Positions 1-40,807 of a DNA stretch of 40,807 nucleotides are shown one piece after another (the stretch's first letter is position 1; every line of letters begins with the position of its first letter). Both the position numbers and the translations under genes were made by a program. Under the pieces are notes generated by a model. It was given only the letters and a program-made list of their open reading frames with translations. It did no database searches and was not told the origin of the DNA. The DNA is from an uncultured Clostridia bacterium (GTDB lineage: Bacteria > Bacillota > Clostridia > Oscillospirales > Feifaniaceae), in the NCBI GenBank assembly GCA_904420075.1, contig CAJFTX010000092.1, positions 1 through 40,807 on the forward strand, read 5' to 3'.

Positions 1-887
1 ATCAGCGAGCGGTCCTCTTTGACGACCGTCCCTTTGAAGAGCTCGGAGCTGTCGAGAAAGCTGTAGAAGCACTCTGCCTTTGCGGTGTTACGCCGCTTCA
101 TCTCCTCGAGTCCGCCGAGCGATTTGATCCACTCGAGCACCAGCTTGCAGATGTAGATCGAGTAACAGGGGGGCGTATTGTACATCGAACCCGCGTTTGC
201 GTGGGTGGAATATTTGAGCATGGTCGGAGTGCCCTCGCGCTCCTTGCCGATCAGGTCCTCACGGATAATGACGACGGTAAGTCCTGCGGGTCCCATATTC
301 TTCTGTGCGCCGGCGTAGATAAGCGCATACTTCGAGACATCGATCGGTTCAGAGAGGATGCAGGAGGACAGATCCGCGACGAGCGGAATGTCGCCAACCT
401 CGGGCAGCTTCCACCATTTGGTACCGTAGATGGTGTTGTTCTCACAGATGTGGAAGTAATCGCAGTCGGCCGGGATGGAGGCGGGGTCCACCTCGGGGAT
501 ATAGGAGAAGGTTTTGTCCTTGGAGGAGGCGACACAGATCGCCTCGCCGAGCCGTCCGGCCTCCTCATACGCCTTTTTCGCCCACTGACCGGTGACCGCG
601 AAGGCGGCCTTGCCGCTGCCGGTCATCAGGTTCAGCGGTACCATCGCAAACTGCAGCGATGCGCCGCCCTGCAGGAAGAGCACCTTGTAATTGTCGGGGA
701 TACCCATGATCTCGCGCAGCAGCGCCTCGCAGCCGGTGATGATCTCCTCGTAGGCCTTGGAGCGATGACTCATCTCCATGACCGACATCCCGGCATCCCC
801 ATAATTTACGAGCTCTTTCTGCGCTTTCTCGAGCACCTCAAGCGGCAGACAAGAGGGGCCGGCGGAAAAATTGTAGACTCTATTCAT
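1..887 (-). CDS. serC: Phosphoserine aminotransferase SerC (partial, C-terminus outside window)
   Basis: PLP enzyme of serine biosynthesis (3-phosphohydroxypyruvate + glutamate to phosphoserine); it also commonly acts in pyridoxal phosphate synthesis. The reverse strand begins MNRVYNFSAGPSCLPLEVLE, the hallmark SerC N-terminus. It continues with the phosphate/PLP loop (FLQGGASLQF, about residues 71-80), the Asp before the cofactor (VADLSSC, about 170-176) and the PLP lysine in GAQKNMGPAGL (Lys196). About 295 codons of the usual ~360 are visible; the end lies beyond base 1. The ATG follows an excellent AGGAGGAG site. A consensus-like promoter sits upstream at 928-956. It is divergent from the hydrogenase locus. 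No frameshift is seen in the visible part. Confidence 0.96.
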   Translation of the reverse strand, partial: MNRVYNFSAGPSCLPLEVLEKAQKELVNYGDAGMSVMEMSHRSKAYEEIITGCEALLREIMGIPDNYKVLFLQGGASLQFAMVPLNLMTGSGKAAFAVTGQWAKKAYEEAGRLGEAICVASSKDKTFSYIPEVDPASIPADCDYFHICENNTIYGTKWWKLPEVGDIPLVADLSSCILSEPIDVSKYALIYAGAQKNMGPAGLTVVIIREDLIGKEREGTPTMLKYSTHANAGSMYNTPPCYSIYICKLVLEWIKSLGGLEEMKRRNTAKAECFYSFLDSSELFKGTVVKEDRSL

Positions 888-927
888 ACTCTCCTCCTAA
901 AAAATACTTACCTCAGATATATAGATC

Positions 928-956
928 AGTATAGCACTTTTCTTCCGAAAGTACAA
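928..956 (-). promoter_or_regulatory. Promoter of serC (sigma-A type)
   Basis: Read on the minus strand: TTGTAC, a 17-base spacer, then TATACT. The -10 lies about 40 bases before the serC ATG. Both hexamers are close to consensus with ideal spacing. Confidence 0.7.
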
Positions 957-979
957 CACAGAAAACCGGTCTTTGATGT

Positions 980-1009
980 TTGACTTTCACAATAAATATG
1001 TAATATAAT
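980..1009 (+). promoter_or_regulatory. Promoter of the hydrogenase-linked signalling cassette
   Basis: TTGACT (980-985), an 18-base spacer and a perfect TATAAT (1004-1009). The predicted transcription start falls around 1016, just before a perfect palindrome. It would drive the five-gene unit starting at 1047. Confidence 0.65.
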
Positions 1010-1019
1010 GTTTGCAATA

Positions 1020-1034
1020 TGTTACAATGTAACA
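1020..1034. promoter_or_regulatory. Perfect 7-1-7 palindrome, candidate repressor operator
   Basis: TGTTACAATGTAACA: arms TGTTACA/TGTAACA around one central base. It lies just downstream of the -10 hexamer at 1004-1009 and upstream of the Shine-Dalgarno of the gene at 1047, where a repressor would block transcription. The odd length and centre differ from the 18-base Rex consensus; dimeric TetR- or GntR-type regulators use sites of this shape. The cognate regulator is not identifiable here. Confidence 0.5.
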
Positions 1035-1046
1035 AATGGAGGGCTT

Positions 1047-1403
1047 ATGAAAATTCAAGAGGTTGTTCGGATTTTAAACGGTGAGGTGCTCTGCGGCGAG
1101 GAGCGGCTGGAGAGCGACGTACACTCGGCCTGCGGCAGCGATATGATGAGCGACGTTTTGGCGTATGTGAAGGATCAGTCGGTACTGCTGACCGGGCTCT
1201 GCAACCCGCAGACGGTGCGCACAGCCGAGATGATGGATATGCGCTGTATCGTCTTTGTCCGCGGCAAGGAGCCGGATGAGACGATTATTGAGCTTGCGAA
1301 AGAGGCGGGAATCGTCCTTGTGAAGACGAGACTGCGGATGTACTCCGCCTGCGGACGGCTCTACTCGGCGGGGCTCGGAGAGAACAGCGAGGAGCACGTC
1401 TGA
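1047..1403 (+). CDS. DRTGG-domain-like protein of hydrogenase locus (first copy)
   Basis: 118-residue soluble protein beginning MKIQEVVRILNGEVLCG. The pattern (short N-terminal helix, 'G.VLCG', then S-D-M-M-S-D-V-L-A-Y and a Val/Ala-rich alternating core) matches small DRTGG-domain proteins found beside clostridial hydrogenase genes. DRTGG is an uncharacterised domain also present in some phosphotransacetylases and CBS-domain proteins; a regulatory ligand-binding role is inferred, not shown. The ATG at 1047 is chosen because GGAGGG lies 6-12 bases upstream; a longer reading from 1008 lacks a ribosome site and would cross the palindrome. A second, divergent copy lies at 3180. First gene of a five-gene unit. 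Confidence 0.75.
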   Translation: MKIQEVVRILNGEVLCGEERLESDVHSACGSDMMSDVLAYVKDQSVLLTGLCNPQTVRTAEMMDMRCIVFVRGKEPDETIIELAKEAGIVLVKTRLRMYSACGRLYSAGLGENSEEHV

Positions 1404-1426
1404 GAGGGGACAAAGGGGGTAAGTTG

Positions 1427-1855
1427 ATGAGCGAGACAGTAAAGCTGCACTACGATGTGGACGGAGACAATTTCACCGCGGCGGGCGAGGCGTCGAGTGA
1501 GGTCAAGCGGGCCCTAAAGCAGATGGGATTTCCCTCTGAACTTGTCCGAAGAGTGACCATTGCGATGTACGAGGGGGAGATCAATATGGTAATCCATGGC
1601 GGCGGAGGCGAAGCCGACGTCGAGATCTCGAGCGAGGAGATTCGGATTGTGCTTACGGATCACGGGCCGGGGATTCCGAATGTGGAGCTCGCGATGCAGG
1701 AGGGATATTCTACCGCGCCGGACAACGTGCGCTCCCTCGGCTTTGGAGCAGGAATGGGATTGCCAAACATGAAACGCTATACCGACTCCATTGCGATCGA
1801 TACCGAGCTCGGCGTCGGTACGACGGTGACCATGACAATTAAAGTAGGTGGTTAG
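1427..1855 (+). CDS. Stand-alone GHKL ATPase, RsbW/RsbT-like anti-sigma-type kinase
   Basis: 142-residue protein consisting of a single GHKL ATPase fold without a histidine phospho-acceptor, transmembrane or sensor domain. Visible boxes: N-box-like MYEGEINMVIH (about residues 48-58, Glu49 and Asn53), G1-like TDHGPGIP (about 77-84), and a glycine-rich lid GFGAGMGLPNMKR (about 105-117). This layout is that of serine kinases/anti-sigma factors of the RsbW/RsbT/SpoIIAB group. Start at ATG 1427 after GGGGGT; a TTG three bases upstream is the alternative. The stop directly abuts the next ATG, implying translational coupling to the hydrogenase-like protein. The partner (an STAS protein or sigma factor) is not in the window. 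Confidence 0.85.
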   Translation: MSETVKLHYDVDGDNFTAAGEASSEVKRALKQMGFPSELVRRVTIAMYEGEINMVIHGGGGEADVEISSEEIRIVLTDHGPGIPNVELAMQEGYSTAPDNVRSLGFGAGMGLPNMKRYTDSIAIDTELGVGTTVTMTIKVGG

Positions 1856-3175
1856 ATGGGTGATAGGAGAGTTTACCATTCGGTGACGCTCGACCGCGAC
1901 AGATGTATGGGCTGCACCAACTGTATCAAGCGATGTCCCACCGAGGCGATCCGGGTGCGGGAGGGCAAGGCGCTGATCATCTCGGAGCGGTGCATCGACT
2001 GCGGCGAGTGTATCCGGCTCTGTCCGCATCACGCGAAAAAAGCGGTCTATGACCGGAAGAGCGACTTTGATGGAAAGTTTCAATACACAGTGGCGCTGCC
2101 CGCCCCCTCGCTCTACGGCCAGTTTAACAATTTAGACGACGTCGACTATGTGCTGACCGGACTCAAGCACATCGGATTTGACGATGTGTTTGAGGTGGCG
2201 ACAGCGGCTGAAATTGTCAGCGACTACACCCGCCGGATTTTGGCGGGGAAGACGGCGCTTGAAGTGAAGCGGCCGATGATCAGTACGGCCTGCCCGGCCG
2301 TTGTGCGGCTGATCCAGGTAAAGTTTCCGGATCTGCTGCCGAATCTGCTGCCGGTTCTCACGCCGGCGGAGCTTGCGGGAAAGCTTGCCAAACGGGAGGC
2401 GGCGAAAAAGACAGGGCTGTCGCCCTCCGAGATCGGAACCTTTTTCATATCGCCCTGTCCGGCCAAAGTGACAAGCGCCCGTACGCCGATCGGGATGCAC
2501 GAGAGCTACATTGACGGCGTGCTTTCAATGAGCAGTGTCTACAAAAAGCTCGTCTCCGCGATGAACAAGATCACCGAGCCGGAGCCGCTCTCACACAGCG
2601 GAATCGTCGGCATCTCATGGGCCTCATCGGGAGGGGAGGCCGCCGCACTGCTGCGGGACAAATATCTCGCAGCGGACGGGATTGAGAATGTCAAAAAGGT
2701 GCTTGAAGAGCTGGAGGACGACCGGCTTCCCGAGTGCGAATTTGTAGAGCTGAACGCCTGTATCTCGGGCTGTGTCGGCGGCGCGTTGGCCTTTGAAACG
2801 CCGTTTATCGCAAAGACGCGGCTTCAAATTCTGCGCCGGTGTCTGCCGGTGTCGAGGAATGCCTACAACGCCGAGGAACTCCGCGAGGAGGAGCTGCACT
2901 GGGAGAAGGGACCCGCTTTCAATCCGGCGCTCCTGCTCGACGACGACTTCGGCAGCGCGCTGCACAAGCGGCGGCAGATCGACGAGATTGAGGCGCAGCT
3001 TCCGGGACTTGACTGCGGCTCCTGCGGGGCGCCCTCCTGCCGGGCGCTTGCGGAGGACATCGTGCGCGGCAGCGCAAAGGAGACCGACTGCATCTTCATT
3101 CTGCGGCGGAAGGTATTTGGCATGTATCAGGAGCTCTCAAATTTTGATAACTATGGGCCAAGAGATAAGGAGTGA
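1856..3175 (+). CDS. [FeFe]-hydrogenase-like iron-sulfur protein, putative sensory (group D type)
   Basis: 439 residues. The N-terminal ferredoxin has two 4Fe-4S motifs: Cys17/20/23/27 and Cys46/49/52/56. The middle is a shortened H-cluster domain. Its L1 is STACP (Cys146), L2 is SPCPAK (Cys201) and L3 is NACISGC (Cys302, Cys306), so all four cysteines expected to hold the H-cluster cubane are kept. The preceding proton-relay cysteine of catalytic enzymes is Ala145, and the GGGQP tail of L3 is absent. The C-terminus carries a further 4Fe-4S motif, Cys387, 390, 395 and 412, like the RnfB/ACDS-type domain. There is no PAS domain, unlike HydS proteins. Known sensory [FeFe] hydrogenases carry the same Cys-to-Ala change, so H2/redox sensing is the likely role; catalysis is not excluded. 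Flanked by an ATPase and DRTGG genes. Confidence 0.85.
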   Translation: MGDRRVYHSVTLDRDRCMGCTNCIKRCPTEAIRVREGKALIISERCIDCGECIRLCPHHAKKAVYDRKSDFDGKFQYTVALPAPSLYGQFNNLDDVDYVLTGLKHIGFDDVFEVATAAEIVSDYTRRILAGKTALEVKRPMISTACPAVVRLIQVKFPDLLPNLLPVLTPAELAGKLAKREAAKKTGLSPSEIGTFFISPCPAKVTSARTPIGMHESYIDGVLSMSSVYKKLVSAMNKITEPEPLSHSGIVGISWASSGGEAAALLRDKYLAADGIENVKKVLEELEDDRLPECEFVELNACISGCVGGALAFETPFIAKTRLQILRRCLPVSRNAYNAEELREEELHWEKGPAFNPALLLDDDFGSALHKRRQIDEIEAQLPGLDCGSCGAPSCRALAEDIVRGSAKETDCIFILRRKVFGMYQELSNFDNYGPRDKE

Positions 3176-3179
3176 AGAT

Positions 3180-3503
3180 ATGACGGTGAAAGATATCATG
3201 AAGCTCTGTGAGGCGGAGCTCGTCTGCGGCAGCCCGGACCGTGAGGTGAGAGGCTGCTATGTCGGGGATCTCTTAAGCTGGGTGATGGGCAGAGCGAGAG
3301 AGGGAGAAGTCTGGATTACGATTATGACCAATCTCAACATTGTGGCGGTCGCGGTGATGGCGGATGTGGCCTGTGTTCTGCTCTCCGAGGGGTGTGAGCT
3401 GCCGGAGGAGACCCGGGCGAAAGCCGAGGGAGAGGGCGTCTGCATCATCCGTTCGCCGCATTCAACCTATGAGTGTGCAGCGGCGCTCGGAAAAGTGCTG
3501 TAA
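3180..3503 (+). CDS. DRTGG-domain-like protein of hydrogenase locus (second copy)
   Basis: 107-residue protein, MTVKDIMKLCEAELVCG at its start, sharing with the first copy a short helix ending in L-V-C-G and a G-D-L-L-S-W-V-M segment (compare S-D-M-M-S-D-V-L in copy one). The middle is strongly hydrophobic (N-I-V-A-V-A-V-M-A-D-V-A-C-V-L-L), a buried beta-strand pattern rather than a clear membrane helix. ATG 3180 follows AAGGAG. It begins only 4 bases after the hydrogenase-like gene and is followed 17 bases on by the PHP gene, so the five genes are almost certainly one transcript. Function unknown; a ligand-binding regulatory domain is the best guess. Confidence 0.75.
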   Translation: MTVKDIMKLCEAELVCGSPDREVRGCYVGDLLSWVMGRAREGEVWITIMTNLNIVAVAVMADVACVLLSEGCELPEETRAKAEGEGVCIIRSPHSTYECAAALGKVL

Positions 3504-3520
3504 AGAAGGGGAGGAGAGGT

Positions 3521-4246
3521 GTGCCGGAGTATTACTATGACTTGCATCTGCACTCCTGCCTCTCGCCCTGTGGAGACGACGAGATGACCCCTGCAAATCT
3601 CGTGGGGATGGCGAAGCTGCTCGGGCTCGACGTGATCGCGCTGACCGACCACAACAGCTGCAAAAACTGCCCGGCCGCGCTGCACTGGGGAGAGAAGCTC
3701 GGAGTGCTCGTACTGCCGGGAATGGAGCTCACTACAAGCGAGGACATTCACATAGTCTGCCTCTTTCCGGAGCTCCGGGCGGCGCTCGACTTTGAGCGGA
3801 AGATCACCGAGCAGCGGATAAAAACGCCGAACCGGCCGGAAATCTTTGGCCGCCAGCTGGTGCTCGACGGGGAGGATCAGCTGGTGGAGGAGGTGCCGTT
3901 TTTGCTCACTCCTGCGACTGCTGTAGGTGTCTTTGAGGTGGCGGAGCTTGTCGGCCGGTTCGGCGGAGTCTGCTATCCGGCGCACATCGACAGGGACGCC
4001 TACAGCGCGATCACCGTGCTCGGTTTTCTGACGCCGGATATGGGATTTCGTGCTGTGGAGCTCTCGGCGCGGGGATGGGAGGAGAACGCCTGGGAGCGGG
4101 TCGCGCCGCTCTGCCCGGAGGGACTGAGGCGTATCTGCTCCTCCGACGCGCACCGCCTGGAGGATATGCGGGAGCGGGAGCACGCGCTTGTACTGCCGGA
4201 ACTCACGCCGGATGCGGTGCTGGGGGCGATAAAACGTAAAATTTGA
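3521..4246 (+). CDS. PHP-domain phosphoesterase-like protein
   Basis: 241 residues from a GTG start preceded by GGGGAGGAG. The N-terminus DLHLHSCLSPCGDD has the metal-binding H-x-H of the polymerase and histidinol phosphatase (PHP) fold. LTDHNS (about residues 46-51), the metal Glu/His region and a C-terminal SSDAHR (about 207-212) complete the usual trinuclear-metal ligand set. PHP proteins hydrolyse phosphoesters; the substrate is unknown. In this position it forms the end of the DRTGG-ATPase-hydrogenase-like-DRTGG-PHP cassette, which suggests a small phosphorylated messenger or cofactor as substrate, but that is inference. An in-frame upstream reading from 3473 overlaps the previous gene and lacks a ribosome site. 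Confidence 0.85.
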   Translation: MPEYYYDLHLHSCLSPCGDDEMTPANLVGMAKLLGLDVIALTDHNSCKNCPAALHWGEKLGVLVLPGMELTTSEDIHIVCLFPELRAALDFERKITEQRIKTPNRPEIFGRQLVLDGEDQLVEEVPFLLTPATAVGVFEVAELVGRFGGVCYPAHIDRDAYSAITVLGFLTPDMGFRAVELSARGWEENAWERVAPLCPEGLRRICSSDAHRLEDMREREHALVLPELTPDAVLGAIKRKI

Positions 4247-4292
4247 CCCCCAAAATAGAGGGGAAAATGCACAAAATAAGAAGTATTTTCGA

Positions 4293-4321
4293 TTGCGTTT
4301 TCATCTATTTTGTGGTATGCT
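4293..4321 (+). promoter_or_regulatory. Extended -10 promoter of the catalytic hydrogenase operon
   Basis: TTGCGT (4293-4298), a 17-base spacer and TATGCT (4316-4321), with the TGn extension directly before the -10. The predicted start near 4328 is followed at once by a Rex-type operator. This gives the HydABC operon its own promoter, separate from the upstream cassette. Confidence 0.65.
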
Positions 4322-4337
4322 CAAAAAGTGATATGGG

Positions 4338-4355
4338 TTGTGAACTTTTTCACAG
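4338..4355. promoter_or_regulatory. Rex (redox-sensing repressor) operator
   Basis: TTGTGAACTTTTTCACAG matches the Rex consensus TTGTGAA-N4-TTCACAA at 13 of 14 fixed positions (only the last base differs). The inner arms TGTGAA/TTCACA are a perfect inverted repeat. Rex leaves DNA when NADH/NAD+ is high, so the NAD-linked hydrogenase would be induced by excess NADH. The site lies just downstream of the promoter at 4293-4321. Confidence 0.75.
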
Positions 4356-4385
4356 GCAAACGAATTTTGGAGGAGGGTTCTAGAG

Positions 4386-4895
4386 ATGAGTTCCAAAACA
4401 GCGGTGATTCCATTCTCCGGCACCGCGGAGCAGAAGGAGAAGCTCTACGCGGTGATGCGGGAGTGGAAGGGCAAGGGCGGCGCGCTGATGCCGGTGCTAC
4501 AGGAGGCGCAGGAGATCTACGGATATCTTCCGATCGAGGTCCAGCAGATGATCAGCGACGAGATGGACGTCCCGATGAGCGAGATCTACGGAGTTGTGAC
4601 CTTCTATGCGCAGTTTAATTTGCAGCCGAAGGGCAAATACAAGATCGGCGTGTGTATGGGGACCGCCTGCTATGTCAAGAACGCCGGAGGCGTCTTTGAC
4701 AAGCTCAAGGAGGTGCTCGGTGTGGAGAACGGCGAGTGTACCCCGGACGGACTCTTCTCTCTGGACGCGACCCGCTGCCTCGGATGCTGCGGCCTTGCGC
4801 CGGTTTTGATGGTGAACGACGACGTGTACGGCCGTCTGACGCCGGACGACGTCAAGGGCATTATCGAGAAGTATCGCGCGGCTGAGGCGGGATGA
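4386..4895 (+). CDS. hydC: NuoE-like [2Fe-2S] subunit of NAD-linked [FeFe] hydrogenase (HydC)
   Basis: 169-residue thioredoxin-like [2Fe-2S] protein of the NuoE/HydC family. The helical N-domain has GALMPVLQEAQEIYGYLP (about residues 32-49). The cluster ligands are Cys90 and Cys95 (CMGTACYVK), then Cys131 and Cys135 (CLGCCGLAP). It would relay electrons between the flavin subunit HydB and the hydrogenase. The ATG follows GGAGGAGGG with a short spacer and is the first gene after the Rex-controlled promoter. The end overlaps the next gene by four bases (ATGA), so the following ATPase is translationally coupled. Length is normal for the family. Confidence 0.92.
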   Translation: MSSKTAVIPFSGTAEQKEKLYAVMREWKGKGGALMPVLQEAQEIYGYLPIEVQQMISDEMDVPMSEIYGVVTFYAQFNLQPKGKYKIGVCMGTACYVKNAGGVFDKLKEVLGVENGECTPDGLFSLDATRCLGCCGLAPVLMVNDDVYGRLTPDDVKGIIEKYRAAEAG

Positions 4896-5437
4896 AAGAG
4901 CTCTCGCTGAATGTACTCGATATTGTGCTAAACTCGGTCAAGGCAAAGGCGAGCCTTGTCACGATTGAGATTCTCGAGCGGGAGATGCTCGAGATCACGA
5001 TTGCGGACAACGGCTGCGGGATGGCTCCCGAGTTTTTGGCGCGGGTGATCGACCCGTTTACCACCACCCGGACGACGAGAAAGGTGGGCCTCGGTATTCC
5101 GCTTTTTAAACTGGCGGCGGAGATGGCCGGGGGGACCTTCCGAATCGAGTCGGAAGAGGGAGTGGGCACGACGGTGTGTGCGACGTTCGACCCGCGCAAT
5201 ATCGACTGCCCCCCACTTGGGGACATGGCGGGCACGATGGTGACGCTGATCTCGGGTTATCCGGAAACGGATTTTCTCTACCGCCGCGCGGTGGGAGAGG
5301 CGGAGTTTTCGGTGGATACCCGGCAGCTGCGGGAGATCATGGGAGAGATCCCGCTCTCGTCCTTTGAGGTGACAAATTTTGTGCGCGAAATGATAGAAGA
5401 GAACGAACGAGAATTAACACGCGGAGGGAACGAGTAA
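4892..5437 (+). CDS. Stand-alone GHKL (histidine-kinase-like) ATPase in hydrogenase operon
   Basis: 181 residues. Only an ATP-binding GHKL domain is visible: N-box-like LDIVLNSVKA (Asn14), G1 ADNGCGM (about residues 38-44), a TTT-R-x-x-R loop (about 57-63), G2 GLGIP (67-71) and GVGTTV (90-95). There is no dimerisation/phospho-histidine domain and no sensor. The C-terminal ~70 residues form an extra domain of unknown role. It resembles the clostridial 'ATP-binding protein' found between NuoE- and TrxL-type genes. It overlaps hydC by 4 bases and is followed one base later by the small ferredoxin gene, so stoichiometric co-production with structural subunits is expected. Whether it phosphorylates a protein or regulates the complex is unknown. 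Confidence 0.85.
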   Translation: MKELSLNVLDIVLNSVKAKASLVTIEILEREMLEITIADNGCGMAPEFLARVIDPFTTTRTTRKVGLGIPLFKLAAEMAGGTFRIESEEGVGTTVCATFDPRNIDCPPLGDMAGTMVTLISGYPETDFLYRRAVGEAEFSVDTRQLREIMGEIPLSSFEVTNFVREMIEENERELTRGGNE

Positions 5438-5438
5438 G

Positions 5439-5807
5439 ATGAAAACACTTGCAGAGCTGCAGGCCATCAGGGAGCAGATGAAGAATAAGATGAACATCCG
5501 CGAGGAGAGCGAGGCCGGGACGAGAATTGTCGTCGGCATGGCCACCTGCGGGATCGCAGCGGGCGCCCGGCCGGTTCTGACCACCCTGTCGGAGGAGGTC
5601 GCGAAGCGGGAACTGAAAGATGTGCTGGTGACCCAGACGGGGTGCATCGGCGTCTGCCGGTTCGAGCCGATTGTCGAGGTCTATGAGCCGGGAAAAGAGA
5701 AGGTAACTTATGTACATATGACTCCCGAGAAGGCGAGAAGAATCATAAACGATCACATTGTAAACGGCCAGGTCGTGACCGAGTACACGATCGGCGCTGC
5801 GGAATAG
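5439..5807 (+). CDS. Small thioredoxin-like [2Fe-2S] ferredoxin-type protein
   Basis: 122 residues. A charged helical N-terminus (about residues 1-28) precedes a thioredoxin-like ferredoxin core. The motif GMATCGIAAGARPV carries Cys37 and TGCIGVC carries Cys69 and Cys73. Only three cysteines are present in the whole protein, whereas a TrxL [2Fe-2S] site normally has four. The homologous N-terminal domain of the next gene has the full set (Cys9, 14, 46, 50). Either a non-cysteine ligand completes the cluster or it is altered. Placed between the ATPase and hydB, it probably is an accessory electron carrier or a regulatory subunit. Start ATG 5439 follows GGAGGG. Confidence 0.85.
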   Translation: MKTLAELQAIREQMKNKMNIREESEAGTRIVVGMATCGIAAGARPVLTTLSEEVAKRELKDVLVTQTGCIGVCRFEPIVEVYEPGKEKVTYVHMTPEKARRIINDHIVNGQVVTEYTIGAAE

Positions 5808-5820
5808 GGGGAGAGGTAAG

Positions 5821-7608
5821 ATGATAAGATCACATATTCTCGTCTGTGGCGGCACAGGGTGCACCTCCTCCGGTTCGCACGAGGTGATCGCCGAGCTCAA
5901 CAAGGAAATTGAGGCAGTAGGGCTTGATAAAGAGGTCAAGGTCGTCATGACCGGCTGCTTTGGCCTCTGCGCGCTCGGACCGATTATGATTGTCTATCCG
6001 GAGGGCGCCTTCTACTCGAAGGTGAAGCCGGAGGATGTCAAAGAGATCGTCGAGGAGCATCTGCTGAAGGGGCGTATTGTCAAGCGTCTCCTGTATCAGG
6101 AGACGGTCGAGGGGGACGATGTCAAGAGCCTCGCCGAGACCAACTTCTACGCGAAGCAGATCCGTGTGGCGCTGCGCAACTGCGGCGTCATCAACCCGGA
6201 GAATATCGACGAGTACATCGGAACCGACGGCTATATGGCGCTTGAGAAGGTGCTCACGACCATGCAGCCGCAGGAGGTCATTGATGTAATCAAGGCCTCG
6301 GGCCTTCGCGGCCGCGGAGGCGCGGGTTTCCCGACCGGCATGAAGTGGCAGTTCGCGGCGAACGCTGTGGGCGACCAGAAGTATGTCTGCTGCAATGCGG
6401 ACGAGGGAGACCCCGGCGCGTTTATGGACCGCTCGGTGCTCGAGGGTGACCCGCACGCGGTCATCGAGGCGATGACCATCGCGGCCTATGCGATCGGCGC
6501 TTCCAAAGGCTTTGTCTATGTCCGCGCGGAGTATCCGATCGCGGTCTCCCGGCTGAAAATTGCGATCGAGCAGGCCAAGGAGTACGGATTGCTCGGCGAG
6601 CACATTATGGGGACCGACTTCTCCTTTGACCTTGAGATCCGTCTCGGCGCGGGTGCGTTTGTCTGCGGCGAGGAGACGGCGCTGATGACCTCGATCGAGG
6701 GCCACCGCGGTGAGCCGCGGCCCCGTCCGCCTTTCCCGGCGAACAAGGGTCTCTTTGCAAAGCCGACCATTTTGAATAACGTTGAGACCTATGCGAACGT
6801 CGCGCAGATCATCCTCAAGGGGCCGGAGTGGTTCAGGTCGATGGGGACCGAGAAGTCCCCGGGCACCAAGGTCTTCGCGCTCGGCGGCAAGATCACCAAC
6901 ACCGGACTTGTCGAGATTCCGATGGGCACCACCCTGAGAGAGATCGTCGAGGAGATCGGCGGTGGCTGCCCGAACGGCAAGAAGTTTAAGGCGGCGCAGA
7001 CCGGCGGCCCGTCCGGCGGATGCATCCCGGCGTCGCTCATCGACACGCCGATCGACTACGAGTCGCTCATCCAGATCGGCTCGATGATGGGCTCGGGCGG
7101 CCTCATCGTCATGGACGAGGACAACTGTATGGTGGACATCGCGAAGTTCTTCCTCGAGTTCACCGTGGACGAGAGCTGCGGTAAGTGCGCCCCCTGTCGG
7201 ATTGGTACCCGCCGCATCTATGAGATCTTAGACAAGATCACCCGCGGCGAGGGGGAGATGGAGGACCTCGACACCCTCGAGGAGCTCTGCAACCACGTCA
7301 AGGCGAACTCGCTCTGCGGTCTTGGACAGACCGCGCCGAACCCGGTGCTCTCGACTCTGCGCTATTTCAGAGATGAGTATGTCGCACATATCGTCGATAA
7401 GAGATGTCCGGCCGGCGTCTGTAAGAAGCTCCTCTCCTATGAGATTGACCCCGAGAAATGTATCGGTTGTACGCTCTGCGCCAAGAACTGCCCGGTCGGT
7501 GCGATCACGGGCGAGCTCAAGAAACCGCACAGCATCGACAAATCGGTCTGCATCAAGTGCGGCGTCTGTGAGACCAAGTGTAAGTTCGGCGCGATTTCAA
7601 AGAAGTAG
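5821..7608 (+). CDS. hydB: NuoF-like flavin/iron-sulfur subunit of NAD-linked [FeFe] hydrogenase (HydB)
   Basis: 595 residues, with the HydB architecture in order. First a TrxL [2Fe-2S] domain (Cys9, 14, 46, 50). Then the NuoF core with the NADH-binding glycine-rich GLRGRGGAGFPTGMKW (about residues 161-176) and the FMN-site region CNADEGDPGAF (about 191-201). An SLBB region and a 4Fe-4S motif CGKCAPCRIGTRR (about 455-467) follow. A C-terminal double ferredoxin (CIGCTLCAKNC; CIKCGVCETKC) ends the protein. It oxidises NADH (or reduces NAD+) and passes electrons to HydC and HydA; in related trimers it is the electron-bifurcating flavin subunit. Strong GGGGGAGAGG site upstream. Cytoplasmic. Confidence 0.95.
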   Translation: MIRSHILVCGGTGCTSSGSHEVIAELNKEIEAVGLDKEVKVVMTGCFGLCALGPIMIVYPEGAFYSKVKPEDVKEIVEEHLLKGRIVKRLLYQETVEGDDVKSLAETNFYAKQIRVALRNCGVINPENIDEYIGTDGYMALEKVLTTMQPQEVIDVIKASGLRGRGGAGFPTGMKWQFAANAVGDQKYVCCNADEGDPGAFMDRSVLEGDPHAVIEAMTIAAYAIGASKGFVYVRAEYPIAVSRLKIAIEQAKEYGLLGEHIMGTDFSFDLEIRLGAGAFVCGEETALMTSIEGHRGEPRPRPPFPANKGLFAKPTILNNVETYANVAQIILKGPEWFRSMGTEKSPGTKVFALGGKITNTGLVEIPMGTTLREIVEEIGGGCPNGKKFKAAQTGGPSGGCIPASLIDTPIDYESLIQIGSMMGSGGLIVMDEDNCMVDIAKFFLEFTVDESCGKCAPCRIGTRRIYEILDKITRGEGEMEDLDTLEELCNHVKANSLCGLGQTAPNPVLSTLRYFRDEYVAHIVDKRCPAGVCKKLLSYEIDPEKCIGCTLCAKNCPVGAITGELKKPHSIDKSVCIKCGVCETKCKFGAISKK

Positions 7609-7622
7609 GGGGAGAAGAGAAA

Positions 7623-9368
7623 ATGGAAACTGTCAGAATCAAAATCAACGGCCGCGAGTACGATGTGCCGAAGGATGCGACCATCCTCGAGGCCTGCCGC
7701 TCGGTCGGTATCAACATCCCCACCCTCTGCTATATGAAGGAGATCAATGCGATCGGCTCCTGTCGGATCTGTGTGGTCGAGGTGAAGGGGGCGAAGAGCT
7801 TTGTCACGGCCTGCGTCTACCCGGTAAACGAGGGGATGGAGGTTGTGACCAACTCCCCCGCGATTCAGAAGGCGCGGAAGATGACCTTGGAGCTCATCCT
7901 CTCGAACCACAAGCGGGAGTGCCTCACCTGTGTGCGCAGTGGCAACTGCGAGCTGCAGAAGCTCGCGGTCGATCTCGGCGTCGACAAGGTGCGCTTTGAC
8001 TCCTCGACCGGCGACCGGTATCCGATCGAGGATTCGACCGGAATTATTATCCGGGATAACAACAAGTGTATCCTCTGCCGGCGGTGCGTGGCGGTCTGCC
8101 GCTCCCACCAGGACGTCGCGGTCATCGGACCGAACGAGCGCGGTTTTGACACCCACATCGCCTGCGCCTTTGAGAAGGACCTGGCGGATGTGCCCTGCGT
8201 CTCCTGCGGACAGTGCATCGTCGCCTGCCCGACCGGCGCGCTGCACGAGAAGGATGAGACCGATCTCGTCTGGGAGGCGCTGAACGACCCGACGAAACAT
8301 GTGGTGGTGGGCGTCGCGCCCTCCATCCGGGTGCACATGGGCGAGTTCTTCGGCCTGCCGATTGGCACAAACGTGGAGAAGAAGCTCCCGGCGGCGCTGC
8401 GGCGGCTCGGATTTGACGGGGTGTTCGATGTGGACACTGCGGCCGACCTCACCATCATGGAGGAGGGGACAGAGCTCTTAGAGCGGCTGAAAAACGGCGG
8501 GAAGCTCCCGCTCATCACCTCCTGCTCGCCTGGTTGGATCAAGTTTGCGGAGTACTACTATCCGGAGCTCATTCCGAACATCTCCTCCTGCAAATCGCCG
8601 CAGGCGATGTTCGGCTCCGTAATGAAGACCTACTACGCGGAGAAGTACGGCTACGACCCGGCGGACATCTTTGTGGTCGGTATTATGCCCTGTACCGCGA
8701 AAAAGTTTGAGGTGCGGAGGGACGACCAGAAGGTAAACGGTCTCCCGGCGGTGGATGTGTCGCTCACCTCCAGGGAGTTTGCCAGACTCATCGAGCGGGC
8801 GGGCCTCTGCTTTAACGATCTGCCGGACGAGGAGTTCGACCCGGCGTTCGGTGTCGCCTCGGGTGCGGGCCACATCTTCGGCGCGACCGGCGGCGTGATG
8901 GAGGCGGCGCTGCGGACGGTGGCTGAGATCGTGACCGGAAAGCCCTGCGAGCCGGTGGAGTTCCACGAGGTGCGCGGACGCGAGGGGATCAAAGAGGCGA
9001 CCTACGACCTCGGCGGCACCCAGGTGAATGTCGCAGTGGCGAGCGGCCTTGCCAACGCCCGTAAGCTGCTCGACCAGGTAAAGAGCGGTGAGAAGCAGTA
9101 TCACTTTATCGAGATTATGGCTTGCCCGGGCGGCTGTGTCGGCGGCGGAGGCCAGCCGATCCAGCCTGCGAGCGTGACCAATTTCACCGACGTGCGGGCG
9201 ATCCGCGCGGCGGGGCTCTACAAGGAGGACAGCGAGATGCAGCTGCGCAAGAGCCACGAAAATCCGGTCATCAAGGAGCTGTACGACCAGTATTTTGAGA
9301 AGCCGGGCAGCCATCGGGCGCACGACATTCTGCATACCACCTATCAGGCGCGCGAGAAATACAGGTAA
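7623..9368 (+). CDS. hydA: [FeFe] hydrogenase catalytic subunit HydA (group A)
   Basis: 581 residues, M3-type architecture. It has an N-terminal [2Fe-2S] domain (Cys36, 47, 50, 64) and a His-ligated 4Fe-4S (His96, Cys100, 103, 109). Two 4Fe-4S motifs follow (Cys149/152/155/159 and Cys192/195/198/202), then the H-cluster domain. L1 reads TSCSPGW (residues 299-305), L2 MPCTAKK (Cys357), and L3 MACPGGCVGGGGQP (Cys501, Cys505). Spacing from the residue after Cys301 to Cys357, Cys501 and Cys505 equals that of the Clostridium pasteurianum CpI ligands, so Ser302 stands where CpI has ligand Cys300. The enzyme reversibly reduces protons to H2. The start has GGGGGAGAAG. Maturases HydE/F/G are not in this window. 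Confidence 0.96.
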   Translation: METVRIKINGREYDVPKDATILEACRSVGINIPTLCYMKEINAIGSCRICVVEVKGAKSFVTACVYPVNEGMEVVTNSPAIQKARKMTLELILSNHKRECLTCVRSGNCELQKLAVDLGVDKVRFDSSTGDRYPIEDSTGIIIRDNNKCILCRRCVAVCRSHQDVAVIGPNERGFDTHIACAFEKDLADVPCVSCGQCIVACPTGALHEKDETDLVWEALNDPTKHVVVGVAPSIRVHMGEFFGLPIGTNVEKKLPAALRRLGFDGVFDVDTAADLTIMEEGTELLERLKNGGKLPLITSCSPGWIKFAEYYYPELIPNISSCKSPQAMFGSVMKTYYAEKYGYDPADIFVVGIMPCTAKKFEVRRDDQKVNGLPAVDVSLTSREFARLIERAGLCFNDLPDEEFDPAFGVASGAGHIFGATGGVMEAALRTVAEIVTGKPCEPVEFHEVRGREGIKEATYDLGGTQVNVAVASGLANARKLLDQVKSGEKQYHFIEIMACPGGCVGGGGQPIQPASVTNFTDVRAIRAAGLYKEDSEMQLRKSHENPVIKELYDQYFEKPGSHRAHDILHTTYQAREKYR

Positions 9369-9373
9369 AAAAG

Positions 9374-9400
9374 GAGCCCCGTTCTGACGGGGCTCTTGCA
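9374..9400 (+). terminator. Probable terminator after hydA
   Basis: GAGCCCCG (9374-9381), 6-base loop, CGGGGCTC (9388-9395), an 8-bp GC-rich stem directly after the stop. The tract that follows is only TTGCAT, which is itself the -35 of the next promoter, so termination may be incomplete. Confidence 0.55.
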
Positions 9401-9424
9401 TCTCATTTGCAAAGTGAATATAAT
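9396..9424 (+). promoter_or_regulatory. Promoter of the B12 riboswitch and uptake operon
   Basis: TTGCAT (9396-9401), 17-base spacer, TATAAT (9419-9424). The transcript would start near 9431, a few bases before the aptamer P1 stem. Confidence 0.75.
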
Positions 9425-9437
9425 AAGGTTACGAAAT

Positions 9438-9570
9438 AGGACGTACCTTTTTGAGGAAGGCCGCGCAGGGAATGCGCGGCGGGGAAGAGTCCCTCCGGTG
9501 AGAGACCGGCACTGTACTCAGCAACCGTGAGCGCTTGCGGGCGCAAGTCGGGATACTCGGGGCGCGTCCT
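9438..9570 (+). promoter_or_regulatory. Cobalamin riboswitch aptamer
   Basis: The closing stem pairs AGGACG (9438-9443) with CGTCCT (9565-9570). The core has the conserved cobalamin pieces in order: GGTGAGAGACCGGCACTG (from about 9497), GCAACCGTGAGCG (from about 9521), and a B12 box AGTCGGGATACTCGG (from about 9545). These fit the RF00174 consensus elements (GGTG-AA-CC, GCCACTGTaA, AGYCAGGAgACC) as I know them. It is followed by a terminator hairpin and B12-transport-like genes, which supports the assignment. Confidence 0.9.
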
Positions 9571-9631
9571 TCTGCACAGCACCTCTGGGGGGTGGAGCTC
9601 TGCACACGGGAGGGCACAGGTGTGCCCATTT

Positions 9632-9661
9632 GCGGGGTCCATTCTTTGGGCCCCGCTTTTT
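9632..9661 (+). terminator. Riboswitch expression-platform terminator
   Basis: GCGGGGTCC (9632-9640), loop ATTCTTT, GGGCCCCGC (9648-9656), then a run of five T. A nine-pair stem with one G-U. It lies between the aptamer and the first gene, so cobalamin binding most likely favours this terminator and stops transcription. A smaller hairpin GGGCACA/TGTGCCC at 9612-9627 may belong to the alternative fold. Confidence 0.8.
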
Positions 9662-9691
9662 GCGTCCCCCGGAGCTTTTTAGGAGGACGGA

Positions 9692-11329
9692 ATGAATCGG
9701 AGAGGGAATGGAATGGTTGCGCTGCTGCTTGCGGCGGCGCTGTTTGGAGGAATCTGCTCCGCCGTGGCGCTCCCGGTGGAAGCGGCGGCGGGCTACTCCG
9801 CCGCTGCGGAGGCCGGACTCTCCGCGGCGATTGACGACACGGCGGCCTATCTTAGGGAGCAGGTGCCGCATCCGTCGGTTGGAGAAATTGGCGGGGAGTG
9901 GACGGTACTGGGGCTTGCGCGCAGTGGAAGAACACTGCCGGAGAGCTACTATCAGGAGTACTGTCGGGCGCTTGAAGAGCGCCTTTTGGAGACGGGCGGA
10001 GTGCTCGACGCACGGAAAAATACCACATATGCCAGAGCGGCGCTGACCCTTGCCGCGCTTGGAAGAGACCCGAGAAATTTTGCGGGATATGACCTGGTAG
10101 CGCCGCTGCTTGACGAAGAGAAGACCGCGATGCAGGGGATTAACGGCCCGATCTGGGCGCTTATCGCGCTTGACTGCGGCGGCGTTTCCCTGACGTCGGA
10201 GGAGGCGGCGGTGCGGGAGCGCTATGTCGCATGGGTTTTGGGGCGTCAGCTGCCGGACGGAGGCTTTTCACTCTCTGATCAGGCCGACCCGGATCTCACG
10301 GCGATGGCGCTTGTCGCGCTCTCGGGCAGCCGGGGAGATGCGGAGGTAGAATTGGCGATCGGCCGAGGGGTAGCGTGTCTTGCGTCGCTTCAGTGGGAGA
10401 GCGGCGGCTTTGCCAGCTGGGGGATGGAGAACGCGGAGAGTGTCTCGCAGGTGATAATAGCGCTCGGGACTCTCGGCATACCGCTTGACGACCCGCGCTT
10501 TGCAAAGGGGGAAGGACTGCTCGGGAACCTGCTTGGCTACTACCGCGAGGGAGCGGGGTTTGTCCATGTGGACGGCCTTGCGGGCGACGACCAGATGACG
10601 ACCGAGCAGGCGTTCTGCGCGCTGGTGGCTGCTGAGCGCCAGAGCCTCGGAAAATGTGCGCTCTACCGCATGGAGGACGCGCTCTTCGTCCCGGATGGGG
10701 GCGCGCCGGGAGAAGGACTGCCGGGGAAACACCCGGATGTGACCAGAAATCCTGTGAGAGAGCCGGGGAAAAGCTTTGCGGATATTGCGGACCATCCGGA
10801 CAGAGAGGCGATTGAGGCGCTCGCTGCACGCGGTGTGATCGGCGGCCGGAGCGAGAGCGAATTTGTCCCCGAAGGAAAGATGACCCGCGCGGAGTTCGCG
10901 ACGATCGTGGTGCGCGCGCTTGGCCTCTCACCGCGGACAAACGACCGCTTTGCCGACGTCACGCCGGAGAAGTGGTATGCGGCGTCTGTCGGCGCGGCAA
11001 ATGAGTACGGCATCGTCTATGGCGACAGCGAAACAACCTTCAACCCGGAGGGGACAATCACCCGGGAGGAGGCGGCTGTGATGGTGGCGCGGGCGGCGTC
11101 TCTCTGCGGAATGGACACCGGTAGAGAGGAGCAGGAAATTTTGGACGCGCTCGCGCAATTTGACGACTATAGGGCGGTGGCGGACTGGGCGCGGGAGGCG
11201 CTCGCATTCTGCTACAGCGGCGGGATTTTGGACGATTCGGCTCTTACCATCCGGCCGCGGGATGCGGTGCTGCGCTGCGAGATCGCTCAGATGCTCTACC
11301 GCATGCTGGCGCGGGCCAATCTGCTGTAA
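9692..11329 (+). CDS. Secreted alpha/alpha-barrel protein (prenyltransferase-like repeats) with three SLH domains; putative B12-capture protein
   Basis: 545 residues. An N-terminal signal peptide (basic start, hydrophobic VALLLAAALFGG, Ala-x-Ala region near residue 33) is followed to about residue 330 by repeats typical of alpha/alpha toroids. Examples are QLPDGGFSLS, WESGGFASWG and GAGFVHVDG, each with a following helix. Three S-layer-homology repeats close the protein (about 360-415, 420-480, 490-545; FADI.., RFADVTPEKWY, TRAEFA), which would hold it to the cell wall. The first ~300 residues resemble the helical-barrel half of intrinsic factor/transcobalamin. It sits directly under a cobalamin riboswitch and beside the DUF4430 gene. 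Corrinoid binding is inferred. ATG 9692 follows AGGAGG. Confidence 0.85.
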   Translation: MNRRGNGMVALLLAAALFGGICSAVALPVEAAAGYSAAAEAGLSAAIDDTAAYLREQVPHPSVGEIGGEWTVLGLARSGRTLPESYYQEYCRALEERLLETGGVLDARKNTTYARAALTLAALGRDPRNFAGYDLVAPLLDEEKTAMQGINGPIWALIALDCGGVSLTSEEAAVRERYVAWVLGRQLPDGGFSLSDQADPDLTAMALVALSGSRGDAEVELAIGRGVACLASLQWESGGFASWGMENAESVSQVIIALGTLGIPLDDPRFAKGEGLLGNLLGYYREGAGFVHVDGLAGDDQMTTEQAFCALVAAERQSLGKCALYRMEDALFVPDGGAPGEGLPGKHPDVTRNPVREPGKSFADIADHPDREAIEALAARGVIGGRSESEFVPEGKMTRAEFATIVVRALGLSPRTNDRFADVTPEKWYAASVGAANEYGIVYGDSETTFNPEGTITREEAAVMVARAASLCGMDTGREEQEILDALAQFDDYRAVADWAREALAFCYSGGILDDSALTIRPRDAVLRCEIAQMLYRMLARANLL

Positions 11330-11341
11330 GGGGGCGGTCGG

Positions 11342-12154
11342 ATGTTAAAAAAGCACCGGACAAAACTGATCGTGGCGGGGGTGATTTTGCTCCTGCTGGC
11401 GGGGACTTTTTTCCTTGCGGATGGGGGCTCCGGGATGGCGCCGTCCCCTCCGCAGGAGCCTCCGGCAGAGGCGGAGATCGGACAGCCGGAGGAGCCAGCA
11501 GAGCAGCCCCCCTCGCCGGAGGAACCCAATGCGGAACAGCCCGATGCGGAATCTTTGGAGGAACCGGTAAGAAAGCCAGAGGAGCCGGAAAATACCGAGT
11601 CGGAGCCCCTCTTGGAGCAGCCGAAAAATCCGACGGAACAGCCGGAGCCGGAGGAGCCCGCAGAGCAGCTTCCTTCACCGGAGGCGCCTGTGGAGCCCGA
11701 GACCCCGCCCACTCCGGAGCCGGCTCCAGACCCAGAGACCTTCACCGTGACCCTCTCGGTGCGGTGCGACACCATCCTACAAAACAGGGACAAGCTGAAG
11801 CCGGAGAAGCTCGCCCTGCTGCCGGAGGATGGGGTGCTCTTTGCGTCAAGAGAGGTAGTCGCAAACCGCGGGGAGTCGGTATTTCATCTGCTCCAGCGGG
11901 AGATGAAGCGGGCGAAAATTCATCTGGAATTTGAGAATACGCCGCTCTACCAGTCGGCCTATATTGAGGGGATTGGCAACCTCTATGAGTATGACTGCGG
12001 TGAGCAGTCCGGCTGGATGTACCGGGTCAACGGGGTATTTCCGGGCTACGGCTGTTCAAAGTATCAGCTGAAGGCGGGCGACGTGGTCGAGTGGGTTTAC
12101 ACCTGCGACCTCGGACGGGACGTCGGCGGCTCCTGGGCCGCGGGGGGCAACTGA
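11342..12154 (+). CDS. Membrane-anchored DUF4430 (transcobalamin C-terminal-like) protein
   Basis: 270 residues. A short basic N-terminus and one hydrophobic helix (about residues 9-25) anchor or export it. Residues ~33-133 are an almost pure Pro/Glu/Ala linker that should be extended and could span the wall. The C-terminal ~135 residues are a DUF4430 domain with the signature GWMYRVNGVFPGYG, then YQLKAGDVVEWVYTC. DUF4430 corresponds to the beta-domain of transcobalamin/intrinsic factor, which closes over cobalamin. The preceding gene supplies a barrel-type partner, so the two look like a split version of that vitamin carrier. Starts 12 bases after the previous stop with GGGGGCGG upstream; co-transcribed with the ECF genes. 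Confidence 0.85.
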   Translation: MLKKHRTKLIVAGVILLLLAGTFFLADGGSGMAPSPPQEPPAEAEIGQPEEPAEQPPSPEEPNAEQPDAESLEEPVRKPEEPENTESEPLLEQPKNPTEQPEPEEPAEQLPSPEAPVEPETPPTPEPAPDPETFTVTLSVRCDTILQNRDKLKPEKLALLPEDGVLFASREVVANRGESVFHLLQREMKRAKIHLEFENTPLYQSAYIEGIGNLYEYDCGEQSGWMYRVNGVFPGYGCSKYQLKAGDVVEWVYTCDLGRDVGGSWAAGGN

Positions 12155-13041
12155 TGGGAGGCGCATTCGGCCGGTGCCACCCCGCTGTCAATTTTCTCTA
12201 TTTCGGGGCGGTGCTCGCGTTTGGGATGTGGTTTCTGCACCCGGTGTGCCTTTTGATCTCGTGTGGGACGGCGCTCTGCTGGTCGATTCTGCTCAAGGGA
12301 CGGCGGGCGGTGCGGTTCGCGCTCTGCGGCATGCTGCCGCTGATGGGGGTGACCGCGGTGCTCTCCCCGCTCTTCAGCCATGAGGGGGCGACCATCCTCT
12401 GGTATTTCCCGGACGGGAATCCGCTGACGCTCGAGTCGATCGCCTACGGATGTGCGGCGGCGGCGATGCTCGCGGGGATAATTCTGTGGTTCTCCTGCTA
12501 CAATGAGGTGATGACCTCGGACAAGTTTCTCTATCTGTTTGGCCGGGTGATTCCGGCGCTGTCGCTTATCTTTTCGATGGCGCTCCGATTTGTCCCGCGG
12601 TTTCAGGCTCAGTTCCGGGTGGTGCAAAATGGCCAAAAGTGTCTCGGAAAATTGGAGGGGGAGGGGAGCTTCTCCCGCATCCGGGGGGCGGTTCGGGTGC
12701 TCTCGATTATGGTCACCTGGGCGCTTGAAAATGCGATCGACACGGCGGACAGTATGAAGAGCAGGGGATACGGGCTGCCGGGACGTACGGCCTTTTCGCG
12801 CTACCGTTTTGGAAGCCGGGACACGCTGACACTCGGCGCGCTCGGGGCGGAGATTCTGTTTCTGCTCGCGGCGGCGCTGCGCGGGGCGTTTGATTTTACC
12901 TATTTTCCGGTCATATCCGCAGGCGGGAGCGGGAAACTGACCTGCGCTGCGCTTTTGGTCTATTTTCTGCTCTGCGCGACGCCGCTGATTCTGGAGGGGA
13001 GGGAGGCGCAACTTTGGAACTCTATCGAATGGAAAAGCTGA
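12154..13041 (+). CDS. ecfT: ECF transporter transmembrane component EcfT
   Basis: 295-residue membrane protein with about five to six hydrophobic helices. It has the cytosolic coupling helices of EcfT; a SMKSRGYGLPGR segment (about residues 204-215) is the Ala-Arg-Gly-type motif that grips the ATPases. EcfT links the substrate-binding S component to the two ATPases. The ATG shares its A with the previous stop (TGATG), indicating coupled translation; a reading from 12091 would overlap DUF4430 and lacks a ribosome site. Its end overlaps the next gene by 28 bases. Dedicated to B12 here, judging from the riboswitch and the fused S component. Confidence 0.9.
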   Translation: MGGAFGRCHPAVNFLYFGAVLAFGMWFLHPVCLLISCGTALCWSILLKGRRAVRFALCGMLPLMGVTAVLSPLFSHEGATILWYFPDGNPLTLESIAYGCAAAAMLAGIILWFSCYNEVMTSDKFLYLFGRVIPALSLIFSMALRFVPRFQAQFRVVQNGQKCLGKLEGEGSFSRIRGAVRVLSIMVTWALENAIDTADSMKSRGYGLPGRTAFSRYRFGSRDTLTLGALGAEILFLLAAALRGAFDFTYFPVISAGGSGKLTCAALLVYFLLCATPLILEGREAQLWNSIEWKS

Positions 13042-15608
13042 GCTTTGCCTATCCGGAGGGGAAGCGCCCGACGCTTGATCGGATCGATCTTGTGATCCGG
13101 GAGGGGGAATTTCTCACTCTGTGCGGCCGCTCGGGCTGCGGCAAAACGACGCTGCTGCGCCAGCTGAAACCCGCCCTTGCGCCCCACGGCGAGCGGACGG
13201 GCGCCATCTATTTTGCAGGGGAGCGGCTCGATTTACTGCCGGAGCAGCGGCAGGCGTCCGAGATCGGCTTTGTGCTGCAATCGCCGGAAAACCAGATTGT
13301 GACCGACAAGGTGTGGCATGAGCTCGCCTTTGGACTCGAGAGCTTGGGGCTGCCGAATGATACCATTCGGCGGCGGGTTGCAGAAATGGCGAGTTTTTTT
13401 GGAATTTCCGACTGGTTCGACCGCAGAACCTGCGAGCTCTCGGGCGGACAGAAGCAGCTGTTGAGTCTCGCCTCAGTGATGGTGATGCAGCCCCGGATAC
13501 TCATTCTCGACGAGCCGACAAGCCAGCTCGACCCGATTGCGGCCTCCGACTTTCTGGAGACGGTGGCGCGGCTCAACCGGGAACTCGGAACCACCGTGGT
13601 GCTCACCGAGCACCGGCTGGAGGAGGCGCTGCCGCTCTCCGACCGGGTGGCGCTGCTTGACGAGGGCCGGCTCCTGACGGTGGGTTCGCCCGCTGAGGTG
13701 GGAGGCTATGTGAGCGAGCGAAGGCATCCGATGTTCCGCGCGATGCCGGCGCCGGTGCGGGTGTTTGCGGGCCTACGGGGGGAGGGACGCTGCCCGGTCA
13801 CCGTGCGGGAAGGGCGCGACTTTTTGAGCCGATATGCACAGGGGAGGCCCCCTCTGGCGCTTCCTCCTGAACGGCGGAGAGCGGAGACGCCGTCTGCGGT
13901 GGAGCTTACAGAGCTCTTCTTCCGTTATGAAAGGGAGCTGCCCGATGTGATCAAAGGACTGTCGCTCACCGTGCGGGAGGGAGAGCTCTTCGCGCTGGTC
14001 GGCGGAAACGGGACAGGAAAGAGCACCCTCCTCTCCCTGATTGCGGGACTTGGCCGCCCCCAGAGGGGAGCGGTCACCCTCTTCGGCGGGACACGGGCGA
14101 AAGTAGGCTATCTCCCGCAGGACCCGCGGGCGCTCTTTGTGAAAAAGACGGTAGAACTCGATCTTCTTGAGATGACCGGGAGCAGGAAAGAGTTGGAGCG
14201 GGTCGCGGAGCTCTGCGAGATCTCGCACCTGCTGCGGCTACATCCCTACGATCTCTCCGGCGGGGAACAGCAGCGGGCGGCGCTCGCGAAGGTGCTGCTC
14301 ACCCGTCCCAGACTGCTCCTGCTTGACGAACCGACCAAGGGGATGGATGCGGACTTCAAAGAGCGGCTTGCGGCCCTGTTGCGCAAGCTCCGGGAGGGCG
14401 GAACGACGATCCTGCTGGTGAGTCACGATGTGGAGTTCTGTGCGGAGGTGGCGGACCGGTGCGCGCTGCTCTTTGACGGGGCGGTTGCGGCCTGCGGCAC
14501 GCCGCGCAGTTTTTTCGCGGGGAACAATTTTTATACCACGGCGGCAAACCGGATGGCAAGGGAGTTATTGCCGGAGGCAGTGACCGTTCCGGAACTGATC
14601 TTGGCATTTGGCGGGAAGGAGCAGATCTGTTCCGCGCCGGAGCGGACCCCTCTGCCGGCTGCGGAGCAGGTGCAAGTCTCCCGTGTGCGCAGGTCCGCGG
14701 CGTGGATGCTGCTCGCGGCGGCGGTTTTACTCGCGCTGTGCCTGATGGGAGGAGGAGAGCGGCTGTTCGGCGGAGACCTCTTAAGCGGCGCGCTTCCGCT
14801 TTCTGGAAAGCTGCTCTATCTCGGCGCAGCTGTGTTGCTCTGTGCGGCCGTGGTCTGCGCGCTTTTTCTGCTGCGCGGGCCGCGGCGGGAGGAGCGGCAG
14901 ATGCGGCGGGAGCGACTGTCGAAGCGGACGGTAGCGGCCTCGGCCTTCTGCCTGCTGCTGGTGCCGTTCACCATCTATATTGGAATCCATTTTTTGGGAG
15001 ATCGAAAATACTACTTTATCTCTCTGCTGGTACTTCTTGAGACAATGGCCCCCTTCGCGCTCTGTTTTGAAGGACGGCGGCCAAAACCGCGGGAGCTGCT
15101 GGTGATCGCCGTACTCTGTGCGGTCGCGGTGGCGGGGCGGACGGCGTTTTTCTGGCTGCCGCAATTCAAGCCGGTGGCGGCTGTGGTGATCGTTGCAGGG
15201 ATGGCGTTCGGCGGAGAGGCGGGCTTCCTGGTGGGGGCGATGAGCGCCTTTGTATCAAACTTCTTCTTCGGACAGGGACCGTGGACGCCGTGGCAGATGT
15301 TCGCCTTTGGACTGATCGGTTTTTTGGCGGGAGTTCTCGCACGGCGGGGGCTGCTCCCGCGCCGGAGATGGCCGCTTGCGGTATTTGGTTTCTTGAGCAC
15401 AGTGGTGATCTACGGAGGGATATTAAATCCCGCGTCGGTACTCATTTTTCAGGGAAGTCCCACGCCGGAGATGATGGCTGCGTCCTATCTCACAGGTCTG
15501 CCGTTTGACCTGGTGCACGGTACGGCGACCTTTTTCTTCCTGATGGTGGGAGGACAGGCTCTTTTGGAGAAGCTGGACCGGGTTAAAATAAAGTACGGAC
15601 TCATCTGA
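13014..15608 (+). CDS. Fused ECF ATPase-ATPase-S component (EcfA-EcfA'-EcfS), cobalamin-type
   Basis: 864 residues. First ATPase: Walker A GRSGCGKTT (residues 38-46), Q-loop LQSPENQ, signature LSGGQKQ (about 142), Walker B ILILDEP (about 163). Second ATPase: Walker A GGNGTGKST (about 331), YLPQDP, LSGGEQQR (about 414), LLLLDEPTKGMD. From about residue 560 the chain is membranous: two linker helices, then a six-helix S component with FFFGQGPWTPWQMFAFGLIGF, a motif I associate with CbrT-type cobalamin S components. Translation probably starts at TTG 13014 after GGAGGGGAGGGAGG; ATG 13029 is the alternative. All energising ATPase and specificity functions are thus on one polypeptide. Last gene of the operon, followed by a strong terminator. 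Confidence 0.88.
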   Translation: MELYRMEKLSFAYPEGKRPTLDRIDLVIREGEFLTLCGRSGCGKTTLLRQLKPALAPHGERTGAIYFAGERLDLLPEQRQASEIGFVLQSPENQIVTDKVWHELAFGLESLGLPNDTIRRRVAEMASFFGISDWFDRRTCELSGGQKQLLSLASVMVMQPRILILDEPTSQLDPIAASDFLETVARLNRELGTTVVLTEHRLEEALPLSDRVALLDEGRLLTVGSPAEVGGYVSERRHPMFRAMPAPVRVFAGLRGEGRCPVTVREGRDFLSRYAQGRPPLALPPERRRAETPSAVELTELFFRYERELPDVIKGLSLTVREGELFALVGGNGTGKSTLLSLIAGLGRPQRGAVTLFGGTRAKVGYLPQDPRALFVKKTVELDLLEMTGSRKELERVAELCEISHLLRLHPYDLSGGEQQRAALAKVLLTRPRLLLLDEPTKGMDADFKERLAALLRKLREGGTTILLVSHDVEFCAEVADRCALLFDGAVAACGTPRSFFAGNNFYTTAANRMARELLPEAVTVPELILAFGGKEQICSAPERTPLPAAEQVQVSRVRRSAAWMLLAAAVLLALCLMGGGERLFGGDLLSGALPLSGKLLYLGAAVLLCAAVVCALFLLRGPRREERQMRRERLSKRTVAASAFCLLLVPFTIYIGIHFLGDRKYYFISLLVLLETMAPFALCFEGRRPKPRELLVIAVLCAVAVAGRTAFFWLPQFKPVAAVVIVAGMAFGGEAGFLVGAMSAFVSNFFFGQGPWTPWQMFAFGLIGFLAGVLARRGLLPRRRWPLAVFGFLSTVVIYGGILNPASVLIFQGSPTPEMMAASYLTGLPFDLVHGTATFFFLMVGGQALLEKLDRVKIKYGLI

Positions 15609-15617
15609 GCAAGTAAG

Positions 15618-15660
15618 CGTGCGATATGTGCCAAAACCGGCGGATTATCGCACGTTTTTT
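15618..15660 (+). terminator. Intrinsic terminator of the B12 operon
   Basis: CGTGCGATA (15618-15626) pairs perfectly with TATCGCACG (15646-15654), followed by six T. Confidence 0.85.
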
Positions 15661-15671
15661 GCGCAAAGCGG

Positions 15672-15700
15672 TTGCATTTCAGCTTTTACGGCACTATAAT
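15672..15700 (+). promoter_or_regulatory. Promoter of corA leader operon
   Basis: TTGCAT (15672-15677), 17-base spacer, perfect TATAAT (15695-15700). The transcript would begin near 15707, leaving ~115 bases of leader before corA, with a short ORF inside. Confidence 0.8.
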
Positions 15701-15731
15701 AGATTAGGATTAAAAAGAGAGGAGAGCGTTT

Positions 15732-15809
15732 ATGAGCCCGGACCCCGGACGATTGTGTAAAAAAAAGAACAGCCGGGCGCGCGCTCTGTGGATAGGCGCG
15801 GCCCGATAG
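15732..15809 (+). CDS. Putative MgtL-like leader peptide of corA
   Basis: A 25-codon ORF with its own AGAGAGGAGAG ribosome site. It begins MSPDPGRLCKKK, followed by a further basic stretch ending in GAAR. The start closely resembles the enterobacterial leader MgtL (MEPDPTPLPRRR...): an acidic/proline run at residues 3-5 followed by Leu and three basic residues. In MgtL such a run destabilises the ribosome at low Mg2+ and switches on the Mg2+ transporter. Here the stop codon (15807-15809) overlaps the corA Shine-Dalgarno AGGGAGG, and a GC-rich hairpin (15775-15804) lies in the second half of the ORF. Mg2+-dependent control of corA is inference; resemblance by chance is possible. Confidence 0.6.
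   Translation: MSPDPGRLCKKKNSRARALWIGAAR
15775..15804 (+). promoter_or_regulatory. GC-rich hairpin ending just before corA ribosome site
   Basis: GGGCGCGC (15775-15782) pairs with GCGC-G-GCCC (15796-15804, one bulged G), 13-base loop. It falls inside the leader ORF; ribosomes finishing the leader would melt it. The corA SD follows at 15808-15814. No U-tract, so it is not a simple terminator. Confidence 0.5.
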
Positions 15810-15823
15810 GGAGGATTGCGCCT

Positions 15824-16750
15824 ATGATCAACTACTATGCCACCATCGGTGGCGCAACGGTAAAGATTGACGAGTTTCAGAAAAACTGCTGGGTCTATGT
15901 GGTGGACCCCACCGAGGAGGAGATCCAGTATTTAAAAGAGGAGCGGGAAGTGGACGAGGGATTTATCCGCTCCTCGCTCGACGAGGAGGAGACCTCGCGT
16001 ATTGAGATGGAGGAGGAGCAGCGCCTGGTGATTATCGACGCGCCGGTAACCCAGCAGGAGGAGTCCGGCGGGCTGATCTACTCGACGATGCCGATCGGTA
16101 TTGTGCTGCATGAGGATGCGCTTTTTACCATCACGCTGAAGGAAAACTCGGTTCTCCGGGAATTTGCAGACGGTCAGGTGCGCGGACTTGATGTCGCGCT
16201 GAAAAACCGCTTTTTGCTCACGATTCTGCTGCGGGTGGCGAGCCGGTTTCACCAGTATCTCCGCCAGATCGATAAAATTACGAACTATGTGGAAAAGCAG
16301 CTGCACAAGTCGATGCGGAATAAGGAACTGATTCAGCTGTTAGATCTGCAGAAATCGCTGGTCTATTTTTCAACTTCACTCAAGGCGGATGAGCTGACGC
16401 TCGAGAAGATTCTCCGCGGCCGAATTATTAAGATGTATGATGAGGATGAGGATCTGCTCGAGGATGTGCTCATCGAGATCAAGCAGGCCATTGAGATGAG
16501 TAACATCTACTCCAACATTTTGACCGGTACGATGGACGCGTTCGCCTCGGTCATCAGCAACAACCTCAATATTGTGATGAAGGTGCTCGCATCGATCACA
16601 ATTTTGCTCGCGATTCCGAATATCATTACAAGCGCCTACGGGATGAATGTCTCGGGACTTCCCTTCCCCAACTTCTGGTTTGCGCTGCTGCTCATCGGAG
16701 TTGCCGTCGGAATTACAGCTTTTGTGCTCAAAAAGAACGATATGATGTGA
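15824..16750 (+). CDS. corA: CorA-family magnesium/divalent cation transporter
   Basis: 308 residues. A large cytosolic N-domain (alpha/beta then long helices, about residues 1-245) leads into two C-terminal transmembrane helices. The CorA signature YGMN is present (SAYGMNVSGLPFPN) between them and the last residues are basic (KKNDMM). CorA forms pentameric Mg2+ channels gated by intracellular Mg2+. ATG 15824 is chosen, 9 bases after AGGGAGG; a GTG at 15788 would run into the leader ORF. The gene follows the MgtL-like leader by 14 bases and is followed 8 bases later by a GNAT gene, sharing its terminator. Confidence 0.93.
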   Translation: MINYYATIGGATVKIDEFQKNCWVYVVDPTEEEIQYLKEEREVDEGFIRSSLDEEETSRIEMEEEQRLVIIDAPVTQQEESGGLIYSTMPIGIVLHEDALFTITLKENSVLREFADGQVRGLDVALKNRFLLTILLRVASRFHQYLRQIDKITNYVEKQLHKSMRNKELIQLLDLQKSLVYFSTSLKADELTLEKILRGRIIKMYDEDEDLLEDVLIEIKQAIEMSNIYSNILTGTMDAFASVISNNLNIVMKVLASITILLAIPNIITSAYGMNVSGLPFPNFWFALLLIGVAVGITAFVLKKNDMM

Positions 16751-16758
16751 GGTGCGGT

Positions 16759-17220
16759 ATGCAAGTTCGCAGGGCGGGGTTGAGCGATATCCCGGCGATC
16801 AAGGCGCTCTATCACCATCTGTTTGCCGCGATGGAGCGGCTGGAGCCGGAGATCATGCGCGATGTGGAGCAGGACGAGAGTTTCCTGCGTGAGACGATCG
16901 AGGGGGAGAAGGGAGACGTACTGCTCGCCGTTGAGGGGGAGCGCCCGCTTGGTTTCGCGCTGGTACGGCAGGAAAAAACGCCGCCCTACCTCTGTATGGT
17001 GCCGCATGAGTTCTGTTTTCTGCTCGATCTCTCGGTGGCACCGGAGGCCAGAAATCGAGGGGTCGGCACAGCGCTTTTGAAGGCGGTGAAGACTTGGGGA
17101 CGGGAACGCGGCCTTGACTATGTGGAACTCAATGTGTTTACAAAAAATGAGGGCGCAAAGCGCCTCTATTTAAGAGAAGGCTTTGAGAGCCGGACGGAGA
17201 CACTGCAATATTGGATTTAA
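16759..17220 (+). CDS. GNAT-family N-acetyltransferase
   Basis: 153 residues beginning MQVRRAGLSDIPAIKALY, the usual GNAT opening. The acetyl-CoA pyrophosphate-binding motif A is seen as LDLSVAPEARNRGVGTALLKAV (from about residue 87), with R-N-R-G-V-G as the Q/R-x-x-G-x-G/A motif. Near the C-terminus ELNVFTKNEGAKRLYLREGF matches motif B (N-x-x-A-x-x-x-Y-x-x-x-G-F). The acceptor substrate is unknown. ATG 16759 follows GAGGTG; a GTG at 16747 overlaps the corA end. It is co-transcribed with corA, though a functional link to Mg2+ is not evident. Confidence 0.92.
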   Translation: MQVRRAGLSDIPAIKALYHHLFAAMERLEPEIMRDVEQDESFLRETIEGEKGDVLLAVEGERPLGFALVRQEKTPPYLCMVPHEFCFLLDLSVAPEARNRGVGTALLKAVKTWGRERGLDYVELNVFTKNEGAKRLYLREGFESRTETLQYWI

Positions 17221-17221
17221 A

Positions 17222-17252
17222 AAGCTGTGCGGAATTTCCGCACAGCTTTTTT
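17222..17252 (+). terminator. Intrinsic terminator of the corA operon
   Basis: GCTGTGCGGAA pairs with TTCCGCACAGC, preceded by A's and followed by six T. Very stable and canonical. Confidence 0.9.
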
Positions 17253-17355
17253 ATAGCGCAGGCATACAGCCATATTGTGGCAACAGGACTATGTCAGCTC
17301 CCAGAGCCGGTTTTCTAAAATCGGGTATTTGATAGGCGCAGGTCTGTAGCCATAC
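17253..17355. repeat. Imperfect direct repeat in corA-MATE intergenic spacer
   Basis: TAGCGCAGGCATACAGCCATA (about 17253-17273) and TAGGCGCAGGTCTGTAGCCATA (about 17334-17355) are alike over some 20 bases, 80 bases apart. Between them lies a small hairpin CCGGTTTT/AAAATCGG. No ORF, promoter or RNA family is recognised here. It may be a degenerate dispersed element or chance. Confidence 0.3.
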
Positions 17356-17433
17356 GCTGAGACGCGACATGAGTGGAAACAGTGGACGGCGGAGAGAAGT
17401 TTGAAAACAGCTTTAAAATTGCGCAGCAGACTT

Positions 17434-18801
17434 TTACGCTTCCGAGATCGCGGAGAGGGACTTCTTAAACTGGAAGGTAAACAGAACCGCAGTGAAGGAA
17501 ACTGCGAGGAAATCGGCCACCGGCTCTGCGAGGTAGACCGCCATGGTCTGATTGGAGCGGAACACCAGCGGGAGCAGATAGATCAGGGGGATGAGCAGGA
17601 CGAATTTGCGCATCACAGCGACCAGGATCGAGGCTTTTGCATTGCCGAGCGAGGTGAAGGTCATCTGACAGGCCATCTGAATGCCGAAGAGCAGCATGCA
17701 GGCCATATAGATACGCAGCGCCGGACGGGTAAACGCGATCAGAGCTGCGTCTTCAGTGAAGAGCGCCGCGAATACCTGCGGGAAGAGCATCACGAGCAAC
17801 CAGAGCAGCACAGCGTAGCAGAGGCTCGATTTGAGGAGCAGCTTGAACGCCGCCTTTACCCGCCCGGGATTCTTTGCACCGTAGTTGTAGCTGATGATCG
17901 GCTGAGCACCCTGACCGAGCCCTTGGAGCGGGAGCATTGCGAACTGCATCACGCTTGTGAGGATGGTCATCGCCCCTACGGCGATGTCCCCGCCGTACCG
18001 CAGCAGCGAGGAGTTGAAACAGATGGAGATGACACTCTCACTGGCCTGCATGATAAAGACCGAGAGACCGAGCGCGAGACAGGGCAGCACGACTTTGGGA
18101 TGCAGCCGGAAGTAGTTCCGCTTCAGTTTGAGCGTCGTCTTTTTGCCGAAGAGGAAGAGGAGCACCCAGACGCAGGAGGCGGCTTGGGAGAGAATGGTCG
18201 CGAGCGCGGCGCCTTTTACGCCCATACCGAAACCGAAGATAAAGATCGGGTCGAGAATAATGTTGGCCACGGCGCCGATCAGGACGGAGAGCATACCGGT
18301 TTTTGCAAATCCCTGCGCCGTGATGAAAGCGTTCATGCCGAGCGTCAGCTGGACAAAGAGCGTCCCGAGCGCATAGATATTCATATAGTCGACACCGTAC
18401 TGAATGGTATTTTCACTTGCGCCGAAGGCGAGCAGAAAGTCTCGGTTCCAGAGCAGAAGCGCTCCGGTGAGCAAAACCGAGATCAGAATCTGTAGAAGAA
18501 AGCAATTTCCGAGCGTCTTTTCGGCGGAGTCATAGTCCCCGCGACCCATGAAAATGGAGGCCTTCGGCGCGCCGCCATATCCGGCGAAGGCGGCAAAGGC
18601 GGTGACGATCATGATAAGCGGCATACAGACGCCCACACCGGTTAGAGCCAGAGCGCCCACGTCGGGGATATGACCGATATAAATACGGTCAACGATGTTG
18701 TAGAGCATGTTGATCAGCTGAGCGGTAACGGTAGGGAGCGCCAGCTTAAGCAACAATTTTCCCACAGGTTCCGTCCCTAAGAAATCTTTTTGATTGTTCA
18801 T
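17434..18801 (-). CDS. MATE-family multidrug/sodium efflux transporter
   Basis: 455-residue integral membrane protein with about 12 hydrophobic segments in two related halves. The N-terminus (KLLLKLALPTVTAQLINMLYNIVDRIYIG) is the classic MATE opening helix, and the second half has QGLGQGAQPIISYNYGA, also typical of NorM/DinF-like clostridial MATEs. It exports cationic drugs or metabolites in exchange for Na+ or H+; the substrate is unknown. The ATG overlaps the end of the MarR gene by four bases (ATGA), so they form one transcript under the MarR operator at 19280-19295. Length is typical. No terminator with a T-run is obvious within the first 50 bases after the stop. Confidence 0.95.
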   Translation of the reverse strand: MNNQKDFLGTEPVGKLLLKLALPTVTAQLINMLYNIVDRIYIGHIPDVGALALTGVGVCMPLIMIVTAFAAFAGYGGAPKASIFMGRGDYDSAEKTLGNCFLLQILISVLLTGALLLWNRDFLLAFGASENTIQYGVDYMNIYALGTLFVQLTLGMNAFITAQGFAKTGMLSVLIGAVANIILDPIFIFGFGMGVKGAALATILSQAASCVWVLLFLFGKKTTLKLKRNYFRLHPKVVLPCLALGLSVFIMQASESVISICFNSSLLRYGGDIAVGAMTILTSVMQFAMLPLQGLGQGAQPIISYNYGAKNPGRVKAAFKLLLKSSLCYAVLLWLLVMLFPQVFAALFTEDAALIAFTRPALRIYMACMLLFGIQMACQMTFTSLGNAKASILVAVMRKFVLLIPLIYLLPLVFRSNQTMAVYLAEPVADFLAVSFTAVLFTFQFKKSLSAISEA

Positions 18802-19247
18802 TCTGCACCCTTCTTTCCAGTTGCGTTTTGGGCATTTTCCAGCATCCGCCGGTTGAGTGAGAGGAAGATCATACGCTCCTGCTCTGAGAACCCGGAAAAG
18901 AGCTCTCGCTGAAATTCCTCGCCCACTGCTTCCACTGCCGAGGTGATCGGCGCGGCCTTCGGGAGCAGCGTGAGATGGATCTTTCGCCGGTCGTATTTGT
19001 CCTGACTGCGCCGGAGCAGGGATTTTTGAATGAGCGATTCCACCGCCTGAGAGACGTTTCCCTTGGAGAGCATGCGCAGTTCAACGATGTCGCCCGCGGT
19101 ATCTCTGCCCGGGTTGTTGTAGAGAAAACTGATGATTGTCCCTTCTGTCAGAGTGAGCTGATGTTGTTCGCACACCTTTTTAAGCAGATTCTCATGCAAT
19201 TTAAAGATCTGCCGGATACCGACAAGAAAGCTGGTGGGCTGTGTCAC
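18798..19247 (-). CDS. MarR-family transcriptional regulator of the MATE operon
   Basis: 149 residues from a GTG start that follows AGGAGG; a reading from ATG 19289 would extend into the operator and has no ribosome site. The winged-helix core is clear: LTEGTIISFLYNNPG, a recognition-helix region MLSKGNVSQAVESLIQK, and wing D-K-Y-D-R-R-K-I-H-L-T-L, the D-x-R-basic wing signature of MarR. C-terminal helices form the dimer interface. Because it overlaps the MATE gene and a palindrome adjoins its own promoter, it most likely represses both and is released by an effector molecule, as in many MarR-efflux pairs. The effector is unknown. Confidence 0.93.
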   Translation of the reverse strand: MTQPTSFLVGIRQIFKLHENLLKKVCEQHQLTLTEGTIISFLYNNPGRDTAGDIVELRMLSKGNVSQAVESLIQKSLLRRSQDKYDRRKIHLTLLPKAAPITSAVEAVGEEFQRELFSGFSEQERMIFLSLNRRMLENAQNATGKKGAE

Positions 19248-19279
19248 GGAGCCGCCTCCTAGAAAGTTATAAATAAAAC

Positions 19280-19295
19280 TGTTTTGCAAAAAACA
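19280..19295. promoter_or_regulatory. Candidate MarR operator
   Basis: TGTTTT-GCAA-AAAACA, a perfect 6-4-6 inverted repeat, directly adjoining the -10 hexamer of the marR promoter and covering the predicted transcription start. Position and shape are those of an autoregulatory MarR site. Confidence 0.6.
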
Positions 19296-19323
19296 ATTAT
19301 AGCAGGTTGAAACGGTTTGTCAA
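19296..19323 (-). promoter_or_regulatory. Promoter of the marR-MATE operon (consensus)
   Basis: On the minus strand TTGACA, 16-base spacer, TATAAT. Both hexamers are perfect consensus, implying strong transcription when the repressor is off. Confidence 0.85.
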
Positions 19324-19327
19324 GAGA

Positions 19328-19353
19328 AAGCGCCGCCCTCTGGGGCGGCGCTT
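19328..19353 (-). terminator. Terminator of the tmcAL-permease operon
   Basis: GC-rich hairpin built on AAGCGCCGCCC/GGGGCGGCGCTT at the permease stop, followed on the minus strand by TTTCTCTT. It insulates the downstream marR promoter. Confidence 0.65.
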
Positions 19354-20483
19354 CAGAGAAGTGCGGAGAGCAGGACCAGCAAGAACAGTCCCAGAAGATT
19401 GATCGCAGTGAAAAAAAGCAGGTATCGTCCGAGCCCGCGGGGTTCCTCTCGGAGATAAAATTTGAGCGAGATCAGACTTGCGAGAGAGGCGATCGGCGTG
19501 CCGAGCCCTCCGATATTGACGCCGAGCAGCAGACCGTGCCAGTCGGAGGTGAAGTTGGAGAGCAGCACTGCTGCGGGTACGTTGCTGATCACCTGACTAC
19601 AGAGGACGGAGACAGACAGGCTGCTTTGCTCCATTGCGGCGGCGAGGGCTGCGCGGACAGCGGGGAGCCCGCCGATATTTCCGGAGAAGAGAAAAAAACA
19701 GACAAAGGTGAGAAGCAGACCGTAATCCACACGGCGCAGCAGCGGCCGGTTAAAAAGAGCGGCATAGAGAAAAATAACGGCAAGGGGCACCGGATATGGC
19801 AGTACCCGAAATACTGAGAGCAGCGAGAGCGCGAAGAGCGCGGAGAAGAGGAGGCATTGCCGCGGAGAGAAGTGCTCCTGCTCCGAAAAGGAAACCTGGA
19901 CGGATTCGCCGCCGGTGCAGAGTGAAGCGGCGGAGAGAGCGAAAAAGCTGAGCAGCACAAAGGGGAGTACCGCCCGGAAAAAGGGGAGAGGCGTGAGCTC
20001 AAACCGTCCGTATAGAAAGAGATTCTGCGGATTTCCGACCGGGGTGAGCATACTGCCGAGATTAGCGGCCACCGTTTGCAGCACAGTGACAAAAACGAGC
20101 AGCCGCTTTTTCTCAATTGTGTGTAAAATGAGAATGCCAAAGGGGACGAAGGTGAGCAGTGCCACATCGTTTGTGACCAGCATCGAGGAGAAAAAGGGCA
20201 GCATGACGAGAATCCAGATGAGCAGGCGCAGCGTTTTCTGTCCACTGAGCAGCCGCCTTGCGAGTGCTGCGAAGAGACCGGACTGCTGGAATCCTGCAAT
20301 GACTGCCATCAGACAGAAAAGGAGTGCGAGCACCCGAAAATCGATTGCCGCCAGATAGGCGGGCGACGGCGGGACAAAAAATGCGGAAATAATTGCAGCG
20401 CCGGCTGCGACGAGAAGGACCGGGTCCTTTTTCAGAAAAGAAAAAATTGACCGGAGGAACCGGTATTTCCTGTGAATCTGCAA
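19353..20483 (-). CDS. SLC13/citrate-transporter-like (ArsB/NhaD superfamily) permease
   Basis: 376-residue membrane protein with some 9-10 hydrophobic stretches. Two similar half-motifs are visible: MLVTNDVALLTFVPFG with ANLGSMLTPVGNPQN, and VISNVPAAVLLSNFT with GVNIGGLGTPIASLASL. The N-P-Q-N and S-N-V-P elements match the ion-transporter superfamily (SLC13, ArsB, NhaD). Family members carry dicarboxylates, arsenite or Na+; the substrate cannot be told. It is shorter than typical SLC13 proteins (~450) but both repeats are present. Start is TTG 20483, 8 bases after AAGGAG, which itself overlaps the tmcAL stop codon. The link to tmcAL is probably only operonic. Confidence 0.85.
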   Translation of the reverse strand: MQIHRKYRFLRSIFSFLKKDPVLLVAAGAAIISAFFVPPSPAYLAAIDFRVLALLFCLMAVIAGFQQSGLFAALARRLLSGQKTLRLLIWILVMLPFFSSMLVTNDVALLTFVPFGILILHTIEKKRLLVFVTVLQTVAANLGSMLTPVGNPQNLFLYGRFELTPLPFFRAVLPFVLLSFFALSAASLCTGGESVQVSFSEQEHFSPRQCLLFSALFALSLLSVFRVLPYPVPLAVIFLYAALFNRPLLRRVDYGLLLTFVCFFLFSGNIGGLPAVRAALAAAMEQSSLSVSVLCSQVISNVPAAVLLSNFTSDWHGLLLGVNIGGLGTPIASLASLISLKFYLREEPRGLGRYLLFFTAINLLGLFLLVLLSALL

Positions 20484-20495
20484 GGGAACAGCTCC

Positions 20496-21629
20496 TTATC
20501 TGACGGTTTTTAGAAAAACAGGCGAGCTGATGAGCTCAAGATTTCCGGGACGCGGCGTGGGGGAGGAGAGCGCAAACAGTGCGCACGCTCGAAGCTCCGC
20601 CTCGAAACATTCTCCCGAGCCGAGGAGCACGGCGGGTTTGGTGACCACCTCCGCCGGAGTGAGCCGAAGCAGCTCCGCTCCGCGCCCGTTGAGCGCGAGC
20701 ACCCGGAGATAAGGAGGGGATTCCCGCTGGAGCGATTCGGTGATACCGAGCGCGGCACAGAGCGCGATGCGGCGGATGCGCGCCTCGGAGTAGCGTTTTG
20801 TCTTGACGGAGGCGATCAGCTCTGCGGTGGTCGCACAGGAGGAAAGCGCGCGGACAAAGCGATACTCGAGCCCCTCCGAAATCCCGGGGGCACGGGAGAA
20901 ATCCGCTGTGCGCAGCAGTGCGAGCAGCGCCCGGTCCGCCTGTGCGAGCGTGCAGGGGGCAAAACCCGCCCCGATATCCTCAGCGAGAGAAGCAGGAGCG
21001 GGGAGATGAGTACATACCGTAGAAAAACCGCTCTCCAAAATTTGTGAGCGGCACCGCTTGGCGGAGGGGAGCTCGCAGAGCTCCTCCGCGTCGTGTGCAG
21101 CCCCCTGCCGCTGCACCGTAAAAGGACGGATGGGAGAGTGCAGCTCTTCGAGCGCGCGTAAATATTCAATTCCCAGAATGTTGTTCGGTGTGAGCGCTGC
21201 GCCTGCGGCTCCGGCAAGCGCCTGTGGATAGGAGAGTCCACGGCGGAGACCCGCTTTAATTTGAGAGGAGTTTTCGCGCAGATGATTGAGTATCTCATAG
21301 AGCGGGCTGAGCTCTCCGCTCTCGGAGCCGAAGCTCAAGGTGCTCACCACTCCGAACCGGTCGAGCAGCGTGACCGCGGCGCGGGCGAACCGCTCTGCGC
21401 AGGCGAGTGAATAGACTGCGGGAAGCTCGAGCACCAGATCTACGCCTCCCTCGACCGCGGCGCGCGCCCTGCTCCACTTGGAAAAGAGGGCGAAATCCCC
21501 TCGCTGGACAAAGTTGCCGCTCATCACGGCGACAATATGGGTTGCTCCTGCCTCTCTGGTCTTTCGAATATGGTACAGATGGCCGCGGTGAAAGGGGTTG
21601 TACTCCGCGACAATACCGGCGACTTGCAT
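20496..21629 (-). CDS. tmcAL: tRNA(Met) cytidine acetate ligase TmcAL
   Basis: 377 residues. The N-terminus MQVAGIVAEYNPFHRGHLYHI has the H-x-G-H nucleotidyltransferase motif, followed by VAVMSGNFVQRGDFA and LELPAVYSLACAERFA, both hallmarks of the YlbM/TmcAL family. The enzyme uses ATP and acetate to form N4-acetylcytidine at the wobble position of elongator tRNA(Met). ATG 21629 is chosen from homology and an AAAGGAGG site; an upstream ATG would place that site inside the gene. It is divergent from ackA. The C-terminal part is less conserved, as usual. Confidence 0.92.
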   Translation of the reverse strand: MQVAGIVAEYNPFHRGHLYHIRKTREAGATHIVAVMSGNFVQRGDFALFSKWSRARAAVEGGVDLVLELPAVYSLACAERFARAAVTLLDRFGVVSTLSFGSESGELSPLYEILNHLRENSSQIKAGLRRGLSYPQALAGAAGAALTPNNILGIEYLRALEELHSPIRPFTVQRQGAAHDAEELCELPSAKRCRSQILESGFSTVCTHLPAPASLAEDIGAGFAPCTLAQADRALLALLRTADFSRAPGISEGLEYRFVRALSSCATTAELIASVKTKRYSEARIRRIALCAALGITESLQRESPPYLRVLALNGRGAELLRLTPAEVVTKPAVLLGSGECFEAELRACALFALSSPTPRPGNLELISSPVFLKTVR

Positions 21630-21679
21630 CCGCGCGCCACCTCCTTTGTGCAATTCTGTGAAAAAGTGTGAGATTGACC

Positions 21680-21707
21680 TTGTAAATTTTCCAAAATCCT
21701 ATATAAT
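21680..21707 (+). promoter_or_regulatory. Probable ackA promoter
   Basis: TTGTAA (21680-21685), 16-base spacer, TATAAT (21702-21707), about 40 bases before the ackA start. A TTGACC six bases further upstream is too distant (22 bases) to serve. Confidence 0.5.
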
Positions 21708-21748
21708 ATCTTACAGGATATAAATCGTTTTGAAAAGAGGAAAGATAA

Positions 21749-22942
21749 GTGAAGATTCTTGTTATCAACGCCGGCAGCTCCTCCCTCAAGTATCAGCTGA
21801 TCGATATGGAGACCACTACCGCTCTTGCGAAGGGCAACTGTGACCGGATCGGACTTGACGGAGTATTTAAACACAAGACAGACCGCGCCGACATCAAGAA
21901 GGAAGTTCCAATGAAAACCCATGCGGATGCGATCAAGACGGTGATCGGCGCTTTGACTGATCCGGAGATCGGCTGCATCAGCGATCTCTCGGAGATCAAA
22001 GCGATTGGCCACCGGATCGTCTCCGGCGGCGATATTTTCAATCAGTCGGTACTGGTGACGGAAGAGGTCATCGAGGGGATTGACAAGTGCTGCGAGCTCG
22101 CACCGCTGCATAATCCCGCGCATCTGATCGGGATTCGTGCCTGCATTGAGGTGATGGGCGACGTGCCGCAGGTCGTGGTGTTTGACACCGCGTTCCACTC
22201 GACCATGCCCCCGAAGGCGTATATGTATGCGTTGCCCTACAAGTACTACGAGCAGTACAAGGTACGCCGGTACGGCGCGCACGGCACCTCGCACAAGTAT
22301 GTGTCGCTCCGTGCGGCGGCGATGCTCGGCAAGAGACCGGAGGAGCTCAAGATTGTGACCTGCCATCTCGGAAACGGCTCTTCGATCTCGGCGGTGGACA
22401 GGGGCGTCTGCATCGACACCTCGATGGGCTTTACTCCGCTTGCGGGTCTTATGATGGGTACGCGCTGCGGCGATATCGACCCGGCAGTGGTGACCTATCT
22501 GATGGAGAAGGAAAATATTCCGCCGAAGGAGTTCAACCGGATTATGAATAAGGAGTCCGGTATTCTCGCGATTTCCGGTGTGTCGAGCGACTTCCGTGAC
22601 ATCGACAATGCGATTGAAGAGGGAAATCCGCGCGCTAAGATTGCGCTTGATATGTTTGAGTACCAGGTGACCAAATTTATTGGCGCCTATGCTGCGGCGA
22701 TGGGCGGCCTGGACGCAATTGTGTTTACGGCGGGCGTCGGAGAGAACAATCCCGATCTGCGTGTGCGCTGCTGTGCGCCGCTTAAGTTTATGGGGGTTGA
22801 GATGGATGAGGAGAAGAACCGTGTGCGCGGCGAGGAGCGCATCGTGTCCTCTGAGAACTCGAAGATAAAGGTGCTGGTAGTACCGACCAACGAGGAGCTG
22901 ATGATCGCGGCGGATACCGAGGCGATCGTCTCGGCGCTGTAA
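21749..22942 (+). CDS. ackA: Acetate kinase
   Basis: 397 residues, the family length. Begins (GTG start after AAGAGGAAAG) with MKILVINAGSSSLKYQLID, the acetokinase signature 1 with catalytic Asn7. It also has FDTAFHSTMP (catalytic Asp, about residues 146-155), HGTSHKYV (about 178-185), HLGNGSSISA (about 206-215) and GVGENNPDLRVR (about 328-339). It converts acetyl phosphate plus ADP to acetate plus ATP, the main substrate-level ATP step of acetogenic fermentation. Phosphotransacetylase is not next to it. It forms a single-gene unit with its own promoter and terminator. Confidence 0.98.
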   Translation: MKILVINAGSSSLKYQLIDMETTTALAKGNCDRIGLDGVFKHKTDRADIKKEVPMKTHADAIKTVIGALTDPEIGCISDLSEIKAIGHRIVSGGDIFNQSVLVTEEVIEGIDKCCELAPLHNPAHLIGIRACIEVMGDVPQVVVFDTAFHSTMPPKAYMYALPYKYYEQYKVRRYGAHGTSHKYVSLRAAAMLGKRPEELKIVTCHLGNGSSISAVDRGVCIDTSMGFTPLAGLMMGTRCGDIDPAVVTYLMEKENIPPKEFNRIMNKESGILAISGVSSDFRDIDNAIEEGNPRAKIALDMFEYQVTKFIGAYAAAMGGLDAIVFTAGVGENNPDLRVRCCAPLKFMGVEMDEEKNRVRGEERIVSSENSKIKVLVVPTNEELMIAADTEAIVSAL

Positions 22943-22953
22943 AGGGAAAAATG

Positions 22954-22996
22954 AAAATCCGGCGGGGGACATTGACCCGGCCGGATTTTTTGTTTT
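22954..22996 (+). terminator. Intrinsic terminator after ackA
   Basis: AAAATCCGGC and its complement GCCGGATTTTTT enclose a GC-containing loop with GGG/CCC pairing; T-run TTTTTTGTTTT follows. Confidence 0.85.
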
Positions 22997-23141
22997 GACA
23001 TGGAAAGATGGCGGATGTTGGACTACCGAGGGGAGACGAAAAAAACGGAAAATATATGATAGTTACTTTAGAAAATCCTTAGAAATATCAGCTATCATCA
23101 AAAGTGAAAAACGGGCGACGCCCGAAAAAGGAGTGCTTTTG

Positions 23142-24014
23142 ATGAGTAACTGTGTGACGGCCCGCCCGAAGGGGATTACGGGTACCGGACTGAAGGTGTT
23201 TGCAGCAGTATGTATGCTGTGTGATCACATCCACTATTTCTTCGGCTACACCGGATGGATTCCGGAGTGGTTCAGTATGGTGGGAAGGCTTGCGGCGCCG
23301 ATCTTTTTGTTCTGCCTGGTGGAGGGCTTCTGCCACACCCATGACAGGCGCCGCTACTTTCTAAAAATTTTAGGCATTGCAGTGCCGATGGGACTGCTGC
23401 TCTTCTTTATGAGATATGCGGGCTTTCTCGTGCGGCCGGACGGATTTTATCCCCAGAATTCGATGATGTCCACTTTTGTGCTGCTGCTCGGATTTTTTCA
23501 GGCGCTGAGTATGCTCGGGAGCCGTAACCCGAAACGGATGCTCGCGGGCGGTGCGCTGCTTCTCTTTTTCTTGAGTTGGCCGTTTCTCGCAAGCTGGTGT
23601 ACGGTGCGTTTCCCTGCAAGCGCGACAATACTGGGGGTTCTCGGCTATACCGTTCTGCCGATGGTCAATCTCACAGGGGACCTGGGACTACCGCTTCTGA
23701 TCACGGGAATTGCGCTCTACCTGACGCGGAAGCACCGCGTCGTCCAGGCGATTACGCTTGCGCTCTGTTACTTTGGATGGTATTTTGTGCTGATCTATCT
23801 CCAGGTGAGGGGACTGCCGGGCTTCTCGTTTGTGCAGATGTTTACTACCTATTATGAATGGATTGGCGGTGTGCTCGCGGCGCCACTTCTACTGTGGTAT
23901 AATGGAGAGCGGGGAGCGGGATACGGCAAGTTTTTCTATCTCTTTTATCCAGCTCATATCTATGGACTATATGCCCTGTCCTGGCTGCTGATGCCGGTGC
24001 TGAGACTGAACTAG
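23142..24014 (+). CDS. TraX-family integral membrane protein
   Basis: 290-residue membrane protein with about eight hydrophobic helices. The region GLKVFAAVCMLCDHIHYFF followed by RLAAPIFLFCLVEGFCHT (about residues 14-75) is the conserved TraX core (K-x-x-A...DH...R-x-A-x-P-x-F). TraX acetylates F pilin in E. coli, but chromosomal clostridial members have no pilin and their substrate is unknown; the fold resembles membrane acyltransferases. ATG 23142 has AAAGGAG upstream; the longer reading from 22995 runs through a terminator and lacks a ribosome site. A small CGGGC-GAC-GCCCG hairpin precedes the ribosome site. It ends just before the response-regulator gene. Confidence 0.88.
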   Translation: MSNCVTARPKGITGTGLKVFAAVCMLCDHIHYFFGYTGWIPEWFSMVGRLAAPIFLFCLVEGFCHTHDRRRYFLKILGIAVPMGLLLFFMRYAGFLVRPDGFYPQNSMMSTFVLLLGFFQALSMLGSRNPKRMLAGGALLLFFLSWPFLASWCTVRFPASATILGVLGYTVLPMVNLTGDLGLPLLITGIALYLTRKHRVVQAITLALCYFGWYFVLIYLQVRGLPGFSFVQMFTTYYEWIGGVLAAPLLLWYNGERGAGYGKFFYLFYPAHIYGLYALSWLLMPVLRLN

Positions 24015-24025
24015 GAGGGAGTTTT

Positions 24026-24697
24026 GTGGCCAATATTCTGGTGGTGGACGATGACGCCGACCTGCGCGAACTGCTCCGGACAGCGCTTGCGCGGGACGGG
24101 CATCTTGTGACGCTACTCCCCTCCGGGAACGATGTTACAGAGGCACACTGCCGCTGGGCGGACTGCATCTTGCTCGATGTGATGATGCCGGAGGAGGACG
24201 GCTTTTCCACCTGTGCGCGGATTCGAGAGACGGCGAACTGCCCCATTCTGTTTCTCACCGCCAAGACGGAGGAGGCGGACGTGATCCGCGGGCTGGGGCT
24301 CGGCGGCGACGACTATCTTTTAAAGCCGTTCCGGCTCGCGGAGCTGCGGGCGAGACTGACCGCGCATCTCAGGCGACAGCGCCGGGTGCCGCAGAACCGT
24401 ATCCGCCGGGGAGGGCTGGACTTTGACCTGAGAGAAAAGGCGATCTATTGGAACGGGACGGCCCTCAAATTCACAAGGGGCGAGTACGCGATCTGTGAAT
24501 ATCTCGCGATTCATATGGGGCAGACCTTCTCCAAAGAGCAGATCTATGAGGCGGTGTTTGGCTTTGAGAGCGAGGCGGACGCCTCCGCAATCACTGAGCA
24601 CGTGAAAAATATTCGGGCGAAGCTGAGACCGGCGGGAGCGGCGCCGATCGAGACGGTATGGGGAGTGGGATACAAGTGGAAAAACGACGCGCAGTGA
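24026..24697 (+). CDS. OmpR/PhoB-family response regulator
   Basis: 223 residues from GTG 24026, preceded by AGGAGGGA. Receiver domain: acidic pocket VDDDAD (about residues 7-12), phospho-acceptor Asp51 in LLDVMMPEEDG, Thr in LFLTAKTEEAD, and Lys in YLLKPF (about 98-103). The C-terminal winged helix ends VWGVGYKW, the OmpR-type signature. It pairs with the overlapping histidine kinase. The 11-base gap from the TraX-like gene suggests that all three are co-transcribed; TraX or a surface trait may be in its regulon, but that is inference. Confidence 0.95.
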   Translation: MANILVVDDDADLRELLRTALARDGHLVTLLPSGNDVTEAHCRWADCILLDVMMPEEDGFSTCARIRETANCPILFLTAKTEEADVIRGLGLGGDDYLLKPFRLAELRARLTAHLRRQRRVPQNRIRRGGLDFDLREKAIYWNGTALKFTRGEYAICEYLAIHMGQTFSKEQIYEAVFGFESEADASAITEHVKNIRAKLRPAGAAPIETVWGVGYKWKNDAQ

Positions 24698-26031
24698 GAC
24701 TGAGCGGCCTTTTCTGGCGCTATCTGCTCAGTACCGCTGCCATTGTGGCGCTGATCTGCCTTGTGTGGCTCTTTCTGATTCGAATTCTGATCAATATGGG
24801 GGTGATATTACCCGCAAATACCGGGGCAAATCATCTGGAGGAGACTGCGGCAGCTCTGCGTGTTCAGGAGCGGTTTGAGCCGCAGGAGATCCCTTTCTAT
24901 TACCGCTGGGCGCTGTTGGAAGCGGACGGTACAGTGCTGGAGAGCAATATGGAACGCCGTGAGATTGAAAGACTCGGAGAGCGGAGCACGCGCAAATTTT
25001 TTTATCCTCAGTATGACCGGATGGTGGAGCTGGGGGAGGGACGGCGCTGCCTGCTGCGGTATGACTATGCGGTCTACTATGCCGATCCTGAGCTCCAGAA
25101 AGCACTGCCGGATTTTCAGATCACCTATCTTGGGATTCTGCTTCTTTTACTCTTACTGGTAGCATTTTTGCAGACCAGACGGTATGTCCGCCTACTTCGG
25201 CGGGATGCGGAGACGATTGTGCTCGCCTGTGATGCGGTGCGGCGCGGGGCGCTCCATGAGGTGCCCGGCCAGGCGAAGGTGCGCGAACTTCAGACGGCGC
25301 TTCACACGATTGATGTTCTGCGGCAGGAACTCGCGACCTCACTCAAGAGGCAGTGGGCGGCGGAGCAGGAGCGGAGCGAGGCGCTTGCGGCTCTGGCCCA
25401 CGATCTGCGCACACCGCTCACAGTGATTGGCGGAAATGCGGAGCTGCTGTGCGAGGACCATCTCTCGGAGGAGCAGCGCAAGAGCGCGGAGGCCATTCTG
25501 CGCAGCGCTCGGCATGCGGAGGAATACCTGTACCGGCTGCGCAGGCTCACCGCGGGAGAGCTCCTCCAAAAGACGGGTGAACCGGTGCCGCTTGCACGGC
25601 TGGTAGAGGAGTGCGCTGCGCGGGGACGTGATCTGTGTGCCGCGGAAGGAATCGAATTTGTGGACCGGTCCGAGCAACTGCCTGAGCTGTTGTGCCCGGC
25701 CTGCGGAGACGAGTTGATACGTGCGGTGGAGAACCTGATTGGAAACGCGGTGCGCTATACGCCGAGCGGCAAAACGGTGACCTTTGCGGCGCAGCTGCAG
25801 GAGGAGCGGCTGATATTCGGTGTGTGGGACAGCGGTCCGGGCTTTTCAGCGGAGGCGCTCGCGCGGGCGGGACATGGATTTTATACCGAGGATGACAGCC
25901 GACCCCAGGAGGGACATATGGGGATGGGGCTCTATTTTGCGTCGAGTGTTTCGAGACGGTGTGGAGGCGGGCTGAAACTGGAGAACACTGCCGCCGGAGG
26001 GCATGCGGAAATCTGGCTGCCGGTCAAATAG
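24676..26031 (+). CDS. Two-component sensor histidine kinase
   Basis: About 451 residues. Two transmembrane helices (about residues 13-37 and 152-170) enclose a ~115-residue extracellular domain. A HAMP-like stretch and HisKA domain follow, with the H-box ALAHDLRTPLTVIGG (His242). The GHKL ATPase shows N-box LIRAVENLIGNAVRYTP, G1 VWDSGPGF, and G2 GHMGMGLYFA. GTG 24676 has GGGAG upstream; ATG 24658 and GTG 24694 are alternatives, and all overlap the response-regulator gene. No known sensor fold is recognised in the extracellular part, so the signal is unknown. A terminator follows directly. Confidence 0.93.
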   Translation: MEKRRAVRLSGLFWRYLLSTAAIVALICLVWLFLIRILINMGVILPANTGANHLEETAAALRVQERFEPQEIPFYYRWALLEADGTVLESNMERREIERLGERSTRKFFYPQYDRMVELGEGRRCLLRYDYAVYYADPELQKALPDFQITYLGILLLLLLLVAFLQTRRYVRLLRRDAETIVLACDAVRRGALHEVPGQAKVRELQTALHTIDVLRQELATSLKRQWAAEQERSEALAALAHDLRTPLTVIGGNAELLCEDHLSEEQRKSAEAILRSARHAEEYLYRLRRLTAGELLQKTGEPVPLARLVEECAARGRDLCAAEGIEFVDRSEQLPELLCPACGDELIRAVENLIGNAVRYTPSGKTVTFAAQLQEERLIFGVWDSGPGFSAEALARAGHGFYTEDDSRPQEGHMGMGLYFASSVSRRCGGGLKLENTAAGGHAEIWLPVK

Positions 26032-26063
26032 AAATCCCGCGGGAATTCCCGCGGGATTTTTTT
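26032..26063. terminator. Bidirectional intrinsic terminator
   Basis: AAATCCCGCGGGAA/TTCCCGCGGGATTT perfect palindrome flanked by A's and T's; it serves both the kinase (+) and the Dabb gene (-). Confidence 0.9.
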
Positions 26064-26352
26064 AGATCTCGTAGTCGACGGCGTAGGAGAGCTCCTTTGC
26101 CTGTGCGATATAACTTTTTACCACGTCACAGTGATAGGGGTCGCGCTGGTATTCCTCCAGAGCGGCTGGACTATCGAGCGTGACAAAAAGACAGATGTCA
26201 AACGACCGCTCCGAGTGCAGAAAGTCGGTTCCCACTTCGATGGCGCGGACTGTGGGGACTTTGTGCTCCATGGAGAGCAACAACTGCCGCACCTTTTCGC
26301 AGTGTTCAGGGCTGTTTTCTTTGAGCTTAATCAGTAGAACATGTCGGATCAT
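26062..26352 (-). CDS. Dabb-family (stress-responsive alpha/beta-barrel) protein
   Basis: 96 residues, MIRHVLLIKLKENSPEH... with the Dabb pattern. There is an N-terminal H-V-x-x-I-K strand, VPTVRAIEVGTDF in the middle, then FDICLFVTLDSPAALEEYQRDPYH and a closing VVKSYI helix. Dabb domains form small ferredoxin-like dimers; some bind or cyclise small molecules, but most, like this one, have no known function. The second of two ATGs (26352) is preferred because AAAGGAG lies 7 bases upstream; the first ATG is one base from that site. It is convergent with the kinase and divergent from spoIIID. Confidence 0.9.
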   Translation of the reverse strand: MIRHVLLIKLKENSPEHCEKVRQLLLSMEHKVPTVRAIEVGTDFLHSERSFDICLFVTLDSPAALEEYQRDPYHCDVVKSYIAQAKELSYAVDYEI

Positions 26353-26367
26353 TTTCATTCTCCTTTT

Positions 26368-26396
26368 TCATATAATGACACCCTCACGCATAGGAT
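26368..26396 (+). promoter_or_regulatory. Candidate sigma-E promoter of spoIIID
   Basis: TCATATA, 14-base spacer, CATAGGAT. It resembles the Bacillus sigma-E consensus GHATATT-N14-CATACAHT at 5 of 7 and 6 of 8 positions with exact spacing, 35 bases before the spoIIID start. In Bacillus subtilis spoIIID is a sigma-E gene. Confidence 0.55.
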
Positions 26397-26430
26397 GGGA
26401 ACAAGCATGATGAAAAAGAGGGTGTTATGA

Positions 26431-26682
26431 TTGAAAGGTCTTCCGGAAGAGCGTGCAATTATGCTGGGCGAATATATCGCAGAGACACACGAGACGGTCC
26501 GCCAGGCGGCAAAACACTTCTGCGTCAGCAAATCGACCGTACATAAGGATGTGACCGAGCGGCTCCAGCATATCAATCGCCAGCTGTACAGTGAAGTAAA
26601 ATGCGTACTGGAGAAGAACAAAGCGGAGCGCCATCTGCGCGGCGGACTCGCCACCAGAGAAAAATATAAGAAATTAAAATAG
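26431..26682 (+). CDS. spoIIID: Sporulation transcription factor SpoIIID
   Basis: 83-residue DNA-binding protein. It matches SpoIIID throughout: ERAIMLGEYIAETHETVRQAAKHF, then the helix-turn-helix VSKSTVHKDVTERL, and near the end the basic stretch RHLRGGLATREKYKK that touches DNA in the family. SpoIIID acts in the mother cell, turning sigma-E genes on or off during spore formation. The start is a TTG at 26431 behind AGAGGGTG; the nearby ATG 26427 is out of frame. Its presence, with a sigma-E-like promoter, argues that the organism sporulates or recently did. Confidence 0.95.
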   Translation: MKGLPEERAIMLGEYIAETHETVRQAAKHFCVSKSTVHKDVTERLQHINRQLYSEVKCVLEKNKAERHLRGGLATREKYKKLK

Positions 26683-26752
26683 AGATTTTCTAACATAGAG
26701 GCAGTGCTGCAACCCGCCGCTCTCACCTTCGACGCGGGACGGCCCTGCAAAC

Positions 26753-27193
26753 TCACCTTGAGGCTGTGGAGGGGTCCACAGCCTCTTCTACGCTTATATA
26801 CTGCTGCAGCCGGTCGACCGCGAGTGAAATCAGTGCGCCGAGCGATAGTTCGGACAGCCCCACAAGCTCCATGCACCCCTTCTGATAAGGAAGATAGATC
26901 TTGTGAGCGCCGGAGAGACAGAGCGCCTCGCTCATCGCGGGAGAGATCTCCCCTAAAATGGAGTAGGGCATTGCAGCTCCGAGCGGGGCGATGATGACAT
27001 CAGAGGTTTTGCAGGCGAAGATGACGGCGCTCTCGCCTGTTGCTCCAAAGTCGGCTCCGGCCGAGAGCATCGCCGCCGTCGCGGCTGAGTTTGTCCCGAC
27101 GGCATAGAGTACGCAGGGGAGCGTCTCTTTGATCTTTTTTACAAGTGCGCGGCCGAGCCCGCCGCCCTGCCCGTCTAGAATTGTAATCTTCAT
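26753..27193 (-). CDS. DUF3842 family protein
   Basis: 146 residues, beginning MKITILDGQGGGLGRALVKKI, a Rossmann-like first strand and glycine loop. Conserved-looking elements follow: AVGTNSAATAAMLSAGAD, GESAVIFAC, PLGAAMPYSILGEISP, HKIYLPYQKG. This pattern matches the DUF3842 family of anaerobic Firmicutes; function unknown, though the fold suggests a nucleotide-binding protein. ATG 27193 follows AGAGAGGTAAAG. The last codons overlap a strong hairpin at 26760-26785 (GAGGCTGTGGA/TCCACAGCCTC), so the C-terminal tail is likely shaped by RNA structure rather than protein selection. Confidence 0.85.
   Translation of the reverse strand: MKITILDGQGGGLGRALVKKIKETLPCVLYAVGTNSAATAAMLSAGADFGATGESAVIFACKTSDVIIAPLGAAMPYSILGEISPAMSEALCLSGAHKIYLPYQKGCMELVGLSELSLGALISLAVDRLQQYISVEEAVDPSTASR
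26760..26785. terminator. Strong hairpin between spoIIID and DUF3842, possible terminator
   Basis: GAGGCTGTGGA and TCCACAGCCTC form a perfect 11-bp stem with a GGGG loop. It has no proper T-run on either strand, and it lies in the last codons of the DUF3842 gene. The position between convergent genes suits termination of spoIIID. Confidence 0.4.
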
Positions 27194-27227
27194 CGCTTTA
27201 CCTCTCTGTGGATAACAGTTCTGTCTC

Positions 27228-27256
27228 ATTATAGCAAGTTCTGAAGAGAGAGACAA
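27228..27256 (-). promoter_or_regulatory. Promoter of the DUF3842 gene
   Basis: On the minus strand TTGTCT, 17-base spacer, TATAAT; -10 about 35 bases before the ATG. Confidence 0.7.
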
Positions 27257-27314
27257 GTTTGCAGGATCGAAATAGAAAAATTGCATAAACTTGTCCATAA
27301 AACGCTTTTTGCTG

Positions 27315-27343
27315 TTGTAAAACCAGAGGGAATTATATATAAT
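27315..27343 (+). promoter_or_regulatory. Promoter of the asnA-lar operon
   Basis: TTGTAA (27315-27320), 17-base spacer, TATAAT (27338-27343). No terminator is seen until 33746, so it could drive seven genes. Confidence 0.65.
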
Positions 27344-27381
27344 GTTGCTAATATGCGATTTGAGACGGAGGGATTGGAAGC

Positions 27382-28395
27382 ATGGGAGTTCGAGAGCTGA
27401 TTTTGCCCGAGCACTATGAGCCGAAGTACGACATCCGAGAGACGGAGCAGGCGATCAAGCTGGTCAAGGATACATTTGAGAAACAGCTCGCGCGAAATCT
27501 CAATCTGGAGCGGGTGTCGGCGCCGCTGTTTGTCCGCCCGGAGAGCGGCCTCAATGACGACCTAAACGGCGTGGAACGTCCGGTCGCCTTTGATCTGCTG
27601 GAGAGCGGTTACAATGTGCAGATCGTACATTCGCTTGCGAAGTGGAAACGGCTTGCGCTCTCCTCCTATGGGTTTGCTCCGGGCAGCGGACTCTATACCG
27701 ATATGAATGCCATTCGGCGGGACGAGTCTCTTGACAATCTGCACTCGATCTATGTCGACCAGTGGGATTGGGAGAAAGTGATCACCCGCGGTGAGCGCAA
27801 CAGAGAGACCCTTCAAAAGACAGTGGAACAGATTTACGCTGCGCTGCGGGAGACTGAGCGCGTCCTCTGTGAGAGCTTTCCAAAGCTCGTTCCGTTTTTG
27901 CCGGAGCGGGTGACCTTCCTTGAAACGGAGGAGCTACTCTCGCGCTATCCCGGCTGCACGCCGAAAGAGAGGGAAAACCAGGCGGCGAAGGAATACGGCG
28001 TGGTATTCCTACAGGGAATTGGCGCGCCGCTCTCGGACGGCGCGCCGCATGACGGGCGCGCTCCGGACTACGACGACTGGGGGCTCAACGGTGATCTGCT
28101 CATCTGGAACCCGGTGTTGGAGATCGCCTTTGAGGTCTCCTCGATGGGAATCCGGGTGGACGAGAAGAGCCTCGCATCCCAGCTTGCGTCTGCACACTGC
28201 GAGGATCGGGCGAGAATGCCGTTCCACCGGGCGCTGCTCGCGGGGGAACTCCCGCTCACCATCGGTGGCGGAATCGGTCAGTCGAGAATCTGCATGCTGT
28301 TGCTGCAGCGGGCGCATATCGGCGAGGTGCAGGCGAGCATCTGGAGCGACGAGATGGTAACCGTCTGCCGTGAGCACGGAATCACGCTGCTGTAA
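27382..28395 (+). CDS. asnA: Aspartate-ammonia ligase (asparagine synthetase A)
   Basis: 337 residues. It makes asparagine from aspartate, ammonia and ATP. AsnA has the class II aminoacyl-tRNA-synthetase fold. Visible are VSAPLFVRPESGLNDDLNG (about residues 45-63), FDLL followed by VQIVHSLAKWKR, GLYTDMNAIRRDE (motif-2-like, about 102-114), DQWDWEK, and the closing LTIGGGIGQSRICMLLL (motif-3-like, about 290-306). Length is close to E. coli AsnA (330). ATG 27382 follows CGGAGGG. It is first in a run that also includes AsnRS, so asparagine supply and asparaginyl-tRNA formation are co-expressed. Confidence 0.97.
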   Translation: MGVRELILPEHYEPKYDIRETEQAIKLVKDTFEKQLARNLNLERVSAPLFVRPESGLNDDLNGVERPVAFDLLESGYNVQIVHSLAKWKRLALSSYGFAPGSGLYTDMNAIRRDESLDNLHSIYVDQWDWEKVITRGERNRETLQKTVEQIYAALRETERVLCESFPKLVPFLPERVTFLETEELLSRYPGCTPKERENQAAKEYGVVFLQGIGAPLSDGAPHDGRAPDYDDWGLNGDLLIWNPVLEIAFEVSSMGIRVDEKSLASQLASAHCEDRARMPFHRALLAGELPLTIGGGIGQSRICMLLLQRAHIGEVQASIWSDEMVTVCREHGITLL

Positions 28396-28407
28396 GGGGG
28401 CTGGCGA

Positions 28408-28821
28408 ATGAAGTCGCGGGCTGAAAAAGCGGTGGAAAATCACAGATGCGGATATAACTGTGCGCAGAGTGTGGCGTGCGCCTACGCGGACCTTGTGGGG
28501 GAGACGGAGGAACAGCTCTACCGGGTGACCGAGGGGTTCGGCAGCGGTATGGGTGGCCTTGCGGGCACCTGCGGCGCAGTGACAGCGGCGGTGCTGCTCG
28601 CCTCACTCTACGCGGGCGAAGGCATCGGCGGAAAAAGTCGGCCGCGGACTGCGCGGCTCGCTCGCACAATTGTGGGTGAATTTCAGAAGAAGAATGGCTC
28701 GGTGATCTGCCGGGAACTCAAGGGTATCGGGGGCGGCCCGGTTCTGCGGGAATGTTCCGGCTGTGTGGCGGACGCGGCGGAGCTTTTGGAAACCTATGTA
28801 TTTGAAGAAGAGGAGCAGTGA
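28408..28821 (+). CDS. C_GCAxxG_C_C family redox-type protein
   Basis: 137 residues with the family's cysteine layout: Cys14 and Cys18 (HRCGYNCAQSV), Cys55 (GTCGAVTAA), Cys101 (ICRELKG), Cys116 and Cys119 (ECSGCV). Glycine-rich GFGSGMGGLAG precedes the third cysteine. Members are common in strict anaerobes and have been proposed to be redox-active or metal-binding; no function is established. Starts 12 bases after asnA with AGGGGG upstream, ends 3 bases before asnS, so it is inserted between the two asparagine genes. No signal peptide, so cytosolic. Confidence 0.9.
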   Translation: MKSRAEKAVENHRCGYNCAQSVACAYADLVGETEEQLYRVTEGFGSGMGGLAGTCGAVTAAVLLASLYAGEGIGGKSRPRTARLARTIVGEFQKKNGSVICRELKGIGGGPVLRECSGCVADAAELLETYVFEEEEQ

Positions 28822-28824
28822 GAG

Positions 28825-30213
28825 ATGAAACGAGTTGAAATTAGAGAACTATTTGCGGATGCGTCCGCCTTTTCAGGGGAAATTACTGTCTGCGGATGGG
28901 CGAGAACCATCCGCGATCTTAAGAGCTTTGGTTTTATCGAGCTCAACGACGGCTCCTGCTTTCAGAATCTGCAGGTGGTGTTTGACGATGGGCTTACAAA
29001 CTTCAAGGAGATTGCAAAGTGCGGCGTAGGGACCGCGTTTTGTGTAAAAGGAGAGGTGAAGCTCACCCCTGAGGCAAAGCAGCCCTTCGAGCTGAAGGCG
29101 ACTTCGGTTGAGATCGAGGGGGAGTGCCCGCCCGATTATCCGCTCCAGAAGAAGCGGCACAGCATGGAGTTTTTGCGCGAGATTGCGCACCTCCGTCCGC
29201 GCACCAATACTTTCTCGGCGGTATTCCGGGTGCGATCGGCAGCGGCTTTTGCCATCCACAACTTCTTTGCGCAGCGGGGCTTTGTCTATGTGAACACGCC
29301 GATTATCACCGGATCGGACTGTGAGGGGGCGGGCGAGATGTTCCGTGTGACCACCCTTCCTGCGCAGAACCCGCCCCGTACTGAGGACGGGGAGATCGAC
29401 TATTCAAAAGACTTTTTTGGAAAGCCGACCAATCTCACCGTATCCGGTCAGCTGGAGGGCGAGACTTATGCCATGGCGTTCGGTAAGATCTATACCTTCG
29501 GCCCGACCTTCCGCGCGGAGAACTCCAACACCGCCCGGCATGCGGCTGAGTTCTGGATGATGGAGCCGGAGATCGCCTTTGCCGATCTCGAGGACGATAT
29601 GCAGCTCGCCCAGGATATGATCAAGTCGGTCATCGCGGAAGTAATGGAGCGGTGCGCGCCGGACCTCGCCTTCTTCAATCAGTTTGTGGACAAGGGGCTT
29701 TTGGAGCGGCTGAAGTTCATTGTGGAGAGCGATTTTGCAAAAGTGACCTACACCGAGGCGGTCGAAATTTTGAAAAAGCACGCCGACAAGTTTGAGTATC
29801 CGGTGGAGTGGGGCTGCGATTTACAGACCGAGCACGAGCGGTATCTCACCGAGCAGGTGTTCAAAAAGCCGCTCTTTGTCACCGACTACCCGAAGGAGAT
29901 CAAAGCTTTCTACATGCGTCAGAACGACGACGGAAAGACAGTTGCGGCGATGGACCTGCTGGTGCCCGGAGTCGGCGAGATCATCGGCGGCAGTCAGCGC
30001 GAGGAGCGGCTGGATGTGCTCACCGCGCGTATTCAGGAGCTCGGGCTGCGGGAGGAGGACTACAGCTGGTATCTCGACCTGCGCCGGTTTGGCGGGGCGA
30101 AGCATGCGGGTTTCGGCCTCGGATTTGAGCGGCTGATCATGTATATGACCGGTATTTCGAACATCCGGGACGTCATCCCCTATCCGAGAACGATCGGAAA
30201 GGCCGAGTTCTAA
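28825..30213 (+). CDS. asnS: Asparaginyl-tRNA synthetase
   Basis: 462 residues, class IIb synthetase. N-terminal OB-fold anticodon-binding domain ([19 protein letters not shown], about residues 20-38). Catalytic core: motif 1 region [21 protein letters not shown], motif 2 [21 protein letters not shown] (from about 230), motif 3 [16 protein letters not shown] (from about 431). The tail [13 protein letters not shown] is typical of AsnRS rather than AspRS. It charges tRNA(Asn) with asparagine made by the upstream AsnA. ATG 28825 lies after a GAG-rich segment GAAGAGGAGCAG. Confidence 0.97.
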
Positions 30214-30214
30214 G

Positions 30215-30982
30215 ATGGACCGCTTTTCAGAGCTCTGCGCCTATTTTGAGGGGCGGCGGGCGGTGATCGCCTTCTCCGGCGGCGCGGACAGCGCCCTGCT
30301 GCTGGAGGCGGCGCGCAGAGGGGGCGAGGTCCTGGCGGTGACGGCGGCGACCCCGCTCGGGAGTGAGCGGGAGCTCTCGGATGCGCGCGCATTCTGCGCC
30401 GCGCGGGGGATTTTGCACCGGGTGGTGCGGCTCGATCCGCTCGAGCTGCCCGAGGTGCGCGAGAACCGGAGAGACCGGTGCTACCACTGCAAGAAGAAGA
30501 TTTTTGAGACGATTTTAAAGGAGGCGGCGGGAGCGCCGGTGTTCGACGGGACGAATGCGTCCGATGTTGGCGCCTACCGCCCCGGGCGGCGGGCGCTCGA
30601 AGAACTCGGCATCCGCTCGCCGCTTCTGGAGCTCGGATTTGAGAAGCCGGAAGTCGTTGCACTCTCGGAAAAGCTCGGGCTTGAGACGGCGAAACGCCCG
30701 CCCGCCCCCTGCCTTGCGACCCGGTTTCCCTATGGGACCTGCCTCAGCCGGGAGAAGCTGCGGCGGGTGGAGCGGCTGGAGGAGCATCTGCGCGGCATGG
30801 GGATTTGCGCCTGCCGCTGCCGGATTCACGGGGAGCTTGTGCGGGTGGAAGTTGAGAGGTCGGCGTTTCCACTGCTCGAGCGGGACGAGACCTTCCCGGC
30901 GCTCTGTCATGCGCTCGGTTTTTACTATGTCACGCTGGACCTCGAGGGGCTGCGCTCGGGGAGTATGGATATAGGAGTATAA
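30215..30982 (+). CDS. larE: LarE, ATP-dependent sulfur transferase for the nickel-pincer cofactor
   Basis: 255 residues, PP-loop pyrophosphatase fold. ATP loop AFSGGADSALL (residues 19-29). Three conserved cysteines: Cys89 and Cys92 in R-C-Y-H-C-K, and Cys166 in PPAPCLATRF. LarE inserts sulfur into the pyridinium ring of the NPN cofactor precursor. Single-cysteine LarE proteins sacrifice their own sulfur; this three-cysteine type is known to hold a 4Fe-4S cluster that carries the sulfur, suited to an anaerobe. Begins two bases after asnS; its stop is followed two bases later by larB. Gene order larE-larB-larC. Confidence 0.93.
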   Translation: MDRFSELCAYFEGRRAVIAFSGGADSALLLEAARRGGEVLAVTAATPLGSERELSDARAFCAARGILHRVVRLDPLELPEVRENRRDRCYHCKKKIFETILKEAAGAPVFDGTNASDVGAYRPGRRALEELGIRSPLLELGFEKPEVVALSEKLGLETAKRPPAPCLATRFPYGTCLSREKLRRVERLEEHLRGMGICACRCRIHGELVRVEVERSAFPLLERDETFPALCHALGFYYVTLDLEGLRSGSMDIGV

Positions 30983-30984
30983 CA

Positions 30985-31746
30985 GTGGAGATCAGAGAGC
31001 TGCTACAGGCATATAAGAAGGGCCTCCTCTCGGAGGAAGAGGCCGCCCGTGCCCTCACATACAGCGACTTGGGGTTTGCAAAGGTGGACCGACAGCGGAG
31101 TCTGCGCTGCGGTCTGCCGGAGGTGATCTACTGCGAGGGAAAGACGGACGAGCAGATTCTGCGCATCTTTGAGGATCTCCGGGCGGGCAGCTGTAAGACG
31201 GCGCTCGGCACCCGGCTCGCGCCGGAGCGGGCGCGATGGCTCGAGGGGCGGCTGTCCGGCCTGCACTATTTTGAGAAGGCCCGTATCGCATTGCTCGGCG
31301 AGCCGATGGAGGAGGTGCCGGAGCGGTATGTTGTCGTTGCGACTGGCGGCACTTCGGACATCCCGGTGGCGGAGGAGGCGGCAGTGACAGCCGCGGCCTT
31401 TGGCGCGCGGGTGGAGCGGTGCTACGATGTGGGCGTCGCGGGGCTGCACCGGCTGCTCTCCAAGGCGGAGCTGATCGCGGGGGCGTCCGCGGTGGTCGCC
31501 GTCGCGGGAATGGAAGGGGCGCTCGCCTCTGTCGTGGCGGGGCTCGCGCCCTGTCCGGTGCTTGCGGTGCCCACAAGCGTGGGCTATGGCGCGAGTTTCG
31601 GCGGCCTCTCGGCGCTGCTTACGATGCTCAACAGCTGCGCCTCCGGCGTCTCGGTCGTCAACATTGATAATGGATTCGGAGCGGGCTATCAGGCGGCTCT
31701 GATCAACCGTATAGGGGTGAAAAACAGTGAAGACACTCTATATTGA
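30985..31746 (+). CDS. larB: LarB, nicotinic acid adenine dinucleotide carboxylase/hydrolase
   Basis: 253 residues from GTG 30985, which follows TAGGAG. The N-terminal part (LQAYKKGLLSEEEA, DRQRSLRCGLPEVIYCEGKT) is the LarB-specific region. The C-terminal half is a PurE-like domain: VVVATGGTSDIPVAEEAA (about residues 112-129), RCYDVGVAGLHRLL, VAVAGMEGALASVVAGL, PVLAVPTSVGYGASFGG. LarB carboxylates the pyridinium ring of NaAD and releases AMP, the first step to the NPN cofactor. Its end overlaps larC by 20 bases, so larC is translated in close coupling. Confidence 0.95.
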   Translation: MEIRELLQAYKKGLLSEEEAARALTYSDLGFAKVDRQRSLRCGLPEVIYCEGKTDEQILRIFEDLRAGSCKTALGTRLAPERARWLEGRLSGLHYFEKARIALLGEPMEEVPERYVVVATGGTSDIPVAEEAAVTAAAFGARVERCYDVGVAGLHRLLSKAELIAGASAVVAVAGMEGALASVVAGLAPCPVLAVPTSVGYGASFGGLSALLTMLNSCASGVSVVNIDNGFGAGYQAALINRIGVKNSEDTLY

Positions 31747-32911
31747 GATGAACAGCGGCGTTGCGGGCGATATGTTCGCAGGCGCGCTCTGCGATCTGAC
31801 CGGCGGCTATGAACTGCTGAGAGAGAAACTTGCGGGAGTGCTGCCGGGCGAGTTTGAGACCTCGCTGGAAACAGTAAAGCGCTGCGGTATCGCGGCGAAA
31901 AAATTTCGGGTGACTCTGCAGGAGCACCGTCATCACGGACAGCATCATCACGGCGAAGCACATCACCACCACCGGCATCTCTCGGATATCCGTGAGATTC
32001 TTGCGGAGAGTGCGCTCTCCGAGAAGGAGAAGGCGCTTGCGCTGCGCATCTTTGAGCGGGTGGCGCGGGCGGAGGCCAAAGCGCACGGCTGCGGAATGGA
32101 TGAGGTGCATTTCCACGAGGTCGGAGCAGTCGACTCGATTGTAGATATCGTCTCGGCTGCGGTACTTGTGACGCTGCTCGCGCCCGACCGGGTGATTGCA
32201 AGTCCGTTCTGTGAGGGACAGGGCTTTGTCCACTGCGCGCACGGCGAGATGCCGCTGCCCGCGCCTGCGACGGCGAATATTCTTGCGGAGGTGGGCGCGC
32301 CGCTTGTACGGACGGAACTCCCTTTTGAACTCACCACCCCGACGGGCGCCGCTATCGTAGCGGAACTCGCGACGGGATACGGCGCGCCGCCGATGCGGAT
32401 CAAGAAGATTGGACTCGGCGCCGGGGACCGGGAGCTCGAGCGGCCGAATCTCGTGCGGCTTTTCCTCTGCGAGGGGGAGGAGAGCGAGGTTCTGGAGCTC
32501 AGCTGCAATCTCGACGACTGCACCGGAGAACGACTTGCTTACACGCAGGAGCGACTACTAGGCGCGGGGGCGCTCGACTGCTTTTTCACTCCGGTCATGA
32601 TGAAAAAGTCGCGCCCGGCCTATGAGCTCACTCTGCTCTGCACGCCGGAGAAAAGAGAGGGGCTCATCGAGATTCTCTTTTCGGAGACGACGACGATCGG
32701 CGTGAGGGAGCACACGGTGACCCGCTGCACGATGGAGCGGGAGCGGGTGCTGGTACGGACTGCATTTGGCCCGCTCGAGGGCAAGCGCTGCACCTATCGC
32801 GGAATCGAGAAGCTCTACCCCGAGTATGAGAGCGCAGCGGAAGCGGCGAGAGAGCGCGGCGTACCCCTCGCCACAGTGTATGAGGCGTTTTTGAAAGGGG
32901 AGATGGAATGA
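31727..32911 (+). CDS. larC: LarC, nickel insertion protein for the NPN cofactor (unsplit)
   Basis: 394 residues. GTG 31727 follows AGGGGTG inside the larB end. N-terminus MKTLYIEMNSGVAGDMFAGALCDL is the LarC/DUF111 start. Residues 67-84 form a His-rich loop with 11 histidines in 18 positions, a plausible nickel reservoir. The rest covers HFHEVGAVDSIVDI (about 125-138), ELTTPTGAAI, and the C-terminal LarC2 part (SCNLDDCTGERLAY, KKSRPAYEL, TTIGVREH). LarC inserts Ni using CTP. In Lactiplantibacillus the protein arises from larC1/larC2 by frameshifting; here it is one continuous frame. The end overlaps the next gene by 4 bases. Confidence 0.95.
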   Translation: MKTLYIEMNSGVAGDMFAGALCDLTGGYELLREKLAGVLPGEFETSLETVKRCGIAAKKFRVTLQEHRHHGQHHHGEAHHHHRHLSDIREILAESALSEKEKALALRIFERVARAEAKAHGCGMDEVHFHEVGAVDSIVDIVSAAVLVTLLAPDRVIASPFCEGQGFVHCAHGEMPLPAPATANILAEVGAPLVRTELPFELTTPTGAAIVAELATGYGAPPMRIKKIGLGAGDRELERPNLVRLFLCEGEESEVLELSCNLDDCTGERLAYTQERLLGAGALDCFFTPVMMKKSRPAYELTLLCTPEKREGLIEILFSETTTIGVREHTVTRCTMERERVLVRTAFGPLEGKRCTYRGIEKLYPEYESAAEAARERGVPLATVYEAFLKGEME

Positions 32912-33744
32912 GGACGGTCATCGGAATCGATGTCGGCGGAAGCACCACAAAGATTGTTGGTTTCCCGGATGAACGGATGACAAGCCCGCTCTTCGTCAAG
33001 GCGAACGACCCGCTCGCGTCGGTCTACGGTGCGCTCGGCAAGTTTGTTGCGGAGAACGGAGTGGCGCTCTCTGAGATTGAGAAGATCCTGGTCACCGGAG
33101 TGGGACAGGCGTTTCTCACCGCGCCGCTCTATGCGGTGCCGACTGCCAAGGTCAATGAGTTTACGGCAATCGGGCTCGGAGGACTCTATCTGACGGGGCT
33201 CTCGGAGGCGATTATTGTCAGCATGGGCACTGGAACCGCCTTTGTGGATGCGGACGCGGACGGCGCGCGGCATCTGGGCGGAACCGGAGTGGGCGGAGGC
33301 CTTCTGATCGGGCTTGCGGGCAGCATGCTTCAGCTCCATGACTTTGATACCATTGTGGAGACGGCGAAGGGAGGAGACCTCGACAAGGTCGATCTCTTTA
33401 TCAAAGATATCACCAAGGGGAGTGTGAACAATCTCACCCCGAGCGCCACGGCGGCGAATTTCGGCAAGGTATCCGATCTCGCAACCAAGGCGGACATCGC
33501 ACTCGGCATCATCAATATGGTCTTTCAGACGATTGGGATGATGGCGGCGTTCAACGCCCGCGGGCTCGGAAAAGATGTAGTGCTCACGGGAAGTCTCACC
33601 AAGATACCGCAGGCGCGCGGAATTTTCGACGGGCTGTCGGATGTCACCGGCGTGCGGTTTCTCATTCCGGAACATGCGGAATTTGCCACCGCGGCGGGGG
33701 CGGCGCTCGTCCACCGCAAGGGGCGTCCGTGCGAAGATATCTGA
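32908..33744 (+). CDS. coaW: Type II pantothenate kinase
   Basis: 278 residues, ASKHA-fold kinase. Phosphate-1 motif GIDVGGSTTKIVGF (about residues 5-18), adenosine-side VSMGTGTAFVDAD (about 109-121), GGTGVGGGLLIGLAG (about 127-141), and VVLTGSLTK (about 226-234) match the CoaW/PanK-II group, which starts coenzyme A synthesis by phosphorylating pantothenate. BadF-like ATPases share the fold but have Fe-S cysteines absent here. ATG overlaps larC by four bases (ATGA). A small hairpin with T-run follows, closing the seven-gene run begun by asnA. There is no obvious biochemical link with the Lar pathway. Confidence 0.9.
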   Translation: MRTVIGIDVGGSTTKIVGFPDERMTSPLFVKANDPLASVYGALGKFVAENGVALSEIEKILVTGVGQAFLTAPLYAVPTAKVNEFTAIGLGGLYLTGLSEAIIVSMGTGTAFVDADADGARHLGGTGVGGGLLIGLAGSMLQLHDFDTIVETAKGGDLDKVDLFIKDITKGSVNNLTPSATAANFGKVSDLATKADIALGIINMVFQTIGMMAAFNARGLGKDVVLTGSLTKIPQARGIFDGLSDVTGVRFLIPEHAEFATAAGAALVHRKGRPCEDI

Positions 33745-33745
33745 T

Positions 33746-33763
33746 GCGCGAATCGCGCTTTTT
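33746..33763 (+). terminator. Small intrinsic terminator after coaW
   Basis: GCGCG-AAT-CGCGC followed by five T; short but canonical. Confidence 0.6.
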
Positions 33764-33800
33764 GAATAGCGACTATTACAGTAAAGAGGGTAGTGAAGAG

Positions 33801-35078
33801 ATGAAAAAGATTTCTGAGATGACAAAGGCGGAGTGCGAGCAGCTGCTCGCCGAAAATTGCCGGGCGTACGACGAGTGGAAGGCGAAAAATCTGAAGCTCG
33901 ACATGTCCCGTGGAAAGCCGGGGGCCGACCAGCTCGCGCTCTCGGAGGAGATGCTCTCCTGTGTGGATGCGGGACACTGCATCGACAACACGGGAATGGA
34001 CTCCCGGAACTACGGCGGAATCGACGGCCTGCCGGAGGCGAAGAAGCTGTTTGAGGAGCTCTTTAACAAACCGGCGGACAACATCATCCTCGGCGGGAAC
34101 TCCAGCCTCAATATGATGTACGATACCATCGCGCGAGCCTATACCCATGGCATGTGTGAGGGCTGCACCCCTTGGTGCAAGGAGGAGGGGCTGAAATTCC
34201 TCTGCCCGTCCCCCGGCTATGACCGGCACTTTGCCATCACCGAGTACTTTGGCTTTGAGCTGATCACCGTCCCGATGAAGGAGGACGGTCCGGACATGGA
34301 CATGGTCGAGGAGCTGGTGAAGGACGAGAAGGTCAAGGGTATCTGGTGCGTGCCGAAGTACTCGAATCCGGACGGCATCTCCTACAGCGACGAGGTGGTT
34401 CGGCGGTTTGCACGGCTGAAGCCTGCGGCGAAGGATTTCCGCATCATGTGGGACAACGCCTACGCGGTGCACCATCTCTATGACGAGGACCAGGACGAGA
34501 TTCTCGATATCCTTGTGGAGTGCGAGAAAGCGGGGAACCCCGATCTGCCGCTTATCTTTGCATCCACCTCGAAGATCACCTTCCCGGGCAGCGGCGTCGC
34601 GATGCTCGCGGCGAGCAAGAAGAATCTCGATTTTATTAAGAAGCAGATGGCCTACCAGACAATCGGTCCGGACAAAATCAACCAGCTCCGGCACGTCCGC
34701 TTCTTCGGCACGGTGGACGGCATCAAGCGGCACATGTCGAAGCAGGCGGCGATTCTGCGGCCGAAGTTCGAGGCGGTTCTTGAGCTGCTGGACAAGGAGC
34801 TCGCGCCGCTCGGCATCGCGGAGTACACCCGGCCGAAGGGCGGCTATTTCATCTCGGTCAATCTGCCGAAGGGCTGCGCGAAGCGCACGGTGGCGCTCGC
34901 CAAGGAGGCCGGGGTCGTGCTGACCGGTGCGGGAGCGACCTTCCCCTACGGGAAGGACCCGGAGGACCGCAATATCCGTCTCGCCCCGAGCTTCCCGCCG
35001 GTTGCGGAGCTTACGATGGCGATGGAGCTGTTCTGTGTCTGTGCAAAAATTGCGGCGCTTGAGGCCGCTGTAAAATAA
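33801..35078 (+). CDS. Aspartate-aminotransferase-like class I PLP enzyme (PF12897 type)
   Basis: 425 residues. MSRGKPGADQLALS (about residues 35-48), MDSRNYGGIDGLPEAKKLF, LGGNSSLNMMYD, CPSPGYDRHFAITEYFG, then W-D-N-A-Y-A-V-H and the PLP-binding Lys258 in STSKITFPGSG. The unusual R-N-Y-G-G and P-G-Y-D-R-H motifs mark the Asp_aminotransf (subgroup Ic) family rather than classical AspC. It likely interconverts aspartate/2-oxoglutarate and oxaloacetate/glutamate. ATG 33801 has AAAGAGGG upstream; a longer reading from 33729 would overlap the terminator and coaW. It is followed 12 bases later by purB, which consumes aspartate-derived adenylosuccinate. Confidence 0.93.
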   Translation: MKKISEMTKAECEQLLAENCRAYDEWKAKNLKLDMSRGKPGADQLALSEEMLSCVDAGHCIDNTGMDSRNYGGIDGLPEAKKLFEELFNKPADNIILGGNSSLNMMYDTIARAYTHGMCEGCTPWCKEEGLKFLCPSPGYDRHFAITEYFGFELITVPMKEDGPDMDMVEELVKDEKVKGIWCVPKYSNPDGISYSDEVVRRFARLKPAAKDFRIMWDNAYAVHHLYDEDQDEILDILVECEKAGNPDLPLIFASTSKITFPGSGVAMLAASKKNLDFIKKQMAYQTIGPDKINQLRHVRFFGTVDGIKRHMSKQAAILRPKFEAVLELLDKELAPLGIAEYTRPKGGYFISVNLPKGCAKRTVALAKEAGVVLTGAGATFPYGKDPEDRNIRLAPSFPPVAELTMAMELFCVCAKIAALEAAVK

Positions 35079-35090
35079 GGGAGGAAACAG

Positions 35091-36521
35091 ATGTCGAAGC
35101 AGTACGAGAGTCCGTTCTCCTCGCGCTATACGAGCGCCGAGATGCAGGAGATTTTTTCGAGTGACCGCAAGTTTAAGACCTGGCGCCGGCTCTGGATTGC
35201 GCTCGCGCGCGCGGAGCATGAACTGGGACTGCCGGTGACGGCTGAACAGGTGGCGGAGCTCGAGGCGCACCGCGACGACCTCAATCTGGAGGTCGCTGAG
35301 GCGCGCGAGCGGGAGTGCCGCCACGATGTGATGAGCCATGTCTACGCTTACGGAGTACAGTGCCCGAAGGCGAAAGCGATTATCCATCTTGGGGCTACCA
35401 GCTGCTATGTCGGGGACAACACCGACATTATCCTCATGAGAGATGCGCTGAAACTGGTGCGCCGCAAGGTGCTCTGTGTGATCGAGTCGCTCTCCCGCTT
35501 TGCCGCGGAGTACAAGGACATGCCCGCGCTCGCTTATACCCATCTGCAGCCTGCGCAGCTGACCACCGTCGGCAAGCGCGCCACCCTCTGGATTCACGAT
35601 CTGCTGATCGATATTGAGGAACTGGATCACCGAATTGCAAGCCTCAAACTGCTCGGCAACAAGGGCACCACCGGCACCCAGGCGAGCTTCCTTGAGCTCT
35701 TTGAGGGGGATTACAGCAAGGTGACCGAGCTTGAGCGGAAGATCGCTGCCGAGATGGGCTTCGACGAGGTGTACCCCGTCTCGGGTCAGACCTACACTCG
35801 CAAGGTGGACAGCGCGGTGGTAAATACGCTGGCGCTGATCGCGGAGAGCGCCTGTAAATTCTCGAACGATATGCGGATTTTGCAGAACTTCAAGGAGATG
35901 GAGGAGCCCTTTGAGAAGAGCCAGATCGGCTCCTCGGCGATGCCCTATAAGCGCAACCCGATGCGCTGCGAGCGGATGGGATCACTCGCGCGCTATGTGA
36001 TTGCGGATATGCAAAATCCGGCGATTACGGCCGCGACACAGTGGTTTGAGCGTACGCTCGACGACTCGGCGAACAAGCGGATCGCGGTCGCCGAGGCGTT
36101 CCTCGGGATCGATGCGGTACTCAATATCTATATGAATGTGGCGGAGGGACTGGTGGTCTATCCGAAGATGATCCGCTCCCGGCTGATGGACGAGCTGCCC
36201 TTTATGGCCAGCGAGAATATCATGATGGACGCGGTCAAGCGCGGCGGCGACCGGCAGGAGCTGCATGAGAAAATCCGCGTCTACGCGCAGGAGGCCGGTA
36301 TGGCGGTCAAGCGGGACGGACTCAAAAACGATCTGATCGAGCGGATTGCCGCGGATCCGGCGTTCGGCCTCTCGAAAGAAGATATCCTTGATATTCTGGA
36401 GCCGGAGAAGTACACCGGCTGTGCATCCCGGCAGGTGGAGCAGTTCCTCGCGGAGCTTGTGCATCCGCTGCTCGAGGCGAACAGAGAGGAGCTCGGACTC
36501 CACTCGGAGCTGAAAATTTAG
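35091..36521 (+). CDS. purB: Adenylosuccinate lyase
   Basis: 476 residues, fumarase/aspartase superfamily. N-terminal YESPFSSRYTSAEM; HDVMSHVYAYG (catalytic His region, about residues 78-88); HLGATSCYVGDNTD (about 100-113); THLQPAQLTTVGKRA (about 147-161); and the superfamily signature GSSAMPYKRNPMRCE (about 281-295) whose Ser is the catalytic base. It splits adenylosuccinate to AMP and fumarate and also acts on SAICAR in purine synthesis. The length fits the ~470-residue bacterial/eukaryote-like form rather than the ~430 Bacillus type. GGGAGG precedes ATG 35091; co-transcribed with the aminotransferase. Confidence 0.97.
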   Translation: MSKQYESPFSSRYTSAEMQEIFSSDRKFKTWRRLWIALARAEHELGLPVTAEQVAELEAHRDDLNLEVAEARERECRHDVMSHVYAYGVQCPKAKAIIHLGATSCYVGDNTDIILMRDALKLVRRKVLCVIESLSRFAAEYKDMPALAYTHLQPAQLTTVGKRATLWIHDLLIDIEELDHRIASLKLLGNKGTTGTQASFLELFEGDYSKVTELERKIAAEMGFDEVYPVSGQTYTRKVDSAVVNTLALIAESACKFSNDMRILQNFKEMEEPFEKSQIGSSAMPYKRNPMRCERMGSLARYVIADMQNPAITAATQWFERTLDDSANKRIAVAEAFLGIDAVLNIYMNVAEGLVVYPKMIRSRLMDELPFMASENIMMDAVKRGGDRQELHEKIRVYAQEAGMAVKRDGLKNDLIERIAADPAFGLSKEDILDILEPEKYTGCASRQVEQFLAELVHPLLEANREELGLHSELKI

Positions 36522-36542
36522 CGGGCGGAGTGATGCCCTTCC

Positions 36543-36571
36543 AAAAGACGCCGTGAAATACGGCGTCTTTT
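36543..36571 (+). terminator. Intrinsic terminator after purB
   Basis: AAAAGACGCCGT-GAAAT-ACGGCGTCTTTT perfect stem with T-run. Confidence 0.9.
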
Positions 36572-36616
36572 GCGCTGGAAGGTGGGCGCCTCCCTGGTGA
36601 GAGGGGGAAAGACTCG

Positions 36617-36645
36617 TTGCTTTTTTATCGTTTTACTGGTATAAT
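36617..36645 (+). promoter_or_regulatory. Promoter of secDF (extended -10)
   Basis: TTGCTT (36617-36622), 17-base spacer ending TGG, TATAAT (36640-36645). It leaves a ~140-base untranslated leader before secD in which I recognise no known riboswitch or credible leader peptide. Confidence 0.75.
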
Positions 36646-36791
36646 AAACCTTACTATGTGATTTTTGAGGTTCTCCGAAAATGAGAGTTGGAGCGCGTCA
36701 AAAATTGTTCGAATGTTTGTGAACCGGCTTTCTGGTGTGCCGGGACAAAAGGATTCGGACGGATAGAAAATCATCGGAGGGAAGTTTTAAA

Positions 36792-38081
36792 ATGGGTTAC
36801 AGCAAACGCAAGAGCGTTATTGCTCTCGTGCTTGTGATTCTGATTACGGCGGGGCTCGCATGTGCCGCAATTTTCGGAATCACAATCGGGGACACCACGA
36901 TTGTGGCGAGCGTAACAGACGAGAAAAACGGTATCAAGAGAGGCCTTGACCTCGCGGGAGGGTCCTCGATTCTCTACGAGGCGCAGATCGAGGGGGAGCT
37001 CTCCGCGGAGGAGATCGATTCGGGGCTGAACTCCTGTGTCGCGATGATTCAGCAGCGGCTGACCAACCTCGGCTATACGGAGGCGACCGTTGCGAGAGCG
37101 GGGGACAACCGGATCTCGGTTGAGATTCCGGCGGTTACCAATCCGGAGGAGGCGGTCCAGAAGCTGGGCTCCACCGCAAAACTCGAATTTGTGGACTCGG
37201 ACGGCAACGTGGTGCTGAGCGGTTCGGACATCAAGAATGCGACGTCGCAGTACGGCCGGCTGACCGAGGCAGGCGCAATGCAGCACTTTGTGGAGCTGGA
37301 GCTCACAGATGAGGCGGTTTCGAAGTTTGCTGAGGCGACCAAAAACATGGCACAGAAGACCGACGGCAAGAACTACATCGCCATCACGCTGGACGGCGAG
37401 GTGGTCAGTCAACCCTCGGTCACTGAGGAGATCAATTCGAGCACCTGCGTCATCAGCGGGAACTACTCCCAGGAGGATGCGGAGTGGATGGCGAACCTCA
37501 TCAAGTCGGGTCAGATGCCGTTTGCCCTCAAAGAGGTGCAGCTCTCCTCTGTCGGACCGACACTGGGAGAGAAAGCGCTGGAGCAGAGCCTGTTTGCCGG
37601 CGCGATTGGTATCGTGCTTGTGATGGTATTTCTCATCGTGATTTACAAGATGTCCGGTGTGGTTGCAAGTCTCGCACTGATGACCTATACGACGCTTGTA
37701 GTGCTGTTCTGCTCTCTGTTCCAGATTAATCTCTCTCTGCCGGGAATCGCCGGTATTATTCTTGGAATCGGTATGGCGGTGGACGCGAACGTTATTATCT
37801 TTGAGCGCATCAAGGAGGAACTCCGGGCGGAAAAAACGGTGCGTTCTTCGGTGGATGCGGGATTCAAACGCGCGCTCGCAGCGATCATCGACTCGAATAT
37901 CACGACGATTATCGCCGCTATTGTTCTGAAATTCCTCGGTACCGGCCCGATCGTAGGCTTTGCGGATACGCTGCTCATCGGCGTAATTACCTCGATGTTT
38001 ACCGCTGTTATCGTCTCCAGACTGCTGCTGAAGAGTCTGGTGGGTCTCGGCCTTAAGAGCATCAAGGCATACGGCGCGTAA
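36792..38081 (+). CDS. secD: Protein translocase subunit SecD
   Basis: 429 residues. One N-terminal transmembrane helix (VIALVLVILITAGLACAAIF, about residues 9-28) precedes the periplasm-facing region with GIKRGLDLAGGSSILYEA (the D1 motif). P1 domain features follow (IQQRLTNLGYTEATVARAG...ISVEIP), then five more helices. GIILGIGMAVDANVIIFERIKEE (D4, about 336-358) and AIIDSNITTIIAAIVL are hallmark RND motifs. With SecF it uses the proton gradient to help pull exported proteins across the membrane. ATG 36792 has ATCGGAGGGA upstream; the reading from 36735 lacks a site. SecD and SecF are separate, unlike fused Bacillus SecDF. Confidence 0.96.
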   Translation: MGYSKRKSVIALVLVILITAGLACAAIFGITIGDTTIVASVTDEKNGIKRGLDLAGGSSILYEAQIEGELSAEEIDSGLNSCVAMIQQRLTNLGYTEATVARAGDNRISVEIPAVTNPEEAVQKLGSTAKLEFVDSDGNVVLSGSDIKNATSQYGRLTEAGAMQHFVELELTDEAVSKFAEATKNMAQKTDGKNYIAITLDGEVVSQPSVTEEINSSTCVISGNYSQEDAEWMANLIKSGQMPFALKEVQLSSVGPTLGEKALEQSLFAGAIGIVLVMVFLIVIYKMSGVVASLALMTYTTLVVLFCSLFQINLSLPGIAGIILGIGMAVDANVIIFERIKEELRAEKTVRSSVDAGFKRALAAIIDSNITTIIAAIVLKFLGTGPIVGFADTLLIGVITSMFTAVIVSRLLLKSLVGLGLKSIKAYGA

Positions 38082-38096
38082 GGAGGGGAGAGAAAA

Positions 38097-38999
38097 ATGA
38101 AGAAAATACGGTTTGATATTATCAAAAATAGAAAGATCTATTACATTGTCTCTCTCGTAATCATTTTGGCCGGAGTGATCGGCTTTGTCGTCAACGGAGG
38201 TTTTAATCTCGATATCGACTTTACCGGCGGCACCACGATGAGCATCGAGATGGGCGAGGGACTTGACCGGGCGAAACTCGACCGAGTCGAGACAGTTGCC
38301 GAGCAGGTGCTGGGGGAGAAGCCCTCGGTTGTGCAGAAGGCGGGAGACAGCGAATCGCTGCTTGTGATCAAGACCAAAGAGCTCGACACTGAGCAGCGTG
38401 ACACGCTGTTCCAGGCGATTAAAGAGGAATTTTCGCTCGCCGTAGAGGCGCCGGAATCGACCGAGAATGTCAGCGCCACTGTGGGTGAGGACATTCGAAA
38501 TCGCGCGGTGCTCTCCGTTTCGGTGGCGGCGGTGCTGATGCTGATCTATATCTCGATTCGCTTCGAGTTCATGAGCGGCGTTGCGGCGGTGGTTGCTCTG
38601 CTGCACGATGTGCTTGTGATGCTCGCAGCCTATGCGATCTTCCAGATTCCGATGAGCTCGACCTTTATTGCCGCGATGCTCACCATCATCGGATACTCGA
38701 TCAATGCGACGATTATCGTGTTTGACCGTACGCGTGAAAACCGTAAAAAGGATTTTAAGCGTCCATTTGAAGAGGTTGCGGAGGAGAGCATCTGGCAGAC
38801 AATGACCCGCTCGATCAATACGACGGTCACCACTCTTCTGACGATTACTATGGTCTATATCTTTGGAGTGACTTCAGTGCGGAACTTTGCGCTGCCGCTG
38901 ATCATCGGCATTATTGCCGGACTCTATTCCTCGATCTTCCTTTCGAGTTCGATTTGGACTTCACTGCGGGGATTGAGACGTAAAAAAAAGGCAAACTAA
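38097..38999 (+). CDS. secF: Protein translocase subunit SecF
   Basis: 300 residues. First transmembrane helix (about residues 15-33), then the SecF signature FNLDIDFTGGTTMSIEMGEG (about 37-56), a short external domain, and five helices. These carry SVSVAAVLMLIYISIRFEF, MLTIIGYSINATIIVFDRTREN (about 196-217) and SINTTVTTLLTITMVYIFG. It partners with SecD, whose stop lies 15 bases upstream; AGGAGGGGAGAG is the ribosome site. The C-terminus is basic (LRRKKKAN), facing the cytoplasm. Followed by a strong terminator. Confidence 0.96.
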   Translation: MKKIRFDIIKNRKIYYIVSLVIILAGVIGFVVNGGFNLDIDFTGGTTMSIEMGEGLDRAKLDRVETVAEQVLGEKPSVVQKAGDSESLLVIKTKELDTEQRDTLFQAIKEEFSLAVEAPESTENVSATVGEDIRNRAVLSVSVAAVLMLIYISIRFEFMSGVAAVVALLHDVLVMLAAYAIFQIPMSSTFIAAMLTIIGYSINATIIVFDRTRENRKKDFKRPFEEVAEESIWQTMTRSINTTVTTLLTITMVYIFGVTSVRNFALPLIIGIIAGLYSSIFLSSSIWTSLRGLRRKKKAN

Positions 39000-39006
39000 A
39001 GGAATG

Positions 39007-39047
39007 GAAAACAGCCGTCTGATTCGACGGCTGTTTTCTAGTTTTTT
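39007..39047 (+). terminator. Intrinsic terminator after secF
   Basis: AAAACAGCCGTC/GACGGCTGTTTT hairpin followed by CTAG and six T. Confidence 0.85.
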
Positions 39048-39172
39048 CCAAAAAAGAGGAAAATATCGCAAAAACCGACATAAATACAGAAAAAACGACA
39101 AAAAAGCGAATAAGTTCTCCTAAATATATCCAATTTGTGTCGAATACTGGGTCTTTCTGCGGCGAGCTTTTC

Positions 39173-39201
39173 TTGTTGAACAGCTCGGCGGGAGATACAA
39201 T
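39173..39201 (+). promoter_or_regulatory. Promoter of the 90-residue protein gene
   Basis: TTGTTG (39173-39178), 17-base spacer, TACAAT (39196-39201), 27 bases before the ATG. The A-rich stretch 39048-39172 upstream holds nothing else that I recognise. Confidence 0.6.
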
Positions 39202-39228
39202 GGAGAAAACGAAAAGGGGGAACGAATT

Positions 39229-39501
39229 ATGCTTATCTGTGAGAAGAAATTGTTAGGAGATCAGAGCGTTTTAAAGGCCTCTTACCATCTACTCGAGAAG
39301 GAGATCAAGGTCAACGACTTAAACGCAAAGATCTATGGCATTGAAATCGATACGGAAAATCTGAAATCCGGGAAATGTGAGAGCGTTTCCTACGGGAATA
39401 TTTCGTTCGACCGCACGGAAGTATTACAGATGCTCAACACATTTGCGGACGGTGCGGTGACATCGATTCATCTGCAGTATGTTTTAGAAGACATGCTCTA
39501 A
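39229..39501 (+). CDS. Small conserved protein, probably DUF6514 family
   Basis: 90-residue soluble protein starting [22 protein letters not shown]. The run [12 protein letters not shown], then [21 protein letters not shown] and ending with LQYVLEDML, fits the short clostridial DUF6514 family as I recall it; function unknown. The pattern suggests a small beta-sheet followed by a helix. AAAAGGGGG is a strong ribosome site. It stands alone with its own promoter, upstream of nrdR. Family assignment is from memory of the pattern and is less certain than the reality of the gene. Confidence 0.7.
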
Positions 39502-39508
39502 AAAAAGT

Positions 39509-39538
39509 TTGCAACCGGTGGCCGAAAAATGGTAAACT
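39509..39538 (+). promoter_or_regulatory. Promoter of nrdR
   Basis: TTGCAA (39509-39514), 18-base spacer, TAAACT (39533-39538) with the TGn extension immediately before it. Confidence 0.5.
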
Positions 39539-39566
39539 AAAAAAAAGAAGCGAAGGAGTGAGCAGC

Positions 39567-40025
39567 TTGAAATGCAGGTATTGCGGCCACAGCGAGAGCA
39601 AAGTAATTGATTCCCGTCCAACTGAGGAGGGAGCCAGTATCCGTAGACGGCGTGAATGTCTGGGGTGCGGAAAACGCTTTACCACCTATGAAATCGTAGA
39701 AACAATTCCGATCATTGTTGTGAAGAAAGACAAGAGCCGGGAAGCCTTCGATCGGAATAAGCTGCTCACAGGATTGCTCCGCGCATGTGAGAAACGCCCT
39801 GTTTCGGTCTCCACCTTGGAGGGCGTTGTAGATGAAATTGAGGCAACACTGCATAATTCGCTGGAACGGGAGGTCACCTCCACTCAAATTGGTGAGCTTG
39901 TGATGGACAAGCTGAAGGACATTGACGAGGTTTCCTACGTGAGATTTGCCTCAGTATACCGCCAATTTAAGGATATCAACACCTTTTTTGAAGAGCTTAA
40001 CAAGCTTCTGTCGGAGAAACAATGA
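39567..40025 (+). CDS. nrdR: Transcriptional repressor NrdR
   Basis: 152 residues. Zinc ribbon Cys3, Cys6, Cys31, Cys34 (MKCRYCG...CLGCGKRF) with the RRRR stretch between, followed by the ATP-cone domain ([38 protein letters not shown]). NrdR senses ATP/dATP and represses ribonucleotide reductase genes. The TTG at 39567 is chosen since it gives the family's exact M-K-C-x-Y-C start and lies 8 bases from AAGGAG; the upstream GTG 39558 touches that site. The stop overlaps the next ATG (ATGA). Confidence 0.96.
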
Positions 40026-40807
40026 TCGACTTACATACACATTCGACCCAATCAGATGGAACCGTTCCGCCCGCAGAGGTGGTTCGTCTGGCGAAGGCGG
40101 CGGGGCTCACAGCGGTTGCGCTGACCGACCACGACTCGACTGCCGGGGTGGCGGAGGCCCTCGAAGCGGGGAGACAGCTGGGAATTGAAGTTGTTCCAGG
40201 ATTGGAACTTGCGATTCATGGACCCATTACTGTACACTTCGTGGGCTTGCTTGTCGACTGTGAGAGCGCGGCACTAAAAGCGCGTTTAGAGCAGGTTTGC
40301 AGGCTGCGCAGAGAGCGCAATCTGGCGATTTTAGACCGTCTGCGCGCAGCGGGTTACCGTTTGGAGGATGAGGCGCTCCGCCAGGACACGACCCGGACCG
40401 CGACACGGGCGAATATTGGAAAACTGCTGGTGGACGCGGGGTATGAGACGAATGTTTCCGATGCGATTGACAGACATCTAAAGCGGGGTGGAGACGGCTT
40501 TGTGGAGAGCAGAAGACTACCGGCCGATGAATGCCTTACCGCAATTCGCGCCGCGGGAGGAATACCGGTGCTCTGCCACATCAATCAGATTAATCTGCCG
40601 GTTGAGGAACTGGACCGTTATGTCGCTTCGTTCCGGGAGATGGGACTTATGGGAATTGAGGCGGAGTATACGGAGTACGACTCGTTTTGGCGTGAGAAGG
40701 CGAGAGCACTGGCGAAAAAGTATGGACTGCTGCTCTCGGGCGGCTCGGATTTTCACGGATCGATCAAGAAGAATCGCGTCGGAACCGGTTTTGGCGATCT
40801 ACAGGTA
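40022..40807 (+). CDS. PHP-domain phosphoesterase, TrpH/RNase AM-like (partial, C-terminus outside window)
   Basis: 262 codons visible, still open at the window edge. [21 protein letters not shown] is the classic YciV/TrpH-type PHP start (H-T-H-S-x-x-S-D-G). [10 protein letters not shown] (about residues 36-45), PGLEL with metal Glu (about 61-65), a helical insert, IPVLCHIN (about 181-188) and SGGSDFHG (about 240-247) supply the remaining metal ligands. Homologues are 5'-3' exoribonuclease/3'-5' nucleoside bisphosphate phosphatases of about 280 residues, so only the last few residues are missing. Translationally coupled to nrdR by a 4-base overlap. This is a different subfamily from the PHP protein at 3521. 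Confidence 0.92.

Follow-up and report, generated by a model that had tools for sequence, protein, structure and literature searches.

The window, as the whole analysed stretch of DNA is called here, is 40,807 nucleotides long and carries on its plus strand a tightly packed four-gene operon (9692-15608). In order, its genes encode a secreted alpha/alpha barrel bearing SLH repeats, a DUF4430 protein tethered to the membrane, the transporter component EcfT, and EcfA, A' and S fused in one chain. The following features were identified in and before the operon (coordinates are those of the window).

9438..9580, plus strand: probable divergent short-form cobalamin riboswitch aptamer, core 9493-9557 (scores of RF01482, RF00174 and model R2)
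9632..9656, plus strand: intrinsic-terminator-like hairpin and T run just before gene 1, likely the expression platform (10 pairs, 8 of them G-C)
9692..11329, plus strand: gene 1, secreted alpha/alpha-barrel protein of 545 aa, the putative alpha half (family HMM 395 bits; structure model pLDDT 94.1; toroid fold matches including transcobalamin)
about 9815-10687, plus strand: barrel domain of gene 1 (residues 42-332 by the family HMM)
10775..11311, plus strand: SLH repeats of the barrel protein, its wall anchor, residues 362-540 (Pfam SLH 90.3 bits, two repeats pass)
11342..12154, plus strand: gene 2, membrane-anchored DUF4430 protein of 270 aa, the putative beta half (PF14478 61.9 bits, range 62-65 bits)
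about 11432-11737, plus strand: Pro/Glu linker of the DUF4430 protein (P or E at 59 of 102 residues)
about 11741-12121, plus strand: DUF4430 domain of gene 2 (PF14478)
12154..13041, plus strand: EcfT transmembrane component (CbiQ 24.4 bits, just below the cut-off of 25; 34-54% identity to 24 relatives)
13014..15608, plus strand: EcfA-EcfA'-S fusion, one chain of 864 aa (ABC_tran, two domains)
13029-13700, plus strand: A domain of the fusion
13905-14513, plus strand: A' domain of the fusion
14907-15605, plus strand: S domain of the fusion

Upstream lies a hydrogenase gene, followed by a terminator-like site (9374-9395) which was called on the minus strand, its hairpin being symmetric.

The sequence-only reading had placed a wall-anchored barrel protein, a DUF4430 protein on a long linker, EcfT and an A-A'-S fusion within 9396-15608, and all these protein features were confirmed where it had put them; the anatomy of the operon was thereby shown computationally. 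The barrel protein possesses a signal peptide. Pfam by itself matched it only weakly, to a Prenyltrans toroid, at 18.6 bits and under the cut-off; the barrel family HMM was built within the present analysis. Gene 1 met the criteria for an SLH-anchored cell-surface protein: the signal peptide, the SLH repeats and a candidate wall pyruvyl transferase encoded in the same genome (PF04230, 115.8 bits), the latter being merely consistent with SLH anchoring since the family is broad. The DUF4430 protein is held in the membrane by an N-terminal anchor without a lipobox Cys.

The 24 relatives of EcfT are other EcfT proteins from operons of this type. The sole significant PDB match of the S domain was CbrT (6FNP, E 1.9e-7), which we take to be the CbrT entry of the transporter described in PMC5997447; this ECF-CbrT transporter of Lactobacillus delbrueckii imports cobalamin and cobinamide (PMC5997447). 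With an S component homologous to CbrT and with EcfT and two ATPases present, the criteria for a CbrT-type ECF transporter were met. The homology was shown computationally and marks the S domain as a relative of CbrT, the vitamin B12 S component, the transport of cobalamin by the window module being inferred.

No Rfam family reached its gathering score anywhere in the window in the Rfam scan. At the putative riboswitch site RF01482 (AdoCbl) scored 21.9 bits (about 9493-9552; threshold 50), the top site for this model across the 1.9-Mb genome, and RF00174 (Cobalamin) scored 15.5 bits (threshold 31.5), ranking second in the genome. The best RF00174 site of the genome (C20:20666-20881), located approximately 130 bases 5' of the gene for a 2188-aa barrel-DUF4430-SLH protein, obtained 54.2 bits (E 4e-12) from a model built solely from relatives. 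The two top RF00174 sites thus each precede one of the two barrel-DUF4430 loci of the genome, a ranking which is hard to attribute to chance. When aligned with 15 riboswitches of the short form from relatives, the window site showed the conserved core (GGTG..A..CC, AC.GTGA, AAGTC.G) in the correct order 5' of the operon. The class-I covariance model R1 did not find the window site. With the short-form model R2, built from relatives, the site came out top within the window, though its score was weak (7.7 bits, E 0.87), and R2 applied to the whole genome returned the C20 site alone and not that of the window. RNA folding of the 5' region gave a structure not much more stable than those of shuffled sequences (z -1.28). 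The earlier claim of a cobalamin riboswitch held with a reservation: the site, divergent and below every threshold yet the best AdoCbl-model match in the genome, is likely a short-form cobalamin riboswitch without being a certain one, and its activity is inferred.

The C20 site leads to a locus overlooked by the sequence-only reading, at which a complete one-chain protein of 2188 aa comprises a barrel, two DUF4430 domains and SLH repeats. At a further locus of the same genome (L006), DUF4430 is paired with S, no barrel is present, and the neighbours are genes for corrinoid methyltransferases. The genome also encodes two proteins with B12-binding domains. CobS was undetected in this genome, the assembly of which is 93.5% complete; the B12-binding domains and the lack of a CobS hit were counted in favour of corrinoid import.

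The association of these genes was surveyed in two samples of relatives. For the first, 391 genomes of the class were drawn, DUF4430 was present in 172 of them, and 36 loci around well-scoring DUF4430 genes were taken blind to riboswitches. A barrel was encoded in about 30 of these loci and EcfT of the present type in 31 (our own count); no barrel was nearby in L048, L049, L068 and L080. Among the Rfam riboswitch hits over all 36 loci, 22 of 23 were Cobalamin and one was ZTP, one of the Cobalamin hits (L065) being situated downstream of its operon.

For the second sample, EcfT was the sole criterion of choice. It yielded at least 572 relatives, spanning Clostridia and Paenibacillus and including the cultured Flavonifractor plautii, Sporobacter termitidis and Lutispora thermophila; 80 loci were kept, and the 56 with at least 4 kb of upstream sequence formed the counting set. 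Upstream of EcfT, 46 loci carried both barrel and DUF4430, 10 carried neither, and none carried just one of them. The two were encoded on separate chains in 45 of the 56 loci, SLH repeats were present on the barrel chain in 38, and 22 loci additionally had a one-chain barrel-DUF4430 protein. A cobalamin riboswitch was detected upstream in 40 of the 56 (hits up to E 0.02 were counted). Nearly all riboswitch hits in the EcfT-chosen loci (56 of 57) were on the operon strand, the sole exception preceding a divergent barrel-DUF4430-SLH gene. Several loci deprived of the pair retained a riboswitch directly 5' of EcfT (L084, L103, L119, L145, L159, L161); therefore the ECF module itself is tied to B12. 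The counts of this survey are not independent events, because the loci are kin to one another. The gene association and the riboswitches of the relatives were shown computationally: barrel and DUF4430 co-occur, mostly with a cobalamin riboswitch, the point on which the earlier reading had asked for a survey, and the outcome which would have refuted it, homologous pairs usually lying under unrelated regulation, was not encountered.

The link to animal B12 carriers rests on the fold. In one relative a membrane-anchored chain of 463 aa (L120:17273-18664) joins a split-type barrel and DUF4430 through a linker of about 25 residues; it shares 39% identity with the window barrel and 48% with the window DUF4430 domain. 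Its identities to barrels of the split type were mostly 40-51%, against 31-36% for the barrels of the giant proteins, which places it nearer to the former. The structure model of this natural fusion (pLDDT 93.1, pTM 0.88) had transcobalamin (TC), intrinsic factor (IF) and haptocorrin (HC) as all of its 15 best PDB matches, with both domains aligned (E 2e-10 to 6e-9), and the next match was the isolated human TC beta domain. Superposed on TC/IF over its full length, the model fitted only loosely, with TM-scores of 0.45-0.60 and an rmsd near 8 A; it predicts a shared architecture, without demonstrating the same domain packing around an interdomain pocket. The criterion of the TC/IF/HC fold family, an alpha/alpha barrel plus a DUF4430-type beta domain, was thus met on the fusion rather than on the window chains together, and the fold of this one-chain relative was shown computationally. 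The further criterion of a single polypeptide is unmet in the window, where two genes are involved, and is met by the fusion and the 2188-aa protein.

The model of the window barrel alone (pLDDT 94.1) matched terpene cyclases slightly better than TC; because of this the barrel alone is not diagnostic, and the pair is. No B12 carrier was returned when the PDB was searched with the barrel or with the DUF4430 domain, either by single sequence or by profile. The kinship to the B12 carriers is visible through the fold alone, sequence similarity being undetectable in these PDB searches. Conserved barrel residues had only a marginal tendency to cluster at the rim (p 0.03), helix C-termini being nearly as conserved, and was not used as support.

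Altogether, these results suggest that the operon serves the capture and import of corrinoids (the vitamin B12 family) by means of a transcobalamin-like binder split over two chains, a reading to which we assign a probability of about 0.68 and which homology and context support well, without binding data. In this view, the alpha barrel and the DUF4430 beta domain would be the halves of a TC/IF-type binder encoded as two chains, the barrel half being fixed in the wall by its SLH repeats and the beta half tethered to the membrane by its long flexible linker. Corrinoid would first be bound by one half and then capped by the other; the closed complex would be kept near the membrane, where its opening would deliver the corrinoid to the S component, and import would be performed by the ECF transporter composed of EcfT, A, A' and the CbrT-like S domain. 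With corrinoid plentiful, the operon would probably be switched off via the cobalamin riboswitch. The separate one-chain barrel-DUF4430-SLH protein probably captures corrinoid farther out and hands it inward, the predicted path leading from the wall-bound one-chain binder to the split pair and on to the S component. Since the genome encodes the one-chain protein, and relatives often do so in the same operon, the two-chain pair probably forms a single step of such a relay. Corrinoid binding, capping across the chains, the hand-off to the S component, the relay and the activity of the window riboswitch are all inferred.

A binder made of two chains is physically reasonable, since the alpha and beta domains of human TC produced separately assemble, and do so only upon addition of cobalamin (PMC5599065); IF is said to behave likewise (PMC5599065). 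The proposal of the sequence-only reading that the two halves reside on separate chains was supported by the natural fusion with its TC/IF/HC fold, by the co-occurrence of the pair and by the CbrT-like S domain, closure across the chains and binding remaining inferences. The hand-off to the ECF S component, which it had also proposed, is likewise inferred, the kinship of S and CbrT supporting the link to B12.

The strongest alternative, which we regard as unlikely, is a corrinoid uptake operon without a joint binder, in which DUF4430 alone would serve the S component and the wall barrel would work with the giant one-chain proteins or bind something else. In its favour, the beta domain of human TC binds cobalamin unaided (PMC5599065), some loci have DUF4430 and no nearby barrel, the own genome has the L006 pair of DUF4430 and S, and anchoring in the wall versus the membrane may hold the chains apart. 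Against it, barrel and DUF4430 strictly co-occur upstream of EcfT, exactly these two subtypes are fused in nature (L120), and a linker of about 100 residues is able to span the distance.

An enzymatic role of the barrel at the cell surface, as a terpene-cyclase-like protein or a toroid enzyme of another kind with incidental operon neighbours, is very unlikely, even though profile and fold searches with the barrel alone returned squalene-hopene and drimenyl cyclases. This reading was rejected: the catalytic DxDD stretch of the cyclases (DVDDT in squalene-hopene cyclase) is altered to DPD-L/I-T in the barrel, the protein is secreted and wall-anchored, it is constantly associated with DUF4430, a CbrT-like ECF transporter and cobalamin riboswitches, and barrels are fused to DUF4430 in other proteins. 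It is likewise very unlikely that the ECF transporter imports something else, such as cobalt or riboflavin, and that the surface proteins have no relation to it. In favour of this reading, Pfam labels CbiQ, the family of the T component, as 'cobalt transport', and the S domain scores with generic and riboflavin S families. Against it, CbrT is the only significant PDB match of the S domain, a cobalamin riboswitch precedes the operon in most relatives, even in some without the surface genes, and the extracellular parts look like B12 carriers.

Beyond the split binder, a bolder hypothesis may be raised: a widespread Gram-positive corrinoid relay from a one-chain, transcobalamin-like wall binder through a two-chain binder, with one half on the wall and one on the membrane and closing on cargo only, to a CbrT-type importer, together with a shared ancestry with animal IF and TC. 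We consider it tentative, the balance tilting slightly against it.

Capture of corrinoids outside the Gram-positive membrane is poorly described, Bacteroides surface lipoproteins being known to capture B12. The system points to an undescribed route of B12 capture at the cell surface, with a gene set recurring in hundreds of bacterial genomes, usually behind a B12-sensing riboswitch; as a proposed capture machine built on the plan of the human B12 carriers, it is concrete enough to be tested. Gut bacteria may catch B12 with the same protein fold as their host, and this bacterial group is one in which kin or forerunners of IF and TC can be sought. The parts are of known kinds, and the families of both the fold and the transporter are already established. 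What appears to be new, in that it was not found in the open-access literature searched, is the combination, its division between two chains that are each anchored, and the connection with the B12 carriers of animals. The system was undescribed in that literature; most subscription papers and bioRxiv preprints were outside the coverage, and an earlier description is not excluded.

Several known systems resemble parts of the present one. In Lacticaseibacillus the gene for LGG_02295, a DUF4430 protein, is a neighbour of rtpR, which codes for a ribonucleotide reductase (PMC9963975), and the same paper names an 'additional lipoprotein component of putative cobalamin ECF transporter'; in contrast to the window, no barrel partner has been described there, the role is annotation only, and two different proteins may be meant. 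The BtuG-type surface B12 lipoproteins of Bacteroides (PMC6143338) likewise couple surface capture of B12 to an importer under riboswitch control, but in another cell envelope and with an outer-membrane uptake transporter. Their folds differ from those of the barrel plus DUF4430 proteins. ECF-CbrT of L. delbrueckii (PMC5997447) has a homologous S component, and EcfT, A and A' are present in the window, whereas the window module is a dedicated one with S fused to A-A' and with extracellular capture proteins encoded in the same operon. The closest likeness in architecture is to TC, IF and HC, in which an alpha/alpha barrel is followed by a DUF4430-type beta domain and which the natural one-chain relative matches before all other PDB entries. 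The animal carriers are single soluble chains with uptake receptors, whereas the putative halves in the window are two chains, one anchored in the wall and one in the membrane, beside an ECF importer.

The window pair, composed of a secreted barrel-SLH protein and a membrane-anchored DUF4430 protein, occurs within the same genome (G000) in one-chain form, as a protein encoded at locus L005:

L005:4971-11537 (G000:C20), - strand: chain of 2188 aa that carries GLUG repeats, a DUF4430 domain in two copies, a barrel and SLH repeats

Its gene is preceded by a cobalamin riboswitch of its own. Giant proteins with the domain order barrel-DUF4430-SLH-barrel were observed at seven relatives' loci (L104, L113, L130, L131, L140, L143, and L157), and their last barrel immediately precedes a membrane DUF4430 gene. 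Here the split barrel half and a wall-bound one-chain binder form a single protein, with corrinoid binding being only inferred.

Another locus of G000, L006, may represent a second, minimal unit for corrinoid uptake:

L006:7443-8369 (G000:C8): adjacent genes for two small proteins, an anchored DUF4430 protein of 145 aa and an S protein of 161 aa that resembles CbrT

The pair has neither a barrel nor its own ECF module and is surrounded by corrinoid-protein and methyltransferase genes.

In the window, the two ATPases of the ECF module and its S component are parts of one chain (13014-15608). The ATPase-ATPase-S fusion, about 850-930 aa long, was also seen in many relatives (e.g., L055, L058, and L138); in others, a separate gene encodes the S component. 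Elsewhere in the window, a LarC-family match suggests a nickel-cofactor pathway nearby:

31727-32911: LarC-family protein for nickel insertion (PF01969, 440 bits)

In the PDB structure comparison, the DUF4430 portion of the fusion model (the predicted structure of L120, a natural one-chain barrel-DUF4430 protein) was matched at rank 18 by 3U7Z, RUMGNA_00854 of Ruminococcus gnavus. Deposited as a 'putative metal binding protein', 3U7Z might be a beta domain that binds corrinoid.
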